A DNA stretch of 64,000 bases, from positions 186,001 through 250,000 of the forward strand of contig NZ_SSNL01000003.1 in the NCBI RefSeq assembly GCF_007004735.1. Reading direction: 5' to 3'. Made by a program: the position numbers and the translations under genes. The DNA comes from Salinigranum halophilum (GTDB taxonomy: Archaea; Halobacteriota; Halobacteria; Halobacteriales; Haloferacaceae). Every line of letters starts with the position of its first letter. Positions within the stretch are counted from its first letter, which is position 1. Under the pieces are notes generated by a model. The model was not told the origin of the DNA, did no database searches, and saw only the letters and a list, made by a program, of their open reading frames with translations. Below, one piece after another: positions 1 to 64,000 of this stretch.

Positions 1-75
1 GCTCCTCGCCGGTCGCGCCACCGACGCCCTGATACCGACGCCACGCGACGGGTCCGCCACGGAGCCACCGACTCG

Positions 76-804
76 ATGCCGACCACGCACACCATCCCGA
101 CCGACCGCAACGAGGCACTCGCCGCCGTCCACCACGCCCCCGACTCGCCCGCCCACGACGCGTGGCTCGTCTGCTGTCACGGCTTCGTCAGCGACAAGTC
201 CGGGAGTTACGAGGCACGGTGTCGGCGCGCCGTCGACGAAGGCTACCACGCGGTTCGCTTCGACTTCAGGGGGTGCGGCGCGTCGGACGGCGCGTTCGTC
301 GACCAGACGCTCTCGGCCAAAATCGCTGACCTCCGTGCCGTCCTCGCGTACTTCGACGCCCCGGCGTACGTGCTGTTCGGGTCGAGTTTCGGGGCGAAGA
401 CGGCGTTCCACACGGCCGTCGAGGCCGACCGGCGAATCGAGGCCGTCGCGGGCCGAGCCCCGCTGACGGACAACCGCGCGTTCGACGGGATGCGCGCCGT
501 CGTTGACTCCGAGGGTCGGTTCGTCTACGAGACCGGCCACACCGTCGACGAGCGGTTCTTCGCCGACTTCGAGCGGTACTCGTTCGAGGACGTGACCGCC
601 GGACTCGACGTCCCGGTCGCCCTGTTCCACGGCGCGGCCGACGAGTCGGTCGCCCTCCGGGACAGCCTCGACGCGACGGCGGCGTTCGACGTCGACGTGT
701 CGCTCCACGTGTACTCGGACGAGGGTCACCGGTTCTCCCGTTCGGCGGAGACACGCTTCAGACGACAGCTGTTCGACTGGCTCGCCGTCGCCCTGTCCGC
801 GTGA
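76..804 (+). CDS. alpha/beta hydrolase
   Basis: A 242-residue soluble protein of the alpha/beta-hydrolase fold. The nucleophile elbow GSSFGA lies near residue 95; an acid in HGAADES (near 190) and a histidine in EGHRF (near 215) complete a plausible Ser-Asp-His triad. An early CCHGF segment fits the oxyanion-hole strand. Substrate cannot be told from sequence; dienelactone-hydrolase-like or small esterase roles are possible. It is followed after about 50 nt by a transporter on the same strand, but a common operon is not evident. No signal peptide is visible, so it should be cytoplasmic. Confidence 0.85.
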   Translation: MPTTHTIPTDRNEALAAVHHAPDSPAHDAWLVCCHGFVSDKSGSYEARCRRAVDEGYHAVRFDFRGCGASDGAFVDQTLSAKIADLRAVLAYFDAPAYVLFGSSFGAKTAFHTAVEADRRIEAVAGRAPLTDNRAFDGMRAVVDSEGRFVYETGHTVDERFFADFERYSFEDVTAGLDVPVALFHGAADESVALRDSLDATAAFDVDVSLHVYSDEGHRFSRSAETRFRRQLFDWLAVALSA

Positions 805-855
805 GGTCGCACGCGAGACCGCAACGTCCATGCCGTCGCTTGTGAAAGGGCGCGT

Positions 856-1776
856 GTGAGCGTCGCGACGCAACTCGGCTACATGCTCGTCCTCCTCGCC
901 GTCGGTGTCGGTGCCCGGGCCGTCGGCGTCCTGACTCCGGCCCGCCGCGACGCGCTCACGTCGGCGGCCTTCTACGTCGCGCTCCCCGCGCTCGTCTTCG
1001 AATCGACCGTCGGCCGGCCGCTCTCGGAGGTGCTCGTCTGGCGCCTCGTCGTCGGCGTCACCGTCGTCCTCCTGGCGGTCGCCGGGGTGAGTTGGCTGGT
1101 CCATCGCCGCCGCTCGAACCCCGCGCGCCGCGGCGTCGCCGTCGTCCAGTCGTACCACTGTAATCTGGGCTTTCTCGGGTTACCGTTCGTCGCGGCGACG
1201 TTCGGCGGTGTCACCGCTGGGAAGGCGAGCGTCGTCCTCGGCATCGGCTCGCTCGTGCAGGTGACGCTCACGGTGCTTCTGTTGACCCGCATCACCAGCG
1301 CCGACGCCGACGTCGCCGACGAACTGCGCGGTGTCACCCACAATCCGGTCCTCATCGCGCTCGGACTGGGGCTCGTCGGTGCCGCCGTCGGCGTCGAACT
1401 CCCGGCGCTCGCCCGCGACGCGCTCGGCTTCGTCGGCACGTTCGCGCTGCCTATCGCACTGCTCGCCGTCGGCGCGTCGCTCACCGCCGAGGACGGCTTC
1501 GTCGACCCGCCGACGGTCGGTGCGGTCGCGGCGGTGAAGCTCCTCGTCATGCCCGTCGTCGCGATGGCCGTGTTCGCCGTCCTCGCCGCCTCGCCGACGA
1601 CGGTCCGCGCGGGCGTCCTCATGCTCGCGATGCCGACGGCCGTCTCGACGTACATCTACTCGAGCGAACTCGGCGGCGACGGCGACCTCGCCTCGGCGAC
1701 CATCCTCGCGACGACAGTCGCTGCGGCGGCGACGCTGTTCGGTGTCGTCCAGTTGCTCGGTGTGGTCGCCCACTAG
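856..1776 (+). CDS. AEC (auxin efflux carrier) family transporter
   Basis: A 306-residue integral membrane protein with about ten hydrophobic helices, starting at a GTG. The two halves (roughly residues 1-150 and 160-306) each end in a conserved AEC-type segment, including SYHCNLGFLGLP near residue 98 and MPTAVSTYIY near 262. AEC carriers move organic anions such as malate by secondary transport; the substrate here is unknown. The gene lies just downstream of the alpha/beta hydrolase. Confidence 0.85.
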   Translation: MSVATQLGYMLVLLAVGVGARAVGVLTPARRDALTSAAFYVALPALVFESTVGRPLSEVLVWRLVVGVTVVLLAVAGVSWLVHRRRSNPARRGVAVVQSYHCNLGFLGLPFVAATFGGVTAGKASVVLGIGSLVQVTLTVLLLTRITSADADVADELRGVTHNPVLIALGLGLVGAAVGVELPALARDALGFVGTFALPIALLAVGASLTAEDGFVDPPTVGAVAAVKLLVMPVVAMAVFAVLAASPTTVRAGVLMLAMPTAVSTYIYSSELGGDGDLASATILATTVAAAATLFGVVQLLGVVAH

Positions 1777-1842
1777 AGCCGCGGGGACGCCGCGGCGCGA
1801 GCGGGACACAGACTTTCGTGCTTCGAGCCGGTCGACCCACGT

Positions 1843-2151
1843 ATGGACCGAATCGACACGACGCGCCTGGACGGTCTCTTCGACGTGGTCGGCGGCACCG
1901 ACCGCTCGCAGGCGGCGACGATGGTCCTCGCGCCCGGACAGTCGACTGGCGGCCCGGAGAGCGCCCACGCCGCGAGCGACCAGTGGCTCTACGTCGTCTC
2001 GGGTGACGGAACTGCGACGGTCGAGGGAGACACCGTCGACCTCGCGGCGGGCACGCTGCTTCTCGTCGAACCCGGTGAGACACACGAGATAACGAACACC
2101 GGCACGGTCCCCCTGGAGACGGTCAACGTGTACGCGCCGCCGGAGTACTGA
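1843..2151 (+). CDS. cupin domain protein
   Basis: A 102-residue single-domain cupin. The second cupin motif is clear (VEPGETHEITN near residues 75-86, with metal-binding His). In the first motif (SAHAASDQWLYVVSG near 43-58) the usual glutamate is replaced by Gln/Trp, so the metal site may be altered. A CTTTCG TATA-like box lies about 30 nt before the ATG, compatible with a leaderless transcript. Function (sugar binding, dioxygenase-like or sensor) cannot be assigned. Confidence 0.8.
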   Translation: MDRIDTTRLDGLFDVVGGTDRSQAATMVLAPGQSTGGPESAHAASDQWLYVVSGDGTATVEGDTVDLAAGTLLLVEPGETHEITNTGTVPLETVNVYAPPEY

Positions 2152-2210
2152 GTCGGCTCCGGGCGACCGGCCGCGCCGAGTCGATGCGTCCGCGCCGCGG
2201 GCGACCAGCC

Positions 2211-2633
2211 CTAGAAGAGGCTGTCCGTCGTCACCGCGCCGACGACACTGAACACCGAGGCGACGCTGATGGCCTGGAACGTGACGTAGAACCGGTCGGG
2301 GCGCTGGAGGTCGCCGAGAAAGAGGTCCGGCGCGGTGACGGCGAACGCGAGCAGGGTCACGGAGCCGAACGCGACGAGCATCACCGAGATGAACCGGACG
2401 GGAACCCCGACGAACACGGCCTCGCGGGAGGGGTCGCGGTCGTTGTCAGCGCCGTACAGGCCGCCGTATCCGATGGTCATGATCGCGCCGACGAGGAACA
2501 GGCTGTGAAAGAGGGTCATGTTCCGCGCCAGCATCCACACCTCCTGGGTGACGACGAACGGGCCAGCGAGTAAGAACCCGCCGACGATTTGCTGAGCCGT
2601 GTCCGCGAGCTTGTGCTTTCGGCGTTCGTTCAT
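2211..2633 (-). CDS. DUF2391-like integral membrane protein
   Basis: A 140-residue membrane protein with about four helices. The N-terminal stretch with TAQQIVGGFLLAGPFVVT and the C-terminal FSVVGAVTTDSLF resemble the archaeal/bacterial DUF2391 family of putative integral membrane proteins. No catalytic motif is visible and no function is known for the family. It stands alone, convergent with the cupin gene. Confidence 0.7.
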   Translation of the reverse strand: MNERRKHKLADTAQQIVGGFLLAGPFVVTQEVWMLARNMTLFHSLFLVGAIMTIGYGGLYGADNDRDPSREAVFVGVPVRFISVMLVAFGSVTLLAFAVTAPDLFLGDLQRPDRFYVTFQAISVASVFSVVGAVTTDSLF

Positions 2634-2705
2634 ACGACGGTCATGTCTGGTGGAGGAAGATACCTGTTTGGGCGGGCCCTCGTCCGAGGGCCAGCGTCCC
2701 GTCCG

Positions 2706-3188
2706 TCACGCCTCGTCGTCCTGTCGCTCGAAGCCCGGCGGGAGGCCGAGATGCTTCAGCCCCGTCCGCGTCTCGATGTCGAAGCGGTAGAGTTGCGTCG
2801 CCTCCGCCGCGCTCGCGCGCTCGAACACGTCCGGTCGCCACGCGTCGTTCAGCGCCTCACGCGCGGCGGCGCGCTCCCCGTCGGGAACCTCGCTCATCCG
2901 ACCGGTGAGGAGGACGCTCCGCCAGTTGAACGGCGTCTCGGCGCTGTAGACGAGAAAGCGCGCCTCTCGTGCATCCGTGCTCAACTCGGCCTTCCGGCTC
3001 TCACCGCCCAGCACGTACAGGAAGTACAGCCGCGCGTCGCCGTCGAACCCGAACGACATCGGGCGCAGGCTCGGCGCGCCCTCCGCCGGGAGCCCGAGCA
3101 CCCCGACGCGCTGACTCGCGAGGTAGCCGGTGATCTCCTCGTCGGTCATCCGGACCATCCCGTACTCGTCGAGTTCGTCGAGTGTCAT
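2706..3188 (-). CDS. pyridoxamine 5'-phosphate oxidase family (FMN-binding split barrel) protein
   Basis: A 160-residue protein with the split-barrel pattern of the PNPOx/FMN-binding family: an initial helix with DEEITGYLASQRVGVLG, then RPMSFGFDGDARLYFL, then a ...NWRSVLLTGRM strand. Haloarchaeal genomes hold many such proteins, usually annotated as general flavin- or F420-dependent proteins without a known substrate. It is monocistronic as far as can be seen. Confidence 0.82.
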   Translation of the reverse strand: MTLDELDEYGMVRMTDEEITGYLASQRVGVLGLPAEGAPSLRPMSFGFDGDARLYFLYVLGGESRKAELSTDAREARFLVYSAETPFNWRSVLLTGRMSEVPDGERAAAREALNDAWRPDVFERASAAEATQLYRFDIETRTGLKHLGLPPGFERQDDEA

Positions 3189-3277
3189 GTTCGGAGAGAG
3201 GCGGAGACACCGGATAGCTATCGCGCCGATTCTCCGCGCGTGGGAACCGGGACCAACGCGTGCGACCGCCGGCAGGG

Positions 3278-3697
3278 TCAGTGCTCGCTGCGAATCGCGG
3301 CCGCGACCGCGTCCAGTTCCTCGTCCGAGAGCGCCGGTCGGCTCCCGAACAGGCGGTGGATGGGACCGTTACCGTCACCCTCGAACCGGGGGACGATGTG
3401 GACGTGGGTGTGTGGGACCTCCTGTCCCGCGGCCTCGCCGTTGTTCACCGCGACGGTCGTCGCGTCGGCGTCGACGGCCGCTTCGACCCGGGGCGTGACG
3501 GCGCTGACCGCCTCGAACACCGCGCCCGCGGCCCCCGGCGGCAGGTCCCCCACGGTCTCGTAGTGGTCTCTCGGGACGACGAGCGTGTGCCCCGCTGTGA
3601 GGGGGTTCGCGTCGAGGAACGCGAGCGCCTCGTCGCTCTCGTACACGGTTCGACTCGGGAGGTCGCCGTCGACGATGCGGCAGAAGATACAGCTCAT
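3278..3697 (-). CDS. HIT family hydrolase
   Basis: A 139-residue histidine-triad protein. It starts at MSCIFCRI, carrying the N-terminal CxxC zinc pair typical of Hint-like proteins, and has the HIT signature HTHVHIVP near residues 95-102 (pattern HxHxHxx). Such proteins hydrolyse nucleoside phosphoramidates or adenylated molecules. The open frame runs much further upstream, but only from 3697 onward does the sequence look like a HIT protein, so the start is set there. Confidence 0.9.
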   Translation of the reverse strand: MSCIFCRIVDGDLPSRTVYESDEALAFLDANPLTAGHTLVVPRDHYETVGDLPPGAAGAVFEAVSAVTPRVEAAVDADATTVAVNNGEAAGQEVPHTHVHIVPRFEGDGNGPIHRLFGSRPALSDEELDAVAAAIRSEH

Positions 3698-3792
3698 CCC
3701 GGTTCGAAAGCGAGCAGCGGCGTGGAAAAATCCCCCCGGTGTGGGGGACGACCCGGCATCTCGTGCGTCGCCGTCCCGCCGGACGCTCCGTC

Positions 3793-4650
3793 TTACTCGT
3801 CCGTTCCGTACACCGTCGTCGCGAGGTGTGCCCGACCCAGATAGCGCCGTCCGACCGTCACGGCGACGAGCACGGAGACGCAGACGAACACGACGTCCTG
3901 CGTGAGCGGGACGGTCGCCGTCGTCTCCCACGGGTAGGTGAGGTTCGTCAGCCAGTGAAACCCCACCGCGAGCGGGACGCTCCCTCCCGAGCCGTTGTAG
4001 ACGACGGTGACCACGATGGAGGTCGCGACGAGCGTGACGAACAGACGGACCAGGCCCGGGACCAGCGGACCGGCGCGGGCGAACTCGGCCGTCGAGATGA
4101 CGAGCGCGGGCGCGTGCCAGAGCGCCCAGACCGTCCCGAGGAGCACGCCCGAGACGAGGCCGCTGTAGCGTCGTTGTAGGAGCGGCAGCGCGAACCCGCG
4201 CCAGCCGATCTCCTCGACGGGACCCTGGGTCAACCGGCGGAGCGACACGGCGAGGAACGCGCCGAACCACCCTGACTCGAGCGCGAGCGGCGGGCCGCCC
4301 GTCGTGCTCGCGACGACTGCCGAGAGGAGGTAGGCAGCGGGGACGCCCAGGAGGACGGCGCCGTACCAGCGCGCCCGGCCACGGAACGCGGTGACGTGCC
4401 GGAGGTACGCTCGGAGGCCCGCCCGTCCGTCGACGAGTCCCACGACGACGAACGCCGCGATGGCCGGAGCCCACACCGCGAGGTACGCCAGCGGGGAGTA
4501 CCCCGAGACGGTTGCGCTCCGCCCGACCAGCGGTGCCGCGGCGAGCGCGACCAGGGGGACTCCCCACGACAGTGCGAACGTCAGCCCGAAGAACCCCGCG
4601 AGACGATGCCGACGGAGCCACCCGTCTCCGACCCCTCCGGATGTTGCCAT
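3793..4650 (-). CDS. CPBP family intramembrane glutamic endopeptidase
   Basis: A 285-residue multi-pass membrane protein of the CPBP (CAAX protease/bacteriocin-processing, Rce1-like) family. Motif 1 is EEIGWRGFALP, motif 2 WALWHAP and motif 3 GFHWLTN; the Glu-Glu and two His are the expected catalytic/metal residues. The start at 4650 (MATSGG) is preferred over an in-frame ATG at 4740 because the extra 30 residues are not membrane-like and would precede the first conserved segment. Substrate unknown; possible roles include prenyl-protein processing or peptide maturation. Confidence 0.85.
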   Translation of the reverse strand: MATSGGVGDGWLRRHRLAGFFGLTFALSWGVPLVALAAAPLVGRSATVSGYSPLAYLAVWAPAIAAFVVVGLVDGRAGLRAYLRHVTAFRGRARWYGAVLLGVPAAYLLSAVVASTTGGPPLALESGWFGAFLAVSLRRLTQGPVEEIGWRGFALPLLQRRYSGLVSGVLLGTVWALWHAPALVISTAEFARAGPLVPGLVRLFVTLVATSIVVTVVYNGSGGSVPLAVGFHWLTNLTYPWETTATVPLTQDVVFVCVSVLVAVTVGRRYLGRAHLATTVYGTDE

Positions 4651-4814
4651 AGCCGACGTACGACGCGCGGCACCGAAAACAGCCGCGGCCGGCCCCGCGC
4701 GGAGACCGTCCTCGGCTGTCGCGGAGACGTGAGAGGACACCCCCGGTCACCGTGCTCGAACCGGGGAACACGCGACTCGGCGTGTGGTGGGCCGAAGCGG
4801 GAGCGTCGAGGGAG

Positions 4815-6215
4815 TCAGCGTCGGTGTAAGCGGAGCCCCCCGATGACGGCGAGCGCCCCGGCGAACAGGAGCGCGCCGACGAGCGGAGCGGCCTGCCCCT
4901 CCGGTTCGAGCATCTCCCGCGTCGGTCGCTCCGTCGTCGCCTCCGCCACCGAGTCGGGCACGGTGGGAGTCGCGTCCGTCCCGACGTACGTGGCGAGCCA
5001 CTCGTCGCGGGGTTCACCGACCGTCTCCTCGACGAGCGTCGCGAACGTCTCGTCCGTCACCGTCCCGTCGTGGGCGTTCACAGCGGCGAACACGTCCTGG
5101 AGCGTCCTGTCGCCGTCGCTCGCTTCTCTGACCTCGACGTCGAGCGCCGCGAGCACGCGCATCCCCTTGAAGTAGCTCGCGCGGTCGGTGACGCTCCGGC
5201 TCTCGCGAAGCACCGCGTCGTTCGTCTCGTCGGTGCGGACGTACTCGACGAACGCCGCCTCCGAGACGTGACCACCCTCCGAGGCGAGCCGCGCCGCGTA
5301 ATACTCCGCGCTGGCGTCGTCGAACCACCGCATCCCCGACCCGGCCTCGTACGCCTGGCGGCTGTGGACGTACTCGTGGAACCACGCGTTGTCCGCCGTC
5401 TCGAGCGGCCGGTCGGCACCGACGTACATGTCCTGTCGGCCGTCGACCTGCGCTCGCGACAGCTTCCCGGGCGCGTCGATGGGTGTCGGCGCGACGAAGA
5501 CGGTCAGCCGCTCGTTCCGCGCGCCGACGCGCAGGTCGTCGGAGGCACCGGCGAGGGCGTCGGCGACGGCGTCGGGCGACGAGACCATGTCGGCCGCCGC
5601 CGGGACGACGAGGCGGATGGTCTCGCCGTCGACCGTCCGCGTCTCGGTCTCGTACGGGCCGAGGTAGGCGTAGCCAGGGCCGACGACGCCCTCGCCCACG
5701 GGCTCGCCACGCTCGACGACGGCCGGTTCGGGCGCGTCTGCCCTCCGACTGTAGCGCCACGCGACGTCCGCGGTGCGCCAGTTGAACAGCGCCCAGTCGC
5801 CCGTGCTCGTCGCCTCGAGCGTGCCCTCGTCGCGCCGGTCGACGTCCGCGACGTAGGTGATGGTCGGCCGGTCGACGGCCGACGCCGCGCCGTCCCACGT
5901 CCACGTTCCGTCCGTGGTCTGTTCGTAGCCGGTGGTCTCGACCACGTCGGCTCCGTCGGGCGGCGAGACAGAGACGCCCGTCACCGAGTCGGGAACCGCC
6001 GTCTCGACCGTCACCCGGACCGTCCCTTCCCGGTCGGGCAGGCGCTCGAACGCGTGCGTGAACGTCAGCACGTTCTCGCCCTGGGTCGCCGTCGCAGTCT
6101 CTGCCGCTCCGCTCGGCGACGCAGCCGCGGGGACGGGGCCAGCCGTCGCCACGACGAGGAGCACCAGTGCCACGGCGACGACCGCCGGCCGCGTCTCCGT
6201 GCCGAGGGGGCTCAT
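4815..6215 (-). CDS. membrane-anchored gluzincin-like metallopeptidase (HExxH)
   Basis: A 466-residue exported protein. Residues 1-32 form a signal peptide, 33-230 a beta-rich domain and 235-400 a metallopeptidase domain with HEYVH at 280-284 and a candidate third ligand Glu304 in DDASAEYYA, one residue further than the common HExxH-x18-E spacing. The last 25 residues form a transmembrane anchor followed by RLHRR, so the catalytic domain faces outside. Its start codon overlaps the stop of the upstream 7TM/ATP-grasp gene by 4 nt (ATGA), indicating co-transcription and coupled translation. The M1/M61-like (gluzincin) assignment rests on motifs only; the substrate is unknown. Confidence 0.82.
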   Translation of the reverse strand: MSPLGTETRPAVVAVALVLLVVATAGPVPAAASPSGAAETATATQGENVLTFTHAFERLPDREGTVRVTVETAVPDSVTGVSVSPPDGADVVETTGYEQTTDGTWTWDGAASAVDRPTITYVADVDRRDEGTLEATSTGDWALFNWRTADVAWRYSRRADAPEPAVVERGEPVGEGVVGPGYAYLGPYETETRTVDGETIRLVVPAAADMVSSPDAVADALAGASDDLRVGARNERLTVFVAPTPIDAPGKLSRAQVDGRQDMYVGADRPLETADNAWFHEYVHSRQAYEAGSGMRWFDDASAEYYAARLASEGGHVSEAAFVEYVRTDETNDAVLRESRSVTDRASYFKGMRVLAALDVEVREASDGDRTLQDVFAAVNAHDGTVTDETFATLVEETVGEPRDEWLATYVGTDATPTVPDSVAEATTERPTREMLEPEGQAAPLVGALLFAGALAVIGGLRLHRR

Positions 6216-8476
6216 TCGCGCTCGTCTCCGAAGACGCCCGTGAGGCCGAACGCCTCCACGCAGAGCCTGCCGACGAAGCCGACGGCGACGAGGACGAACA
6301 GCGCCGTGAACACCGGGAACCCGACGAGGAGCGCACCCGTGAGCAGCGCCCCGCTCGTCAGCCCGCCCCCGATGGTCGAGAGCCGCCGCCGGACGAGGCG
6401 CTCCGACCCGGTCCGCTCGACCGTCGTCTCCGCTCCGTCGGTGGTCTCGTCGGCGTCTTCGTCGGTCGCTCTCCCCTCGCGGTTCGCGTCGGTGTTCGCT
6501 GGACCGACGGCGTCCGCCGCGTCCACAGCGTCCGCTTCACCCGTCCTCTGGGTGGGTTCGACCGCCGTTCCGACGGAGTCGACGGCCGCTGTCGTCTGGC
6601 TCTCGTGCAGGGCGTCCGCGTCCGGAAGCGCTTCGGCGGCGTAGCCGGCCGCGTCCCACTCCTGGGCGAGTTCGATCTTCCGTTCGGCAGGCAGATACTC
6701 GTACTCCGCGGGGAGCGACTCGACGAACTCCAGCCGCCGGAAGAGTCCGTCTCCGGTGGTGTTCTGGATGCCCAGGCCGGGCCGGACGTTCACCTCCAGC
6801 ACCTTCGGGACGTCCCCTTCGGTCAGCACCACGTCGACACCGGTGTAGCCCAGGCCGGAGGCGGCCGCCGCCTCGACGGCGGTCTCGACGACCCCGTCCC
6901 AGTTCGGCAGCCGGAAGTCCGTCAGCGACGCGCCCGTGTCGGGGTGGGCGTCGAGTTCCCTGTCGCGGGACTGCTGGAACGCGCCGAGCGGCGTGCCGTC
7001 GGCGACGTTCAGGCCGACGCCCACGGCCCCCAGGTGGAGGTTCGCCGCGCCGTCGGATGCCTGGGTTGGGAGCCGTGTCATCGCCATCACCGGGTACCCA
7101 CGGAAGACGATGACGCGGACGTCGGCGACGCCATCACCGTGGAGGTCACGCATGAACGCCGCGGGGGTCAGCTTCTCCTCGAGAATTGCCTTCCCGTCCG
7201 ATTCGAGGCCGCTGTACTGCCCGTCGACGATGCGTCGGACGTGGTCGACGAGGTCGCGTTCGGTCATCGGCCCCTTCGAGGTCCGATACTCGTCGCCGTC
7301 GCGGCCGGAGACGACGACGATTCCCTCGCCGCCGTACCCCTTGCTGGGCTTGACGACGAACTCGTCGCGCTCTGTGACGACGCGGCTCGCGACGTCGAGG
7401 TCGGTGCTGTCGTCGACGACCGCGTACGTCCTGGGGGACTCGACGCCGAGGCCCGTGAAGCGGCGGTTGACGTGCGCCTTCTCGTCCGCGCTCGGTCGGA
7501 GATGCGGTGGGTTGTACTCCTCGATGTACTGGTTGCGGCGCTTCATCGCGAGCACTTCCGTCTCCTCGAGTTCGGGCTCGTCGACGTCGCGGCCGGCGAG
7601 CCGAGCCAGTCTGCGTCCGTACCGCGCCAGGCGCAGTCGAAGCCGAAGTACGCCGACCGACACCGGCCCGCGTCTGCCGTCGAAGTGGCCGCCGAAGCGG
7701 CGGAGCTCCGAGAGCCGGAAGGTCGGACGCGAGCCGAGATACGCCACCAGGAGTAGCGTCACGCCCCACGCGACCGGCGTCGTCATGAACCAGTCGACGA
7801 GCGCGTCGGTCGAGATGACCAGATACGCGACGACGATGGCGACGAGCGTCCCCAGGAGACGCTTCGCGGGTGCGGTCCAGCCGCGCTCTTCGATGTCGGA
7901 GGCCGCACGGTCGGCGTACCACGCGCTGATGATGGTCGGGAAGAACACCTCCTGTGAGTTCGTGAGTGGCGGCAGGAGGCCGACGTCGCTGGCGACGAAC
8001 GCTAGCGCCGTTGCGATTCCCGCGACAGAGAGCAACACGGCGACGCGCGGTGCGGTTCCGAGCTTCAGTGGCTGCAGCGCGCGGTAGCTGAGAAGCGTCA
8101 CCACCAGCACGTTCACGAACAGTATCGCGCCCCAGACCGGACCCGCGCCGACCATGATGAACGCGATGACGACCGGCGCGAACAGGCCGTACGTCCGCAG
8201 GCCGACCTCGTTTCTGACGACGGCCATCACCGCGCCGGCGAGCACGATCTGGAAGAAGATTCGCGACCGGTCGAGTGCGACCGAGAGGCCGACCGTCTGG
8301 CCGACCAGCACGCCGGCGGCGCTGAGCAGGCTCGCGAGGAGGACGAGTGGGCCGAACGTCCGTGCCTGCTCTCCGAGCCACGCACTCGCGGCGTTCCGGT
8401 GGGTGCCCGAATCGCCTCCACCGGGTGGTTCGTGTTCGAGACTGCCGTCGGTTCGTCTGCCCGCGTCGTGGGCCAT
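6212..8476 (-). CDS. 7TM (UUP1/transglutaminase-associated) domain fused to RimK-related ATP-grasp ligase
   Basis: A 754-residue fusion. Residues 40-250 contain about seven helices resembling the 7TM module normally attached to an inactive transglutaminase (UUP1 family). Residues 310-600 match the RimK-related alpha-L-glutamate-ligase-like ATP-grasp family: MKRRNQYIEEYNP entry, FVVKPSKGYGGEGI (375-386) for ATP binding, EEKL (433-436), DVRVIVFRG (452-460), and Mg-binding Glu561/Asn563 in LEVNVRPG. An acidic linker (620-690) and two helices (705-740) end the protein. In proteobacteria the two modules are usually adjacent separate genes. Predicted activity is peptide-bond or amide formation at the inner membrane face. 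A TATA box (8497-8502) sits 24 nt before the ATG. Confidence 0.85.
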   Translation of the reverse strand: MAHDAGRRTDGSLEHEPPGGGDSGTHRNAASAWLGEQARTFGPLVLLASLLSAAGVLVGQTVGLSVALDRSRIFFQIVLAGAVMAVVRNEVGLRTYGLFAPVVIAFIMVGAGPVWGAILFVNVLVVTLLSYRALQPLKLGTAPRVAVLLSVAGIATALAFVASDVGLLPPLTNSQEVFFPTIISAWYADRAASDIEERGWTAPAKRLLGTLVAIVVAYLVISTDALVDWFMTTPVAWGVTLLLVAYLGSRPTFRLSELRRFGGHFDGRRGPVSVGVLRLRLRLARYGRRLARLAGRDVDEPELEETEVLAMKRRNQYIEEYNPPHLRPSADEKAHVNRRFTGLGVESPRTYAVVDDSTDLDVASRVVTERDEFVVKPSKGYGGEGIVVVSGRDGDEYRTSKGPMTERDLVDHVRRIVDGQYSGLESDGKAILEEKLTPAAFMRDLHGDGVADVRVIVFRGYPVMAMTRLPTQASDGAANLHLGAVGVGLNVADGTPLGAFQQSRDRELDAHPDTGASLTDFRLPNWDGVVETAVEAAAASGLGYTGVDVVLTEGDVPKVLEVNVRPGLGIQNTTGDGLFRRLEFVESLPAEYEYLPAERKIELAQEWDAAGYAAEALPDADALHESQTTAAVDSVGTAVEPTQRTGEADAVDAADAVGPANTDANREGRATDEDADETTDGAETTVERTGSERLVRRRLSTIGGGLTSGALLTGALLVGFPVFTALFVLVAVGFVGRLCVEAFGLTGVFGDERE

Positions 8477-8496
8477 GGCTCGACGTTCGACTGGGG

Positions 8497-8532
8497 TATA
8501 AAGGGGTCTCTCACAAACGCGTCCAAAGGGTG
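8497..8532 (-). promoter_or_regulatory. promoter of the 7TM/ATP-grasp gene: TATA box plus 29-nt conserved upstream element (copy 1)
   Basis: On the minus strand a TTTATA box (8497-8502) lies about 24 nt before the ATG at 8476, implying a leaderless transcript. Immediately upstream is a 29-nt element (8504-8532) that recurs with two mismatches at 9408-9436 at almost the same distance from the next ATG-initiated gene. Its core reads CCCTTTGGA, then GCGTTTG, then GAGAGACCC. Confidence 0.7.
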
Positions 8533-8690
8533 TGTGACCGACGCCGCCCGTGGCGTCTCCGAGCGGCTAGTGGCGGCGGTAGACCCGGTCGAGAGCGACG
8601 GTAGCGACGGGAGAGAACGCGTTGACGGACCGGTGGCCGACGGAGTGCGACGGGGGTCGAGGGTCCGGGCGTCTCGTTCACCGGGCGGCC

Positions 8691-9380
8691 TCACGGCTGT
8701 CTGTTCGCCCCGACGAATACGTCGCGGCCACGCCCGACGGTCCTGCCGAGTCGAACGTCGACGCCAGCGGGGAGTGCCCGCAGCGAGAACTCCGCACGCG
8801 TCCACTCGCGGACGTCTTCGAGTCGTCCGTGGACGGGACGCTGGTCGCAGTCGTCCGGGAGAGCGTTGACGAACCGGAGCCGGCGGAACAGCCCGCTCTC
8901 CCTCGTGTCCTGCAGCGCCAGTCCGGGACGGCTGTCGACGGCCAGCACCACCGGGTCGTCGCCCGCGGCCAGCGTGACGTCGACGACGTAACAGATGCCG
9001 GGCGTGTCGACGGCGCGCGTCGCCGCTCCGACGACCGCTTCCCAGTTCGGTATCCGGACGCCGGTCAGCGGCACACCCGTATCGGGGTGCCTGGCTACCG
9101 TCTCCGGCGATACGAGGCGGCACGCCCCGTCCGCCGCCCCGTCGGATACGGAGAGCCGAACGCCGAGCGCCCCGTGGTAGAGGCTCACGGACCCGCTCGA
9201 CGCCTCGGTCGGCACCCGCGCCAGCGCCACGACGGGGTAGCCACGGTAGACGACGAGACGGATGTCCGCAACACCGCTTGGGTGGAAGCCGGCCACGAAC
9301 GCCGCTGGCTCCGGGGGCTCACAGCCGTGTGCCGTGTCCGCGGGTTCGTGTTCTTTCGCCGTGAACGTCTCCCAGTCCAT
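8691..9380 (-). CDS. truncated, degenerate paralogue of the ATP-grasp ligase domain
   Basis: A 229-residue protein whose residues about 25-205 align with residues 439-620 of the downstream 7TM/ATP-grasp protein: GVADIRLVVYRGYPVVAL matches GVADVRVIVFRGYPVMAM, and HPDTGVPLT, RIPNWE and GLFRRLRFV also recur. It lacks the 7TM part and the ATP-binding N-terminal half. The metal-binding LEVNVRPG has become LAVDSRPG, losing the Glu and Asn. It is thus either a pseudoenzyme/regulator of its neighbour or a decaying duplicate. The ATG at 9380 is chosen because it keeps the spacing to the duplicated promoter element. Confidence 0.72.
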   Translation of the reverse strand: MDWETFTAKEHEPADTAHGCEPPEPAAFVAGFHPSGVADIRLVVYRGYPVVALARVPTEASSGSVSLYHGALGVRLSVSDGAADGACRLVSPETVARHPDTGVPLTGVRIPNWEAVVGAATRAVDTPGICYVVDVTLAAGDDPVVLAVDSRPGLALQDTRESGLFRRLRFVNALPDDCDQRPVHGRLEDVREWTRAEFSLRALPAGVDVRLGRTVGRGRDVFVGANRQP

Positions 9381-9401
9381 ACAGTCAGGCCTATCAGAGA
9401 G

Positions 9402-9436
9402 AGAAAAGGGTCTCTCGCAAACGCATCCAAAGGGTG
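9402..9436 (-). promoter_or_regulatory. promoter of the truncated ATP-grasp paralogue: element copy 2 with degenerate TATA
   Basis: The 29-nt element at 9408-9436 is 27/29 identical to 8504-8532 and stands 28 nt from the ATG at 9380 (27 nt in the other copy). The TATA-like box next to it (TTTTCT, 9402-9407) is weaker than in copy 1. Confidence 0.6.
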
Positions 9437-9535
9437 ATGCGTGGGTCACAGCGGGACGTCCGTCCCCGCTTACTCGCGTGCCGACCGTCGCACGCCACTG
9501 TGCGACCACGCTACGCTTGCTCCTGTCGTCCGACG

Positions 9536-9556
9536 CACGGGGACGGAGTCCCCGTG
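9536..9556. promoter_or_regulatory. perfect 9-bp inverted repeat in divergent intergenic region
   Basis: CACGGGGAC and GTCCCCGTG are separated by GGA, forming a perfect dyad. It lies about 100 nt before the regulator gene at 9657 and about 156 nt upstream of the divergent gene at 9380. It could be an operator or an RNA hairpin; nothing in the sequence decides between them. The rest of the 9437-9656 gap shows only a weak TATA-like ATTAGA near 9617. Confidence 0.45.
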
Positions 9557-9656
9557 TCAGAGCCGCTTCCGGCCGTCTCGGCGCTCGTCTCGACCGGGAT
9601 AACTCTCCGGAACACATTAGACACGTCAGTCCTACCGCGAAACTGACCAGTCTTCC

Positions 9657-11237
9657 ATGCGCGCCACTCCTGCCCTCGTGGTCGTCGCTTTGCTCGTATT
9701 CGCGCCGACCCTCGCGGCTGCAACACCCGACGCCTCGACCGGTGACGCTGCCCCGCTCACGAGTGGCCCCGTCACCGACTTCTCGGCAGAGAGTGACAGC
9801 GATGGTGACGGTGACGGGGATTCGGGTTCGACGGACTCCGACTCGACAGACTCCGACTCGACAGACTCCGACTCGACAGACTCCGACTCGACGGATTCGG
9901 GTTCAACGGATTCCGATTCGATTGACTCTGATTCGACAGACTCCGATTCAACGGATTCCGACTCGACAGACTCCGACTCGGCGGACTCGGATTCGACGGA
10001 CTCGGATTCAACGGATGGCGATGAGTCTGCAGAGACGGAGACGACCGAGACGGCTGAGGGGGAGACGGAGACGGCCGAGAGGGAGACGGAGACGGCCGAG
10101 AGGGAGACGGAGACGGCCGAGAGAGAGACGGAGACGGCCGAGAGGGAGACGGAGACGGCCGAGAGAGAGACGGAGACGGCTGAGGAGGAGACGGAGACGG
10201 CCGAGAGAGAGACGGAGACGGCTGAGGAGGAGACGGAGACGGAGACGGCTGAGGAGGAGACGGAGACGGAGACGGCTGAGAGAGAGACCGAGACGGATGC
10301 CGAGACGGGGCGGAACGAGACCGAGACACGGGCCACCGAGCGAACCGAACGCGGAACGTCGAAGACAGCGGTCGAACCCGACTCCGAGCCCGCGGAGCGG
10401 ACCGAGGTCGCTGTCGCCGCCAGGAACGACGATGACGACTCGGGCGGGTCGGAGGGCGTCGACTCGACCGGCTTCGGTCCGGAGTCTGCGGGTACAGGCG
10501 TGGCCATCGGTGCCGGGGCGCTGGCGGCGGGTGCCATCGCCCGTCGCGTCGCCTTCTCGGGGTCGACGGGCGCGAGTGCGAGTGCGGCGAGCGTCGCATC
10601 GACGACGGCCACGACCGCCCCGCGCGGCCTCGCGCGTCTCGCCCGCTCGTCGCTCGTGGACCTCGCCGATCGGGTACAGGCCGTCGCCTCGGACTGGGTC
10701 GGCCGGGTTCTCGCCGCGGCGGGCTACACGAAGTGGGCGGGTAACGACCCGCTCGAACACGACACCCGCGCGGAGTTGTACGACCACGTCCAGGCTGAGC
10801 CGGGCACGTACCTCTCGGCGTTCGAGGATACTCCAGCCGTCGACGCCACCCTCGGGACGGTCCGGTACCACCTGAAGATTCTTGAGCGCGAGAGGCTCGT
10901 CACCTCCGAGAAGGTCCAGGGAAAGCGGCGGTACTACCCCATCGGTAGTTCGCCGGACGCACTTGACGTCGCCCTCGAGGGTGACTCGACCCGTGCCATC
11001 CTGGAAGCGCTCACGGCCTCGCCGGACTCGGTGTCTGGCCTCGCCGACCGGGTCGACCGCGACCCGAGCACGGTCTCACACCACCTCACCCGACTGGAAG
11101 CGCAGGGGCTCGTCGAGCGCGAGCGCGACGGGCAGGCGGTGACGAACCGGCTCACGCCGGGCGTCGAGGCACTCCTCTCTCAGGGGCCGTTCGCCGAGAG
11201 TGGACCGGGTGCCGATCGGACGGCAGCCGACGACTGA
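9657..11237 (+). CDS. predicted membrane-spanning regulator: signal peptide, SD/ET-repeat stalk, transmembrane segment, two winged-helix domains
   Basis: 526 residues. 1-22 form a signal peptide. 45-55 are Asp/Ser/Gly-rich; 56-120 hold 13 tandem five-residue units of the type SDSTD; about 127-212 hold seven-residue units of the type ETETAER. A short hydrophobic segment (279-295, GTGVAIGAGALAAGAIA) is followed by RR, predicting an outside-to-inside orientation. 365-430 and 441-505 are two winged-helix domains; the first has LGTVRYHLKILE, the second PSTVSHHLTRLE, both typical recognition helices of ArsR/MarR-like regulators. The likely role is a membrane-tethered DNA-binding protein with a long acidic surface stalk. 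Its ligand and targets are unknown. Confidence 0.8.
   Translation: MRATPALVVVALLVFAPTLAAATPDASTGDAAPLTSGPVTDFSAESDSDGDGDGDSGSTDSDSTDSDSTDSDSTDSDSTDSGSTDSDSIDSDSTDSDSTDSDSTDSDSADSDSTDSDSTDGDESAETETTETAEGETETAERETETAERETETAERETETAERETETAERETETAEEETETAERETETAEEETETETAEEETETETAERETETDAETGRNETETRATERTERGTSKTAVEPDSEPAERTEVAVAARNDDDDSGGSEGVDSTGFGPESAGTGVAIGAGALAAGAIARRVAFSGSTGASASAASVASTTATTAPRGLARLARSSLVDLADRVQAVASDWVGRVLAAAGYTKWAGNDPLEHDTRAELYDHVQAEPGTYLSAFEDTPAVDATLGTVRYHLKILERERLVTSEKVQGKRRYYPIGSSPDALDVALEGDSTRAILEALTASPDSVSGLADRVDRDPSTVSHHLTRLEAQGLVERERDGQAVTNRLTPGVEALLSQGPFAESGPGADRTAADD
9822..10295 (+). repeat. coding tandem repeats: 15-nt (SDSTD) then 21-nt (ETETAER) units
   Basis: Two adjoining in-frame minisatellites inside the regulator gene. 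9822-10016 has 13 units of 15 nt; about 10035-10292 has 21-nt units with some 27-nt variants. Codon variation (TCG/TCC, GAC/GAT) is present in the first block, while the second is nearly homogeneous and so is likely younger and prone to length change. Confidence 0.85.
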
Positions 11238-11467
11238 CGCCGACGTGTGGCCTGCTCGTCGTTCGCCGCTTACCGTTCGCCGTTCACCACCGGTTGCGAA
11301 CGACGCGACCGTCGTCGGTGCGCTCGGAGGTCGCCGTCGCCTCCTCGGTGGTGACGGTCTCGTCCGCGTCAGTGTCACGGACGGGACAGGAGAATCCGGT
11401 GCCGACGACGAGCGGATGGCCCTCGCCCGGGGCTACGCTTTTCACCCGACCCGCCCAACCCCCGGTC

Positions 11468-12478
11468 ATGTCAATCGAATTTGAACGGCAGGTCCAGGAG
11501 GCGACCTTCTACAGCCCGCTCGAGGATTTCGAGGAGACGACCGTCGAGACCGAGGTCAGAGTGGACCCGCTCACCGGCCGGACGGCCCGGGTCGTCACGG
11601 ACAACTTCCTGATGCCGGAGTCGCCAGCCATCGACGACTCGGTTCTCGACAGCGAGGGCTGTTTCTTCTGCCCCGGAACCGTCGAGGAGGCGACGCCGAA
11701 GTACCCCGACTGGATTGCCCCCGACCGGGGCAAGAGCGGCGAGGCGACGTCGTTTCCGAACCTCAACCCCTACGGCGCGTACTCGAACGTGGTCGCGCTC
11801 ACCGAAGAGCACTTCGTCCCTATCGACGAGTTCACCACGGAGCAGTTCGCCGACGGCCTCTGTGCGGCCTTCCAGTACGTCCGCGACGTCTTCGACCACG
11901 ACGACGACGCCCGCTTCGCGTCGGTGAACATGAACTACCTTCGACCGGCGGGGTCGAGCCTCATCCACCCACACATGCAGACGCTCGTCGACGACCGTGG
12001 GACGAACGAACAGCGCCGCGTCGCCGAGGCCGCCCGCGACTTCTACGACGCCAACGACGAGGTGTACTGGTCGGAACTGGCTATCGACGAGCGCGGCGGT
12101 GACCGCTACGTCGCGGAGATCGGTAACGTCCACTGGCTCGCGCCGTTCGCCCCGAAACACCACCGCCACCTCGTCGGCGTCGCCGCACAGATCCACTCCG
12201 GCGTCCCCGACCCGCGCGGCGACGTGACCCACGACTTCGCGGAGGGACTGGTCGACGTCCTCTCGTACTACGCCTCGCTGGGGTTGAACAGCTTCAACGT
12301 CGCGCTCTTCGTCGAACGGGACGACCCCGCTCTCCCCCCGGTCATGAACGTCACCGCCCGGTCGGTGTTCGACGAGTACTACTGGAGCGACGCGACGTTC
12401 TTCACGTCGCTGCACGACGAGGGCGTCGTCGACGTCGCTCCCGAGGTGTACGGCAAGGAGGCCCACAAGTTCTTCTGA
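11468..12478 (+). CDS. galactose-1-phosphate uridylyltransferase-like protein
   Basis: A 336-residue member of the HIT superfamily, GalT branch. The active-site motif HPHMQT sits near residue 173, and CFFCPGT near 63 supplies the Cys pair of a structural zinc site. A second-half PFAPKHHRHL fits the C-terminal GalT domain. GalT enzymes transfer UMP between hexose-1-phosphates (Leloir pathway); no other galactose gene is near, so another nucleotidyl transfer is possible. The start at 11468 (MSIEFER) was taken because upstream in-frame sequence is not GalT-like and TATA-like CTTTTC lies about 30 nt upstream. Confidence 0.85.
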   Translation: MSIEFERQVQEATFYSPLEDFEETTVETEVRVDPLTGRTARVVTDNFLMPESPAIDDSVLDSEGCFFCPGTVEEATPKYPDWIAPDRGKSGEATSFPNLNPYGAYSNVVALTEEHFVPIDEFTTEQFADGLCAAFQYVRDVFDHDDDARFASVNMNYLRPAGSSLIHPHMQTLVDDRGTNEQRRVAEAARDFYDANDEVYWSELAIDERGGDRYVAEIGNVHWLAPFAPKHHRHLVGVAAQIHSGVPDPRGDVTHDFAEGLVDVLSYYASLGLNSFNVALFVERDDPALPPVMNVTARSVFDEYYWSDATFFTSLHDEGVVDVAPEVYGKEAHKFF

Positions 12479-12484
12479 GCGGGC

Positions 12485-13117
12485 TCAGCTGGGCTCGCCG
12501 ACGAGTGCGGCGAGCGTCTCGCGGAGGGCGGCCTCGTACGCCCCGTCGTCGTAACCGAGTCGAGCCACCCAGACGTCCTGGTACGAGGGGTGCAGGAGGG
12601 GAAGCAGCCACGTGTCGAGAGCGGGGAGTCGCTCGGGTGTGAGCACGCGGTCGACGAAGCCGTCGAGTGAGCGCCCCTCGACGGCCAGCAGCGTCGCCGT
12701 CGCGTGCTTGCCGGTCGCCGCGACGACCGCGGGCGCGACCTCGTCGAGTTCGCGTTCGAGGTAGGGTCGGCAGTTCGCCCGCTCCTCGCTCGTCGGCTCC
12801 CGGTTCGTCCCCTCCTCGCCCTCGGGGAAGCACTTCACGGCGTTGGTGAAGTACGGCTCGTACCCGAGTCGGTCGAACAGGGCCCTGATACGGCGGCCCG
12901 AATGCCGGGTGGTGTACGCCATCCCGGTGTGGTTGCCCCCGCGCCACTGGTCGGCGTCGGGGTCGCCCGCACCCGGCGCTTCGCCCACCACGACGACGTC
13001 GGCGTCGGTGGGGCCGGTCCCCCACGAGATCCGCGTTCGACACTCGGCGAGCCCCGGACACCGCCGACAGTCGGCTTCGAGGACGGTCCGACGCGACGGG
13101 TACAGCGAGTCGCCCAC
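12485..13117 (-). CDS. uracil-DNA glycosylase superfamily protein (family 4-type, Fe-S)
   Basis: A 210-residue DNA repair enzyme that removes uracil (or related bases) from DNA. Motif A GEAPGAGDPDAD starts at residue 45, TNAVKC at 91 and motif B HPS near 177. Four cysteines (17, 20, 96, 116) are placed to bind the [4Fe-4S] cluster typical of thermophile/archaeal family 4 UDGs. It is convergent with the GalT-like gene, and its start lies 19 nt from the end of the next upstream gene... both are on the minus strand and could form an operon with prs. Confidence 0.88.
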   Translation of the reverse strand: MGDSLYPSRRTVLEADCRRCPGLAECRTRISWGTGPTDADVVVVGEAPGAGDPDADQWRGGNHTGMAYTTRHSGRRIRALFDRLGYEPYFTNAVKCFPEGEEGTNREPTSEERANCRPYLERELDEVAPAVVAATGKHATATLLAVEGRSLDGFVDRVLTPERLPALDTWLLPLLHPSYQDVWVARLGYDDGAYEAALRETLAALVGEPS

Positions 13118-13124
13118 GGCCGCG

Positions 13125-13355
13125 CTACTCCGTCAGCGGGAGCGCGATTCCGAAGACGAACGGGACCACGAGGAGGAGCACGACGCCGAGCACTTCGAGG
13201 TCGAAAAAGAGCGTGTGTTCCCACGCGGGCAGCGGGCCGAAGAACGCCGAGCCGACGACCTCACCGAGGACGCCGACGGCGAAGAGCGCCGCCCCGAGGA
13301 GCATTCCGCGTTTCGTCGTCCGAGGGTAGTCGATATCTCCGTATCGTCCTGCCAT
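13125..13355 (-). CDS. small two-helix membrane protein
   Basis: A 76-residue protein with two transmembrane helices (about 18-40 and 50-73) and a short basic N-terminus. It resembles uncharacterised conserved haloarchaeal small membrane proteins; no function is known. It lies 7 nt upstream of the UDG gene on the same strand, so co-transcription is likely. Confidence 0.72.
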   Translation of the reverse strand: MAGRYGDIDYPRTTKRGMLLGAALFAVGVLGEVVGSAFFGPLPAWEHTLFFDLEVLGVVLLLVVPFVFGIALPLTE

Positions 13356-13409
13356 CGTTCTCGACTCTGTCGGACGAGCGTATATGCTTTTTGCGCGCGC
13401 CTCGACGGC

Positions 13410-14276
13410 CTACAGTACGTCCGCCACCACCGGGGCGGCGCTGACGACGCTGACGTCGCGCTCCAGCGTGTCGGTCCCGTACACCCGTTCGACGCCGGCG
13501 GCTTCGAGTTTCGTCCGCGCGGCCCGCGCGAGGAGGGGGTGGACGCAGGCGGTGAAGATGCGGTCGGCCCCACGCTCGCGGAGGACGGCCACGGACTCGG
13601 CCATCGTCGACCCCGTGGCGATGATATCGTCCGTGATGACGACGTCCCGCCCCTCGACTGGCGCGTCAGACGGCTCGATGCTCACCTCGGTCCCCGAGTG
13701 ACGCGTCTTCTCGAAGTAGTCGGTGCCGCCCGCCCCGTGCGCGTCGCGGACCGCCCGCGCGAGGTCGATGGCACCGTCGTCCGGCGAGAGGAAGAGCGGG
13801 TCGTCGAGCGGCGTGTCGAGGCCGGCGAGTGGCACGGCGAGCCGGTCGGCGGCGTCGACGATGTCGACCGGGACGTCGAAGAACTCCCGCACCGCGGGTT
13901 CGTGTGGTGTGACGAGCACGACCCGGTCGGTACTGGTCGAGACCGCCCGCGCCATCGCCCGCGCGGAGATGGGCTGACCGGGCTCGAACACCTTGTCCTG
14001 GCGCGCGTACCCCATGTACGGGATGACGGTCACGAGCGATTCGACGCCCGCCTCTCGGAGGGCGTCCTGCAGCTGGAGCAGTTCGACGTAGGCGTCGTTC
14101 GAGGGCGTCGCGGCGACGACGACGGCCCGCTCGGGCGTGTCCGCCCCGGCCGCCGGCACCGCCGCGAACGTCTCCCCGTCCGGAAACCGATCAAATTCGG
14201 GGACGGCGAGGGTGTCGTCGAGCGTCGTCGCGAGCGCCGCAGCCAGCGCCTGCGACCGCGAACCTGGTACTATCAT
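13410..14276 (-). CDS. prs: ribose-phosphate diphosphokinase (PRPP synthetase)
   Basis: A 288-residue archaeal-length PRPP synthetase, making 5-phosphoribosyl-1-pyrophosphate from ribose-5-phosphate and ATP for nucleotide and histidine synthesis. Visible motifs are the N-terminal IVPGSRSQALA, RQDK.FEPGQPIS near residues 94-104 (catalytic flexible-loop region) and the PRPP-binding VVITDDIIATGSTM near 209-222. It is preceded by a probable leaderless start at 14276. Confidence 0.95.
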   Translation of the reverse strand: MIVPGSRSQALAAALATTLDDTLAVPEFDRFPDGETFAAVPAAGADTPERAVVVAATPSNDAYVELLQLQDALREAGVESLVTVIPYMGYARQDKVFEPGQPISARAMARAVSTSTDRVVLVTPHEPAVREFFDVPVDIVDAADRLAVPLAGLDTPLDDPLFLSPDDGAIDLARAVRDAHGAGGTDYFEKTRHSGTEVSIEPSDAPVEGRDVVITDDIIATGSTMAESVAVLRERGADRIFTACVHPLLARAARTKLEAAGVERVYGTDTLERDVSVVSAAPVVADVL

Positions 14277-14385
14277 ACTCGACGGTCACTCCGCGGTGAG
14301 TTAAACGCGTTTTCGTCTCCGGCTGGCCGACGGTCCGCTCCCGGTCGAACCGCACGACGATCACGTCTGGTCCGGTTCGGTCCGG

Positions 14386-15210
14386 TCAGGGGATGGCCAC
14401 GCCGCCGACGTCGCGGAGGCCGAGCGCCTGCGTTCGCGACCCGTCGCCCGCGTCGACGAGGAACGTCCCCTCACCGGTAATCGCGCAGACGACGTCGTCA
14501 CCGTACGCGAACTCGATGGGCGTCTCGTCTGTCGCGAGGTCCGTGCGGTCGACGGTGCGCCACTCGCCGCCGTCCCGCTCGGTGCGCCGTCTGATGCCGG
14601 GTGCTCCGACGGCGTGCGCGCGTCCGTCCGGTGCCGCGTCGACGACGTCCCACGCACCCGCTTCGACCACCATCCAGCCGTTCCCCAGATAGAACAGTCC
14701 CGTTCCAGTCGCGGCGAACGGCCCGGCCGCGGCCACGTCTCGGACGTCGTCGAGGCCGGCGTGGCGGAGGTCACGGTCGGAGACGCGGAAGACGCCGTCT
14801 TCGGCCGCGACGAGCCGTCCGTCGACCGCACGCGGGTCGTCGACGCTCCCGACGGTTCGCCACGACGCCCCGTCGAGGGCCGCGTCGAACCCGAGCCGAC
14901 CGACTCGCCCGTCTTCGCCGACGGCGACGACCTCGTCGGCGGTGAGCCCCACCCCCACCGCCGGGCCGAACCCTGTCGCCTCGTAGCCTGGGGCGAGCAG
15001 GACGTCCTCGTCGGTGGCGACGGCGATTCGTCCGTCGCGTCCGGCGACGTCCCGCGCGGTACAGTGGTGGTCGACCCGAAAGCCGCCGACCAGGTCCCCC
15101 GAGACGTCGACCACGACACAGCCAACCCCCGCGGCGACGAACGCCTCGGTCTTACCAGCCTTCGACGAGAAGACCCGTTTCTCTTCGATGGAGAGGTCGC
15201 CGTCGGTCAT
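14386..15210 (-). CDS. haloarchaeal beta-propeller protein
   Basis: A 274-residue protein built of repeated beta strands of the kind seen in propellers: repeating DEDVLLAPGYEATGF, EDGVFRVSDRDL, GTGLFYLGNGW and GEGTFLVDAG segments. It looks like the uncharacterised family called HVO_0234-type beta-propeller proteins in haloarchaea. No signal peptide or catalytic motif is seen. It lies upstream of prs on the same strand with a 110-nt gap, so a separate promoter is likely. Function unknown. Confidence 0.72.
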   Translation of the reverse strand: MTDGDLSIEEKRVFSSKAGKTEAFVAAGVGCVVVDVSGDLVGGFRVDHHCTARDVAGRDGRIAVATDEDVLLAPGYEATGFGPAVGVGLTADEVVAVGEDGRVGRLGFDAALDGASWRTVGSVDDPRAVDGRLVAAEDGVFRVSDRDLRHAGLDDVRDVAAAGPFAATGTGLFYLGNGWMVVEAGAWDVVDAAPDGRAHAVGAPGIRRRTERDGGEWRTVDRTDLATDETPIEFAYGDDVVCAITGEGTFLVDAGDGSRTQALGLRDVGGVAIP

Positions 15211-15349
15211 ACCATCGAGTCGAGCGTGCGACGAGAAAGTGCTTCCGCTCGACTCACTCTCCCGAACCGGTGTCGGCGCTTCGTGCGGCGTGGCGGGTCG
15301 GTGGCTGCTTCCCCTCTTGGGCGACCGACCACTCGGCGCTCACCGCCGC

Positions 15350-15775
15350 TCAGAGGAACTCCCTGACCTCCGAGTACCACATGTCGTGGTGGTCGACCTC
15401 CCCCAGGGCTTCGGCGACATCGACCGCCAGCGAGTGCCAGCAGCGCTCTGTCGGGTCGGACTGGTCGAGGTTGTACTCGGCGTCCTTGCAGGTGCACTGG
15501 CCCTCCTCGACGATGTACTCGTCGTCGTAGCCCACCACCACGGTGAAATCCCGGTAGCGTTTCACGCGCCCCTCCGAGACGGCCTCGATGGCCCGCTGGC
15601 CCCGTCTCTCGTGTGTCGAGATGATGGCGTCGACGATGGCGGGAGTGAGTTTCCCCCGCTCGGCGAGCGCCGCACGCCAGTCCGTCGCCGGGTCGGCCCC
15701 CCGGTCGACAGCGTCGCCCGCGTCGGCGTCGTCGCTCTCGCCGCTTTCGACCTCGGTGTCGTCGACGCCGGTCAC
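15350..15775 (-). CDS. SWIM zinc finger protein
   Basis: A 141-residue protein with a C-terminal SWIM motif: CTC near residue 102 and CWH near 119 (CxCx(n)CxH). Haloarchaea carry many such short SWIM proteins, presumed to bind DNA or protein partners. The GTG at 15775 is chosen because a CTTTTG TATA-like box precedes it by about 26 nt; longer in-frame starts would run into the divergent trm1 promoter. Residues 1-35 are acidic and disordered. Confidence 0.8.
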
Positions 15776-15872
15776 GGCACGCGGTTCTGGCCCGGCGAGC
15801 AAAAGGTGTTCGGTCACCGCGCTCACATCCCCGTACCACAACCGCTTTGCCCGGCGCTCGGCGAGTGAGCGT

Positions 15873-16994
15873 ATGCTCGTCAGCGAAGGGGGCGCCGCGG
15901 TCGAGGTGCCCGAAGCCCGCGACGGCGCCTCCGACGGGAGTGGCGACGGCGTCTTCTTCAACCCGACGCAGGAACTCAACCGCGACGTCACCGTCGCGGT
16001 CCTCCGCGCCTACCGCGACCGCGACCCCCGCGCGGCGTCGTACCTCGACGCGATGGCCGCCTCGGGAATCAGAGGGGTTCGTGCCGGCCTCGCCGGCTAC
16101 GACGTGACCTGTGCCGACGTCGACGCCGACGCCGTCCAGTTGGCGCAGGCGAACCTCGCGCGGAACGACCTCGACGGCGCGGCGGTCCACCGCGACGTCA
16201 ACGCGCTCTTGCACGACGAGGGGCCGTTCGACGTCGTCGACATCGACCCGTTCGGCACACCCATCCCCTTCGTCGACAGCGCCTTCGCCAACACCCGTGA
16301 CCTCGTCTGCGTGACGGCGACGGACACCGCACCGCTCTGTGGTGCGCATTACAACTCCGGTGTGCGCAAGTACGCGACAGTCCCACAGAACACCGAATAC
16401 CACGCCGAGATGGGGCTGCGCGTGCTCGTCTCGGCGCTCGTCCGCACCGCCGCCCGCTACGACACTGCCGCCGTCCCCGTCCTGTCACACGTCACCCGCC
16501 ATTACGCGCGGACCTACCTCGAACTCGACCACCGCGCGACCAGCGCCGACTCGACGCTGGAGGAACTGGGCTACGTCTACCACTGCGACCAGTGTCTCCA
16601 CCGCGAGCACGAGTTCGGTCTCGTCGCCCATCCGCCCGACGAGTGTGCTCACTGTGGCGCGTCGGTTCGCACGGCCGGCCCCATCTGGCTCGGGGCGGTT
16701 CGAGACGCGGCGTTCACCCACACTGTTCACGACGCGGTGACCGACGACATGGGCGAGGCGAAGGCGGCGCGGTCGCTCCTGGAGACGCTCGCCGCCGAGG
16801 TCGAGACGCCGACTCACTACGACCAGCACAAACTCTGTAAGCAGTGGGGACTCCCCGCGCCCGCGATGGACGAGTTCGTCGAGGCCCTCCGAGCGGCAGG
16901 CCACGAGGCGTCTCGTGCGCACTACCACGGCACCGCGCTCAAGACGACGGCGACGGTCGCGGAGATGCGAGCGGCGACGAGCGACCTGTTTTGA
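15873..16994 (+). CDS. trm1: tRNA (guanine26-N2)-dimethyltransferase
   Basis: A 373-residue Trm1 enzyme that makes N2,N2-dimethylguanosine at tRNA position 26 with SAM. Diagnostic segments are [13 protein letters not shown] near residue 27 (substrate/SAM pocket), [11 protein letters not shown], and [11 protein letters not shown] near 122, the catalytic motif. A zinc ribbon (CDQC ... CAHC) sits at about 236-262. Full length for archaeal Trm1. Divergent from the SWIM gene, sharing a roughly 100-nt promoter region. Confidence 0.95.
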
Positions 16995-17054
16995 ACCCCT
17001 CGCGACGCGACGGAGGCGTCGTCTTCTTGTATCGGCGGATTGAAACCTCGCGCG

Positions 17055-18299
17055 ATGGCTACACGTTCTTCGATGGGAACCGCCCGCACCGTCTTGAACA
17101 CGGTTCGTGAGAAGGAGGTGACGTTCCTCGCGGCAAGCATCTCGTACTACATCCTCGTCTCGCTCGTCCCGCTCTTGGTGCTGGCGCTCGTCGTCGCCGT
17201 CCTCGTCGGCGGCGAGCCGTTCCGGGCGCAGATCATGGCACAGGTCAACGCCAACCTCCCCGCGGGGGAGGCGCTCATCGGGCAGGCGCTCGCCGACCGG
17301 ACCTCACAGGGAAGCCTCGGCGTCGTGAGCCTCTTGCTCACGGTCTGGGGGTCGCTGAAGGTGTTCCGCGGGCTCGACACGGCGTTCGGGCGAATCTACG
17401 CCGTCGCCGGTCGGGGCATCGTCGACCAGCTGAAAGACGGGGCTGCAGCGCTCGTCTCCATCGGCGTGGGCGTCGCCGGTGTCGTCGTCCTCGGGAGCCT
17501 CATCGCCCTCCTCGACTCGGCGCTCGTCGACCTCGCCGGCCCCTTCTTGCTCCTCGGCACGCTCACCGTCGCGTTCCTTCCCCTCTACTACATCCTCCCC
17601 GACGTCGACGTCTCGGTTCGAGAGGTCCTCCCGGGGACGGTGTTCGCGGCACTCGGGTGGGCCGTCCTGGGGACGGTGTTCGGTATCTACGCCCAGCAGG
17701 CCGGGGGGAGCGTCGCGGGCGCGCTCGGTGCCTTGTTGTTGTTGATGACGTGGTTCTACTTCTCGGGTATCCTCATTCTCACCGGCGCCGTCGTCAACGC
17801 GGTCACCGGCGGGCGGACGGGTGATGACCGGGACCGGCAGCTACAACACGCGGGAGGCCGACGTGACGAATCAGCAGAAATGAGCGAGGGCGAACCCGAC
17901 TTCGAAGGCAGGGTCGAACCGAGCGGTGCGCCTGACATCTCCGACCTCGAACGCCAGGTGGAGGAACTCCGGGCCGACCTCGACGACTTCGAACGCGACG
18001 TGGACGAACGGACGCTCCCCAAAGCCGACGTCGAAGCCGAGCTGAAACGCTACGTCCGACGGCGGATGCGCCGGGGGAAAGCGCGCGGCTGGGGGCCGTA
18101 CCTCGTGTTGCTGTACGGGACGGTGATGACGCTCGGCGCGTTCTTCTTCCTCGACGGCGTCTGGGCCATCGTCGCCATGCTCGTGCTGTTCTTGTCGACG
18201 CTCGGGCTCTACACCCTCTTCATCCTCGTCGGCGTCGGGTTCAACGCGCTCTCGGTCCCCGCGCGCGCCGCCGACGCGGTTCGCGACCGGCGGAGCTAG
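17055..18299 (+). CDS. YihY/BrkB family membrane protein with coiled-coil C-terminal extension
   Basis: A 414-residue protein. Residues 20-255 hold the six-helix YihY/virulence-factor BrkB domain (FLAASISYYILVSLVPLL near the start). Unlike the typical 280-300-residue form, this one adds a charged heptad region (about 285-335, DLERQVEELRADLDD) and two more helices (350-395). The family is poorly understood. ATG 17055 is chosen; 17073 is also possible. The extension appears lineage-specific; its role is unknown. Confidence 0.85.
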   Translation: MATRSSMGTARTVLNTVREKEVTFLAASISYYILVSLVPLLVLALVVAVLVGGEPFRAQIMAQVNANLPAGEALIGQALADRTSQGSLGVVSLLLTVWGSLKVFRGLDTAFGRIYAVAGRGIVDQLKDGAAALVSIGVGVAGVVVLGSLIALLDSALVDLAGPFLLLGTLTVAFLPLYYILPDVDVSVREVLPGTVFAALGWAVLGTVFGIYAQQAGGSVAGALGALLLLMTWFYFSGILILTGAVVNAVTGGRTGDDRDRQLQHAGGRRDESAEMSEGEPDFEGRVEPSGAPDISDLERQVEELRADLDDFERDVDERTLPKADVEAELKRYVRRRMRRGKARGWGPYLVLLYGTVMTLGAFFFLDGVWAIVAMLVLFLSTLGLYTLFILVGVGFNALSVPARAADAVRDRRS

Positions 18300-18382
18300 G
18301 GCCGTCCCCTCGCTTCCTTCACACCGCTGGCGTCCGGCTCACCGTTGCGTTGCCACCGTTGCGAGTGCCGACCCGGCTCGGC

Positions 18383-19024
18383 TCAGACCGCCTGCCGCCG
18401 CCGCCACCACCACGCCGCGCCGCCGAGACAGGCGACGAGGCCGACCGCGGCGAGGAGCGTCGGGCTTGACTCGGCCGCCCGCCCGAGCGGCTCGATGACG
18501 TAGTCGATCGGCGCGCGTTCACCCGCCTCGGCGTAGACGAGCCACACCAGGGCGGCGTTGTAGATGGCCCACCCGCCGAACGAGTAGACGGTGAACGTTC
18601 GGACACTCATCCGAGCGAAGCCCGCGGGGACCGAGATGGGCGTGCGGAGGACCGGGACGACCCGACCCCAGAACATCAGCCCCTCGCCCCACCGACGGAA
18701 CCACGCCTTGCTCCGTTCGACCTCCGATTCGGGCACGCGCAGGACGTGTCCGTACCGCTGGAGGACACGGTCACCGTTGACGCCGAAGAGGTAGTACGCG
18801 AGCAGGCTCCCGATGACCGCACCGACCGTCCCGACCGCGACGAACAGCGCGAACTCCTCGGGAGTCGTGACCAGATACGCCGCGGCGACGGGGATGATTA
18901 CCTCGGAGGGGGCGAAGTGGATGATCCACGCCGTCTCTAAGACGATGAAGACGAACAGCGCGAGGTAGCCGTACGTCTGGATGAAGCCGATGAGTGCCTG
19001 CGTGAACGCATCGACCGAGACCAC
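18383..19024 (-). CDS. DedA/VTT family membrane protein
   Basis: A 213-residue membrane protein with the DedA (VTT) features: SEVIIPVAAAYLV re-entrant loop near residue 40, GSLLAYYLFGVNGD near 72, and FWGRVVPVLRTPISVPAG near 118. Members act as lipid flippases/scramblases (for example undecaprenyl-phosphate or phosphatidylethanolamine) and support membrane integrity. Divergent from the PAP2 gene with 54 nt between starts, and both act on membrane lipids, which suggests shared control. Confidence 0.87.
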   Translation of the reverse strand: MVSVDAFTQALIGFIQTYGYLALFVFIVLETAWIIHFAPSEVIIPVAAAYLVTTPEEFALFVAVGTVGAVIGSLLAYYLFGVNGDRVLQRYGHVLRVPESEVERSKAWFRRWGEGLMFWGRVVPVLRTPISVPAGFARMSVRTFTVYSFGGWAIYNAALVWLVYAEAGERAPIDYVIEPLGRAAESSPTLLAAVGLVACLGGAAWWWRRRQAV

Positions 19025-19078
19025 TACCTCCTGAGAGGACCCACCGAGTTATATGTCTCGTGTCTCGTCTCTTTCCCT

Positions 19079-19933
19079 ATGCGCGGACTCGGTGAACTCG
19101 CCGTCGTCTCTGAGTTTCCCCCCGTCGTCGTCGAACTGTTCGGGCTCCTCACCACCCTCGGTGACCCGTGGCCTCTCCTCGGTGGGCTCGCCCTGCTCTA
19201 CGCCGTCTCCGACCGCCTCGGCCTCGACCGTCGCCGCGTCGGCTTCGTCTTCGCCACCGCCTTCGTCGCCCTCGGGGTGACGCTCGCGCTGAAATCGGCG
19301 TTCGCGCTCCCCCGTCCGCCCGGCGCGCTCGAAGACGGCTACGGCTTCCCGAGCGGCCACGCGCTCGGGGCGACCGTCGTCTGGGGGACGGCGGCGCTCG
19401 CGCTCGACACCGGCCGACGCCGCGTCCGCCTCGCGCTCGCGGCCCTCGTGGTCCCCATCGTCGCCGCCTCTCGCGTCGTCATCGGCGTCCACTACCTCGT
19501 CGACGTCGTCGTCGGCACCGTCGCGGGGGTCGCCCTCGTCGGTGCCGTCCTCGCAGCCACGTGGCGCGACCGTACCGAGCCGCCCTCACACGCTGCGGTC
19601 GACCGCGTGTTCGCTGCCGCCGCCGTCGCCGCCCTCGTCGCGCTCTTCCTGTCGGGCTCCGTGAACACGCTCTTGACCGTCGGCGCGACGCTCGGCGGGT
19701 GGGTCGGGTGGCGCGCCGTCGAACCCACGGTCGAACCCGTGGGACGGTCGCTCCCGCCACGAGGAACGGCCGTCACCGTCGTCGGCCTCCCGGTCGTTCT
19801 CGGTGGCCTCCTCTCGGTCGGTGCTGCCGCGGAGGCGGCGGCCATCTCCGACCTGCTGACGATGGGGCTCGCCGGTGGCTGCGTCGGACTGTTGTTCGTG
19901 CTGCCGCGCGTGGCCGGGCGGCTCGTCGAGTGA
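19079..19933 (+). CDS. PAP2 family phosphatase
   Basis: A 284-residue membrane phosphatase with all three PAP2 signatures: KSAFALPRP (near residue 78), PSGH (near 97) and SRVVIGVHYLVD (near 131). These act on lipid phosphates such as polyprenyl pyrophosphates or phosphatidic acid outside the membrane. About six helices follow the core. The adjacent divergent DedA gene supports a link to polyprenyl carrier recycling, which is inference. Confidence 0.88.
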   Translation: MRGLGELAVVSEFPPVVVELFGLLTTLGDPWPLLGGLALLYAVSDRLGLDRRRVGFVFATAFVALGVTLALKSAFALPRPPGALEDGYGFPSGHALGATVVWGTAALALDTGRRRVRLALAALVVPIVAASRVVIGVHYLVDVVVGTVAGVALVGAVLAATWRDRTEPPSHAAVDRVFAAAAVAALVALFLSGSVNTLLTVGATLGGWVGWRAVEPTVEPVGRSLPPRGTAVTVVGLPVVLGGLLSVGAAAEAAAISDLLTMGLAGGCVGLLFVLPRVAGRLVE

Positions 19934-20036
19934 TGGACCGGCGCGGTCTTCACCGCGTTTCTCGCCGGTGACGTGGAGTCCGCTGGCTCTCCGGTCGAGG
20001 TGGCAAAAGAAACCGGTCGTGGGCTGTGCGTCGCGC

Positions 20037-21410
20037 TCAGAACTTCTCGAGGTACTGGTCGAGTTCCCACTGCGAGACGTCGATGCGGAACTCGTCGTAC
20101 TCGTGGGTCTTGGCCTCGACGAACTTCTCGTACACGTGAGTGCCCAGCGCCTCCTGGACGGCCTCGTCGGCCTCGAGCGCGTCGAGCGCCTCGCCGAGGT
20201 TCGACGGCAGCGTCGTGATGCCGTACTCCTCGCGCTTGGCCTCGTCGAACTCGTAGATGTTCTCGCGGATCGGGTCGGGGGCTTCGAGACCCGCCTCGAT
20301 GCCGTCGAGCCCGGCGTGGATGAGCACGGCGAGCGCGAGGTAGGGGTTGCAGGACGGGTCGGGGAAGCGCGCCTCGATACGCGAGGCGGCCGGGACGCGC
20401 GCGGCCGGCTTGCGGATGAGCGCCGAGCGGTTCCGGTCGGACCAGGCGACGTAGACGGGTGCCTCGTAGCCGGGGACGAGTCGCTTGTAGCTGTTGACCG
20501 TCGGGTTGGTGATGGCGGCGAGCGCCGGGGCGTGCTCGAGGACCCCCGCGAGGAAGGAGTGAGCCGTCTCGCTCAGGTTGAACTCGTCGTCGTCGTCGTG
20601 GAACGCGTTCTCGCCGTCCTCGGTGAACAGCGAGATGTGGGTGTGCATCCCGGAGCCGTTGATGCGCGGGATGGGTTTCGGCATGAACGTCGCGTGGTAG
20701 CCGTGTTCGGCCGCGATGGCGCGGACGACCATCCGGAACGTCGCGACGTTGTCCGCCGTCGAGAGCGCATCGTCGTACTTGAAGTTGATCTCGTGTTGGC
20801 CCTCGGCGACCTCGTGGTGGCTGGCCTCCATCTCGAAGCCCATCTCTTCGAGGCCGTAGATGATGTCACGACGGACGTCACTCGCGAGGTCCTTGGGGGC
20901 GACGTCGAAGTAGCCGCCGGCGTCGTTCGTCTTCGTCGTCGCGCGGCCGTCTTCGTCCTCCTCGAACAGGAAGAACTCGGGCTCGGGTGCGGCGTTGACC
21001 TCGTAGCCCATCTCCTCGGCGCGGGCGAGCGCTTGTTTCAGGACGTAGCGCGGGTCGCCCGTGAAGGGCTCGCCGGTCGAGGTGTCGATGACGTCGCACA
21101 TGAACCGGGCTGCAGAGCCCGACTCGGTGCTGCGCCACGGCAACACCGCGAACGTCGACGGGTCGGGTTTGAGCCGCATGTCGGACTCCTGGATACGGAC
21201 GAACCCCTCGATGGAGGACCCGTCGAAGTAGATTCCCTCGGTGAACGCCTTCTCGGCCTGCGACGCCGGCACGGAGACGTTCTTCACGGTTCCGAGAATA
21301 TCGGTGAACTGGAGTCGGAGGAAATTGACGTTCTTCTCTTCGATTTCGTCCAATACTGCTTGTGCTTCGTCAGTCAGACCGCCATCTGGTGCTGTGTGTT
21401 CGTCCGTCAT
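20037..21410 (-). CDS. glnA: type I glutamine synthetase
   Basis: A 457-residue GlnA, making glutamine from glutamate, ammonia and ATP. Visible are the Asp50-like [10 protein letters not shown], metal-binding [32 protein letters not shown] and RIEARFPD. No adenylylation-type tyrosine motif is seen. A TATAAA box lies at 21441-21446 (reverse), with a dyad directly upstream, and the divergent Lrp-type gene is its likely regulator. Confidence 0.96.
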
Positions 21411-21440
21411 CTTCTGGACACTCTACGCCTATACAGCCAG

Positions 21441-21470
21441 TATAAAGACCTTGTCGCTTAGTGCAAGGTC
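21441..21470 (-). promoter_or_regulatory. glnA promoter with upstream dyad
   Basis: On the minus strand a TTTATA box (21441-21446) lies about 33 nt before glnA ATG. Abutting it upstream is an inverted repeat GACCTTG-N10-CAAGGTC (21447-21453 and 21464-21470), well placed to act as an operator over the BRE. The divergent regulator gene starts 67 nt away. Confidence 0.6.
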
Positions 21471-21536
21471 GGCGAGTGCCGGTAGAGAACTGGTCATTCA
21501 TAAAATTCTAAACCCCCGGACCTCTTTTGAACTGTA

Positions 21537-21995
21537 ATGACGTACGAAAACCTCGACGCCAAACTCATCAACGAACTGCTCGGAGACGGACGCGCCAGCC
21601 TCAGAAGCCTCGCAGAGGACCTCGACGTCTCCGTGACGACGGTCTCGAACCACCTCCGCGACCTCGAAGAGGAGGGCGTCATCGAGGGGTACACCCCCAT
21701 CGTCAACTACGACGCGCTCGGCTACGACGTCACGGCGGTCATCCAGCTGAAAGTCGAAGGGAGCGCGCTCCCGGAGATTACCGACCGACTGCGCGAGCAG
21801 AACCAGATGATTTCGGTGTACGAGGTCACCGGTGACTACGACATCATCGCCATCGGGAAGTTCCGAGACACCGACGGCATGAACAAGCAGATCAAGCAGC
21901 TGTTGACCGACGCCGACATCCGCGAGTCGAACACCTCCGTCGTCCTCAACGCCGTCGTGGAGAACGAACAGTTCGAGCTGGAGATCAACGAGTAA
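21537..21995 (+). CDS. lrp: Lrp/AsnC family transcriptional regulator
   Basis: A 152-residue Lrp-type regulator: N-terminal helix-turn-helix (about 5-55, [20 protein letters not shown]) and a C-terminal RAM ligand/oligomer domain (about 65-145) with [15 protein letters not shown]. Divergent to glnA; in haloarchaea this pairing is common, and the protein probably responds to an amino acid and tunes glnA and its own gene. ATAAAATTCTA near 21500 is the likely TATA region. Confidence 0.93.
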
Positions 21996-22022
21996 CCCGC
22001 TCGGCCGCCCCCGACGGGCGAC

Positions 22023-22175
22023 TCACCCGAGGCTCTCGGCGACGTCGTCGATACCCTCGTGGCAGAACGGACACCGGTACCGAGTGGTAAAGCCATCGCG
22101 CTCTGTGACGGTCTTCGCCTCGAGTTCGTGCATCGCGATGTCGCGCCCACATCCCTCACAGCGGAGTGTCACCAT
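22023..22175 (-). CDS. zinc finger micro-protein (CxxC...CxxC)
   Basis: A 50-residue protein with two Cys pairs: CEGC at residues 6-9 and CPFC at 36-39, as in the haloarchaeal CPxCG-type zinc finger micro-proteins. Reading frame, coding bias and an excellent promoter support it: CGTTTAT at 22201-22207 (reverse) lies 27-28 nt before the ATG, giving a leaderless transcript. Several relatives are known to matter for stress or biofilm behaviour in Haloferax, but the role of this one is unknown. Confidence 0.83.
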   Translation of the reverse strand: MVTLRCEGCGRDIAMHELEAKTVTERDGFTTRYRCPFCHEGIDDVAESLG

Positions 22176-22288
22176 GTGTGAGAGAGACGACTACACTCGA
22201 ATAAACGTTGGGCACGGTCGCTTCGGCTCTCCGAACTGGCCGGGTGCGACGCCGCCCGTTCGGGACCCGTCACGAGAGGGAAAACGTA

Positions 22289-23677
22289 ATGACGGCTCCC
22301 TATCAGGTCTCCCGTATGGAGGTCGTCAATCCGGCGACGAACGAGCGAATCGCCACGTACGAGGAAGACTCGACGGCGGAGGTCGAAGCCGCCCTCACGC
22401 GGGCGACCGACGCCTTCGAGCAGTGGCGCGACGTGTCGCTGCGCGAGCGCCAGGAACTCCTCGTCAGCGCCGGCGAGGTCCTGCGCGACCGCAAACGCGA
22501 GTGGGCCGAGTTGATGACCCGCGAGATGGGAAAGCCCATCTCACAGGCGGTCGCCGAGGTCGAAAAGTGCGCGTGGCTCTGTGACCACTACGCCGAGTAC
22601 GCGAGCGTCTACCTGGCCGACGACCACCACCCGAGTCCACCGGGGACGACGGTCAAGACCCGGTACGACCCGCTGGGGACCGTACTGGCCGTCATGCCCT
22701 GGAACTACCCGTTCTGGCAGGTGTTCCGGTTCGCCGCGACGTCGCTCACGGCGGGCAACGTGGGGCTGTTGAAACACGCGTCGAACGTCCCCGGCTGCGC
22801 GATGGCCATCGAGGAGATCTTCCGGGAGGCGGGCTACCCCGAGGGGGTCTTCCAGTCGCTTCTCGTCCCCTCCGACCTCGTCGACGACATCGTCGAGGAC
22901 GACCGGGTCCGTGCGGCGACGCTCACCGGCAGCGGCCCGGCGGGTCGCGCCGTGGCCTCGACGGCGGGTGCCACCCTCAAGAAGACGGTGCTGGAACTCG
23001 GCGGGAGCGACCCGTTCGTCGTGCTCGACGACGCGGACCTCGATGCGGCCGCCGAGACCGGCGCGTGGGCGCGCAACATGAACGGTGGCCAGTCGTGTAT
23101 CGCGGCGAAGCGATTCATCGTCCACGACGCGGTGTACGACGAGTTCCTCGACCGACTCGTCTCGGAGGTCGACTCGCTGACCGTCGGCGACCCGATGGAC
23201 GAGGAGACCGACGTCGGTCCGCAGGCCCGCCAGAACCTCATGGCGGAACTCCACGAGCAGGTCGAAGCGAGCGTCGCGGCGGGTGCGACCGTCCTCACGG
23301 GCGGTGAACCCCTCGACCGCGACGGTGCGTTCTACCCGCCGACGATTCTGACGGACGTCCCCGCGGACTGTCCGGCCGCCGACGAGGAACTGTTCGGTCC
23401 CGTCGCGGCCGTGTTCCGGGTCGGTGACGAGGAAGCAGCCATCGAGCAGGCCAACGACACCCGCTTCGGCCTCGGCGCGTCTATCTGGACCGAGGACCGC
23501 GAACGCGGCGAGCGGGTCGCCGGACGGGTCGACGCCGGCTGTACGTACATCAACCAGTACACCAAGTCCGACCCGCGCGTCCCCTTCGGCGGCGTCAAAG
23601 ACTCCGGCTACGGTCGTGAACTCTCCGAGGCCGGCATCAAGGAGTTCGTCAACCGGAAGACGGTCTGGGTCGAGTAA
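22289..23677 (+). CDS. aldehyde dehydrogenase, succinate-semialdehyde dehydrogenase-like
   Basis: A 462-residue NAD(P)-dependent aldehyde dehydrogenase: PWNYPFWQVFR oxyanion/cofactor region, TGSGPAG near 208, catalytic Glu in LELGGSDPF and catalytic Cys in NGGQSCIAAKR. Short length and PWNYP...K fit the SSADH/GabD class, which oxidises succinate semialdehyde or related aldehydes. A start at 22316 (MEVVNP) is also plausible because family members often begin there; 22289 is kept for a weak purine-rich GAGAGG upstream. Confidence 0.9.
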   Translation: MTAPYQVSRMEVVNPATNERIATYEEDSTAEVEAALTRATDAFEQWRDVSLRERQELLVSAGEVLRDRKREWAELMTREMGKPISQAVAEVEKCAWLCDHYAEYASVYLADDHHPSPPGTTVKTRYDPLGTVLAVMPWNYPFWQVFRFAATSLTAGNVGLLKHASNVPGCAMAIEEIFREAGYPEGVFQSLLVPSDLVDDIVEDDRVRAATLTGSGPAGRAVASTAGATLKKTVLELGGSDPFVVLDDADLDAAAETGAWARNMNGGQSCIAAKRFIVHDAVYDEFLDRLVSEVDSLTVGDPMDEETDVGPQARQNLMAELHEQVEASVAAGATVLTGGEPLDRDGAFYPPTILTDVPADCPAADEELFGPVAAVFRVGDEEAAIEQANDTRFGLGASIWTEDRERGERVAGRVDAGCTYINQYTKSDPRVPFGGVKDSGYGRELSEAGIKEFVNRKTVWVE

Positions 23678-23710
23678 GGACGCCGCAGGCCCCGCGACGC
23701 AGCGACGGAG

Positions 23711-23857
23711 CTACACGAACCCGTCCTCGTAGACGACCCCGCTACTCGAACCCGTCCTCGAACAGAACCTCCACGTCCCAGCTGTTCCCTCGCTCGCGCC
23801 GCTCGCTCGGCAAAACCTGGATCAAAACCACCCCGTTACTCGAACCCGTCCTCGAAT
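23711..23857. repeat. three copies of the aminopeptidase 3' end
   Basis: The 3' terminal coding sequence of the M29 aminopeptidase (stop plus the FEDGFE codons) recurs downstream. Copies are at about 23829-23857 (the gene's own end), 23735-23763 (near-identical over about 29 nt, including the stop codon), and a shorter one at 23711-23731. The 23764-23828 spacer shows no gene. Confidence 0.7.
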
Positions 23858-24942
23858 ACGAAGGTGCCGTCTCGCTGGACGACCTCCCCGTCCACCTCGA
23901 TGACCGACTCCTCGCTCATGTCGACGATCATGTCGACGTGTTCGGCCGACTCGTTCGCCTCGTTCTCCTCGCCGACGCACTCCTCGTAGGCGGCTCCGAC
24001 GGCCATGTGGACGGTGTCGCCCATCTTCTCGTCGAACAGCATGTTGTAGGTGAACTGGTCGATGCTCCGGTTCATCCCGATTCCGAGTTCGCCCAGATAC
24101 CGCGCGCCCTCGTCGGTGTCGAACACGCCGTCGAGGACCTCTTCGTTCCGCTCCGCCGAGTACGAGTCGACGCGGCCGTCCTCGAACCGGACGCGGACGC
24201 CCTCTATCTCTCGTCCCTGTCGATAGAGCGGCATGTCGAAGTGGACCTCGCCTTCGACCGAGTCCCTGACGGGCGCGGTGAACACCTCCCCGCCCGGCAA
24301 GTTCTTCTCGCCGTAATCGTTCAGCGTCGTGTTGCCGGCGATGGACATCGTCACGTCCGTCTCCGCGCCCGACTTGACCCGAACCTCGTCGGCCCCGTCG
24401 AGGATGTCGACCATCTCGGCCTGGTGTTCGCGCTGTGCGTCCCAGTCGAGGCTGACGGCGTCCCAGACGAAGTTCTCGTACGCCTCCGTGCTCATCCCCG
24501 CCAGCTGGGCGTGTCCGGACGTGGGGAACTGCGTGAGACACCACCGCTTCGAGAGCCGCTCTTTCAGGACGGGCTGCATCGCCCGCCGGTACGCCGCTGT
24601 CGTCTCGGGGGCGACGTCGGACTGCTCGCTCACGTTCGCGCCGCCGCGGGCGACGACGACGACGTCGCTCGCCTCGTACAGCGCGAGCTGGTGGTCGGGC
24701 GTCTCGAACTCGCCTGCCTCCGCTTCGTCCCCGTCGGCGCGCGCCCGCAGGAACGCCCGCGACGCGCGCTCGGAGTTGTTCAGGTAGACCGGGTTCGCGC
24801 CCCGGTCGCCCACGACCTCGTGGAGGGCGACGGCGAGCTCTTCGGCCTCCCGGGGCATGGCGATGACGACGTTCTCGCCCGCCTCGATTCCGGTCGAGTG
24901 GTCGGCGATGGTCTCCGCGTGTTCGCGGATGCGTGGGTCCAT
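23836..24942 (-). CDS. M29 family aminopeptidase
   Basis: A 368-residue metallo-aminopeptidase of the AmpS/thermophilic M29 family. It begins MDPRIREHAE and has ...YEASDVVVVARGGAN, RWCLTQFPTSGHAQLAGMS, SGAETDVTMSIAG, and the metal-ligand area GELGIGMN near 300 and DTVHMAVGAAYEE near 322. It removes N-terminal residues from peptides using two metal ions. The start at 24942 is set by family alignment; the open frame is longer but the extra part is not M29-like. Confidence 0.9.
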   Translation of the reverse strand: MDPRIREHAETIADHSTGIEAGENVVIAMPREAEELAVALHEVVGDRGANPVYLNNSERASRAFLRARADGDEAEAGEFETPDHQLALYEASDVVVVARGGANVSEQSDVAPETTAAYRRAMQPVLKERLSKRWCLTQFPTSGHAQLAGMSTEAYENFVWDAVSLDWDAQREHQAEMVDILDGADEVRVKSGAETDVTMSIAGNTTLNDYGEKNLPGGEVFTAPVRDSVEGEVHFDMPLYRQGREIEGVRVRFEDGRVDSYSAERNEEVLDGVFDTDEGARYLGELGIGMNRSIDQFTYNMLFDEKMGDTVHMAVGAAYEECVGEENEANESAEHVDMIVDMSEESVIEVDGEVVQRDGTFVFEDGFE

Positions 24943-25090
24943 GTCTCCCCCTGTTACCCTCGCCCTATGCCTCTTTCGGCGTCGACGCGGCCCATCTGCC
25001 GGTTCGCCGGACATCCTCTCCCGGCTGAAAAAGTGAGATACCCGTCCGGCACGTCCTAGCGGCACCCGCACGAGCGGGGTGGTGAAACAG

Positions 25091-25381
25091 ATGCCGACAT
25101 ACATCACGTTGGCCGACTGGACCGGAGAGGGGATCGCGAACGCGAAGGAGAGCCCACGGCGCCTCCAGCAGGCACGGGAAGTCTTCTCCACACACGGCGG
25201 AGAGCTGACGGACTTCTTCATGACGATTGGTGACCACGACATGGTCGTCGTCTCGACGTTCCCGGACGACGAATCGTACGCCAAGGCGATGCTGAAAGTC
25301 GCGAGCGGCGGGGCCGTCCGGACGGAGACGCTGAAGGCGTTCACCGAGGACGAGTACCGCGACATCGTCGACGCGCTCTGA
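25091..25381 (+). CDS. GYD domain protein
   Basis: A 96-residue single-domain protein that begins MPTYITLADWT and contains MTIGDHDMVVVSTFPDD and GAVRTETLKAF, the GYD-domain pattern (ferredoxin-like dimeric alpha+beta barrel-type fold). Family function is unknown. A GTG four codons upstream (25079) is an alternative start. Confidence 0.87.
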   Translation: MPTYITLADWTGEGIANAKESPRRLQQAREVFSTHGGELTDFFMTIGDHDMVVVSTFPDDESYAKAMLKVASGGAVRTETLKAFTEDEYRDIVDAL

Positions 25382-25648
25382 GGCGTCGCCGTCGCGTGAC
25401 TTGAGCTTTTTGCGGGTCGTCGCTCGGTCGGCTTCCGGTGGTTCGTCGCGGAGTCGACCGGCGTGAACGGCGGTCCGCTCGCGCACGTCGCGCGGTCGTT
25501 ACGCACTCGAACGCCCGACGCGGTACGGCACCTCTCGCGTCTCCCCGACCGGGTACTCCCCACGCTCACGAGACGCCCGACGACCCGCCCTGCCACGCTC
25601 CACCCGTTGACCACTACCTCTTTGTCGCTCCCCCGACTCCCGAGAGCC

Positions 25649-26680
25649 ATGATAGACCTCCGCTCCGACACCGTCACCAAGCCCTCCGATGCGATGCGCG
25701 ACGCCGCCCGCGACGCCGAGGTGGGCGACGACGTCTACGGCGACGACCCCTCGGTGAACGAACTCGAACGTCGCGCGGCCGACCTCGTCGGGATGGAGGC
25801 GGCGCTGTTCGTCCCGAGCGGCACCATGGGTAATCAGGTCGCCATCCGCACACACACCGAGCGCGGACAGGAACTCGTCGTCGACGACGAGGCCCACGTC
25901 GTCAAGTGGGAACTCGGCGGCGTCGCCGACCTCTCGGGCGTCCAGGCTCGGATGGTCGACTGCGGCCCGCGGGCCGTTCCCACGGTCGAACAGGTCCGGG
26001 CGGCCTACGTCGAGGAGTCGCTGCACCGCCCCGGGACCGGACTGCTCTGTCTGGAGAACACCCACAACAGCCGCGGCGGAGTCGCCGTCGGCGTCGACGC
26101 CATCGAGGAGGCCTGCGAGGCCGCACACGACCTCGGGGTTCCCGTCCACCTCGACGGGGCCCGTCTCTTCAACGCCGCCGTCGCCCTCGACGTCGCGCCC
26201 GAGGCGTTGACCGGCCCGGCCGACACGGTCAACTTCTGCCTCTCGAAGGGGCTTGGCGCACCCGTCGGGTCTCTCCTCGCCGGTCCAGCGCCGTTCGTCG
26301 ACCGGGCACGCCGCGTCAGGAAGCTGTTCGGTGGGGGGATGCGCCAGGCCGGTATCATCGCCGCACCGGGGCTCGTGGCGCTCGACAACGTCGGCCGGCT
26401 CGAAGCAGACCACGCGAACGCACGGGTGCTCGCCGAGGGGCTCGACGCCATCGCGGGCATCTCGGTCCAGGAACCGGACACGAACATCGTGATGATCTCC
26501 GCCGAGGAGGCCGGCGTTTCGGCGTCCGACCTCACAGCCGCTGCGGCCGACCACGGCGTCGCGTTCAACCCGACCGGCGCGTACACTGCCCGGCTCTGTA
26601 CCCACCTCGACGTCTCCCGCGCCGACGTGACGGAGGCGGTCGACCGCATCGCGGCGGCCGTCGAGAGCCTGCGTCTTTGA
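25649..26680 (+). CDS. ltaE: low-specificity L-threonine aldolase
   Basis: A 343-residue PLP enzyme of the beta-eliminating lyase family: MIDLRSDTVTKP start, VGDDVYGDDPSVNELE, ENTHNSRGG, HLDGARLFNA, and the PLP-lysine in NFCLSKGLGAPVGS. Splits L-threonine or allo-threonine to glycine and acetaldehyde. A CTCTTTG TATA-like box lies 27 nt before the ATG. The 267 nt before it, back to the GYD gene, show no other gene. Confidence 0.92.
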   Translation: MIDLRSDTVTKPSDAMRDAARDAEVGDDVYGDDPSVNELERRAADLVGMEAALFVPSGTMGNQVAIRTHTERGQELVVDDEAHVVKWELGGVADLSGVQARMVDCGPRAVPTVEQVRAAYVEESLHRPGTGLLCLENTHNSRGGVAVGVDAIEEACEAAHDLGVPVHLDGARLFNAAVALDVAPEALTGPADTVNFCLSKGLGAPVGSLLAGPAPFVDRARRVRKLFGGGMRQAGIIAAPGLVALDNVGRLEADHANARVLAEGLDAIAGISVQEPDTNIVMISAEEAGVSASDLTAAAADHGVAFNPTGAYTARLCTHLDVSRADVTEAVDRIAAAVESLRL

Positions 26681-26754
26681 AGAGAGACGTCACGGGCTCG
26701 GGTGCGCTCACCTTCCGCCAGCGACTACCGGGTACGGGCGCCTCTGTGGTCCGT

Positions 26755-29088
26755 TCAAACCTCTTCGTAGAGGTCGACGATGTCGTCGTAGTCGAGTTTC
26801 CCGTTCTCGTTGAAGTCGTACGCGTCCGCGTTCATCCTGACCGAGTCCGAGTCGAACTGCTCGAACAGGAGGACGACGTCGTCGTAGTCGACGCGCCCGT
26901 TCCCGTTGACGTCCTCGTAGCGACCGTCGTCGTCGAGGTCCGTCGGCGCGGCTCCCGAGCGGCCGACCGACGACGGGCCAGTGATGACGACTCCGTTCTG
27001 CGTCGCCGCGTCGACTGTCTCGCCCGCGTCGCTGTCGAACGCCTCGACCTCGACGACGAGGTCGGTCGTGCCCGCACCGACGCTGGTGAGGTCGATAGTC
27101 GCGAGGGGGACGTTTGTCGCGCCCGACTCGACGGCTCTCTCGGTGTCGACGATCTCCAGTTCGACCGACGAACCGCCGTCGCCGACCGTCGGTGCCTGCG
27201 TGAGTCCGAACGCGTCGTTGTAGCTCGCGCTCACGATCTCTGCGACGTCGGTGTCGGCGACCGAGACGGTCAGTCGGCCGCCGGAGAAGCCGTCCCTCGC
27301 CGACAGCAGCGAGAGGTCGACACTGCCGGACGCGCCGTTTCTGACAGCGAGCGAGTCGATACCGACGACGCTGGTCGCCACGCGGAAGATCACCGTCGTC
27401 CCGCTGACCTCGTGGCCCACGAAGACGAGGGGTTCGTCGATCGGGCTCTCTGCCGCAGTCGCGAAGGCCAGCCCCTCTGGGCCGAGGTCGCCGGCGGCGC
27501 TCGCGGGGGCGTCACCGTCTTCGATCTCCGCCTCGATGTCGACCGAGAAGTCCCGCTCGTTAATGTACTGAACGAACGCGGGCGATTCGGGGTCGGTGAT
27601 GTCGTACACCATCACCCCGCCGATACGCTCGAGACCGATGAACGCGTAGTGGCGGTCGCCGACCTGACCGAGCGCGATTCCCTCGGGTTCGGGACCCTTA
27701 TTATCACTGCGGCCGTCAGGGTCGCTCTCGTCGTTGTCGTTGTTGAACTGGTCGGGGAACCGTTCGGCAGTGATTCGCTCGAAGTCGCTCCCGCTGTCGA
27801 ACACCCGTTCGCCGTCGGTGTTGAAGATGCTGAACGACCGCCCGCCGAAGACGTAGATCTCCTCGTAGAGACCGTCGCCGTCGGTGTCACCGAGCGTCGT
27901 CGTCACGCCCTTCGCGCCGAGGTTTTCGGGCCGTTGGAGCTCCTCGACGCTGTCGATTCCCTCGATCGAGTCGAAGTCGAACGCCTCGGGGTCGAGGTCG
28001 AGGTCGGCGACCTCCCTCTCCTCGCTGAACCCGTCGTAGTCGCGGCCGTCGCCCTCGTTTGCCGTGACGATGTACGTCTCGTCACCGACGCTGTACGAGC
28101 CAATCGCGTCGGGCTGAAGGATGCCGTTGATCGGCCAGTTCCGGATGTTGACCCCACCGTCCTCGTTACTGGCGTCGAGTTCGTTCCCCGCGAGACTGTA
28201 GTCTTTGAAACCCAGCGGAAGCAGCTTCGTGACAGTTGCGCTCTCGATGTCGATCTCGGCGATGGCGTTGTTCTCCTGCAGCGAGACCCACGCGGTCGTC
28301 GAGTCGTCGCTCACAGTGACGTACTCCGGCTCGAAGTCCTGTGAGGCGCTCGCACCCGGCCCGAAGATCCTGATTCCTCGGTCTCGCAGTTCCCCTTCCA
28401 TACCGTCGAACTGGGCGAAGCCAGCCGTGCTGACGGTCGCTGCGTCCGCGCCCGCAGAGATGTCGACGACACTGACCGACCCCCGGGGATCGACGGTGTA
28501 CTCCTCGTTCGGCTCACCCTCGTTGGCGACGAGCGCCTTCTGTCCGTCGGGGGTGAACGTCACCTTGTCGGGCAGCGGCCCGACCGTGGCCGTCCCAAGG
28601 AGATCGAGCGTTTCGGGGTCGTAGAAGCCGACCTGTCCCGGCTCCTGTGCGTTCTCAGCCTCGATCGCGACGGCGACGGTGGCCGTGGACGCCGAGACGC
28701 TGTTCGCGCTGCTCACGCCCGCGAGTTCCCCCGCCACGTCGAGCGCGGCGAGCTTTGTCGGGTCGGTCGGATCCGAGACGTCGAGCACGTCGACGCCGCC
28801 GAGGTCCGAGTTGATCACGAACAGTCGCTGGGTGGGCGGGTGGTAGTCGACAATCTCGGCTCCGCCCTCGTCGAACAGTCCCGACTCGTATCGGCCGATT
28901 GCCTCGAGACGAACGCCCCCGTGCTGCGGGACCGCCCCTCCCTCGACCTGGTGGACAGTCCGTCCATCTGTCGCCGTCCCGTCGGTCTTCGCCGTTGCCG
29001 GTGCGCCCAGTAGTGCGAGTGCGGTGCTCCCGGAGAGGCCGAGAAACGCCCGGCGTCCGAACCGTGTACGCTGTTGTGAATCTCTCAC
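26755..29088 (-). CDS. Tat-exported choice-of-anchor I beta-propeller protein with dockerin-like C-terminus
   Basis: A 777-residue exported protein starting at GTG. Residues 9-33 are a Tat signal (FGRRAFLGLSG). Residues 60-585 form a propeller of the choice-of-anchor I type (VDVLDVSDPTDP, LVANEGEPNEEY, TANEGDGRDYDG, GPEPEGIALG). Residues 585-705 look like a cohesin/CARDB-type beta sandwich. The final 60 residues have two Ca-binding dockerin-like repeats (DVNGNGRVDYDD and DFNENGKLDYDD). It is likely a secreted or surface-attached protein, possibly a phosphoesterase-associated or adhesive one. The AT-rich 29089-29160 is its promoter region. Confidence 0.85.
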   Translation of the reverse strand: MRDSQQRTRFGRRAFLGLSGSTALALLGAPATAKTDGTATDGRTVHQVEGGAVPQHGGVRLEAIGRYESGLFDEGGAEIVDYHPPTQRLFVINSDLGGVDVLDVSDPTDPTKLAALDVAGELAGVSSANSVSASTATVAVAIEAENAQEPGQVGFYDPETLDLLGTATVGPLPDKVTFTPDGQKALVANEGEPNEEYTVDPRGSVSVVDISAGADAATVSTAGFAQFDGMEGELRDRGIRIFGPGASASQDFEPEYVTVSDDSTTAWVSLQENNAIAEIDIESATVTKLLPLGFKDYSLAGNELDASNEDGGVNIRNWPINGILQPDAIGSYSVGDETYIVTANEGDGRDYDGFSEEREVADLDLDPEAFDFDSIEGIDSVEELQRPENLGAKGVTTTLGDTDGDGLYEEIYVFGGRSFSIFNTDGERVFDSGSDFERITAERFPDQFNNDNDESDPDGRSDNKGPEPEGIALGQVGDRHYAFIGLERIGGVMVYDITDPESPAFVQYINERDFSVDIEAEIEDGDAPASAAGDLGPEGLAFATAAESPIDEPLVFVGHEVSGTTVIFRVATSVVGIDSLAVRNGASGSVDLSLLSARDGFSGGRLTVSVADTDVAEIVSASYNDAFGLTQAPTVGDGGSSVELEIVDTERAVESGATNVPLATIDLTSVGAGTTDLVVEVEAFDSDAGETVDAATQNGVVITGPSSVGRSGAAPTDLDDDGRYEDVNGNGRVDYDDVVLLFEQFDSDSVRMNADAYDFNENGKLDYDDIVDLYEEV

Positions 29089-29160
29089 ACAGAGTGGTTA
29101 CAGATGTTAAACTTATTTCTGACTATCATTTTTTATTTTTTCACATATAGTCTCTATACG
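29089..29160 (-). promoter_or_regulatory. AT-rich promoter region of the choice-of-anchor gene
   Basis: A strikingly AT-rich patch in a GC-rich context, with GTTTAAC (29106-29112 area) about 22 nt before the GTG and a T-rich run on the plus strand (29130-29146). It may also serve as transcription end for the CDF gene that stops at 29282. Confidence 0.5.
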
Positions 29161-29281
29161 GCTGTGACGTCCCAAAATACGAACCGAGACATCAGACCGT
29201 ACGATAGTGTTCTGTCCTCTCTCTGTGGGTACGTGTCACAGCGTCCCGTACGTGAGACGACTGACCCGTAGAGCCGACTGC

Positions 29282-30226
29282 TCACACCTCTGGCTCGATG
29301 TAGACCATCCCGACTCGGTCGTCGACGCGTCTGAGCTTCTCCTCGATGGCAACGATGTCGTCGTCGAGGTCGTGGGTGTCGTTGCCGGCCGCGAAGCTCA
29401 CGTCGGCGGTGACGAGGGCGTTCTGCGGGCCGAAGAACACCGTTCGGAGGCGGTCGACGTGGACCACCCCGTCGTGACCGCGAATCGCCTCGCGGAGCCG
29501 CTCTTCGACCTCGTCCGGGAGCGACTCGCCGATGAGCAGCCGCTTGTTCTCCCACCCCAGCGCGAGCGCGAAGCCCATCAGGAGGAGCCCGATGACCACC
29601 GCCGAGACCGAGTCGTAGAGCGGGTTCCCCGTCACTCGCGTGAGGACGATGCCGACGAGGGCGATGGTGGCCCCGCCGAGTGCGATGGCGTCCTCGGTGA
29701 AGGCCGTCAGGGTCGTGACGTCGCTCGTCCGCTTGAACGCCTCGACGATGCCCGACCACCCGTACTCCGTGATCTGTCGCTGGAGTTCGGCGTTTGCCTT
29801 GACGAACGCGTACGTCTCGAAGCCGATGGCGCCCAGGAGCACGACGACGTTCACGAAGAAGGGGTCGACGCTCGTCCCGAACAGCGTGAAGGTCGAACCA
29901 CCGCCGCCGTGGGCCGGGTGGAGGACGGCGTCGTACCCGTGTTTCAACGACTCCCACCCCGCGATGCCGAACAGCAGGACGGAGACGAGAAAGGCGTAGA
30001 AGAACTGTGCCTTGCCGTAGCCGAACGGGTGGCCGCGGTCGGCCGCTTGGCCGCTGTAGCGGATGCCGATGAGCAAGAAGACCTGGTTGCCGGTGTCGGA
30101 GATGGAGTGGTACGTCTCCGAGAGCATCGACGGACTCCCCGTGAGGAGGAAGCCGCCGAACTTCATGATCGCGATGGCACCGTTCGCGACGAGGGCGGCG
30201 AGGACGACGGAGGTGCTACTACCCAT
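29282..30226 (-). CDS. cation diffusion facilitator (CDF) family transporter
   Basis: A 314-residue divalent-cation/proton antiporter: six helices within 10-205 and a cytoplasmic C-terminal domain (about 215-305). Helix II carries HSISDTGNQ (metal-ligand region Hxx(x)D) and helix V EDAIALGG. Zn, Mn, Fe or Co could be the cargo. The usual HxxxD pair in helix V appears as TEDAIAL, so the metal choice is uncertain. Confidence 0.88.
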   Translation of the reverse strand: MGSSTSVVLAALVANGAIAIMKFGGFLLTGSPSMLSETYHSISDTGNQVFLLIGIRYSGQAADRGHPFGYGKAQFFYAFLVSVLLFGIAGWESLKHGYDAVLHPAHGGGGSTFTLFGTSVDPFFVNVVVLLGAIGFETYAFVKANAELQRQITEYGWSGIVEAFKRTSDVTTLTAFTEDAIALGGATIALVGIVLTRVTGNPLYDSVSAVVIGLLLMGFALALGWENKRLLIGESLPDEVEERLREAIRGHDGVVHVDRLRTVFFGPQNALVTADVSFAAGNDTHDLDDDIVAIEEKLRRVDDRVGMVYIEPEV

Positions 30227-30305
30227 ACACCCGGATGACGCCGACCCGCGTTATACCCTTGGTGCGAGGCGGTAGCTTCCTGTAGCCCTCGCTCTTAGCT
30301 CGACC

Positions 30306-30809
30306 ATGCTCGTCGTCGTCTCCGACACCCACTCGCGCTCGGGTCACAAACTCACCGGACGGACGCTCGAGGCCGTCCGCGAGGCCGACGTGGTCGTCCA
30401 CGCGGGCGACTTCAACCGCGAGCCCGTCCTCGACGCCTTCCACGAGGTCGCGAGCGAACTCCACGGTGTCTACGGTAACACCGACAGCGCGGCCATCCGC
30501 GACCGCCTCCCTGTCGCGCGAACCCTCGAGTACCAGGGTCGCCGCTTCGCGGTCACTCACACCCGCGAGGGCGGACCGACGGCGCTGTCGCTGTTCGGCC
30601 GCGAGCGCGGCGCCGACGTGGTCCTGTTCGGTCACTCACACCGACCGACGCTCGACGTCTCGGGGCCGGTGACGCTGCTCAACCCCGGCAGCCACGCCCA
30701 GCCCCGTGGCAACCGACCCGGTCACGCCGAACTCGAACCCGTCCCGGACGGACTTCGCTGTCGGCTGGTGACACCAGAGGGTGAGGTGTTCGAAGAGCAC
30801 GTCGTCTGA
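30306..30809 (+). CDS. YfcE/MJ0936-type metallophosphodiesterase
   Basis: A 167-residue metallophosphoesterase: VVSDTHSR start, HAGDF, YGNTDS, THTREGG, and FGHSHRPT with LLNPGS, the complete dimetal site of the YfcE family. These cleave phosphodiesters (e.g. cyclic nucleotides) in vitro. Divergent from the CDF gene with a 79-nt gap. Confidence 0.9.
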   Translation: MLVVVSDTHSRSGHKLTGRTLEAVREADVVVHAGDFNREPVLDAFHEVASELHGVYGNTDSAAIRDRLPVARTLEYQGRRFAVTHTREGGPTALSLFGRERGADVVLFGHSHRPTLDVSGPVTLLNPGSHAQPRGNRPGHAELEPVPDGLRCRLVTPEGEVFEEHVV

Positions 30810-30974
30810 GGAGGGAAGAAACAGGAGCCCGCACCCGGCCGGTCGTCACGGGAGTGGGGAGGGCAGACTGGCATCAGCGGGGACCGAACCGGGCGCACTC
30901 TCGTGTAGGACGTTCTGGCTCAAGAGGGCATCTAAGAGTCAAAGACCGGTTTTACCTTTCGGACTGGTAGCACT

Positions 30975-31001
30975 TCGCACGCCCGTCGGCGTCCCGTGCG
31001 A
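30975..31001 (-). terminator. hairpin just after the HTH/membrane protein gene
   Basis: TCGCACG and CGTGCGA (30975-30981, 30995-31001) form a 7-bp stem starting 4 nt after the stop of the minus-strand gene at 31005. Position suggests transcription end or mRNA 3' protection. A TTTTACC box at about 30950 on the plus strand is seen, but no gene follows it. Confidence 0.35.
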
Positions 31002-31004
31002 CCC

Positions 31005-31976
31005 TCACCGGCGGACCAGCCAGAACACGAACCCACCGAGCAGGACCGTCGTCCCGCCGAGGAAGAAGAGCAGGCCCGGAGAGGCCGCGGCACCCCCGAG
31101 CACGCCCGGTTGCGCCGCCGTGGCGGCAGCGGTCGCCTCGACGGTCGCGTCGGCGACCGGCGTCGGAACCGGTGTCGCGGTTCCCGTCGGCGTCGTCTCC
31201 GGCAGCGCCGTCGCGACGGGCGTCGCCGTCTGCGTCGCCGTCGGCGCGGGTGTCGCCGTCATCGCGGCGGTCGTGTCGGCCACCGCCGTGGCCTCTGTCG
31301 GGCCCGTCGCGGTCGTCGTCGCCTCGGCGATCTGGAACCCGCCTCCCCCCGTCGTGGTCTCGACTGCCGTTCTCGTCGTGGTTTCGGTCGCGACCTCGGT
31401 CGCCGTCTGTTCGGGTGTCGGGGCCGCCGCACCGCCGCCGCTCACACTGCCGTCTCCCGCTCCCGTCGTCGACGGTGCGCCCCCGCCGTCGGCACCTCCA
31501 CCCTCCGCTCCCCCGGCACTCGTCCCGAAGCCCACAGAGCGCCCCTCCCGCGCGAGTCGGTCGACGACGACGCTGGCGAGGCCGAGGACGCCCACCCCAC
31601 CCAGGAGGCGCGCGAGGGCGGCCTTCAGCCCCGTCGTCTCCTCCTGTCGGCCGGCGACGACGACGAGCGCGCGGTCGGCGGGGACGTAGACGTTCATCTC
31701 TCGACCCTTCTCGGAGTAGACCGTGTCACCCACCTCGACGAGACCGGCGTCCTCGAGTTTCCGGAGGTGGTACTGGACGTTCTGGAGCGAGGTGTCGACC
31801 CGGCTGGCTACCTCCGACGCCGACGCGGGTTCCTCGTGGAGGGCAGCGAGGACCGCGCGCGTTGTCGACGACGACAGGGCGTCGATGAGTTCGTCCGCGT
31901 CGTCGGAGTCGAGGCCGACGACCCGGGGTTCCTCGTTCGGGTCGATGTCGGGCTTGGAGGGCAGGAGACCGGCCAT
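31005..31976 (-). CDS. membrane-tethered ArsR-type HTH protein with Thr/Ala/Pro-rich external loop
   Basis: 323 residues. 25-100 form a winged helix (SSTTRAVLAALHEEP, then SASEVASRVDTSLQNVQYHLRKLE). A hydrophobic segment lies at about 123-138. 145-290 are low-complexity Gly then Thr/Ala/Pro/Glu, apt for O-glycosylation. 301-320 form a last helix ending LVRR. Predicted topology: HTH domain inside, disordered loop outside, C-terminus inside. Start at 31976 is preferred over longer in-frame options because the N-terminus then matches related regulators. A direct sensor role is inference. Confidence 0.8.
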   Translation of the reverse strand: MAGLLPSKPDIDPNEEPRVVGLDSDDADELIDALSSSTTRAVLAALHEEPASASEVASRVDTSLQNVQYHLRKLEDAGLVEVGDTVYSEKGREMNVYVPADRALVVVAGRQEETTGLKAALARLLGGVGVLGLASVVVDRLAREGRSVGFGTSAGGAEGGGADGGGAPSTTGAGDGSVSGGGAAAPTPEQTATEVATETTTRTAVETTTGGGGFQIAEATTTATGPTEATAVADTTAAMTATPAPTATQTATPVATALPETTPTGTATPVPTPVADATVEATAAATAAQPGVLGGAAASPGLLFFLGGTTVLLGGFVFWLVRR

Positions 31977-32070
31977 CGCCGCTCGTGTTCCCGCCCGCGA
32001 CGTATGAGTGTTCTCACTTCGCCATCGCGACCCCGAAACGGCTTTACCCGCGCCACCGGTACCGCGGTAC

Positions 32071-32241
32071 ATGCTCCCTGTCGCACCCGCGACTGGAGTC
32101 GTCGACACGCTCACGGGTGACCCCATCCTGCTCGTGCTCGTTGTCGGCCTTCTCCTGATCGTGTTCTTCGCGTATCTCTACGTTCGGCGGACGCTGATGA
32201 ACCTCCGCGACGGGTACGAAGACGCCTACCGCGGGAAGTAG
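32071..32241 (+). CDS. small single-pass membrane protein
   Basis: A 56-residue protein with one strong helix (about 19-40, ILLVLVVGLLLIVFFAYLYV) and a charged tail (RRTLMNLRDGYEDAYRGK). A CTTTAC TATA box lies about 28 nt before the ATG. It ends 5 nt before the phosphate permease gene, so they are co-transcribed; it might be a small partner of that permease. Confidence 0.77.
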   Translation: MLPVAPATGVVDTLTGDPILLVLVVGLLLIVFFAYLYVRRTLMNLRDGYEDAYRGK

Positions 32242-32246
32242 TCCGG

Positions 32247-33449
32247 ATGGTCACCGCAGCGACCCTCGGGACCTTCGCCGTCGCCGCCCTCGCCTCCCTG
32301 TTCATGGCGTGGGCTATCGGCGCGGGGTCGTCGGGGTCGACGCCGTTCGCCGCGGCCGTCGGCGCCAATGCCATCTCCGTGATGCGCGCCGGATTCGTCG
32401 TCGGCATGCTCGGCTTCCTCGGTGCGGTCCTCCAGGGCGCGAACGTCACCGAGGCGGTCGGTACCGAACTCGTCGCTGGCGCGACGCTCACCGCCCCAGC
32501 CGTCATCGTCGCGCTCCTCGTCGCCGCCACGCTCGTCGCGCTCGGGGTCTTCGCGGGCTACCCCATCGCCACGGCGTTCACGGTCACCGGGGCCGTCGTC
32601 GGCGCGGGTCTCGCGCTCGGCGGCGACCCCGCCTGGGGGAAGTACCAGGAGATCGGGGCGCTCTGGGTGCTCACGCCCTTCGTCGGCGGCGGCATCGCTT
32701 ACTCGACCGCCAGAGCGCTCCGAAACGAACGCATCCCCGAGCGCCTCGCCGTCCCGATCCTCGCGGGGGTGGTCGGTGCCATCGTCACCAACATCGAGTT
32801 CGCCGTGCTCCCCGGGCCCGACGGGAGCGGCTCCATCGCCGGCACCCTCGCGGGTGCGGGACTCCTCCCGACAGGGCCGCTCGTCGCCCGACTCGTCTTC
32901 ACGCTCGTCCTCTCCGTCCTCGTCTCCCTCGCGCTCGCCCGCGAGATGGCCGACGACCAGGCGCGCGGTCAGCAGCGTTTCCTCCTCGTCCTCGGCGCGC
33001 TCGTCGCCTTCTCGGCTGGCGGGTCGCAGGTCGGCCTCGCCATCGGGCCGCTCGTTCCCCTGTTGAGCGACTTCTCGGTTCCGCTCCCGGCCGTCCTGGC
33101 CGGCGGCGGGCTGGGCCTCCTCGTCGGGTCGTGGACGGGTGCGCCGCGGATGATAAAGGCGCTCGCGCAGGACTACTCCTCGCTGGGCCCGCGGCGCTCC
33201 ATCGCGGCGATGATTCCCTCGTTCGCCATCGCCCAGACCGCGGTGGCGTTCGGGATTCCGGTCTCGTTCAACGAGATTATCGTCAGCGCCATCATCGGCT
33301 CGGGCTACGCCGCCGCGAGCGAGGGTGGCGGCGGCGTCAGCGCCGCGAAGATGGGTTACACCGTCCTCGCGTGGCTCGGGTCGCTCGCGCTCGCGTTCGG
33401 TCTCTCGTACGGCGTGTTCACCGCTGTCGACCTCCTACTCCTCGGGTGA
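32247..33449 (+). CDS. PiT family inorganic phosphate permease
   Basis: A 400-residue membrane protein with about ten helices and the inverted PiT duplication: first copy AIGAGSSGSTPFAAAVGANAISVMRAG (start near residue 24), second copy ...GIPVSFNEIIVSAIIGSGYA near 335. PiT carriers move phosphate with a cation. The canonical GANDVANA is altered to GANAIS, as in the haloarchaeal branch. Its last 15 nt overlap the convergent small gene. Confidence 0.85.
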   Translation: MVTAATLGTFAVAALASLFMAWAIGAGSSGSTPFAAAVGANAISVMRAGFVVGMLGFLGAVLQGANVTEAVGTELVAGATLTAPAVIVALLVAATLVALGVFAGYPIATAFTVTGAVVGAGLALGGDPAWGKYQEIGALWVLTPFVGGGIAYSTARALRNERIPERLAVPILAGVVGAIVTNIEFAVLPGPDGSGSIAGTLAGAGLLPTGPLVARLVFTLVLSVLVSLALAREMADDQARGQQRFLLVLGALVAFSAGGSQVGLAIGPLVPLLSDFSVPLPAVLAGGGLGLLVGSWTGAPRMIKALAQDYSSLGPRRSIAAMIPSFAIAQTAVAFGIPVSFNEIIVSAIIGSGYAAASEGGGGVSAAKMGYTVLAWLGSLALAFGLSYGVFTAVDLLLLG

Positions 33450-33698
33450 CTCGAAAGAGTTCTCGGCCGCGGTGGCGTCGCTGGCGAGTCGGTCGGCCGC
33501 GTCGGCGAGTCGCTCGTGCGCGCGGACGAACCGCCACGCGAGGTAGACGACGAACCCCCACAGGGAGAGCGCGACGACTGCGAGGAGTTGCTGGACGACG
33601 AGGACGCTGTAGAGGAAGACGACGAGGAGCGCCACGGCGGCGACGATCATCAAGAGCGAGTCGCGGTCGACGCCGTCGACGGGAGAGGGCTCGGACAT
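33435..33698 (-). CDS. small membrane protein with two helices
   Basis: An 87-residue protein starting MSEPSPVDG, with two helices (about 15-40, 43-60) and a charged tail (AHERLADAADRLAS). It resembles uncharacterised haloarchaeal membrane proteins; function unknown. Convergent with the phosphate permease, overlapping by 15 nt. Confidence 0.72.
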   Translation of the reverse strand: MSEPSPVDGVDRDSLLMIVAAVALLVVFLYSVLVVQQLLAVVALSLWGFVVYLAWRFVRAHERLADAADRLASDATAAENSFESPEE

Positions 33699-33752
33699 CG
33701 GTTCTGTGGCTCTCGACACGCTGGCAAAAGCGTTCGTGTCCGGGCGGTCGCG

Positions 33753-35117
33753 CTACCCCTCGACTTCCGCCTCTGTCTCGTCGGCGTCCTCGTCGGCCGC
33801 TTCGACCGGACGCGTGGAGAGGCGCGCCTTCATGATGCGGGTGTTGTCGACCTGTTCGATGCGGATGAGGACGTTCTCGTAGGCGATCTCTTCTCCCTCC
33901 TCGACGAGGCGGCCGGCGCGGTTGAAGATGAAGCCCGCAAGCGTCTCGAACTCCTCGCCCTCGGGTAGTTCGAGGTCGAGCACGTCGTTGACCTCGTCGA
34001 TGTTCACCTCGCCGCGGACGAGGCAGTCGCCGTCCTCGAGGAACTCGAACGACTCTTCCTCGTCGCTCTCGAGGATGTCGCCGACGATCTCCTCGACCAT
34101 GTCCTCCATGGTGATGAGCCCCTCCGTCGTCCCGAACTCGTCGATGACGACGACCATCTGCATCCGTTCGTTCTGTATCTCTTGGAGGAGTTCGTCGACG
34201 TTCTTCGACTCGGGGACGTGCAGCGTCGGCTGGACGAGGTCGGTGAGGCTCGCCGTCCCCTCGCCGTAGTGTTTCTCGCGGACGAGGTCGCGGATGTTGA
34301 CGATGCCGATGACGTTGTCGAGGTTGCCGTCGTAGACCGGCACGCGCTCGTGGTCGGACTGGACGCACGTCTCGATGGCCTCGTCGAGCGTCGCGCCCTT
34401 CGGGACGGCTGTCATGTCGAGTCGGGGCGTCATCACCTCCTTGGCGATGGTGTTGTTGAAGCGGAAGATGCGGTCGAGCATCTCGCGTTCGTCCTCCTCG
34501 ATGACGCCCTCGCGCTCGCCGGTCTCGATCATGTTCTGAATCTCGTCGCGGGTGACGTACGTCGTCTCTATCGCGGAGCGCCCCCCCGTCACGCGGTTGA
34601 TGACCCGCGTGAGATAGTCGAAGACGACGATGAGCGGGAAGAGCACGTACTCCGAGAGCTTCAACGGCCGGGCGATGCGCAGCGCCCACGACTCGGTGTT
34701 CTCGACCGCGTACGACTTCGGTGCGGACTCGCCGAAGAGGAGCACCAAGGCGGTGATGCCGAACGTCGAGGCGATGACGGCAAGCCCCTGGTTGTCGAGG
34801 AGGACGGCGAGCAGTCCCGTCGCGATGGAGGTCATCGCGATGTTGACCAGGTTGTTGCCGACGAGGATCGTCACGAGCAACCGGTGGGGGTCGTCTTTCA
34901 GCTCTTTGACCGTCGCCGCCCCCGGCACGCCCTCCTCGACCATGTTGTCGACCCGGTGTTTCGCGAGCGAGAACATCGCGATCTCCGAGGAGGAGAAGAA
35001 CGCGGAGAGGCCGATGAGGAAGACGATCGCGATGGCCCCGCCGATGGTCACTGTCGTGTCGGTTATCGGTAACGCCTCGGTGACCTGGCCGGCGGTAGTC
35101 TGTGTGACTGTGGCCAT
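33753..35117 (-). CDS. CNNM/CorC-type transporter with CBS pair
   Basis: A 454-residue member of the hemolysin C/CNNM family: DUF21 transmembrane domain (about 20-195, FFSSSEIAMFSLAKHR), two CBS domains (about 215-335, PRLDMTAVPKGATLDEAIE) and a CorC_HlyC domain (about 345-430, VIDEFGTTEGLITMEDMVEEIVG). Relatives export Mg or Co. Acidic tail. ATG 35117 (with TATA-like TTATAT at 35137-35142) is chosen; an ATG at 35138 is possible. Confidence 0.88.
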   Translation of the reverse strand: MATVTQTTAGQVTEALPITDTTVTIGGAIAIVFLIGLSAFFSSSEIAMFSLAKHRVDNMVEEGVPGAATVKELKDDPHRLLVTILVGNNLVNIAMTSIATGLLAVLLDNQGLAVIASTFGITALVLLFGESAPKSYAVENTESWALRIARPLKLSEYVLFPLIVVFDYLTRVINRVTGGRSAIETTYVTRDEIQNMIETGEREGVIEEDEREMLDRIFRFNNTIAKEVMTPRLDMTAVPKGATLDEAIETCVQSDHERVPVYDGNLDNVIGIVNIRDLVREKHYGEGTASLTDLVQPTLHVPESKNVDELLQEIQNERMQMVVVIDEFGTTEGLITMEDMVEEIVGDILESDEEESFEFLEDGDCLVRGEVNIDEVNDVLDLELPEGEEFETLAGFIFNRAGRLVEEGEEIAYENVLIRIEQVDNTRIMKARLSTRPVEAADEDADETEAEVEG

Positions 35118-35241
35118 CGATTGCAGCGGCAAACCCATATAACACCAGAGATTGTCGGGGCGCGGAATTAAGAGTTGTCCATCCACGACCACGTCGTCAC
35201 GTTGCGACACGCTTAGGCCGAACACTCCCCAACGGTCACGT

Positions 35242-35499
35242 ATGACCGATTCGGCCATCACGCTGTACCGACTCCAGGCGTGTCCGTACTGTGAGCGCGT
35301 CGTCCGGAAACTCGACGAGTACGGCCTCGAGTACACCTCCCGATTCGTCGAGCCGATGCACGGGGACCGCGACGTCGTCAAGCGTGTCTCGGGCAAGCGG
35401 ACCGTCCCGGCCCTCGTCGACGACACGACGGGCGTGACGATGTCCGAGTCGGCCAACATCGTCGACTACCTCGAGAAGACTTACGGGGAGGGGTCGTAG
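35242..35499 (+). CDS. glutaredoxin-like protein
   Basis: An 85-residue thioredoxin-fold protein with CPYC at residues 14-17, TVPALVDD (cis-Pro) near 54 and SANIVDYLE near 70. Haloarchaea use gamma-glutamylcysteine as low-mass thiol, so it probably works with that or another dithiol system. Its stop codon is directly followed by the ATG of the peroxiredoxin-like gene, implying one operon. Confidence 0.9.
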   Translation: MTDSAITLYRLQACPYCERVVRKLDEYGLEYTSRFVEPMHGDRDVVKRVSGKRTVPALVDDTTGVTMSESANIVDYLEKTYGEGS

Positions 35500-36009
35500 A
35501 TGGTCGACTTCGATGTCGTCGAACTCCACGAGGCGGACCACGTCGACGTTGGCGACACCGCCCCCGACTTCACCCGTCCGCTCGTGACCGAGGAGTACTG
35601 GGAGGACGTCTCTCTCGCCGACCTCACCGCCGAGGGTCCGGTCTGTCTCGTCTTCTCGACGATGGACGGTGCCTTCCCGGCGACGTACATGTGGAACGAG
35701 ATTCGCGACCGCCAGTGGGGCGACTCGCTCACCGTCGTCGGCGTCTCCATCTCCACGCCCTACGAGCACAAGACGTTCATCGCCGAGCGGGAGATGGACT
35801 ACCGCCTCTTCTCGGACCCCGCGAACGGCGTCGCCCGGGAGTACGGCATCCCCAATCCGATGGACGGAATGACCGGCATCGAAGAGCCGCGGCCGGCCGT
35901 GTTCCTCATCGACGGCGACCGCACGATACAGTACGCGTGGGTCGCGAGCGAGTGGCCCGACTTCCCCGACTACGACGAGGTCGAAGCGGCCATCGCGGAC
36001 CTCGCCTGA
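35500..36009 (+). CDS. peroxiredoxin-fold (AhpC/TSA) protein lacking the peroxidatic cysteine
   Basis: A 169-residue AhpC/TSA-like protein: GDTAPDF near residue 18, VCLVFSTMDGAFPATYMW at 48-65, FSDPANGVAREYG near 108. In active peroxiredoxins the loop after the beta strand reads TPVCTTE or similar; here DGAFPATY has no Cys. Its only cysteine (49) lies in the strand before it. It therefore may not reduce peroxide in the usual way. Zero-gap fusion to the glutaredoxin gene points to a redox role. Confidence 0.87.
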   Translation: MVDFDVVELHEADHVDVGDTAPDFTRPLVTEEYWEDVSLADLTAEGPVCLVFSTMDGAFPATYMWNEIRDRQWGDSLTVVGVSISTPYEHKTFIAEREMDYRLFSDPANGVAREYGIPNPMDGMTGIEEPRPAVFLIDGDRTIQYAWVASEWPDFPDYDEVEAAIADLA

Positions 36010-36021
36010 CCACCAGCACAC

Positions 36022-36651
36022 GTGACTACCGACAGCCCCACCCCCACTGCCGACCAGCTCGCGGCCGCAGCCGCAGCCATCGCCGACGACGAACTGGTCG
36101 TCTACCCGACGGAGACGGTGTACGGGCTCGGTGCGGACGCGTCTAGCGCGGCGGCGGTCGAACGTGTCTTCGCCTGTAAGGGCCGCAGCCGTGACAAACC
36201 GCTCTCGCTCGGCGTCCCCGACGTCGAGACCGCCCGACGGTACACGCGGCTCACTGCGCTCGACGAACGCTTCATCGAGGCGTTCCTTCCCGGTCCCGTG
36301 ACCGTGGTCGTTGAGGTCGACCCCGCCCTCCCCGACGAACTCACCGCCGGTCGCGACCGCGTCGGCCTCCGCATCCCGGACCACGAGGTCGCGCTCGCGT
36401 TCTACCGGGCCGCGAAGCCGCTGCCGGTGACGGCCACGAGCGCCAACGTCTCGGGGAGCGGGAGCGTCCGCCGGGTCGCCGACCTCGCCTCCGACATCCG
36501 GGACGCCTGCGCCGTCGTCCTCGACGGGGGAGAGACGCTCGGCTCGGAGAGCACTGTCGTCGACCCCGGTCGTGGCGTCGTCCACCGCCGCGGCGCTCAC
36601 GCCGACGCCGTGACGGCGTGGCTGGCCGAACACACCGACGCGACGACCTGA
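36022..36651 (+). CDS. L-threonylcarbamoyladenylate synthase (Sua5/YrdC)
   Basis: A 209-residue Sua5/YciO/YrdC protein starting at GTG. Shows VVYPTETVYGLGADASS, KGRSRDKPLSL, GPVTVVVE, GLRIPDHEVA, TATSANVSGSG and SESTVVD. It makes threonylcarbamoyl-AMP for t6A at tRNA position 37. The Sua5 C-terminal domain is absent (short form). Lies 12 nt after the peroxiredoxin gene, likely in one operon. Confidence 0.93.
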   Translation: MTTDSPTPTADQLAAAAAAIADDELVVYPTETVYGLGADASSAAAVERVFACKGRSRDKPLSLGVPDVETARRYTRLTALDERFIEAFLPGPVTVVVEVDPALPDELTAGRDRVGLRIPDHEVALAFYRAAKPLPVTATSANVSGSGSVRRVADLASDIRDACAVVLDGGETLGSESTVVDPGRGVVHRRGAHADAVTAWLAEHTDATT

Positions 36652-36776
36652 CGGTGTGCCACTGTGACGGCGTGACCGCCTGATTCAAGCGCGGCGGTGC
36701 CGCCGAACGCGCGTCGCGGCTCTCGTCTCCCGACCCCGCCCCTCCGGTTCTCACCTCCCGGCTCCCGTCGAGTTCA

Positions 36777-36809
36777 TTTATATCTCTCGACATGCTAGCT
36801 GATAGCATG
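36777..36809 (+). promoter_or_regulatory. promoter and start-site dyad of the HiPIP gene
   Basis: TTTATA at 36777-36782 is 27 nt before the ATG at 36807, fixing a leaderless start. The inverted repeat CATGCTA-GCTGA-TAGCATG (36791-36809) covers the predicted start of transcription and the start codon itself, an ideal position for a repressor site. Confidence 0.65.
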
Positions 36810-37313
36810 GGGGGAGTCGACAGGCAGAAACGGCGGTTCGTAACGCTTCTCGGTGCGATCGGTCTCGGTAGCCTCGCTGGTTGTACCGGCGGGACCGGTG
36901 GTGAGAGTGAGTCGACGCCGACGCCGACACCGGCCGAGATGGCCGACACCCGAAGCGAAGACGGGACGGGAGGGGAACCCGAAGAGGCACCCCCACCGGG
37001 CGTGTCGATGGAGGAGTTCGTCCACGGACCGGTGCCCGAGGTGTACCGAACGGCGCGCTCACAGGCCGGCGAACGACGCGACCCGGAGAACCTGCGGACG
37101 AAGGAGGCGGTCCGGTTCGCCGAGGCCGACGAGAGCGAGTACGCGGGGCCCGACCAGAACTGCGGGAACTGCGCGGAGTACATCCCCGACGTGAACGGCG
37201 ACGGCTTCGGGGCCTGCGCGAAGGTCGAAGGCTACGTCGACCCCGAGGACTGGTGTACGATCTGGGAATCCATCGAGGAACACGAGGCCGAAGCGGGTGA
37301 GGGCGGTGAGTAG
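36807..37313 (+). CDS. HiPIP-type iron-sulfur lipoprotein
   Basis: A 168-residue exported protein. Residues 1-26 form a Tat lipoprotein signal (QKRRFVTLLG, lipobox LAGC with Cys26); 27-65 are a disordered Ser/Thr/Glu linker. The C-terminus has the four-Cys pattern of high-potential iron-sulfur proteins (NCGNC ... GACAKVEG ... DWCTIW). It is thus a likely periplasm-side electron carrier bound to a lipid anchor. Start at 36807 is fixed by the TATA box; an ATG at 36792 lies upstream of the predicted transcript. Confidence 0.82.
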   Translation: MGGVDRQKRRFVTLLGAIGLGSLAGCTGGTGGESESTPTPTPAEMADTRSEDGTGGEPEEAPPPGVSMEEFVHGPVPEVYRTARSQAGERRDPENLRTKEAVRFAEADESEYAGPDQNCGNCAEYIPDVNGDGFGACAKVEGYVDPEDWCTIWESIEEHEAEAGEGGE

Positions 37314-37973
37314 TCACCGGCCGAGAAGTGACCGCATCGAGCGCGTTCGGACCCCACAGCGGTCCCGGTACGAACAGGCGCGACAGCGAGCGGAATCGCG
37401 CAGTCGCGGCGGTGGCCCGTCGAGCGACCGCACCGCACGGAGCGCTCGTCGGTACGCCGCCTTCGCCCGCGTGGTCAGCCTGACGGTTCGGACGACGCCG
37501 TGTGTGGGGTACTCGACGAGTGCGTGCGGTGTCGCCGTCTCGCGCTCCCAAGACAGCGCCTTCGCCGCGGCGACCGCCCGCACCTGTTGTGGCTCCCAGA
37601 CGCCTCGTTCGGGCGGCGTTCCGGGTGAGACGAACGTCGGCACCGTTCCGTCGGCGGTGTCGAGCAGTTTGTGGACGCGGCCGCGACAGTCCTTGCCGGT
37701 GAGAAAGACGTCCGTCGCGGTCGGCCGACAGAGCGCCGCCCAGTCGTCACGCTCGGCCAGTCGGTCCAGCGCCGCCCGATACGCGCCCGGCGAGTGGGCG
37801 ATTGGCAGGTCGCGCAACTGCGCATCACTGGCGTCACGGAGTTCGTCGTACTCGAACGCGAGTCGCTGTCGGCGGCGGTCTTGGGGGTCGGGGCCGTCGT
37901 CGCCGTCTCGACGCGCGTAGTACAGTTGCCGGGGACAGTACGCCGCCTGCGACACCTCGGTGAAGGTCGGCAT
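37314..37973 (-). CDS. Cas4-like PD-(D/E)XK family protein (DUF83), stand-alone
   Basis: A 219-residue protein with the Cys pattern of Cas4 Fe-S nucleases: one N-terminal (YCPRQLYY, residue 13) and a C-terminal cluster (CRACSYRDRC, near 197-206). The nuclease core seems weak: in the segment GRVHKLLD the expected Asp is His, and no clear ExK follows. No CRISPR array or other cas gene is in the window, so a role in CRISPR is doubtful. Its stop codon abuts the convergent HiPIP stop. Confidence 0.75.
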   Translation of the reverse strand: MPTFTEVSQAAYCPRQLYYARRDGDDGPDPQDRRRQRLAFEYDELRDASDAQLRDLPIAHSPGAYRAALDRLAERDDWAALCRPTATDVFLTGKDCRGRVHKLLDTADGTVPTFVSPGTPPERGVWEPQQVRAVAAAKALSWERETATPHALVEYPTHGVVRTVRLTTRAKAAYRRALRAVRSLDGPPPRLRDSARCRACSYRDRCGVRTRSMRSLLGR

Positions 37974-38113
37974 CTACGGACGGGAGGCCGCCCGGTCGTA
38001 TTTGAACGTTCGGGGCGACCGCCGTCCGCTGTGGGCGCAGCGAGAGACGTTTCATCACGCAGAAAGGTATATCGGGTCGAACAGCGTATCGTGAAGTAAC
38101 AGGCATCTGTCTC

Positions 38114-38941
38114 ATGGTCGAGCTAAGCATCATCATCCCAACGATCAAACCGGCGTCGGAGATCGACTGCCTCCGCTATCTCGAGACGCAGGACTTCGAC
38201 GACTACGAGGTCGTGATTCGCTCCGACCCCGGCGCGTCCAAAGCGCGGAACGAGGCCATCAAGCGAGCGAACGCCGAGAAACTCGTGTTCCTCGACGACG
38301 ACTCGATGCCGCGTCCGGGCTACCTCCAGGCGGTGAGTGATGCGCTCGACGAACACGACGTGGTCGCGGGCCGGGTGTTCCAGCCCGACGACGCCGTCAT
38401 CACGTACAAACAGTTGCCGTGGTACGACCAGGGTGACGAGGGGAAGCACACCGACCTCATCGTCGGCTGTAACATGGCGATGCGGAAGTCGGTTCTCGAC
38501 GCCGTCGGCGGGTTCAACGAGACGTTCTTCCACGGGCACGAGGAGACGGAACTCGGCCGTCGAATCAGCGAGCAGTTCGACATCTGGTACGAGCCCAGCA
38601 TGGTCGTCGAGCACTACTACGCGTTCTCGGTTCGGCAGTACTGGGAGAAGTCGTACCGCCACGGAAAAGCCGACGCCGACTGGTGGGTCGTCGACGACGT
38701 TCCCCTCTCCACCCGTCTCCGGAAGTGTCTGCCGACGGACGTGCTCCGCCGCCAACCGATCGAGACGGTCGCGATGCTCGTCCTCACGTTCGGTCGCGTC
38801 CGTCGGCTCACCGCCCAGTTGCTCGGACTCGTCGACATCCCCGAGCAGCGACACCCGAGCGACCACTCGACTCCGTCGGCGTCCGCGTCCCTCCGCGACT
38901 CGTCCGAGGGTATCTCCCCGCTCTCGTCAGGCCGGGACTAA
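38114..38941 (+). CDS. family 2 glycosyltransferase
   Basis: A 275-residue GT-A fold protein: N-terminal LSIIIPTIKP, substrate loop ASKARNEAIKRA, DxD-like FLDDDSMPRPGYL near residue 62, and the acceptor-end motif GHEETELGRRI near 138. A hydrophobic stretch near 210-235 could associate with the membrane. Transfers a sugar from a nucleotide-sugar, likely for S-layer glycan or exopolysaccharide. A leaderless ATG follows a TATA-like GTATATC 45 nt upstream. Confidence 0.86.
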   Translation: MVELSIIIPTIKPASEIDCLRYLETQDFDDYEVVIRSDPGASKARNEAIKRANAEKLVFLDDDSMPRPGYLQAVSDALDEHDVVAGRVFQPDDAVITYKQLPWYDQGDEGKHTDLIVGCNMAMRKSVLDAVGGFNETFFHGHEETELGRRISEQFDIWYEPSMVVEHYYAFSVRQYWEKSYRHGKADADWWVVDDVPLSTRLRKCLPTDVLRRQPIETVAMLVLTFGRVRRLTAQLLGLVDIPEQRHPSDHSTPSASASLRDSSEGISPLSSGRD

Positions 38942-39027
38942 CACCCCGGTAGCGTGCGGGTGCCGGTCCGCACGCCCCCCGTTAGTGACTGCTTGTTTAT
39001 GTGTCCGTCCGGTGTACTGCGGGTACC

Positions 39028-40188
39028 ATGACCTACACTGTCGCGTTCATCGGCACCGGTCCCGACCCGAAGAACCCGAGTACCGACGGGTTCGCGATGG
39101 CGTACCGCCACGCCCCTGGCTACCAGCGCCTCGACGACTGTGAACTCGTCGCCTGTGCGGACATCGTCCGGGAGAACGCCGAGGCGTTCGCCCGAACCCA
39201 CGACATCCCGCTCGAGCACGTCTACACCGACTACGAGGAGATGCTCTCGGAGACCCGCCCCGACATCGTGAGCATCTGTACTCCCCCGTCCGTCCACGCA
39301 CCGCTCGTCATCGGCACGGCGAAGAGCGGCGTGGTGACGGCCATCCACTGCGAGAAGCCCATGGCGCTCACCTGGGGTGACGCGCAGGAGATGGCTCGCG
39401 TCTGTGACGCCGAGGGCGTCCAGCTGACCATCAACCACCAGAAGCGCTTCGGCAAGCCGGTCCGACAGGCGAAGACGCTCGTCTCCGAGGGTCGCATCGG
39501 CGACGTCGAACGGGTGGAGTTCGGTGCGGAGACGCTCTACGACATGGGGACGCACTTCTTCGACATCTGCAACTACCTCAACGACGGGTCGCCCGTCGAG
39601 TGGGTCCTCGCCAACATCGACTACACCGAGGAGAACGTCCTCTTCGGGACGCACAACGAGAACCAGGCCATCTCGCAGTGGCGCTACGCCAACGGGGTCG
39701 ACGGCCTCGCGTCGACGGGCCGTGCCGCCGACTTCGTCGGCTGTCAGCTCCGCGTCGTCGGCTCGAAGGGGGTCATCGAACTCGGCACCGACGAGGCCGA
39801 ACTCCGGTACCGCGTCGACGGCGCGGACTGGACCGTCGTCGACACCGGGCTCGACACCGTCCACAAGCCCGTTCCCGGCCGGATGCGGTCGGGCCTGACG
39901 ACCGTGGCGAGTCGGCTCCCTGCGACGCTCTCGTCGAAACTGACCGACCAGCTCTCGACGACGAGCTACGAGGCGCGGGCAATCGAGGAACTCGTCGCGG
40001 CCCTTCGCGAGGGCACCGAATCGGAGCTCTCGGCGAGGCACGCGCTCGCGGCCGAGGAGCTCATCTTCGCCAGCTGGGAGTCCGCGCGCCGCCGTGGCCG
40101 CGTCGACCTGCCGCTCGACATCGAGGACAACCCGCTCGAATCGATGGTCGAGACGGGCGACCTCGTCCTCACGTCGCCGCCCGCCTGA
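39028..40188 (+). CDS. Gfo/Idh/MocA family NAD(P)-dependent oxidoreductase
   Basis: A 386-residue dehydrogenase: Rossmann start VAFIGTGPDP, CTPPSVHAPLVIGTAKSG, catalytic HCEKPMAL near 107, and HQKRFGKPVRQAK. C-terminal alpha/beta domain has DMGTHFFDICNYL. These oxidise sugars or related cyclic alcohols. GTTTATG lies 30 nt before the ATG. Near the glycosyltransferase and so may serve nucleotide-sugar metabolism (inference). Confidence 0.88.
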   Translation: MTYTVAFIGTGPDPKNPSTDGFAMAYRHAPGYQRLDDCELVACADIVRENAEAFARTHDIPLEHVYTDYEEMLSETRPDIVSICTPPSVHAPLVIGTAKSGVVTAIHCEKPMALTWGDAQEMARVCDAEGVQLTINHQKRFGKPVRQAKTLVSEGRIGDVERVEFGAETLYDMGTHFFDICNYLNDGSPVEWVLANIDYTEENVLFGTHNENQAISQWRYANGVDGLASTGRAADFVGCQLRVVGSKGVIELGTDEAELRYRVDGADWTVVDTGLDTVHKPVPGRMRSGLTTVASRLPATLSSKLTDQLSTTSYEARAIEELVAALREGTESELSARHALAAEELIFASWESARRRGRVDLPLDIEDNPLESMVETGDLVLTSPPA

Positions 40189-40402
40189 GCTGTCGGGCGA
40201 CGCGGTCGCGCTCCGACCTCACACCACTGCCGTCGTCGCCTCCGCTGCCTCGCTGTCGACGCGTTCGTGCGTCGCTACGAGTGTCAGCGTGAGTGTCGGC
40301 GTCTGCGTCGGCCGCTTTCTCTCTCTTTATCGGTTCCACGCTTCGCGACGACGGTTCGGGTGGTCCGCCGTGTCGACTCACCGAGCGCCGCGCAACGAAA
40401 CG

Positions 40403-40407
40403 TTTTA
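40403..40407 (+). promoter_or_regulatory. TATA-like box of tRNA-Pro(TGG)
   Basis: TTTTA in the context CGTTTTACCGG lies about 30 nt before the tRNA 5' end, the usual haloarchaeal tRNA promoter spacing. The rest of the 40189-40434 gap has another T-rich patch (near 40325) with no gene attached. Confidence 0.55.
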
Positions 40408-40434
40408 CCGGCCCGCTCGTCCACTATCGAGTAC

Positions 40435-40507
40435 GGGACCGTGGGTTAGCCTGGTATACTTCGGGCCTTGGGTGCCCGTGACCCCGGTTCGAATCCGGGC
40501 GGTCCCA
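40435..40507 (+). tRNA. tRNA-Pro (anticodon TGG)
   Basis: Cloverleaf of 73 nt: acceptor GGGACCG/CGGTCCC, anticodon stem CGGGC/GCCCG with loop CTTGGGT (anticodon TGG), T-arm CCCGG-TTCGAAT-CCGGG, discriminator A. CCA is not encoded. Reads CCA and probably other proline codons. Confidence 0.93.
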
Positions 40508-40604
40508 CTCTACTTTCTGCTCGGTCGCTTCGCTCCCTCGCAAAAACTTGTGGAAAAACCGCAGGAGCGGAGTCGAGCCCTGCAAGACGACCGACACGAT
40601 TTGG

Positions 40605-40622
40605 CCCCGGTTCGAATCCGGG
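40605..40622 (+). repeat. partial copy of the tRNA-Pro(TGG) T-arm
   Basis: The 18 bp CCCCGGTTCGAATCCGGG at 40482-40499 in the tRNA recur exactly here, followed by TGACCCGA instead of CGGTCCCA. There is no matching 5' tRNA half, so this is a fragment and not a second tRNA. It may be a scar of integration. The 40508-40604 segment and 40623-40788 hold no recognisable gene. Confidence 0.75.
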
Positions 40623-40788
40623 TGACCCGAGTGCATGTCTTCGTCGTCGCTTCATCCTGCTCGCCGTGCAATCACGTGTCCGCTCCCGCGAGTTATTAAC
40701 TGAGTACCGATAACATACTAGAAATTATCGAGCAGGACCGCTTTTGTAGCAGCCAAGTTAATACGACCGCGGACAGTACGATTCACCA

Positions 40789-43191
40789 ATGGAATCGTCC
40801 GAGACGCGTCGGCACGAGGACGGGAACCCGTCGTCGGAGACCCCCGACGACGGGAACCACGCCGAGTCCATCGCAGCCGGGCCCGAGGACGCCGAAGTCA
40901 GCCTCTCGGTGCCGGGGATGGACTGTGCGTCGTGTGCCGGAAAGGTCGAGAGCAGCCTGCGCCGGGTCGACGGCGTCAGGTCCTACGAGACGCAGCCGAC
41001 CACCGGTCGCGTCGTGGTGCGGTACGATTCCGCGGCCGCGAGCGATACGGACCTCGTCGGCGCGATCGAGGGTGCGGGGTACGAGGTGACCGAACGCGAC
41101 GGCGGCACGTCCGACGGCCACGACGCCAGCGACGACGCGAACGAGAGCGCGTGGCGGAGTCGCCGGGCGGTCAAGACGGGTGTCGGCGGCGTCTTCCTCG
41201 CCGTCGGCCTGCTCTTGGAGTTCCTGGTGACCGGTGTGAACGCCCCGGTCGCGAGCGTCGTCGGCGAGCCGTTGTTCGTCGCCGACGTCCTCTTTCTCGC
41301 CGCCGTCGCGGTCAGCGGGCAGGCTATCGTTCGGAACGGCTACTACTCGGCGCGGAACCTGAACCTCGACATCGACTTCCTGATGTCCGTCGCGATTCTC
41401 GGAGCGCTGGCGGCCAGCCTCGCGTTCGGCGAGGCGCTGTACTTCGAGGCCGCGACCCTCGCCGTGCTGTTCAGCGTCGCCGAACTGCTCGAACGCGCGT
41501 CGATGGACCGCGCCCGCGACTCCCTGCAGGAACTGATGGACCTCTCGCCCGACGTGGCGACGGTCAGACGAGGCGACCGAGCCGAGACCGTCCCCGTCGA
41601 AGACGTCGCCGTCGGCGACGTGGTCGTCGTCAGGCCCGGCGAGAAGGTCCCGATGGACGGCGAGGTCGTCGCCGGCGACAGCGCCGTCAACCAGGCCCCC
41701 ATCACGGGCGAGAGCGTGCCCGTCGACAAGACGGTCGGCGACGAGGTGTACGCCGGGACGATCAACGAGGAGGGGTACCTCGAGTTCAGCGTCACCTCCG
41801 CCGCCGGCGACGACACGCTCTCGCGCATCGTCTCCATGGTCGAGGACGCCCAGTCGAACCGGACCGAACGCGAGCAGTTCGTCGAGCGGTTCGCCGCCTT
41901 CTACACACCCGTCGTCGTCGGGTTCGCCGTCCTGGTCACCGTCGGGGGGCCGTTCGTCCTCGGGACGACGTGGCCGCAGGCGGTGGTCAACGGCCTGACG
42001 CTCCTCGTGCTCGCCTGTCCGTGTGCCTTCGTCATCTCGACGCCCGTCTCCGTCGTCTCGGGCGTCACGAGCGCCGCGAAGAACGGCGTCCTCATCAAAG
42101 GCGGGACGCATCTGGAGGCGATGGGCGCGGTCGAGGCCGTCGCGTTCGACAAGACCGGGACGCTCACCAAGGGAGAACTCACCGTGACGGACGTCGTCCC
42201 GCTCAACGGGAACACCGAAGCGGACGTGCTCCGGTGTGCTCGCGGGCTGGAGAAGCGGAGCGAGCACCCCATCGGCACGGCCATCGTGGGGCGGGCCGAA
42301 GAGGGCGACGTCGGTGGCCGCGAGGTGACGGCGTTCGAGAGCATCACCGGCAAGGGCGTGCGCGCCACGCTCGACGGCACCCCTCACTACGCTGGCAAGC
42401 CCGGGCTGTTCGAGGAACTCGGCTTTGACCTCTCACACGTCCACGCGACGACCGACGGTGGCGTCGTCACACAGACGAGTACGCAGCTCTGTGAGCGCCA
42501 CGACTGTCTGGACCTCCTCTCCGAGACCGTCCCCGCCCTCCAGTCGGAGGGAAAGACCGTCGTCCTCGTCGGGACCGACGACGAACTCGAGGGCCTCATC
42601 GCCGTCGCGGACGAGGTCCGCCCCGAAGCGAGATGGGCCGTCGAACGGCTCCGAGAACTCGGCGTCGAGCGGACGGTCATGCTCACCGGCGACAACGAGC
42701 GCACGGCCCGCGCCATCGCCCACCAGGTCGGTGTCGACGACTACCGCGCCGAACTGCTCCCCGACGACAAGGTCGCGGCCGTGGAGGAACTCGTCGCCGA
42801 GTACGACGGCGGCGTCGCGATGGTCGGCGACGGCATCAACGACGCGCCGGCGATGGCGACCGCGACGGTCGGCGTGGCGATGGGTGCCGCGGGCACCGAC
42901 ACGGCGCTGGAGACGGCCGACGTGGCCCTGATGGGTGACGACCTCTCGAAGCTGCCGTACCTCTACGACCTCGCGGGCGACGCGAACCGCGTCATCCGAC
43001 AGAACATCGTGGCCAGCCTCGCCGTCAAGGCCGGTCTCGCCCTCGCCGTGCCGTTCCAGCTCGTCCCGATCTGGCTCGCGGTACTGGCGGGCGACGCGGG
43101 TATGACTGTCGGCGTCACGGGCAACGCGATGCGACTCTCGCGGGTGCAAGCCGACGACGGAACGGACGACGCCACTCCCCGGAGCGACTAG
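40789..43191 (+). CDS. zntA: heavy-metal P1B-type ATPase, Zn/Cd/Pb type
   Basis: An 800-residue metal-exporting ATPase. The N-terminal HMA domain (about 36-102) has MDCASC (Cys46, Cys49). Membrane helices follow; metal site CPC in ACPCAFVISTP at about 409, with ZntA-like IST following, which differs from the CopA CPCALGLA form. DKTGTLTKGE (phosphorylated Asp), TGDN and GDGINDAPA complete the P/N domains. Exports Zn2+, Cd2+ or Pb2+ with ATP. A leader of unknown length precedes; TATA-like TTAATA lies about 30 nt before ATG. Confidence 0.92.
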   Translation: MESSETRRHEDGNPSSETPDDGNHAESIAAGPEDAEVSLSVPGMDCASCAGKVESSLRRVDGVRSYETQPTTGRVVVRYDSAAASDTDLVGAIEGAGYEVTERDGGTSDGHDASDDANESAWRSRRAVKTGVGGVFLAVGLLLEFLVTGVNAPVASVVGEPLFVADVLFLAAVAVSGQAIVRNGYYSARNLNLDIDFLMSVAILGALAASLAFGEALYFEAATLAVLFSVAELLERASMDRARDSLQELMDLSPDVATVRRGDRAETVPVEDVAVGDVVVVRPGEKVPMDGEVVAGDSAVNQAPITGESVPVDKTVGDEVYAGTINEEGYLEFSVTSAAGDDTLSRIVSMVEDAQSNRTEREQFVERFAAFYTPVVVGFAVLVTVGGPFVLGTTWPQAVVNGLTLLVLACPCAFVISTPVSVVSGVTSAAKNGVLIKGGTHLEAMGAVEAVAFDKTGTLTKGELTVTDVVPLNGNTEADVLRCARGLEKRSEHPIGTAIVGRAEEGDVGGREVTAFESITGKGVRATLDGTPHYAGKPGLFEELGFDLSHVHATTDGGVVTQTSTQLCERHDCLDLLSETVPALQSEGKTVVLVGTDDELEGLIAVADEVRPEARWAVERLRELGVERTVMLTGDNERTARAIAHQVGVDDYRAELLPDDKVAAVEELVAEYDGGVAMVGDGINDAPAMATATVGVAMGAAGTDTALETADVALMGDDLSKLPYLYDLAGDANRVIRQNIVASLAVKAGLALAVPFQLVPIWLAVLAGDAGMTVGVTGNAMRLSRVQADDGTDDATPRSD

Positions 43192-43218
43192 CGGCCGCGG
43201 TGGCGCGGCACGGGTCGC

Positions 43219-45063
43219 TCACAGGCCGAAGAAGAACACGATACCGAGGGTCGTCGTCGCGGCGAACAGCAGTTGCATCGGGCCGCCGACACGGATGTAG
43301 TCGGTGAACCGGTAGCCGCCGGGCCCGTAGACGAACAGGTTCGTCTGATACCCCACCGGGGTCATGAACGCGGTGGACGCCGCGAAGGTGACGGCGAGCA
43401 CGAACGAGAACGCGTTCGCGCCGAGCGCCGTCGCGGCCTCGACGGCGACGGGGATCATCAGGACGACGCTCGCGTTGTTCGAGATGACGTTCGTCAGAAG
43501 CGCCGTCACGACGTAAAAGAGCGCGAGCACGCCGACCAGCGGCAGGAGGGTCGCACTCGTGACGACGAAGTCGGCGAGGAGGCCCGCAGCCCCCGTCCGC
43601 TCCATGGCGATGCCCAGCGGGATGACACCCGCGAGGAGGAAGATGACGTCCCACTGGACGGCGTCGTATATCTCGGTGGGGCGCAGACAGCGGGTCGCAA
43701 CCATCGCCACCGCGCCGGCGAGCGCGCTCACGACGATAGGGACGAAATCTATCGCCGCGAGCGCGACGACGACGGCGACGATTCCGACGGCGACGGGAAT
43801 CTTCGACGCGCGGAAGTCGTGACGTTCGACCTCCTGGGCGACGATGAAGTCGCGGTTCTGGTCCATCCGCTCGATACTCTCGGTCGCGGCCTGCACCAGC
43901 AGGGTGTCCCCGACGCGGAACTGGACGCTGTCGAGGCGCTTGCGGACGAGTTCGCCACCGCGGCGGAGCGCGAGGACCGTCGCGTCGTAGCGCTGACGGA
44001 ACCGCGAACTCGAGAGCGACTCGCCGACGAGCGACGACCCGGGCGCGATGACCACCTCGACGAGGTTCTGCCCCTCGCCGGCGGCTTCGAGTTCGGCTTC
44101 GTCCACGGTGACCGGCACGACGTCGAGCCCTTCCGCGTCGAGGAAGCCGACGAGGGTGTCGCGGTCGGTCCGCAGGGCGAACACGTCGCCGACCTGTATC
44201 TCCTTCGGACCGAGCGGTTCGAGGAACACCTGGTTGTGGCGAATCAACTGCAAGAGGTCGACGTCGAAGTCCGTCTCCACGAGCGCCTCCGACACCCGCA
44301 TGCCCACGAGCGGTGAGTCCTCACGCACCCGCACCTCGGTCAGGTAGTCGGCCATCTCGAACTCCTCGGTGAGGTCGACACGTGGTTTGATGCGCTCGGG
44401 GGTCAGGACGCGACCGACCGTGAGGAGGTAGACCGTGCCGACGAGGCTCACGACGATTCCCAGCTGGGTGAACTCGAACATCCCGAACGGGTGTCCGAGC
44501 AGCCTGTCGGACAGTTCCGAGGCGAGGATGTTCGTCGAGGTGCCGATGAGGGTGAGCATCCCGCCGAACATCGACGCGTACGAGAGCGGCAAGAGGAGCT
44601 TCGAAGGGGAGGTCCCCCCGCGCTCGGCCAGGTCGGTCACCATGGGGAGGAGGATGGCGACGGCGGCGGTGTTGTTGATGAATCCCGAGATGGGACCGAC
44701 GACGCCGATGGTCGCCCCGAGTTGGCGACTCTCGCTGTCGGCGGTGTACCGCGAGATGAACGCGCCCAGCTTCTGGACGATTCCCGTCCGCTGGACGCCT
44801 TCGCTCAGGATGAACATCGCCAGCACCGTGAGCGTCGCGGCGTTGGCGAACCCCGACAGCCCCTCCTCGGGAGAGACCATCGGAACGGGGGCGTCGAGGA
44901 CACCGATGCCGACGAAGAACCCCGAGACCGGTTCGACGAGCATCAGCGTGACCATCACCCCGATGGCTGTCACGTCCACCGGCACCGGTTCGGTCGCGAA
45001 CAGCACCAGGGCCGCGAGGACGAGCGCGAAGACGATGACGATGCCCGGGCTGAGAGCGACCAC
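43219..45063 (-). CDS. SLC13/DASS family permease with two TrkA-C domains
   Basis: A 614-residue ion/anion permease: helices 1-195 and 395-614 frame two cytosolic RCK-C (TrkA-C) domains at about 205-295 and 300-380 (VGDVFALRTDRDTLVGFL, FRVGDTLLVQAATES). The repeat GFINNTAAVAILLPM and LLTNVISNNASVVLMIPV are the SLC13 signature hairpins. Family members carry dicarboxylates, sulfate or similar anions with Na+ or H+; the cargo here is unknown. Convergent with the P-type ATPase. Confidence 0.88.
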   Translation of the reverse strand: MVALSPGIVIVFALVLAALVLFATEPVPVDVTAIGVMVTLMLVEPVSGFFVGIGVLDAPVPMVSPEEGLSGFANAATLTVLAMFILSEGVQRTGIVQKLGAFISRYTADSESRQLGATIGVVGPISGFINNTAAVAILLPMVTDLAERGGTSPSKLLLPLSYASMFGGMLTLIGTSTNILASELSDRLLGHPFGMFEFTQLGIVVSLVGTVYLLTVGRVLTPERIKPRVDLTEEFEMADYLTEVRVREDSPLVGMRVSEALVETDFDVDLLQLIRHNQVFLEPLGPKEIQVGDVFALRTDRDTLVGFLDAEGLDVVPVTVDEAELEAAGEGQNLVEVVIAPGSSLVGESLSSSRFRQRYDATVLALRRGGELVRKRLDSVQFRVGDTLLVQAATESIERMDQNRDFIVAQEVERHDFRASKIPVAVGIVAVVVALAAIDFVPIVVSALAGAVAMVATRCLRPTEIYDAVQWDVIFLLAGVIPLGIAMERTGAAGLLADFVVTSATLLPLVGVLALFYVVTALLTNVISNNASVVLMIPVAVEAATALGANAFSFVLAVTFAASTAFMTPVGYQTNLFVYGPGGYRFTDYIRVGGPMQLLFAATTTLGIVFFFGL

Positions 45064-45160
45064 GACCCGACGTTGCCACCGGCGGGCAAAAGTATGCTGG
45101 ATGAGGGTACCGCAGTGCGCGTGTTTCGCGACGCTCCGAACCTCCGGCTATCCGGGCCGC

Positions 45161-45391
45161 TTACGGATCGACTCGTGGATGGGCCTCGGCGCCGGGGTCC
45201 TCGCCGTATCCGCCGACGCCGAAGTCCTGGTACCCGTAGCCGTAGGGGAACCGGAGCGACGACCCCGCGAACGCGGTCATGACGATGACGAGGAGGTGTC
45301 GACGCTGGAGCGACGCGGCTCTCAGTTCGGTAGACAGCCGACACGACGAACACGGCTCGTCCGGAGCGTCGTCCGGGGAGTCGCCGCTCAT
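45161..45391 (-). CDS. small hypothetical protein with Gly/Tyr-rich tail
   Basis: A 76-residue candidate starting MSGDSPDDAPDEPC, with a CSSC pair, an RRHLLVIVMTAFAG segment that looks like an internal Tat/hydrophobic stretch, and a tail with YGYGYQDFGVGGYGE. A GGAG ribosome-binding site stands 5 nt before the ATG. Similar Gly/Tyr tails occur in other haloarchaeal exported peptides. No function can be assigned; the coding call is moderate. The 45392-45580 gap shows nothing else. Confidence 0.5.
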   Translation of the reverse strand: MSGDSPDDAPDEPCSSCRLSTELRAASLQRRHLLVIVMTAFAGSSLRFPYGYGYQDFGVGGYGEDPGAEAHPRVDP

Positions 45392-45580
45392 GTTTCTCCG
45401 TAGCAGAATACAGTGGCTCTGATTGATGAATCTGTTGTCACGAGCAGGCCCTGTCGCACAGCTGTGCGCCGCCGGGTAACACGCCGTCTTCCGGAGCACT
45501 GGAGAAACAGACCGCACTGCGTGGGGTGTGACCAAGCCGAGCGTCGGGTGTGTGGGTCGGTCCCCGGCCGACCGGCGCGT

Positions 45581-46522
45581 TCAGTCCGCGCTCGCCCCTC
45601 CCGACAGGACACCCGCTCGTCGCGCGCGGGCGACGATGCGCTGTGCCATCTTGTTCGTCGCCTCGTCGACCATCTCGCCGTCGACGCTCACTGCACCCTT
45701 CCCCGCGTCCATCGCCCGCTCGTACTCGGTGACGATGCGCTCGGCGCGCTCGGCTTCTTCCTGAGACGGGGCGAACACCTCGTTCGCGGGTTCGATCTGT
45801 GAGGGGTGGATGGCCCACTTGCCGTCGCAGCCCAGAAGCGAGGCGTGTCGACAGGAGTCGCGGAATCCCTCGGCGTCGTCGATATCCGCGTAGGGGCCGT
45901 CGACGACCTGCAGACCCTCGGCCTTCGCGGCGTGGGCGATGCGGGCGAGCTGGTAGTGCCAGTAGTGGCCCGGGTAGCCCTCGCCCGAGCCGATGGTGAG
46001 CCCCGCGGCACCGACGCTCGCGGTGTAGTCACCGGGACCGAACACCAGCGACTCGATGCGGTCGGAGGCGCGAGCGACCTCGGCGACGTTGGTCATCCCT
46101 GCCGCGGACTCGATCTGACACTGGAGGCCGATTCGTCCCACTTCGAGACCGGCGTTGTGTTCGACCTGCGTGAGGAGGTCGTCGACGGTCTGAACGTAGG
46201 AGGCGTCGTGACACATCGGCACCATGATGGTGTCGAGATACTCGCCCGCCTCCCGCACCACCTCGATGACGTCGTCGTACCACCACTCGGTCTCGACGCC
46301 GTTCATGCGGAAGCAGGGTTTCGTCTCCGACCAGTCGTACTCGCGGAGCCCCTGGATGACGTTGTCTCTCGCGGCCACCTTCTCCGAGGGTGCGACGCTG
46401 TCTTCGAGGTCGAGGAAGGCCTCGTCGGCACCCGAATCCGGTGCCCGTGCGATCATCTTCGGGTCGCTGCCGGGCGTGGCGAGCTGTGACCGGCGGAGCG
46501 TGACCTCTTCAGTCATCGTCAC
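45581..46522 (-). CDS. CitE-family (HpcH/HpaI aldolase) lyase, likely malyl-CoA/methylmalyl-CoA lyase
   Basis: A 313-residue HpcH/HpaI-fold enzyme. Arg72 (FRMNG), Glu138 (QIES) and Asp165 (GPGDY) are the substrate/metal positions of CitE-like lyases; [12 protein letters not shown] near 37 is the family start. Such enzymes split or make malyl-CoA or beta-methylmalyl-CoA (glyoxylate plus acetyl- or propionyl-CoA). Its start overlaps the isocitrate lyase stop by 14 nt (or 8 nt from the second ATG), so they are translated together. The haloarchaeal malate synthase is longer, about 430 residues, so that call is less apt. Confidence 0.83.
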
Positions 46523-47588
46523 TCTCGGCGCCGGGTGCGGTCTCGCCCTCGCTGGTCAGGGGTTCGCTCTGCTCTTCGGAGAAGCCTGCCGAGCCTTCGA
46601 TGCGCTCGCGCGCCGCGGCGTCGAACTCCATCTCGATGTCCTGGTACCGCGAGACGAACGAGAGTTCGTGGTGGGACTCCGTCGGGTGGTCGAGGTAGCG
46701 CCCTTCGAGGTCGAACTGCGCCTCCTCGGCGTCGGTCGCGAGCCTGCGGAAGTCCTCGTAGGCGGCGTGGGCACCCGAGTGGAGTCCGAAGAGCGTGATG
46801 AAGATGTACTTGTAGCCCATCTCACCGAGTTCCTGGAACGTGAGCGGGTCCTCCTCTTGGGACCACGCGAACGACGACGAGTAGTTGAACGCGAGGTCGA
46901 GGTCGGGATGCGTCTCGTGGATGGTCTCGGCGTAGTCGATGGCGTCCTCCCGGCTGGGGTCGGGCATCTCCGGCCAGACCAGGTCGACCCCGGCGTCGGC
47001 GTAGATACGCCCGCGTTCGAGGTGCTCCTCCCAGTCGCCGTTCGCCGAGCCGTAGGCGTCGGTTCGCGCGATGACGACCGTGTCCTCGGACTGCTTCGCG
47101 TCGACGGCGGCCTCGAAGCGCGAGCGGGCCTCCTCGCGGGAGACGATCTGCTTGCCCGCGATGTGGCCGCAGCGCTTCGGCGACGTCTGGTCCTCGATGT
47201 GAACCGCGGCGACGCCGGCCTTCTCGTACTCGCGCACGGCCCGGCGGACGTTGTGGACGCCACCGTAGCCCGTGTCGCAGTCCGCGATCACGGGGATGTT
47301 ACACGCCTCGACGATGCGCTTTGCGTTCTCGACCATCTCGGTCATCGTCACCATCTCCAGGTCGGGGAAGCCGAACTGGCCCAGCACGGTCGAGTACCCC
47401 GACATGTACGCGGCGTCGTGGCCCGTCATCTCGGCGAGTCGGGCGTCGAGCGCGTGGTAGAGCCCGGGGGCGAACACGTACGTCTGCTCGTCGAACTTCC
47501 GGCGGAGTTCGCGCGCCATCGGGTTGTCGACGTCGCGGGTGAACGTGTCCGAGTCCATCTCGGTCGGCTCGAGGGGCGCGTCGCTCAT
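46509..47588 (-). CDS. aceA: isocitrate lyase
   Basis: A 359-residue ICL/PEP mutase superfamily enzyme with the catalytic KRCGH at residues 138-142, metal-binding DCDTGYGG (103-110) and ARTDAYG. It splits isocitrate into succinate and glyoxylate. KRCGHIAGK is intermediate between typical isocitrate lyase and 2-methylisocitrate lyase motifs, but the CitE-family partner favours glyoxylate metabolism. Its start overlaps the stop of the upstream small gene (ATGA). Confidence 0.9.
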
Positions 47589-47776
47589 CGGTCGGCCTCC
47601 AGGCGACGCTCGATGCGGTCGAGTTGCTCGCGCATCGCGTGGAGTTCACGGCGGAGTCTGGCGGTAGAATCGGTCCCGTTCCGTCCCAGGTCGGGACAGA
47701 GCGGCGCTTCGGTCTCGAGTTCTTCGCGGTTGGTTCGCGCGTCGGTGCGTCGGGTCGTGTCCGGGTTCGTGCTCAT
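47585..47776 (-). CDS. small coiled-coil protein upstream of and overlapping aceA
   Basis: A 63-residue acidic protein with a C-terminal heptad helix ([23 protein letters not shown], about 39-61). It overlaps the aceA start by 4 nt in an ATGA junction, so it is the first gene of the aceA operon. Function unknown; it might pair with isocitrate lyase or form a leader that sets translation of aceA. Confidence 0.7.
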
Positions 47777-48239
47777 GTTAGGGTCGTGTGGGTGGCGTCG
47801 GTGGGTCGGGCGATTCGGTCGTGGGGCGGTCCGGTGCTTTGGATACGTGTACGGTCGACATCGGCAGTTCGGGACACTCGACACCACCGAATAAAGTTTA
47901 TGATTTATAATGATAATATTCTATAATGCTATTTTACTATTCAGAACGATTTTAGGTGTATAAATGTTTGTCATTGTCTATCACGCTCCCGACGAAAGTC
48001 GAGTCTCACCGGTCTGACCCGCATCAGAGCGTTTGCTCTGTTCGAAACAGCCTCTCGTTCGTGTCGTTCGTATCGTTCTCCGAGGAGCCACGCCTCCGGC
48101 GGTCAGTCGCCCGACACGCCGACGGCTCGCTGTCCGGCGCGTTCGGCTCCCTCACAACCGTACGTCACACGCTTGCACCGCTCATCCGTCGAATCATGTC
48201 GTCGGCCTTAATCGGCTTCGCCCCCGGTGTTCGAACATA
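47777..48239. promoter_or_regulatory. 463-nt divergent intergenic region with AT-rich island
   Basis: Between the aceA operon (minus) and the ABC exporter (plus). 47889-47985 is very AT-rich, with TTTATT-like boxes on the minus strand (47890-47897) and TATAAAT at about 47960. A small hairpin CAGAGC-GTTT-GCTCTG occupies 48025-48040. CTTAATC at about 48208-48214 is the likely TATA for the ABC gene at 48240. The AT-rich patch implies a strong, possibly multi-site promoter for the aceA operon. Confidence 0.55.
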
Positions 48240-49190
48240 GTGACATCTGCCATCGAGGTCGAGAACCTTCAGAAGCAGTACGGCGACGTGAAGGCGCTGA
48301 GAGGCGTCGACCTGACCGTTCCCGAGGGTTCCTTCTTCGGTCTCCTGGGGCCGAACGGCGCGGGCAAGACGACGTTCATCAACATCCTCGTGGGCCTCGT
48401 CCGCAAGACCGGCGGCCGCGCGGCGGTGTTCGGCCACGACGTCGAGACTGACTACCAAGCCGCACGCGACTGCATCGGACTCGCCCCCCAGGAGTTCAAC
48501 GTCGACCAGTTCTTCCCCATCCGCGACATCCTCGTGCACAAGGCGGGCTACCACGGCATTCCCCGCGCCGAGGCCCGAGAGCGCGCCGAGGACGCACTGA
48601 AGCAGGTCGGTATCTGGGAGAAGCGCGACACGCGCTTCAACTGGCTCTCCGGCGGCATGAAGCGACGCTTCGTCCTCGCACGCGCCCTAGTGACGGAGCC
48701 GGACCTGCTCATCCTCGACGAGCCGACCGCGGGCGTCGACGTCCAGCTCCGACGCGACCTCTGGGAGCTCATCACCGAACTCAACGACCGCGGTACCACC
48801 ATCCTCCTCACCACACACTACATCGAGGAGGCCGAACGGCTCTGTGACGAGGTGGCCATCCTCGACGAGGGCCGAGTGGTCGAGGTGGCGAGCCCCGACG
48901 AACTGATGAACCGCGGCACCGACCGCGTCCGCGTCACCCTGCGGAACCCGCCGACCGAGGTACCCGACATCGTCGCCGGCAACGGCCAGGTCGAGGCCGT
49001 CGAACTCGTCGACTCGGATATCGTCGTCACCACCCGTGAGGGCGGCCTGCTCGCGCCCGACCTCCTCCGTGAACTCGACCGCAAGGGCTTCGAGATCGTC
49101 GACCTCGACATCTCGCGGACCTCTCTCGAAGAGGTGTTCGTCGAGATGACCCACTCACAGGAGACGATTCCCGCGGGAGGGGTCGAGTAG
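48240..49190 (+). CDS. ABC transporter ATP-binding protein (ABC-2 exporter)
   Basis: A 316-residue ATPase: Walker A GPNGAGKTTF (about 37), LSGGMKRR signature, DEPTAGVD Walker B, TTHYIEEAE. The C-terminal extension (about 225-316) is of the DrrA/CcmA type. Starts at GTG about 28 nt from a CTTAATC TATA box, leaderless. Stop and the permease ATG are contiguous, so both genes form one exporter of lipid, drug or polysaccharide. Confidence 0.9.
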   Translation: MTSAIEVENLQKQYGDVKALRGVDLTVPEGSFFGLLGPNGAGKTTFINILVGLVRKTGGRAAVFGHDVETDYQAARDCIGLAPQEFNVDQFFPIRDILVHKAGYHGIPRAEARERAEDALKQVGIWEKRDTRFNWLSGGMKRRFVLARALVTEPDLLILDEPTAGVDVQLRRDLWELITELNDRGTTILLTTHYIEEAERLCDEVAILDEGRVVEVASPDELMNRGTDRVRVTLRNPPTEVPDIVAGNGQVEAVELVDSDIVVTTREGGLLAPDLLRELDRKGFEIVDLDISRTSLEEVFVEMTHSQETIPAGGVE

Positions 49191-49991
49191 ATGTCGCTCC
49201 TCTCTGTCGTCCTCGCGCTCGTCTCGCAGGTCTCGACCGTCGGCTTCCGGACGGTCGCTCGTCGTGAGGTCGAGCGCTTCCTCCGCCGGCCGAAGAACAC
49301 CTTCGCTCCTCCCCTGATTACGAACGTCCTCTACTTCTCGGTGTTCGGGGTCATCCTCGGCCAGCGGATCAACAGTATCAACGACGTGCCGTACATCCTC
49401 TTCATCCTCCCGGGGCTCGTGGTGCTCGGGGCCATCTCGAACGCGTTCGAGAACGCCTCCTTCTCTATCTTCCACGGCCGGTGGAACCGCTACATCGAGG
49501 AGGCGTTGACCTCGCCGCTCTCGTACTCGACGATGGTGGCCGGCTACACCGTCGCCGGAGTCGTTCGGGGACTGCTCGTCGGGTTCCTCATCGCCGTCGT
49601 CGGCGCGGTGTTCACGAGCGTCGGCGTCGCCAGACCGTTCTACCTGGTCGCCTTCGGCCTCGTCATCACCTTCCTGTTCGCCTCTATCGGCATCGTCGGC
49701 GGCCTCTGGGCCGACGACTGGGACGACCTGACGATGATGAACCAGTTCATCGTCCGCCCGCTGGTGTTCTTCGGCGGCGTCTTCTACTCGATTGCCGAAC
49801 TCCCGCCGCTTCTCCGCGACATCTCGCTCCTCAACCCGATGGTGTACATGGTGAACGGGGTTCGGTTCGGCTTCCTCGGCCAGAGCGAGGTCGACCCGAA
49901 CGTCTCGCTCGTCGTCCTCACGGGGCTCACCGTGGCCCTCGTCGGGCTGAACATCACGCTGTTCAAGCGCGGCTACGGCCTCACCGAGTAG
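49191..49991 (+). CDS. ABC-2 type permease
   Basis: A 266-residue ABC-2 permease with six helices; N-terminal amphipathic RTVARREVERFLRRPKN and the C-terminal half with FFGGVFYSIAELPPLLRDISLLNPMVYMVNGVR, typical of DrrB/NodJ/YadH permeases. Starts on the base after the ATPase stop. Substrate unknown. Confidence 0.88.
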   Translation: MSLLSVVLALVSQVSTVGFRTVARREVERFLRRPKNTFAPPLITNVLYFSVFGVILGQRINSINDVPYILFILPGLVVLGAISNAFENASFSIFHGRWNRYIEEALTSPLSYSTMVAGYTVAGVVRGLLVGFLIAVVGAVFTSVGVARPFYLVAFGLVITFLFASIGIVGGLWADDWDDLTMMNQFIVRPLVFFGGVFYSIAELPPLLRDISLLNPMVYMVNGVRFGFLGQSEVDPNVSLVVLTGLTVALVGLNITLFKRGYGLTE

Positions 49992-50022
49992 ACTCGACTC
50001 GATTCGATTCGACTTGATTCGG
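49992..50022. repeat. short simple-sequence run after the permease gene
   Basis: Imperfect 5-10-nt units of GACTCGATTC-type (GATTCGATTCGACTTGATTCG) directly after the stop codon. The stretch is AT/CG mixed and may work as a spacer or transcription-end region. Confidence 0.5.
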
Positions 50023-50089
50023 ACCACCGGGCTGCTCGACGGGCTCGACAGCCGATACGTCTTTGTCCCGCCCCGTTTTCGGAGGCGAC

Positions 50090-50938
50090 ATGCCGACCGT
50101 GTTCGTGACCGGTGCCGCCTCCGGAATCGGCCGTGCCACCGTGCTCCGCCTCGCCGGACGCGGCCACCGCATCCACGCGTTCGACGTCGACGCCGACGGC
50201 CTCTCGTCGCTCCCCGCTACGGTAGAGACCCACGTCGGCGACGTCACCGACGAGGAACGCGTCCGTGCGGTCCTCCCGACGGACCTCGACGCCCTCGTCA
50301 ACTGCGCCGCGACGTACGAACTCGGCGCGGTGGAGGACGCCGACTGGGACGACGTTGAGGACCAGTTCCGCGTCAACGTGTTCGGGACGCTCGCGGTCAC
50401 CCGGACGGCGCTCCCCGTCCTCCGAGCGAACGACGGCCGCGTCGTCACGCTCTCCTCGGTGCTGGGTCGCGCCTCGCTCCCACTGCACGGCGTCTACGCC
50501 GGGACGAAACACGCCCTCGAAGGCGTCTTCGACGCGCTCCGCGCGGAGCAGGACGACGTCGACGTCGTGCTCGTCGAACCCGGGGCGGTGAAGACGGGAT
50601 TCAACGAGCGAGCGAAGGCCGGACTGGACGACGAGCAGTCGCCACACCGCGACCTGTACGACCGCGTGTCCGACCACTACGACCCCGGTGGCGTCCCGCC
50701 AGAACGGGTCGCCCGCGTCGTCGTCGAGGCGGTCGAATCCCCGACGCCGAAGGCACGATACCCCGTCACCGGGCAGGCGTGGCTCCTGCTCGCCTGTCGC
50801 ACACTCTTGCCCGAACGCCTCTACGACCGGGTCGTGCTCGCGCGGGTTCGCAACCGGAGCGTCTTCCGGGCCTCGCTGGAACTGGTCACGAGCGCCGTCT
50901 CTCAGCGGTTCGTGCGCGCGCTCGGCCGCCGGAGGTAG
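50090..50938 (+). CDS. SDR family oxidoreductase
   Basis: A 282-residue short-chain dehydrogenase: TGAASGIGR at residues 7-15, NCAATYE, SS(VLGRASLPLHGV)YAGTK with Tyr/Lys catalytic pair near residues 141-145, and VEPGAVKTGF. NAD(P) acceptor; substrate unknown. The ATG at 50090 gives the usual MPTVFVTGAASG start. Confidence 0.9.
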   Translation: MPTVFVTGAASGIGRATVLRLAGRGHRIHAFDVDADGLSSLPATVETHVGDVTDEERVRAVLPTDLDALVNCAATYELGAVEDADWDDVEDQFRVNVFGTLAVTRTALPVLRANDGRVVTLSSVLGRASLPLHGVYAGTKHALEGVFDALRAEQDDVDVVLVEPGAVKTGFNERAKAGLDDEQSPHRDLYDRVSDHYDPGGVPPERVARVVVEAVESPTPKARYPVTGQAWLLLACRTLLPERLYDRVVLARVRNRSVFRASLELVTSAVSQRFVRALGRRR

Positions 50939-51050
50939 TCGTCGCCGCGGTGCTGGGTCGATGTCACGGTCGTACTTCGTCTCCAACGCTCACAGGTCGC
51001 CCCTCGACGAAGCGTCCGGTCTTTTTGACCCCTACCCGTGAAGGACCCGT

Positions 51051-52667
51051 ATGCCAGCACCCGACCTCGACCGCTTCACCTCCCGACGGTCGACCGTCTA
51101 CGGCTCCCGAGGGGTGGTCGCGACCAGCCAACCGCTCGCCGCCGAAGCCGGCGTCGAACTCCTCCGAGAGGGTGGCAACGCCTTCGACGCGGCCGTCGCG
51201 GCCGCCGCGGCCCTGAACGTCGTCGAGCCGACGAGCACTGGCCTGGGCGGAGACGTCTTCGCGCTGTACCGGACCGCCGACGGCGACGTCGGCGCGCTCC
51301 GCTCGTGCGGCGGTGCGCCCGCGTCGGCGACGCTCGACGCGGTTCGAGCGGCGGTCGGTGACGACGGCACACGAGACGACGAGGTCGAGATGCCGTTCCG
51401 CGGCCCCCACACCGTCACCGTCCCCGGTACGGCCCGGGGCTGGGAGACGACCGTCGAGGCGCTCGGGCGACTGACGCTGGCCGACTGTCTCGCCCCGAGT
51501 GTCAGATACGCCACCGAGGGGTACCCGGTGAGTGAGGTCGTCGCCGCCCAGTGGGAACACGGCGAGGAGGTGTTCGAGGCGGTGAACGCCCGCGAGACGT
51601 ACCTCTTCGACGGCCGCGCACCCGACGTGGGGCAGTGGGTCACCCTCCCACGCCTCGGTCGCACGCTCGAACGTCTCGGCGAGCAGGGAGCCGACCTCGT
51701 GTACGAGGGCGACGTCGGCGAGGCCATCGTCGAGACGGTCCGGTCGGCGGGGGGCTTCCTCTCGATGGACGACCTCTCGTCGTTCACCCCCGAGTTCGTC
51801 GACCCCGTCTCCACCCGATACGGTGGGTGTGAGGTGTACGAACTCCCGCCGAACAACCAGGGGCTCATCGCGCTGGAGGCGCTGAACGTCGCGAGCGAGG
51901 CGGGCGCGCGGGACGCGTCGGGAGTCGAACGGCTCCACCTGCTCGCCGAGGCCACCAAACGCGCGTTCCACGACGGCCACCGGTATATCACCGACGACGA
52001 GTTCGCGGAGATTCCTCCGCTGAACTCCCGCGAGTGGGCGCGGCGACGCGCGGCAGAGATCGGGCCCGACGCGTCCGACGACGTCTCCTTTCGGCCCGAC
52101 ACCAACGCCGAGGACGCCGACACCGTCCTCGTCTGTGTCGCCGACCGGGAGGGGAACGTCGTCTCGTACATCAACTCCCGCTTTGCGGGCTTCGGCTCGG
52201 GGCTCGTCGCGGGCGAGACGGGCATCGCCCTGCAGAACCGCGGTGCGTCGTTCTCGCTCGACCCGACCCACCCCAACCGGCTCGAACCGACGAAGAAGCC
52301 GTTTCACACCCTCATCCCAGGACTGTTAGATTTCGCGCCCGACGAGACGAGAGACGACTGGGCCGCCTTCGGTGTCATGGGCGGGTTCATGCAGCCGCAG
52401 GGACACGTACAGGTGGTCTCGAACCTCGTCGACCGCGACCTCCCGATTCAGCGCGCCCTCGACGAACCGCGGTGGCGCTACCGCGAGGACGGCACGCTGG
52501 CCGTCGAGGAACGACTCGAGTCTCAGACGGCACTCGCCCGCCGCGGACACGACGTCCGCGTACTCCCGGCGTCACTGTTCGGCGGGGCCCAACTCGTCCG
52601 GCGCTCGGGGACGGTCCTCTCGGGGGCGACCGAACCCCGAAAGGACGGTACCGTCGCCGCGTACTGA
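51051..52667 (+). CDS. ggt: gamma-glutamyltransferase
   Basis: A 538-residue Ntn-hydrolase. Early motif SNEP-like ATSQPLAAEAGVELLREGGNAFDAAVA, then the proposed self-cleavage/nucleophile Thr in DADTVLVCVADREGNVVSYI at about residue 357, and GFGSGLVAGETGIALQNRG. Cleaves gamma-glutamyl bonds. No signal peptide is visible, so it may act inside the cell, maybe on gamma-glutamylcysteine, the haloarchaeal thiol. Confidence 0.9.
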   Translation: MPAPDLDRFTSRRSTVYGSRGVVATSQPLAAEAGVELLREGGNAFDAAVAAAAALNVVEPTSTGLGGDVFALYRTADGDVGALRSCGGAPASATLDAVRAAVGDDGTRDDEVEMPFRGPHTVTVPGTARGWETTVEALGRLTLADCLAPSVRYATEGYPVSEVVAAQWEHGEEVFEAVNARETYLFDGRAPDVGQWVTLPRLGRTLERLGEQGADLVYEGDVGEAIVETVRSAGGFLSMDDLSSFTPEFVDPVSTRYGGCEVYELPPNNQGLIALEALNVASEAGARDASGVERLHLLAEATKRAFHDGHRYITDDEFAEIPPLNSREWARRRAAEIGPDASDDVSFRPDTNAEDADTVLVCVADREGNVVSYINSRFAGFGSGLVAGETGIALQNRGASFSLDPTHPNRLEPTKKPFHTLIPGLLDFAPDETRDDWAAFGVMGGFMQPQGHVQVVSNLVDRDLPIQRALDEPRWRYREDGTLAVEERLESQTALARRGHDVRVLPASLFGGAQLVRRSGTVLSGATEPRKDGTVAAY

Positions 52668-52674
52668 GCGAGCG

Positions 52675-53250
52675 CTATCGGACGCGGAAGCCAACGGCGT
52701 CCGCCGTCGTCTCCAGTCCGGTCACGCGGTCGGTGACGTGAGCCGTCGCGGCGTACCGTCCCGGACTGAGCCCCGGTTCGCCGAACCGGACGGGGAGTTC
52801 GGCGAGGGTCGCGTCGGGGTCGAGGAACAGTCGGACGGTGCGGTCGTTCCGGGCCACCCGCTCGCCGTCGGCGTCGGTCAGTTCGACCCCGAGCGAGACG
52901 TCTACCCGCCCGGTCGAGGTACCCCGAATCGGATACGTGAAGCTCACCGCGACGGTCAGCGGGTCGCCCGCCGTGACGTCGTCGACGCTTCGGACGACCA
53001 CGTCGCCGGCGCGCTCCCACCCGTCCACCAGCGAGACCGCGTTGATTCGTGGCCCTTCGAGCCGTCTTCGGAGCGTCTCGACCTCCCGTTCGAGTTCGGC
53101 GATACGCGCCTCGCGTGCGTCGACGGTCGCCTCCAGTTCGGCGAGGCGGACCCGTCGCTCGGAGACGGTCTCGCGCTCGACGAGGTCGTATCCGAGACAG
53201 CCGCTGACGCCGGCGAGCCCACAGAGCGCGAGCAGTTCCCGTCTGTGCAT
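52675..53250 (-). CDS. coiled-coil lipoprotein (paralogue 1)
   Basis: A 191-residue exported protein. Tat-like start HRRELLALCGLAG and lipobox SGC (Cys18). Residues 27-66 form a coiled coil (VRLAELEATVDAREARIAELE). The remaining 120 residues make a beta-sandwich with DVSLGVELTDADGERV. It has the same design as the upstream gene at 53313-53951. Likely a membrane-attached extracytoplasmic protein, role unknown. Confidence 0.75.
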   Translation of the reverse strand: MHRRELLALCGLAGVSGCLGYDLVERETVSERRVRLAELEATVDAREARIAELEREVETLRRRLEGPRINAVSLVDGWERAGDVVVRSVDDVTAGDPLTVAVSFTYPIRGTSTGRVDVSLGVELTDADGERVARNDRTVRLFLDPDATLAELPVRFGEPGLSPGRYAATAHVTDRVTGLETTADAVGFRVR

Positions 53251-53312
53251 GGTCGACCCAGGCGCGTCGCCGGCATGAATCCCGCCCCCGCTCGGGTGGC
53301 AACCGGCGCGAC

Positions 53313-53951
53313 TCAGACGACGCTGAACCGCGTCGCGACCGGTCGCGACTCGACGCCAGCGACGGCGTCTCGGACGTGCGCCTCGGCGACGTACTCGCCG
53401 ACCGAGAGCCCGCCTGTGTCGAACAGCAGCGGCGTCTCCCCCAGTCGCCCCGTCTCGACGAAGTAGCGCAACTCGCGCTCGCGCGTTTCGACCACGCGTC
53501 CGTCTCCGTCCAGCAGTGTCACCGAGACCGTCGTCAGTCGTCGTGCCGCCTCCGCTTGCGCTCCCTGGCCGGACTCACCCCCGACGACCGGGGTGGTGAA
53601 GTTCACCGCGACGACGGCGAGTCCGCCGCGTTCGACGCCCGAGACCGCCCGGTGTACGACGTCGCCGAGGCGGTTCCACTCCGAGACGAGCGCGACGTCG
53701 TTCACCCGCGGCCCGTCCACCTGTCGCGCCAGCGCGTCGCGACTGGCTTCGATGTCGGCGAGCCGTGTCTCGCGCGTCTCGAGGGCCGCCTCGAGTTCGG
53801 CGATGCGCTCCTCGCGCGCTTCGACCGTCGCCTCGAGTTCTGCGAGGCGGACCCGCTGTTCGGCGACCCGCTCTGTCTCTTGGAGTTCGTAGCCGAGGCA
53901 TCCGGTGAGCGTCGCCAGCGCGCCCACCGCGAGCAGGTCGCGTCTGTTCAT
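53313..53951 (-). CDS. coiled-coil lipoprotein (paralogue 2)
   Basis: A 212-residue lipoprotein: MNRRDLLAVGALATLTGC (Tat/lipobox, Cys18), GYELQE, a longer coiled coil (about 27-78, heptads LAELEATVEAREERIAELE), then a beta domain with SVTLLDGDGRVVETRERELRYF. It shares signal, GYxL, coiled-coil core and the GPRxNxVxLV joint with paralogue 1. A tandem duplication is evident. The start at 53951 is fixed by the signal peptide. Confidence 0.75.
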   Translation of the reverse strand: MNRRDLLAVGALATLTGCLGYELQETERVAEQRVRLAELEATVEAREERIAELEAALETRETRLADIEASRDALARQVDGPRVNDVALVSEWNRLGDVVHRAVSGVERGGLAVVAVNFTTPVVGGESGQGAQAEAARRLTTVSVTLLDGDGRVVETRERELRYFVETGRLGETPLLFDTGGLSVGEYVAEAHVRDAVAGVESRPVATRFSVV

Positions 53952-54041
53952 GCCCCGAAGAGGCTCCCCGCGGTCATGAACTGTCCACTCTCGCCCACCT
54001 GCACCGACAGACCGAAAGCGCCGACACCCGTACACCGGCCG

Positions 54042-54542
54042 ATGGGTGGGTCCGACGCCGCCGACCGGCCAGACCGCTTCGGGTTCGACGAGAACCGCAG
54101 CGCCGTCTCCGACTTCCTCGCCCGGTTCGTCCCACAGCCGGTGGCCCGCCGCGCGCTCACCGTCGGCGTCGAGACCGACCGCGCCACGTACGCCGTCGGC
54201 GACGACATCACCTTCCGCATCAGCTTCCGGAACCGACTCCCGCTCCCCGTCGTCGTCGAGACGCCCGACAGACGGCTCTGGGGGTGGACCGTCGACGGCG
54301 AACTGGAGGCCTCGGACGAGCCGCGCTTCTCGGACCCGACGCGGGAGACGCCCGGCACCTTCGCCTTCCGCGGCGGGGAGCGCAAGGTCGTCTCGCGGAC
54401 CTGGCACGGACGCGTCCGCCGCGTGGGTAACGACGGACCGACCCGGTGGGTCGACCTCGAACCGGGACGGCACGAACTCGGCGTCTTCCTCGCGTACGAG
54501 GGTGGTGCCCGCGCGACGACGTCGTTCGAGGTGCGCGAGTGA
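54042..54542 (+). CDS. hypothetical beta-sandwich protein (BsuPI-like)
   Basis: A 166-residue protein with a beta-rich core (about 38-165): ATYAVGDDITFRISFRNRLPLPV, then RRLWGWTVDG, then GRHELGVFLAYEGG. The pattern resembles the intracellular protease inhibitor BsuPI-like or CARDB-like sandwich, but I do not recognise a precise family. No signal peptide. Start at 54042 is the likelier of several ATGs. Confidence 0.65.
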   Translation: MGGSDAADRPDRFGFDENRSAVSDFLARFVPQPVARRALTVGVETDRATYAVGDDITFRISFRNRLPLPVVVETPDRRLWGWTVDGELEASDEPRFSDPTRETPGTFAFRGGERKVVSRTWHGRVRRVGNDGPTRWVDLEPGRHELGVFLAYEGGARATTSFEVRE

Positions 54543-54545
54543 CGC

Positions 54546-54818
54546 TCACACCCAGACCCAGACGCGTTCGCCGTGGCCGGTCGCCGGGAGGCCGATGTCG
54601 ATGTTGGCACCGACGAACCAGATGGGGTCCGACAGGTGGACCGCGGCGGTGTTGACGACGACGCCTTCGACGGCGTGGGTGTGGGTCGTGCCGTCGGCCT
54701 CACGGACCCGCACCGAGTAGTGGTCGGGACCCTCGGGCGTGATGACCGTCTGAACGTCGTCGTAGCGCGTGGTCCCGTCAGCGAACCGAGCGGGCGTCGT
54801 CTGGCTGGTGTCGGACAT
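54546..54818 (-). CDS. conserved small hypothetical protein
   Basis: A 90-residue protein with a strand-rich pattern (DHYSVRVREADGTTHTHAVEG, VNTAAVHLSDPIWFVGANIDIG). No known domain. Convergent with the beta-sandwich gene by 3 nt. Appears soluble, cytoplasmic. The 54819-54967 gap to the ABC operon shows nothing clear. Confidence 0.62.
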   Translation of the reverse strand: MSDTSQTTPARFADGTTRYDDVQTVITPEGPDHYSVRVREADGTTHTHAVEGVVVNTAAVHLSDPIWFVGANIDIGLPATGHGERVWVWV

Positions 54819-54967
54819 CGTCTCGTCTCCTCGTACACTGTTCGCACTCGACGTACTTCATCACGCGCTGCCTATCGTCGTCCTAACTCGTGGTTTATCC
54901 CGTGGTCCGGCGTCGTGTGCCGCACGGACATCGCGCCGCAGTCGTTCGATAACGACTCGTTATCGGC

Positions 54968-56221
54968 TCACCGATGCAGGTGGCAGGCCGCGAAGTGCCG
55001 CCCGGTGCCGACCGTCGACTCGACGTCGTACGCGGGCTCTTCGCGGGCGCAGACGCTCTGCTCGGCGAACGTCTCGGTGAGCACCTCGTCGGCGCGGGCG
55101 ACGTCGTCGTCGAGAACCGCGTCGAGCGCCTCCGCGACGGCGTCGCCCGCCTCCCCCGTGGGGGTCCCGTCCGGGAAGTACTCCGCTCGAAGCGCTCGCT
55201 CGCCGTCGTCGAGCGCGAGTGTCCGCCGAGAGACCGCACGCATGAACCGCCGAACCTGCTCCCACTCGGTGTCTCTCATCTCCATCTCCGGCGCGATGAG
55301 CTTCGGACATCTCGTCCGGAACCGGCAGCCCGAGGGCGGGTCGATGGGCGAGGGGACGTCGCCCGCGAGGACGCCACGCGCCCCCGTCGCCCGGGGGTCC
55401 GGCACGGGAATCGACTGCAACAGCGCGTCGGTGTACGGGTGCTGTGGGTTCTCGAACAGCTCGTCCGTCTCGGCGAGTTCGACCAGTTGCCCCAGATACA
55501 TCACGGCGACGCGGTCGGAGATGTGTCTGATGACGCTCAGGTCGTGGCTGATGAACAGGTAGGTGAGGCCGAACTCGCGCTGGAGCTGCTTCATCGTGTT
55601 GAGCACCTGCGCCTGGATGGACGCGTCGAGTGCGCTCGTCGGCTCGTCACAGACGATGAAGTCGGGGTTCACCGCGAGGGCGCGAGCGAGGTTCACCCGC
55701 TGGCGCTGTCCTCCGGAGAACTGGTGGGGGTAGCGGTTGTAGTGTTGTGGGTCCAGGCCGACCTTGTTCAGGAGCATCCGCGCGCGCTCCTCGCGCTCGC
55801 CCGCGTACAGCCCGTGGGCCTTCATCGGCTCCTCGACGATGGGGCCCACCTTCATCCGCGGGTCCAGCGAGGACTGAGGGTCCTGAAAGATCATCTGCAT
55901 GTCCTGGCGCTGCTGTCGGAGCCGCTCGCCCGACATCGCCGCGAGGTCGACCCCCTTGAAGTACACCGAGCCCTCGGTGGGGGCCAAGAGGCGGAGGACG
56001 GTCCGCGCGAGCGTCGACTTCCCACAGCCGGACTCGCCGACCAGCCCGAGCGTCTCCCCGCGCTGGATGTCGAAGCTGACGTCCTCGACGGCCTTCACCG
56101 TCTCCGTCCCGAAGACGCTCGAGAGGAGTCCCTCGCCCTGGGTGAAGTGCTTCGTGAGTCCCTCGACGCGCAGGAGCGTGTCGTCGCTCGCCCCCCGGTC
56201 GGCGTCGACCGCCTCGCTCAT
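54968..56221 (-). CDS. dppF: peptide ABC importer ATPase 2 (DppF-like)
   Basis: A 417-residue ATPase: [12 protein letters not shown] Walker [20 protein letters not shown] signature, DEPTSALD Walker B. The C-terminal oligopeptide-specific Cys-rich region ([12 protein letters not shown]) is split by about 75 extra acidic residues before C...EP...HFAACHL. Overlaps the DppD-like stop by 4 nt (ATGA). Energises uptake of di/oligopeptides. Confidence 0.92.
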
Positions 56222-57339
56222 CGGCTCCCCCCGTCGGTCTCGGCTTCCTCGTCGAGGAGTCCGCTCGCCGCGAAGGCGTTCGTCGCCTCGGTGTCGAGCG
56301 GTGTCGACTCGTCGTACCCCACGTCCTCGTACTTGACGCAGGAGACGTGGTGGTCCGTCTCGACCTCCTGATACGCGGGCTCGACGCGGGGACAGACCTC
56401 CCGCGCCTCCGGGCAACGGGTGTGGAACCGACAGCCGGAGGGTGGGTTGATGGCCTCGGGCATCACGCCCGTGATGGGTTCGAGTTCGTCGACCCGCCGG
56501 TCGGGCCGGGGAATCGACCGCAAGAGCGCCTCCGTGTAGGGGTGTTTCGTCTCGTAGAACAGGTCGTCGACGGGTGCCTGTTCGATGATCTCGCCGAGGT
56601 ACATCACGTTGACGCGGTCACACACCTCCGCGACGACGCCCATGTCGTGGGTCACCCAGATGAACGCCGTGTCGTACTTCGCCTGGAGGTCGTCGACGAG
56701 GTCGAGTATCTGTCCCTCGACGGTCACGTCGAGCGCTGTCGTCGGCTCGTCGGCGATGATGAGCGCGGGTTCACACGACAGCGCCATCGCGATGAGGACG
56801 CGCTGGCGCATCCCGCCCGAGAACTGGTGGGGGTAGCTCTCGTATCGGCTCTCGGGCTCGGGGATGCCCACCTCGTGGAGCATGTCGATGGCGATCTCTT
56901 TCGCCGCCGCCTTCGAGACGTTGCGGTTGATCTCGATGAACTCTCGCAACTGGGCTCCCACGGTGAAGACGGGGTTGAGCGCCTCCATCGGGTCCTGGAA
57001 GATGATGGCGATCTCGCGACCGCGGATGCGCGTGCGCATCTCGCGTTCGGAGAGCATCGCGTCGGAGCGGCGTCTCTCTCCGCCCTCTTCGACGATGTCG
57101 ACGATGGGTTCGCCCTTGAACTCGACGCGGCCGCCGACGATCTCGCCCGGTTCCTCGACGAGCCGCATGATCGACGAGGTGGCGACGGACTTGCCGGCAC
57201 CCGATTCGCCGACGAGGCCGACGATCTCGCCCCCGTGGACGTCGAAGGAGACGCCGTCGACGGCGCGGACGACGCCCTCCTCGGTGTAAAAGCGGGTCTG
57301 TAGGTTCTCGACGCGGAGCAGTGGGTCTGAGGCGGTCAT
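56218..57339 (-). CDS. dppD: peptide ABC importer ATPase 1 (DppD-like)
   Basis: A 373-residue ATPase: [12 protein letters not shown] Walker [33 protein letters not shown], and [13 protein letters not shown] with a short C-terminal Cys motif. Fourth gene of the operon; next to the permeases (3 nt after the DppC-like stop... ATG side) and overlapping dppF. Confidence 0.93.
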
Positions 57340-57342
57340 CGG

Positions 57343-58410
57343 TTAGTTGTTGATTCGGGGGTCGAGTGCGTCTCGCAGGCCGTCGCCGAGCAGGTTGAAG
57401 CCGACCACGGTCACGAGGATGGCGATGCCGGGCCAGATGCTGAACCAGGGGTTGGGGAGCATGTAGTTACGCGACGCCGAGAGCATCTGTCCCCACGACG
57501 GCGTCGGCGGCTGGGCCCCGTAGCCGAGAAACGAGAGGCCGGCGATGATGAGGATGTTGATACCGACCTGGAGTGTGGCCTGCACGAGAACGGGCGCGAA
57601 GCTGTTCGGGATGACGTGTCTGAGGATGATGTTCCGGTCTCGGACTCCGGCGGCGCGGGCGGCCTCGACGAAGTCCTCCTCTCTGACGCTCAGCACGCGC
57701 GAGCGGATGAGCCGCGCGAACGTCGGAATCGTGGCGATACCGACGCCGACCATCGCGAAGGTGAGGTTGCGGCCGAACGCCGTCATGAACGCGATGACGA
57801 GCACGAGGAAGGGGATGGCGAAGAGCACCTCCGCGGCGCGCATGAGCGCGTCGTCGATTCGGCCGCCGTAGTACCCCGCGACGGCTCCGACGAGCGTTCC
57901 GAGTACCATCGCGATACCCGTCGAGACGATTCCGACGGTGATGGCGATGCGCGTCCCGTAGAACAGACGCGCGAGGATGTCGCGGCCGCGGTGGTCCGTC
58001 CCCAGGGGGTGTGCGAGTGTCCCCGGCTGGTTCGGGTAGAGTTCGTTCGTCAGGCCGTACGGTGGGAGCAGTATCTCGGCGTTGTCCGGGTCGTTGACGG
58101 GGTTGATCCAGACCGCCTCGACGAGGACGTACTGTCTCACGCCGAGGTCGGCGAAGAACGCGACGTCGGCGAGGACGTCGAAGACGATGCTGTCGACGAA
58201 CGCGACCAGCGCCACGGTGGTCATGAAGGCGATGATGCCGAGACCCAAGAGTGCAGTCGGGTCGCGCCGGACCTGCGACAGCGTGTAGCGGAGGCCGACG
58301 CGCGCTTCGGGTTGGTTCGCCGCGTCGAACCCGTCGTCGCTCACGTCGCCCTGCCACGACTGTTGGGTGCGGTTCGAGGTCGAGGTCGAAGATGAGGTGT
58401 CCTGTGCCAT
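57343..58410 (-). CDS. dppC: peptide ABC importer permease 2 (DppC-like)
   Basis: A 355-residue BPD-type inner membrane permease; long soluble N-terminus, TM starting near residue 55, HPLGTDHRGRDILARLFYGTRI (DppC signature, about 127-148), EAA loop EAARAAGVRDRNIILRHVIPNS. Gives the transport channel with the DppB-like partner. Confidence 0.93.
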   Translation of the reverse strand: MAQDTSSSTSTSNRTQQSWQGDVSDDGFDAANQPEARVGLRYTLSQVRRDPTALLGLGIIAFMTTVALVAFVDSIVFDVLADVAFFADLGVRQYVLVEAVWINPVNDPDNAEILLPPYGLTNELYPNQPGTLAHPLGTDHRGRDILARLFYGTRIAITVGIVSTGIAMVLGTLVGAVAGYYGGRIDDALMRAAEVLFAIPFLVLVIAFMTAFGRNLTFAMVGVGIATIPTFARLIRSRVLSVREEDFVEAARAAGVRDRNIILRHVIPNSFAPVLVQATLQVGINILIIAGLSFLGYGAQPPTPSWGQMLSASRNYMLPNPWFSIWPGIAILVTVVGFNLLGDGLRDALDPRINN

Positions 58411-58413
58411 GGT

Positions 58414-59412
58414 TCAGTCGGTCTCGTCGAACGACACGCGCGGGTCGACGTACGCGTACGACAGGTCGGTGATGATGACGCCGATGACGAACACGAGGCC
58501 GAACATGAGCGTCGTCCCCATGACGAGCTGGAAGTCCTGGTTCTGTATCGCGGTGATGATGAGTCGACCCATCCCGTTGATGGAGAAGACCGTCTCCGTG
58601 AGCACCGCCCCGCCGAGTGCCTGCGTCAACTGGAGGCCGACGATGGTGATGAGCGGGAGCTGCGCGTTGCGGAACGCGTGCTTGCGGACGATGGTCGACT
58701 CCTTGACACCGTACGCTCGCGCCAGCTTGACGTACTCCTGATTGAGCACCTCGAGCATCGACGACCGCTCGATGCGGGTGAACGCCGCCATCTGGAGCGT
58801 CCCGAGCGTGATGGTCGGGAGGATGAGGTGTTCGATGGCCGTCGTCACCACCCCGAGCCGCGTCTCAGCCCCCTCGACGTTCGCGGGCGACGCCCACGGC
58901 ATGATGAGGTTCGTCGCCGGGAGGAGGTTCAGCTGGAAGGCGAAGATGATGATGAGCATCAGCCCGATCCAGAACGACGGCGTCGACACCCCGAGCAGCG
59001 CCACGACACGCGAGACGTGGTCGGTCGGCTTGTTCCGTCGCTTCGCGGAGATGATGCCCAGTGGGACCGCCGTCACGAGCGCGAACGTGAAACTCGAGAG
59101 CAAGAGCAGCAGCGTCACCGGGAGCCGCTCCATGATCTTCTCCGTGACGGGGACGCCGTAGTAGAGACTCGTCCCGAGGTCGCCGCGGACCACGTCGAGG
59201 AGGTAGTTCAGATAGCGGATGTGCAGCGGCTGGTCGAGGCCGAACTTCGCCCGGATGGCTGCGGCCTGCTGGGCGCTCGGTGACGGGCCGAGCATGATCT
59301 GGACGGGGTCGCCGGGGATGGCGTCGGTGAGAAAGAACGTGATGGTGATGATCCCGAGGATGACCGGAATCGACTGCAGCACCCGGTTGATCGTGTACCG
59401 GAGTCGACTCAC
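58414..59412 (-). CDS. dppB: peptide ABC importer permease 1 (DppB-like)
   Basis: A 332-residue permease: MSRLRYTINRVLQSIPVILGI start, RYLNYLLDVVRGDLGTSL, EAA-like EYVKLARAYGVKESTIVRKHAFRNA and ETVFSINGMGRLI. Gaps of only 3 nt to dppC mean one transcript. Confidence 0.93.
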   Translation of the reverse strand: MSRLRYTINRVLQSIPVILGIITITFFLTDAIPGDPVQIMLGPSPSAQQAAAIRAKFGLDQPLHIRYLNYLLDVVRGDLGTSLYYGVPVTEKIMERLPVTLLLLLSSFTFALVTAVPLGIISAKRRNKPTDHVSRVVALLGVSTPSFWIGLMLIIIFAFQLNLLPATNLIMPWASPANVEGAETRLGVVTTAIEHLILPTITLGTLQMAAFTRIERSSMLEVLNQEYVKLARAYGVKESTIVRKHAFRNAQLPLITIVGLQLTQALGGAVLTETVFSINGMGRLIITAIQNQDFQLVMGTTLMFGLVFVIGVIITDLSYAYVDPRVSFDETD

Positions 59413-59508
59413 GCTCTCGCCCCCCGGCGGTGTCGCTGCCGGCGCATCTCTCTCTGGGACGTGCCTGCGGCGGGTTCGTACATAAATGTGACTGGGGTTT
59501 CGCGTCGA

Positions 59509-61200
59509 CTACCTGTCGACGGAGACGTTGTTGTGGTTGGTCGCGATGTGGAAGCTGTCGACCGGGTGCGACGTGAAGTCGTTGACGTACTCCTTCACGC
59601 CGAAGCTGTTCTTCAGGTTGTACGCAGGCAGGTGCGCGCGCTCTTCGAGCGCGGTCGTGATGCCCTCGATGTAGAGCTGCCGGCGCTCCTCGTAGTCGGG
59701 AGACTCCCGAGCCGTGACGAACTTCTGTGCGGCCTCCTGGCCGACGTCGCTGTTGGCTCCCCAGTAGGTGCCGTTGGTCTGGCCGAGCACGTCGTCGGTC
59801 CGACCGAGCAGGTAGTAGGTGAACGCGTCGGGGTCGGGCGTGCCGGACCAGCCGAGCGTGTACATGTTGTAGTCGCTCTCGCTACCGGTCACGTACTTGT
59901 CCAGGAACGCCCCCCAGTCGAGGCGCTGGACGGAGACGTTGTCGAAGCCGGCCTCCTTGAGGCCGTTCGAGACGCTGATACCGATCTGTTCGCGCTTGTC
60001 GTCCGGCGGGACGATGATGCGCCACTGGTAATCCATCGGCACGCCGGCCTCGTCGAACAGCGCCTGCGCCTCCTCGATGTTCTTCTCGTGGGGGATCTGC
60101 TCCCACTCGTCGAGCGGCATGTCCCAGTCCTCGGCGAGCGACCGCGGAAGCGGGCTGTACTGGCGCACGCCGGTCGGTTCGACGTAACTCGACACCGCCT
60201 GGTCCATGCTGAAGCAGTAGTCGACCGCCTCGCGGACCATCGGGTCCGCCGTCGGTCCCTCGTTGCAGTTGAACGCGAGGTAGAAGTAGCCGATTCCGGG
60301 GACCTCGTCGATGCTCGCGTCGGAGATGCCGCGCACCGTGGAGTACAGCTTCGGGGGAATCTCCTCGATGACGTCGTTCTCGCCGTTGCGGAGCGTCGTC
60401 ACCCGAGTGGTCGCCTCCTCGACGGGCACCAGTTCGAGTTCCGCGAGGTTCGGCATCGGCTCACCCCAGTAGTCGTCGTTCCGCTGCAGGCGGACGTAGT
60501 TGCCCTCCTGCCAGTCGACGAACTCGAACGGGCCGGAGCCGACGGGGCTCTGGGTGTTGAACGCGTCCCGGTCCGACTCGCGGACGGACTGCGGGACGAT
60601 TCCGAGCGTGCTCCCGGTGAGCGCGTGCTGGAACGGCCCGAACGGGTACGAGAGGTCGAACTGAACCGTCGTCTCGTCGACGACGGTGATCGACTCGATC
60701 ATGTTCACCTCGGGGGCGTTCTCGGTCTCTTCGTTCACCGGGGCTTCGTAGGTGTACTTGACGTCCTCGGCGGTCAGCGGGTCGCCGTTGTGGAAGGTGG
60801 CGTCGCCGGTCATCTCGACGACCCATCGGGTCCCGCCGTTCGAGACCTCCGGCGAGCCCGTCGCGAGCTGGGGGACGAAACCGGTCCCGGCGTCGTACTC
60901 GTAGAGGCCGTCGTAGATGTTCTGGGTCACCTGCGCCGACGGGACGTCGTTCAGGATGATGGGGTCGAACTCCAGCGGGCTCTTGACGAGCGCGATGCGG
61001 AGTCTCCCGCCGGACATCTCACTCGACGACGAGTCCGAGCCGGTCTCGGTCGCCGTCGAGTCGCCGCCGCCGGGCGCTTCCGTCCCGGTGGAGTCCCCGT
61101 CACCACCGGCACAGCCAGCGAGTCCGGCGAGGCCGGCCGCGCCGAGACCGAGGACCCGCCGCCGATTCAGTACGTTCCAATCAGGGCTGTCGTCTTGCAT
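59509..61200 (-). CDS. dppA: peptide ABC importer substrate-binding lipoprotein
   Basis: A 563-residue family 5 (SBP_bac_5) protein. Tat lipoprotein start NRRRVLGLGAAGLAGLAGC, then a Ser/Thr/Glu linker. Binding-fold landmarks: FHNGDPLTAEDVKYTYE near 115 and ...GSGPFEFVDWQEGNYVRLQRNDDYWG. The ATG at 61200 is preferred because a GAGGTG ribosome-binding site lies 8 nt before it; TATTTAC at about 61246-61252 is the TATA box. First gene of the dppABCDF-type operon. Confidence 0.92.
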   Translation of the reverse strand: MQDDSPDWNVLNRRRVLGLGAAGLAGLAGCAGGDGDSTGTEAPGGGDSTATETGSDSSSSEMSGGRLRIALVKSPLEFDPIILNDVPSAQVTQNIYDGLYEYDAGTGFVPQLATGSPEVSNGGTRWVVEMTGDATFHNGDPLTAEDVKYTYEAPVNEETENAPEVNMIESITVVDETTVQFDLSYPFGPFQHALTGSTLGIVPQSVRESDRDAFNTQSPVGSGPFEFVDWQEGNYVRLQRNDDYWGEPMPNLAELELVPVEEATTRVTTLRNGENDVIEEIPPKLYSTVRGISDASIDEVPGIGYFYLAFNCNEGPTADPMVREAVDYCFSMDQAVSSYVEPTGVRQYSPLPRSLAEDWDMPLDEWEQIPHEKNIEEAQALFDEAGVPMDYQWRIIVPPDDKREQIGISVSNGLKEAGFDNVSVQRLDWGAFLDKYVTGSESDYNMYTLGWSGTPDPDAFTYYLLGRTDDVLGQTNGTYWGANSDVGQEAAQKFVTARESPDYEERRQLYIEGITTALEERAHLPAYNLKNSFGVKEYVNDFTSHPVDSFHIATNHNNVSVDR

Positions 61201-61209
61201 ATGACTCAC

Positions 61210-61558
61210 ACCTCGTCTCGGAGGATAGTCGAATCAACGTCGGGCGAAGTAAATACCTAACGAAAAGGCACCTATTCCGGTAAATTTGTCCTACGGCGGC
61301 TGTACTCGCTGATATGCGCAATTTACACACAATAAACTCACGTATAATTCTTCGGTATGCTCCAACTTCATCGCCGTTCCGAGCGACGCTTGGGTACTGA
61401 ATGTCTTATTCTACGAACGTATAGACGATTCTTCGCTCTCGGTTCGATTCCCGCTCCAGTCGTTCAATTAACATGAATATTTGTTACGTATCTCCCGTCC
61501 GTGCCGGACAGGTCGGACGAGTGGACAGAACAAAGTCCGTCGGCCGGCAGGGAGACGT
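61210..61558. promoter_or_regulatory. 349-nt AT-rich intergenic region between dppA and trmY
   Basis: Holds the dppA promoter (TATTTAC near 61246-61252, minus strand) and the trmY upstream region. 61260-61480 is AT-rich, with TAAACTCACGTATAATTC and CAATTAACATGAATATTTG-type patches. No open frame with haloarchaeal coding character is seen. Confidence 0.5.
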
Positions 61559-62155
61559 ATGCGACAGTTCGTGGTCACGGGACACGACGCGCCCACGACC
61601 TCCGATTTCAGCCTCGACGACCTCCCCAGCGGTGGTGGACGACTGGACGTCCTCTGCCGCTGTGTCAACGCCGCGTTCTTCCTCTCGCACGCCATCCGCG
61701 AGGACGTCCGCGTCCACCTCGTCCTCGCGGACGCGTTCACGGTCTCGGTCGACGGCCGCGAGGTCCGGCGGCTGAACCCCGACGAGCGGAGCACCGCCGC
61801 ACGGATCCGCGACGCGCTCGACCAACGCGAGGAGGCCATCGGTCACATCCCGGCCGAGGCTAGCCCCGGGGTGTCTATTCGACGCGTCGGCTTCGAGCAG
61901 ACGCTTCGGGACGTCGCCGACGAGTCGGCCGTCGTCGAACTCCACGAGGCGGGAACGCCGGTGGTCGACGTCGACCCGCCCGAGGACCCGGCGTTCGTCC
62001 TCTCGGACCACCACGACTTCACCGACGCGGAGGCCACCCTCCTCGAGGAGGTGGCCGACGAACGCGTCAGGCTCGGCCCCCACGCCATGCACGCCGACCA
62101 CGCCATCACCGTCGCACACAACTACCTCGACACGGCGGGCTACACGCGGTACTGA
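61559..62155 (+). CDS. trmY: tRNA (pseudouridine54-N1)-methyltransferase
   Basis: A 198-residue SPOUT enzyme: [54 protein letters not shown] and a terminal [14 protein letters not shown]. TrmY makes N1-methylpseudouridine at position 54 in archaeal tRNAs. ATG 61559 matches family starts. It lies 66 nt from tRNA-Pro(CGG). Confidence 0.93.
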
Positions 62156-62189
62156 CAGCCTCTCCCGCGGAGACCGCTAATCACAACTG

Positions 62190-62194
62190 TTAAA
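62190..62194 (+). promoter_or_regulatory. TATA-like box of tRNA-Pro(CGG)
   Basis: TTAAA within CTGTTAAACACGG lies about 30 nt before the tRNA 5' end. Confidence 0.55.
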
Positions 62195-62221
62195 CACGGC
62201 TACGCCATGAGTCAGAGGTGC

Positions 62222-62294
62222 GGGCCGGTGGGGTAGCTTGGTATCCTTCGGCCTTCGGGTGGCCGTAACCGCAGTTCGAATCTGCGCCGGCCCA
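62222..62294 (+). tRNA. tRNA-Pro (anticodon CGG)
   Basis: A 73-nt cloverleaf: acceptor GGGCCGG/CCGGCCC, anticodon stem CGGCC/GGCCG with loop TTCGGGT (anticodon CGG), T-arm CGCAG-TTCGAAT-CTGCG, discriminator A. CCA not encoded. Reads CCG. Confidence 0.93.
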
Positions 62295-62300
62295 TTCCTG

Positions 62301-62348
62301 CCCGCGTTTCACACTACTGCAAGCGAAGCGAGCAGTCTGAAACGCGGG
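62301..62348. terminator. long hairpin just after tRNA-Pro(CGG)
   Basis: An 11-bp stem CCCGCGTTTCA/TGAAACGCGGG (62301-62311 and 62338-62348) encloses a second stem ACTGC/GCAGT with loop AAGCGAAGCGA. Starts 7 nt after the tRNA end. Could be a transcription end or a tRNA-linked RNA. Confidence 0.55.
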
Positions 62349-62417
62349 CGGAAGTCGTCAAGCGGATTCGAGCAGGGAAGTCGCAGCGCGAACACAGTGA
62401 GCGACCGTCTTCCAGTG

Positions 62418-62438
62418 TTCGATATCTGCGCCGGCCGA
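62418..62438 (+). repeat. partial copy of the tRNA-Pro(CGG) 3' end
   Basis: GTTCGATATCTGCGCCGGCC-type sequence (62418-62437) repeats the tRNA T-loop to acceptor end (62274-62292) with one extra base; it is 144 nt downstream of the tRNA copy. No 5' half exists. Confidence 0.65.
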
Positions 62439-62809
62439 TTTTACCCCCACTTCGCGATACGATGAGCGTCAGCGACGAGTGTCCGTAACGGGTGTGAAAT
62501 ACACGCCACGCAGATTCGAGCCAGCGAGCTTCGCTGTCTCGAACGACGCTCAGTCGCTGGCAAAAGCTGTCTCTGCGAGCCGCGTGAGTAAGGGCTCGGA
62601 AGACGAACGAAGCGACTCTTCCGGCGGAGCAAAAGCACTGCGTCGGCCCCTTCGGGGCCTCCTTGGCCCGCTCGCTCACTGCGTTCACTCGCGGTCCGTG
62701 CACAATCACTCCGTACAGTGTTCACAGCACCCACGCCCTCATCGTCCTCGGTGACGCCCACTACGCCGCGTTCGGAGCGGTTATTCTCCCTCGCCCCCTC
62801 ACCTCGTCA
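62439..62809. other. 371-nt intergenic region with several short hairpins
   Basis: No coding signal. Contains GCGAGCTTCGCT-type short stems and a GGCCCC-TTC-GGGGCC hairpin at 62645-62659. TTATTC at 62781-62786 is the likely TATA of the next gene. Confidence 0.45.
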
Positions 62810-63526
62810 GTGGCAGACTCTCTCGACTCGCTCCTCGAAACCGCCGACGTCGCCGACCGGCGCGACGAGGTCGTCGCCGGTGTCCGCGAGCACGCTGGGC
62901 GCATCGCTCGCGAACTCGCCCTCCTCCAGGGCGGCGACTACGGCTCTCGCGACTTCGACACTGATTCGGGGACGTGGACGGTCAAGTACGAGGGTGGCGC
63001 GCTCCAGTATCTCCGGTACGACGGCGGACGCGAGGACGTGTACGTCGTCTCGGCGCACAGCCCGCCGGACCCCGAGGCACTCGCCGAGGCGCTGCGCGAC
63101 TACGCGGCGTTCGTTGAGACGTACAACGCCTACGTCGAGAGCCTGGAGGGCGTGCTCGACGACGTCGACACCGACTTCCCGGCCGTCGCCTCCACCGAGT
63201 CGGTCGCCGCCGAGCGCGACCGGGTCCTCGACCGGATTCGGGCGGTCAGTGGGGAGATGGCGGGCCAACTCCACCGCGCCGAAGGAACCGACTACGGCAC
63301 GTTTTCGGCTCGCGTCGATGGGTCCCGGTGGGAACTCAAGCGCGAACGCGACCAGGTGTCGTACCTCCGCGTCGGCGGTGAGGGCGGAATCTACCTCCTC
63401 TCGCAGTACGGGAACCCGCCGGCGACGGACGTGCGGGAACTCGTCGGAAGCGTTCCGGCGTTCGTCGAAGCGTTCAACGAGCGTGTCGCCGACCTTGACG
63501 CCGGGCTGTCGCGCGTCGAGCTCTGA
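62810..63526 (+). CDS. hypothetical protein with two tandem repeats of one domain
   Basis: A 238-residue soluble protein starting at GTG (TTATTC lies 26 nt upstream, leaderless). Residues about 12-110 and 130-232 are copies of one alpha/beta unit: GGDYGSRDFDTDSGTW...ALQYLRYDG...YVVSAHSPPDPEAL against GTDYGTFSARVDGSRW...VSYLRVGG...YLLSQYGNPPATDV; each ends with a helix of type AFVEAFNERV. Function unknown. Confidence 0.75.
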   Translation: MADSLDSLLETADVADRRDEVVAGVREHAGRIARELALLQGGDYGSRDFDTDSGTWTVKYEGGALQYLRYDGGREDVYVVSAHSPPDPEALAEALRDYAAFVETYNAYVESLEGVLDDVDTDFPAVASTESVAAERDRVLDRIRAVSGEMAGQLHRAEGTDYGTFSARVDGSRWELKRERDQVSYLRVGGEGGIYLLSQYGNPPATDVRELVGSVPAFVEAFNERVADLDAGLSRVEL

Positions 63527-63611
63527 GGGGACGCCGCGTTCTCAGCCGGGAGAATCCGTCTCGGGGCACCACGGCAGAACCCAGTTGTTCGACGCCGGCT
63601 CTCGTCCACGT

Positions 63612-63776
63612 ATGGTCACGGACCTCCCCGACGACGTTCCCCCCGAGTGGTGCCCCGACTGCGGCGAGCGACTCGCGCTCACCGGGGTCCAGCAGGCCGG
63701 TATCGCCCAGTTCTTCTGTGAGACGTGTCGGTATCGACACGACCGCTACGTGGGCCAGTCGGACGCGAGCGCGTAG
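63612..63776 (+). CDS. zinc-ribbon micro-protein
   Basis: A 54-residue protein with CPDC (residues 14-17) and CETC (36-39) as a zinc ribbon, plus ERLALTGVQQAGIAQFF between. The coding call is favoured by Cys spacing and codon use. Role unknown. Confidence 0.72.
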   Translation: MVTDLPDDVPPEWCPDCGERLALTGVQQAGIAQFFCETCRYRHDRYVGQSDASA

Positions 63777-63878
63777 CGGGCCTCGGTGTCGGTCGACGGA
63801 CCGGCGCACGGGGTCGTTTCTCACCGGGCTGGAGCCGGCGAAATCATCAATATCCCCGTGGGTGAATACGCGACCGTA

Positions 63879-64000
63879 ATGACACGTATCCTCGTCGCCA
63901 TCGACGGCTCGGAACCCTCGGAGAAGGCGCTCGACTTCGCGCTCGACCGGCACGCCGACGCGGACCTCGTCGCCGTCTCGGTGCTCGACCCGACGTCGTA
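63879..64000 (+). CDS. universal stress protein (UspA family), 5' part
   Basis: Starts MTRILVAIDGSEPSEKALDF and runs off the window after 40 codons. The VAIDGSEPSEKAL segment is the first strand and helix of the UspA fold, which binds ATP in many members. TATA-like CAATATC lies about 31 nt upstream. Truncated only by the window edge. Confidence 0.87.
   Translation, partial: MTRILVAIDGSEPSEKALDFALDRHADADLVAVSVLDPTS

Follow-up and report, generated by a model that had tools for sequence, protein, structure and literature searches.

What do a ligase joined to a membrane module and a metallopeptidase-like protein do side by side in Salinigranum halophilum? In the window, the whole stretch of 64,000 nucleotides that was analyzed, a fusion gene and a peptidase-like gene overlap on the minus strand, each at its initially annotated coordinates. 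The initial annotation proposed that synthesis inside and hydrolysis outside form a peptide-tagging and trimming pair across the membrane. Our best explanation is an Rlo-like ligase-membrane unit with a trimming peptidase in Salinigranum, and we give this whole reading an even chance. The features discussed are as follows:

6212..8476, minus strand: fusion gene, 754 aa, with 7TM_transglut, ATP-grasp ligase and C-terminal TM hairpin
4815..6215, minus strand: peptidase-like gene, 466 aa; predicted secreted, C-terminally anchored, M1/M61-fold metallopeptidase-like protein
6212..6215, minus strand: stop/start overlap of 4 nt, ATGA; the fusion stop is shared with the peptidase start
8496..8503, minus strand: TATA-box-like CTTTATAC, ~24 nt upstream of the fusion start codon, read from the sequence
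7694..8257, minus strand: 7TM_transglut (RloB-type membrane) domain, residues 74-261, PF14402, E 5.4e-23
6719..7540, minus strand: ATP-grasp ligase domain, residues 313-586, PF14397 ATPgrasp_ST, E 4.6e-59
6215..6406, minus strand: C-terminal TM hairpin, residues 691-754, profile E 3.2e-4 against separate haloarchaeal hairpins
5364..5378, minus strand: HEYVH zinc-binding motif, residues 280-284
5316..5318, minus strand: D300, at the position of the third zinc ligand, where the other inspected members of the family have Glu

The 4-nt overlap reported initially was read at 6212-6215 and is compatible with translational coupling. Salinigranum salinum repeats the architecture, with an identical overlap (L083, 12391-12394), a fusion that is 76% identical and a peptidase that is 70% identical. 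Between the two species, dN/dS is lower for the fusion (0.29) than for the peptidase (0.54), so the peptidase is evolving faster. Since the architecture recurs in S. salinum with these dN/dS values, and the predicted models of the domains show genuine folds, neither ORF is due to chance. Upstream of the fusion, the spacing of CTTTATAC would suit a leaderless haloarchaeal transcript. A sigma-70 promoter scan of the locus was uninformative on archaeal DNA, and PADLOC gave no match pointing to a defence role.

The fusion and its TM hairpin in haloarchaea

As initially annotated, the 7TM module and the ATP-grasp ligase lie in one polypeptide. In a Pfam search of the fusion, PF14402 scored 82 bits (cut-off 25) and PF14397 scored 200 bits, above its cut-off. 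An additional N-terminal TM at residues ~43-61 is part of the 7TM_transglut unit, and no transglutaminase domain matched upstream of the 7TM, where just ~40 residues precede the first TM. The predicted model of the fusion has a mean pLDDT of 71; the ligase part is mostly at 80-95, the 7TM region consists of helical hydrophobic segments, and the hairpin region is poorly predicted (mostly 30-55).

The fusion was found in 14 of the 292 sampled Halobacteria genomes. Adding the results of a scan of genome contigs and of a family search brought the total to 24 haloarchaeal loci and one Thermoplasmatota MAG. In a ligase tree, the archaeal fusions form one clade (100/100 support), apart from the bacterial RloC-like ligases. 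Apparent ORF breaks in L063, L065 and L066 ('TGA inside' flags) were rejected, the ORFs being open in frame. A literature search found no paper on the Pfam families of the locus in archaea.

The main new result is the hairpin, an extra, unnamed component next to the 7TM-ligase. The "extra C-terminal helix pair" of the initial annotation is present as a hydrophobic pair at residues ~691-745, but its match to a separate haloarchaeal hairpin gene had been missed. At all 22 haloarchaeal loci outside Salinigranum, a small ORF with two TM segments, mostly 60-130 aa long, overlaps the 3' end of the fusion. It starts 1-55 nt ahead of the fusion end, most commonly at an ATGA. This separate hairpin matches no Pfam family, and in one species its ORF carries additional DUF1508 repeats.

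Of the 22 hairpins, 19 went into a profile; the E-values of these members follow by construction, and the independent evidence is position and overlap. When 315 proteins were searched with the profile, the best non-member was the C-terminus of the window's fusion (E 3.2e-4). The S. salinum C-terminus gave E 0.013, and both outscored all TM controls. Neither Salinigranum score was reached by any of 2000 full shuffles; block shuffles reached it in 1/2000 cases for the window and 43/2000 for S. salinum. Profile similarity alone is modest, but combined with the shared position it makes gene fusion the best reading, in which the Salinigranum C-terminus is apparently the joined-on form of the separately encoded hairpin. 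S. halophilum and S. salinum are 72% identical over the hairpin but only 39% over the linker ahead of it. A 2384-bp block that is 99.9% identical in genomes of two haloarchaeal families contains just the fusion and the hairpin, suggesting that they were recently transferred as a unit. No other conserved haloarchaeal neighbour was found in flanks of ~7-10 kb (for two loci only 0.6-1.4 kb downstream).

Peptidase linkage and the catalytic domains

Protease linkage in other haloarchaea, whose absence the initial annotation had named as refuting its proposal, did not emerge from the neighbourhood survey: the flanks of 22 haloarchaeal loci outside Salinigranum held a peptidase relative in 0/22 cases. 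The only fusions adjoined by a relative are those of the window and of S. salinum, i.e. of both fusion-bearing Salinigranum species. The pairing is genus-level and is not a general haloarchaeal coupling. Because the two loci are syntenic on one side, the linkage counts as one acquisition event. The peptidase family is present in 213 of the 292 sampled genomes, usually unlinked to the fusion, and any relative occurs in 9 of the 14 fusion genomes; the two families do not co-occur. The Salinigranum type, at most ~41% identical to any other relative, occurs only next to the fusion. Both the fusion and a close peptidase are missing from two other Salinigranum genomes that were checked, one of which keeps only a truncated ATP-grasp.

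One explanation of this distribution is that the ligase-7TM(-hairpin) is real and Rlo-like, and that the peptidase is an unrelated M1/M61-type surface protein with other substrates, placed there by a rearrangement in the Salinigranum ancestor. The absent linkage and co-occurrence favor it, as does a widespread, mostly unlinked family with diverse C-terminal parts (CARDB, PKD, PGF-CTERM and zinc ribbons). In many relatives the C-terminus is a PGF-type surface anchor or a zinc ribbon, whereas both Salinigranum proteins finish with a plain TM and basic tail. However, the stop/start overlap was kept throughout a dS of ~0.5-0.65 between the two species, and the confinement of this peptidase type to fusion loci, with both genes missing from the two other species, also speaks for a connection. 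In addition, ligase-protease pairing is a recurring theme (rlo, rim, loci L098-L102 and a haloarchaeal RimK-retropepsin), which we counted in favor of our best explanation. An unrelated peptidase is a serious contender, with a probability just short of even.

Our best explanation also depends on the ligase, which the initial annotation had related to RimK-type ATP-grasp proteins over residues 310-600. Profile, fold and active-site alignment all agreed with that relation. Residues K333, K376, R454, D548, E561 and N563 are invariant in an alignment of 11 relatives, and the Mg/ATP residues D548, E561 and N563 align with RimK. A PDB search with a profile built from 11 archaeal fusions returned RimK/alpha-L-glutamate ligases first (6e-8 to 1.6e-7), followed by weaker matches to cyanophycin synthetases and tubulin polyglutamylases. 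The top fold matches of the ligase model were RimK (Foldseek ranks 1-2, Z 16.8) and the amino-group ligases ArgX/LysX, with ArgX level at 17.4. The invariant predicted Mg/ATP-binding residues and the RimK-type fold and profile matches suggest that the domain is probably catalytically active. Two curated NCBIfam and RimK-family scores were counted against our best explanation: TIGR02291, a RimK-related ligase, reached 244 bits, under its cut-off of 314, and TIGR00768, the curated RimK family, 35.6 bits against a cut-off of 143.4.

The ATP-grasp domain might instead join a non-glutamate substrate, such as a sugar- or lipid-linked surface block or a small-molecule amide, with the 7TM as a sensor or scaffold and not an exporter. 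This would suit the Pfam name of the family, 'sugar-transfer associated', and the fold matches to ArgX/LysX, cyanophycin synthetase, D-Ala ligases and L-amino acid ligases, whose Z values lie within a few units of RimK. The best sequence matches are nevertheless the RimK/alpha-L-glutamate ligases, and RloA, encoded beside the bacterial relative, cuts poly-glutamate in vitro (PMC12239564). We consider a non-glutamate substrate somewhat unlikely; in our best explanation, the substrate would be glutamate.

The downstream protein had been annotated as a signal-bearing, C-terminally anchored HEYVH protein, and its sequence has a hydrophobic N-terminal segment, the motif at 280-284 and a C-terminal TM with a basic tail. 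The predicted topology is a signal, an outside domain and a C-terminal anchor. As a single sequence it matched nothing meaningful in Pfam, NCBIfam or the PDB, so a profile and a model were needed; weak M61 matches were obtained for some relatives only. The model (pLDDT 85.7) matched M61/M1 chains with a Foldseek E of 9e-15 and a VIA Z of 22.8. The match spans residues 48-425 with Z ~20-23 (e.g. PDB 4fgm, 7xyo, 8j9c), and by this model the protein has the M1/M61 aminopeptidase (gluzincin) fold. H280, E281, Y282 and H284 are invariant in 28 relatives, as are Y348 and G351 in the family. In M1 peptidases the catalytic Tyr sits in a YxKG motif, which Y348-x-x-G resembles by sequence. The Asp at D300 is confined to the two Salinigranum proteins in an alignment of 31 relatives, the remaining inspected relatives having Glu. 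This Asp and the faster evolution compared with the ligase might indicate a pseudo-peptidase that binds the product or the 7TM without cutting, but this is unlikely, as HExxH and the family-invariant Y348-x-x-G are retained and Asp is able to act as a zinc ligand in aspzincins.

Proposed mechanism

In our best explanation, the fusion protein would be sister, in archaea, to the RloB-RloC pair of bacteria. Its ATP-grasp domain, RimK-type and facing the cytoplasm, would make a glutamate-rich peptide, as free poly-alpha-glutamate or as tails attached to a carrier. The 7TM module, covalently linked to the ligase, would present this product at the membrane or pass it through, and the TM hairpin may be the structural third part of the unit. 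Most haloarchaea would use two co-translated genes, the 7TM-ligase and then the hairpin. In Salinigranum, the hairpin would have become part of the fusion's C-terminus, and an outward M1/M61-type peptidase would have come under the same transcript, where it would most likely trim the exported product, taking the functional place of RloA.

The ligase-membrane part, with a glutamate-rich peptide made in the cytoplasm and presented or exported by the 7TM and hairpin, could go either way in our judgment. That the peptidase functions in this system is held more tentatively, at a little below even. Doubt about it stems from Asp as ligand, from the N-terminal specificity that an M1/M61 fold would lead one to expect and from the lack of linkage elsewhere. 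RimK-type ligases lengthen C-termini, whereas the M1/M61 fold points to N-terminal trimming, and this was counted against our best explanation. Haloarchaea might have an undescribed membrane peptide-ligase machine, consisting of the 7TM-ligase and an obligate hairpin, that exports a glutamate-rich polymer or tag, with the three parts in one polypeptide and the retropepsin replaced by a non-homologous outward metallopeptidase in Salinigranum; this full claim we regard as unlikely.

In bacteria, RloB and RloC influence survival under osmotic stress, biofilm and tolerance of antibiotics. Bacteria keep these channel-like and peptide-building stress-survival parts separate, whereas the archaeon joins both in one membrane protein. 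A one-chain module and ligase with a defined third TM part is a reduced system that could allow the product to be identified. Archaea of this kind have no periplasm or murein. Haloarchaea tend to lyse in low salt and, therefore, a hypo-osmotic phenotype would be directly relevant to an Rlo-like function. The hairpin, which is new, unnamed and has no Pfam family, could be sought in bacteria too.

Comparison with known systems

Of the known systems, the P. aeruginosa rlo operon (mBio 2025) comes nearest; it encodes RloA, a secreted retropepsin; RloB, an inactive transglutaminase-7TM; and RloC, an ATP-grasp (PMC12239564). Loss of rloB or rloC rescues rloA mutants, and deletion of either one rescues the triple-protease mutant under hypo-osmotic stress, which fits a maker/cutter pair (PMC12239564). 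By analogy, rlo supports building inside and cutting outside in general. For the initial proposal, experiments on the bacterial counterpart thus offer support (PMC12239564), but it is not supported as a general coupling, since linkage is absent from the 22 loci outside Salinigranum and the two families do not co-occur. The annotation was also right that the bacterial ligase and 7TM relatives are separate genes beside a different protease, as in rlo, and ligase and protease are separate in both rlo and rim (PMC12239564). Its label of 'ATP-dependent zinc' protease was mistaken, this protease being the retropepsin-like aspartic protease RimB/RloA (PMC12239564).

Like rlo, the archaeal locus has 7TM_transglut and ATPgrasp_ST domains, a ligase predicted to be cytoplasmic with the protease outside, and, in Salinigranum, a predicted operon with a secreted protease. 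Unlike rlo, it has the 7TM and ligase in a single polypeptide and a TM hairpin instead of the transglutaminase domain and RloA, and the Salinigranum peptidase is of the unrelated M1/M61 fold. Because the transglutaminase domain and RloA, two defining parts, are missing, the archaeal version was not classed as Rlo, although it may work like it. RloA (PF05618) is absent from the locus, where an M1/M61-like gene follows the fusion. PF05618 matches in 17/17 genomes checked, in ORFs mostly of ~460-500 aa, were rejected as a linked RloA and not counted as rlo genes, since the single ORF examined fuses RimK to a retropepsin. Both matches in the Salinigranum genome are on contig C3, and the one read is this fusion, so the window's genome carries its own RimK-retropepsin elsewhere.

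The RimK/RimB ribosome-modification pair also combines a RimK-fold ligase with a protease, and the active-site residues align, but it is soluble and cytoplasmic, has no membrane module and uses a retropepsin (PMC12239564; PMC11957791). M1/M61 aminopeptidases share the N-terminal beta domain and the HExxH catalytic domain with the Salinigranum protein over residues 48-425, and differ in that the latter is membrane-anchored by prediction, has Asp as third ligand and does not by itself match any Pfam family significantly.

Iyer and colleagues reportedly proposed in 2009 that a RimK-like ligase, a 7TM/inactive transglutaminase and a protease form an amidoligase/peptide-tagging system that tags and trims. 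In candidate-phylum bacteria (L098-L102), a separate 7TM gene precedes a ligase gene whose C-terminal extension bears D(T/S)G retropepsin-like motifs, with a significant Pfam match in L098 and assignment by motif in the others. L102 has a further retropepsin gene with a 4-nt overlap. The retropepsin fused to these CPR ligases is presumably cytoplasmic, which weakens a universal rule of cutting outside. In the Thermoplasmatota relative, a secreted Transglut_core protein, whose catalytic Cys is apparently Ser, is encoded directly downstream of the fusion. The occurrence of 7TM-ligase fusions in archaea and of ligase-protease fusions in some bacteria argues that all three act together.

Genes flanking the fusion and the peptidase

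Window 8691-9617 (-): truncated ATPgrasp_ST paralogue, start probably at 9380
Window 3793-4740 (-): CAAX-type (Rce1-like) membrane protease gene

Immediately upstream of the 7TM_transglut/ATP-grasp fusion lies an ATPgrasp_ST paralogue without its N-terminal half. At the positions equivalent to E561 and N563 of the fusion it carries A and D, respectively, and it is apparently dead. Another Salinigranum (L082), which is without the fusion, has a copy with 57% identity, and the paralogue is absent at the corresponding place in S. salinum. The dN/dS of ~0.4 suggests that the paralogue may still be weakly constrained. The CAAX-type protease gene was seen in the window 3' of the HEYVH peptidase gene, on the same strand and after a short gap.

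Variants of the fusion locus

L065:7159-9542 and L066:7534-9917: 2384-bp block, 99.92% identity
L071:7513-9991: 7TM and ATP-grasp on separate ORFs
L096:9887-11580: ATP-grasp end on a separate ORF
L093:11503-12600 (+): secreted transglutaminase-like protein gene
L093:7041-9905 (+): exported prenyltransferase-toroid protein gene

The near-identical block is shared by genomes from two different haloarchaeal families and contains the fusion and TM-hairpin genes and nothing else. Obvious inverted repeats were not found at its ends by eye. The split ORFs of L071 and L096 reflect fission, frameshift or sequencing error. In the Thermoplasmatota MAG (L093), the fusion is followed by the transglutaminase-like gene, whose product shows an apparent Cys to Ser change; the prenyltransferase-toroid gene is 5' of the fusion with a 4-nt overlap.

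Ligase-retropepsin fusions

L123:1672-3099 (-): RimK ligase plus RimB-type retropepsin (PF05618), contig C3 of the window's genome

This 475-aa product joins both domains in a single protein, and PF05618 matches were found in all 17 haloarchaeal genomes checked. In candidate-phylum bacteria (L098-L102), RloC-like ATP-grasp ligases have a C-terminal retropepsin-like extension, and a separate 7TM_transglut gene precedes the ligase gene.

Follow-up and report, generated by a model that had tools for sequence, protein, structure and literature searches.

A candidate membrane-tethered winged-helix regulator with an acidic repeat stalk beside an envelope gene cassette in Salinigranum halophilum

Little is known about how haloarchaea monitor their S-layer and the salt around them. 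A gene in the window analysed here (a stretch of 64,000 nucleotides from Salinigranum halophilum) raises the question of whether one polypeptide could join the outside of the cell to a cytoplasmic DNA-binding module, and whether the envelope genes next to it could be its targets. From N to C terminus, the encoded protein comprises a signal peptide, 13 SDSTD-type pentads, an ETETAER array, a hydrophobic segment followed by RR, and two winged helices, exactly as the first-pass annotation had described the ORF (Table 1). The frame is considered real because all four sections (signal peptide, stalk, hydrophobic segment, winged helices) are again joined in a single ORF in Salinigranum salinum, another congener, and about 12 other genera. 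Overlapping ORFs across the repeats (9262-10875 on the plus strand and 9632-10612 on the minus strand) were rejected as by-products of repetitive GC-rich DNA, conserved ends being present only in the annotated frame.

Table 1. Coordinates (window positions) of the stalked protein, its parts, and the neighbouring genes and promoter elements.
Feature	Position	Strand	Basis or remark
Stalked dual winged-helix protein, CDS	9657..11237	+	526 aa
Sec-type signal peptide, aa 1-22 (MRATPALVVVALLVFAPTLAAA)	9657..9722	+	KD19 2.16; kept in orthologs; cleavage site inferred
SDSTD repeat array, 15-bp units	9828..10015	+	TRF x12.5, score 201; pentad count
ETETAER repeat array, 21-bp units	10043..10297	+	TRF x about 10 at 10043-10269, score 275
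Candidate transmembrane segment, aa 277-297	10485..10547	+	Uncharged 19-residue run, then RR; AlphaFold2: not helix
Predicted helix joining membrane segment to winged helices, aa 323-357	10623..10727	+	AlphaFold2, fragment H62-96, pLDDT about 60-80
Winged helix 1, HTH_HVO_0163_N, aa 369-429	10761..10943	+	Pfam; AlphaFold2 pLDDT >90
Winged helix 2, ArsR/HTH_20-like, aa 439-501	10971..11159	+	Pfam, NCBIfam, AlphaFold2, PDB neighbours
Presumed target: fused RloB-like 7TM + RloC/RimK-like ATP-grasp protein	6212..8476	-	PF14397 4.6e-59, PF14402 5.4e-23; TIGR02291, NF052267
Presumed target: partial ATP-grasp paralog	8691..9380	-	Start MDWETF; PF14397 2.7e-24; ortholog in L042
Cassette member: exported, membrane-anchored putative zinc metallopeptidase (HEYVH)	4815..6215	-	Sequence; adjoins ATP-grasp gene in S. 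salinum too
Conserved promoter element, copy A (TTTGGACGCGTTTGTGAGAGACCC)	8504..8527	-	28 nt before ATG of 7TM-ATP-grasp gene
Conserved promoter element, copy B (TTTGGATGCGTTTGCGAGAGACCC)	9408..9431	-	28 nt before ATG of second ATP-grasp gene

The nearest named relative is S. salinum (74% identical), and the same layout is found in Halospeciosus, Halolamina, Halorarius, and many Natrialbaceae. In a tree built from the winged helices only, the 17 haloarchaeal proteins with both stalk and membrane segment form one clade (93/79; 93% of bootstrap trees), and stalk and segment are retained together across at least four families. Among the 242 genomes of a class-wide sample, long-frame members that match the model from the membrane/linker end on occur mostly in family f4, inferred from its named relatives to be Natrialbaceae.

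The stalk is strongly acidic, residues 23-270 containing 93 D/E versus 14 K/R (net charge -79), and no folded domain was found in the N-terminus. Both arrays are true tandem DNA repeats according to TRF; all 13 pentads fit [SD][DG]S[TIA]D, with exact SDSTD in nine, and the full ETETAER occurs in seven of the 10 ETETAE units. Repeat units are wholly different among orthologs (TP/ETETEAS, DSTADSDT, ETTDTVDE): the proteins of S. salinum and congener G048 keep all sections but build the stalk from other units (TP and ETETEAS; DSTADSDT), and across the haloarchaeal family stalks of 140-500 aa consist of unrelated acidic repeats. In view of this turnover, what the family shares in its stalks is length, negative charge, and position rather than repeat sequence. 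One example, a Natronococcus pandeyae member (L062:6270-8558), has a stalk of ~500 aa made of ETTDTVDETTDETE-like units with a net charge of about -210. The external part had earlier been likened to Sdr proteins. Its composition does resemble the (S/T)D repeats of staphylococcal Sdr/Clf serine-aspartate stalks; homology, on the other hand, was rejected, since the orthologs have no common repeat units and the NCBIfam Sdr matches are weak, low-complexity, and far under the cut-off scores. The likeness is thus one of convergent composition and, unlike Sdr/Clf, the stalked protein has neither an MSCRAMM (adhesin) domain nor an LPXTG motif.

Whether the chain crosses back into the cell depends on the hydrophobic segment, whose residues 279-295 (GTGVAIGAGALAAGAIA, then RR) are Gly/Ala-rich. 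Hydropathy is weak (KD19 1.48, against 1.41-1.87 in the family) and alone does not decide on crossing, because the family values overlap those that soluble haloarchaeal proteins reach (1.3-1.8). The corresponding segments are weak and G/A/S-rich in every member, with an ITASGAAAG type in Natrialbaceae. AlphaFold2 renders the segment as low-confidence coil in a model of aa 262-526 and as a 16-residue helix, also of low confidence, in a Natronorubrum homolog. In all 16 members tested, stalk and winged helices are separated by 19 or more uncharged residues in a row, and charge flips across this run: summed over these members, the 60 aa before the segment hold 31 K/R and 184 D/E, while the linker after it holds 66 K/R and 23 D/E and is net positive in 16/16. 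Net-positive stretches make up only 7.2% of the 50-aa windows taken from 19 soluble haloarchaeal proteins. Because this flip occurs in all 16 proteins, the segment probably spans the membrane, and the tethered-regulator layout proposed in the first-pass annotation gains from both the positive-inside pattern and the single clade. An internal PGF-CTERM/archaeosortase signal was also considered, as GFGP...ARR looks similar, and was rejected: the motif is internal and gave no TIGR04126 match at E up to 5. Elsewhere in the window, a cousin of reverse polarity (31008-31976, minus strand) carries an N-terminal ArsR-type winged helix and an HVO_1552_C domain; a stalk rich in A/T/P comes next, and the C-terminus is formed by a hydrophobic segment that closes with RR. 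The genome has related copies elsewhere (L006, L008).

A sister group (L061, L064, L066-L079, and L002, the second, signal-peptide-only paralog of this genome on contig C7) has dual winged helices, clear signal peptides, and no second hydrophobic segment, so that its DNA-binding domains would be placed outside the cell by simple topology rules. By analogy, the segment of the stalked protein might not span the membrane at all, and its winged helices might act outside, for example in extracellular DNA binding or as a structural module. The hydropathy within the soluble range, the absence of a helix at the segment in AlphaFold2, and the sister group itself all fit such full export. It is nevertheless improbable, given the sharp positive-inside charge switch in every member, the conserved recognition helices, and the intact soluble version without signal peptide in congener G027, which is described below.

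With regard to the presumed cytoplasmic half, winged helix 1 matches PF24266 (HTH_HVO_0163_N; E 4.5e-12, 46.3 bits versus a curated cut-off of 31) and winged helix 2 matches PF12840 (HTH_20; aa 446-488, E 9.3e-16, 58 bits versus a cut-off of 27). Both reach pLDDT >90 in the aa 262-526 model, each resembles ArsR/SmtB folds with CzrA/SmtB/NolR as PDB neighbours, and the two recognition helices are conserved throughout the family. Metal or thiol sensing of the ArsR kind is unlikely, as the 526-aa protein contains no cysteine, although its C-terminal helix does score above NF033788. The DNA-binding half thereby belongs with the HVO_0163-type dual winged-helix proteins (PF24266 + HTH_20), whose Pfam definition covers the N-terminal HTH domain only and does not take in the combination of signal peptide, stalk, and membrane segment. 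HVO_0163 itself is listed, as a protein of the ArsR type, among those raised by hypochlorite stress (PMC10294847). Most tethered members finish in a short (A/P)ADD C-terminal tail (here 11220-11237), possibly a recognition or degradation tag.

The first-pass annotation had also guessed that the protein regulates the ATP-grasp cassette beside it. Both ATP-grasp genes are transcribed divergently from the stalked gene, and the cassette also includes a CPBP protease and the putative metallopeptidase, for which no Pfam match was obtained. The RloB 7TM and RloC ATP-grasp domain matches lie under the curated NCBIfam cut-offs (62 vs 900 and 244 vs 314 bits). It was reported that the rlo operon of Pseudomonas aeruginosa (RloA-RloB-RloC) affects hypo-osmotic tolerance (PMC12239564). 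An inactive-transglutaminase-type 7TM protein and an ATP-grasp/RimK-related ligase appear to be common to both systems; however, the two are fused into one protein here, the host is archaeal, and the partner peptidase is the putative metallopeptidase in place of a retropepsin, no RloA retropepsin being seen in the cassette. On the other side of the regulator, each of the four Salinigranum genomes has a GalT-like gene (11468-12478, plus strand; 88-94% identity), whose sole Pfam match, DUF4921, is below threshold.

Upstream of the two ATP-grasp genes, a 24-bp element (TTTGGAYGCGTTTGYGAGAGACCC) abuts the TATA/BRE region and ends 27-29 nt before the start codon. A search of 148 Haloferacaceae genomes with up to 3 mismatches returned five copies, all at this locus in three Salinigranum genomes; four precede ATP-grasp genes and one, in congener G048, precedes a gene remnant. 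The five copies agree at 79-94% of positions inside the element, compared with 17-44% in the sequence upstream of it and 26-62% in that downstream, and two diverged paralogous promoters of one genome both retain it. The G048 copy lies before a small ORF (L042:7276-7603, minus strand) whose N-terminus resembles that of the 7TM-ATP-grasp gene; the promoter of this relic is intact. A role as the mark of a genome-wide regulon was rejected, since the element is present at this locus only. The RloBC-like genes of other Haloferacaceae have neither the element nor a tethered neighbour, and the promoter of the stalked gene itself carries no copy.

The soluble version in congener G027 provides a natural control, in which stalk, membrane segment, and presumed targets are deleted together. 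What is left of the signal-peptide region is a stub (22/31 identical) that runs into a stop. Neither stalk nor membrane segment survives, and an intact ORF for winged helices, predicted to be cytosolic, follows; the 7TM-ATP-grasp gene survives only as a frame-broken remnant, and the element is gone. In the winged-helix-only tree this version nests inside the clade of 17 tethered proteins, which is read as loss. It therefore seems that tether and presumed targets were lost together and that the winged helices persisted as a cytosolic protein. The joint loss is a single event and is partly confounded, since the element went with the genes to which it belongs: it is a mark of ATP-grasp promoters, and its absence alongside gene loss is partly automatic. 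Together with the restriction of the element to this locus, the joint loss lends sequence-level support to the guess that the divergent cassette is regulated by the stalked protein.

The reading that we favour, with moderate confidence, is that of a membrane-tethered one-component regulator of the neighbouring envelope cassette. The signal peptide would export the N-terminus, the acidic stalk of 250 residues would extend outward from the membrane, within the S-layer zone or across it, and the weak Gly/Ala-rich segment would cross back and leave the two winged helices in the cytoplasm. There they may bind the 24-bp element that borders the TATA/BRE region of the neighbouring divergent envelope genes, so that the state of the cell surface would switch the 7TM-ATP-grasp gene and its partial paralog, by activation or repression. 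A local envelope target is not universal in the family, because the tethered gene of Natrialbaceae (L053, L058, L060, and L062) adjoins mutS, mostly head-to-head. In favour of the reading, other genera have it head-to-head with other surface genes: the partner encodes a surface protein with SD repeats in Halospeciosus, and in Halolamina a PGF-CTERM protein. A gas-vesicle (gvp) cluster, assigned by eye from protein sequences, was also observed 1-3 kb from the tethered gene in the same four Natrialbaceae loci.

Three further explanations accept much of this topology and depart from the favoured reading at different steps. The stalk could be a passive, fast-evolving spacer or a surface charge coat, with constitutive C-terminal domains and no sensing through it, which is compatible with a tethered regulator. 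The unrelated repeat units, the spread of lengths from 140 to 500 aa, and the lack of a folded domain at the N-terminus are what such a spacer would predict; yet at least four families retain the stalk along with the membrane segment despite the turnover of sequence, which indicates selected length and charge, and we consider a purely passive stalk rather doubtful. It is also conceivable that the tether is real and that another factor (another wHTH protein or a specific TFB) binds the element, the stalked protein regulating other or distant genes or only itself. The mutS and other neighbours in other genera, the RloBC-like genes that have neither element nor tethered neighbour, and the element-free promoter of the stalked gene would all be expected in that case. 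A site restricted to one locus is nevertheless unlike that of a general factor, and two diverged paralogous promoters of one genome have retained it. Binding by another factor is a live rival, if a rather unlikely one.

With the same topology and target as the favoured reading, the mechanism could instead be regulated release, in which the tether is a dormant form and a surface signal leads to rhomboid- or site-2-type cleavage in the helix-breaking Gly/Ala/Ser-rich segment, the freed dual winged helix then acting as regulator. Intramembrane proteases prefer weak G/A/S-rich helices, and such cleavage is a live variant, given that the membrane segments of every member combine unusual weakness with a high content of these residues. 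The naturally soluble version in G027 and the presence of both a putative exported metallopeptidase and a CPBP protease in the cassette agree with it, as do the two rhomboids that act at the cell surface of Haloferax volcanii, whose natural substrates are unknown (PMC11985538). No protease has been linked to the family through co-occurrence, however, and the soluble form in G027 persists without the presumed targets, so that release is assigned a low probability.

At its broadest, the favoured reading would extend to a haloarchaea-wide tethered family that senses the surface through a wholly disordered polyanionic stalk, where salt, S-layer integrity, or tension would act on the stalk and be relayed by the metastable Gly/Ala segment, possibly through cleavage, to winged helices controlling neighbouring envelope genes; this generalization is speculative. 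The locus nevertheless offers a compact testable pair, a regulator whose sole outside part is a charged repeat stalk and a promoter element found only beside that regulator. If correct, it would represent a regulator that crosses the membrane yet lacks a folded sensor domain, and that several haloarchaeal families have conserved. No description of haloarchaeal membrane-anchored wHTH or stalk regulators was found in the open-licence papers.

Among known systems, ToxR and CadC begin with an OmpR-type winged helix in the cytoplasm and fold their periplasmic part into a domain; CadC acts on its neighbouring operon. In principle the protein described here would likewise join the outside to a cytoplasmic winged helix in one polypeptide, but its polarity is opposite and no homology to ToxR/CadC was found. 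Closer in its host domain is the ArnR/ArnR1 pair of Sulfolobus acidocaldarius, membrane-bound one-component regulators that control cell-surface structures through short defined promoter boxes (PMC6396743). In ArnR the HTH comes first, at the N-terminus, followed by HAMP-like and sensor domains; two TM segments form the C-terminal end, and neither a signal peptide nor an exposed stalk is present (PMC6396743). No HAMP or sensor domain of this kind was detected by Pfam in the stalked protein, the order of domains is reversed, and two winged helices are present. What the two systems may have in common is an archaeal HTH regulator held at the membrane and, as proposed for the locus described here, control of the cell surface through short promoter boxes.
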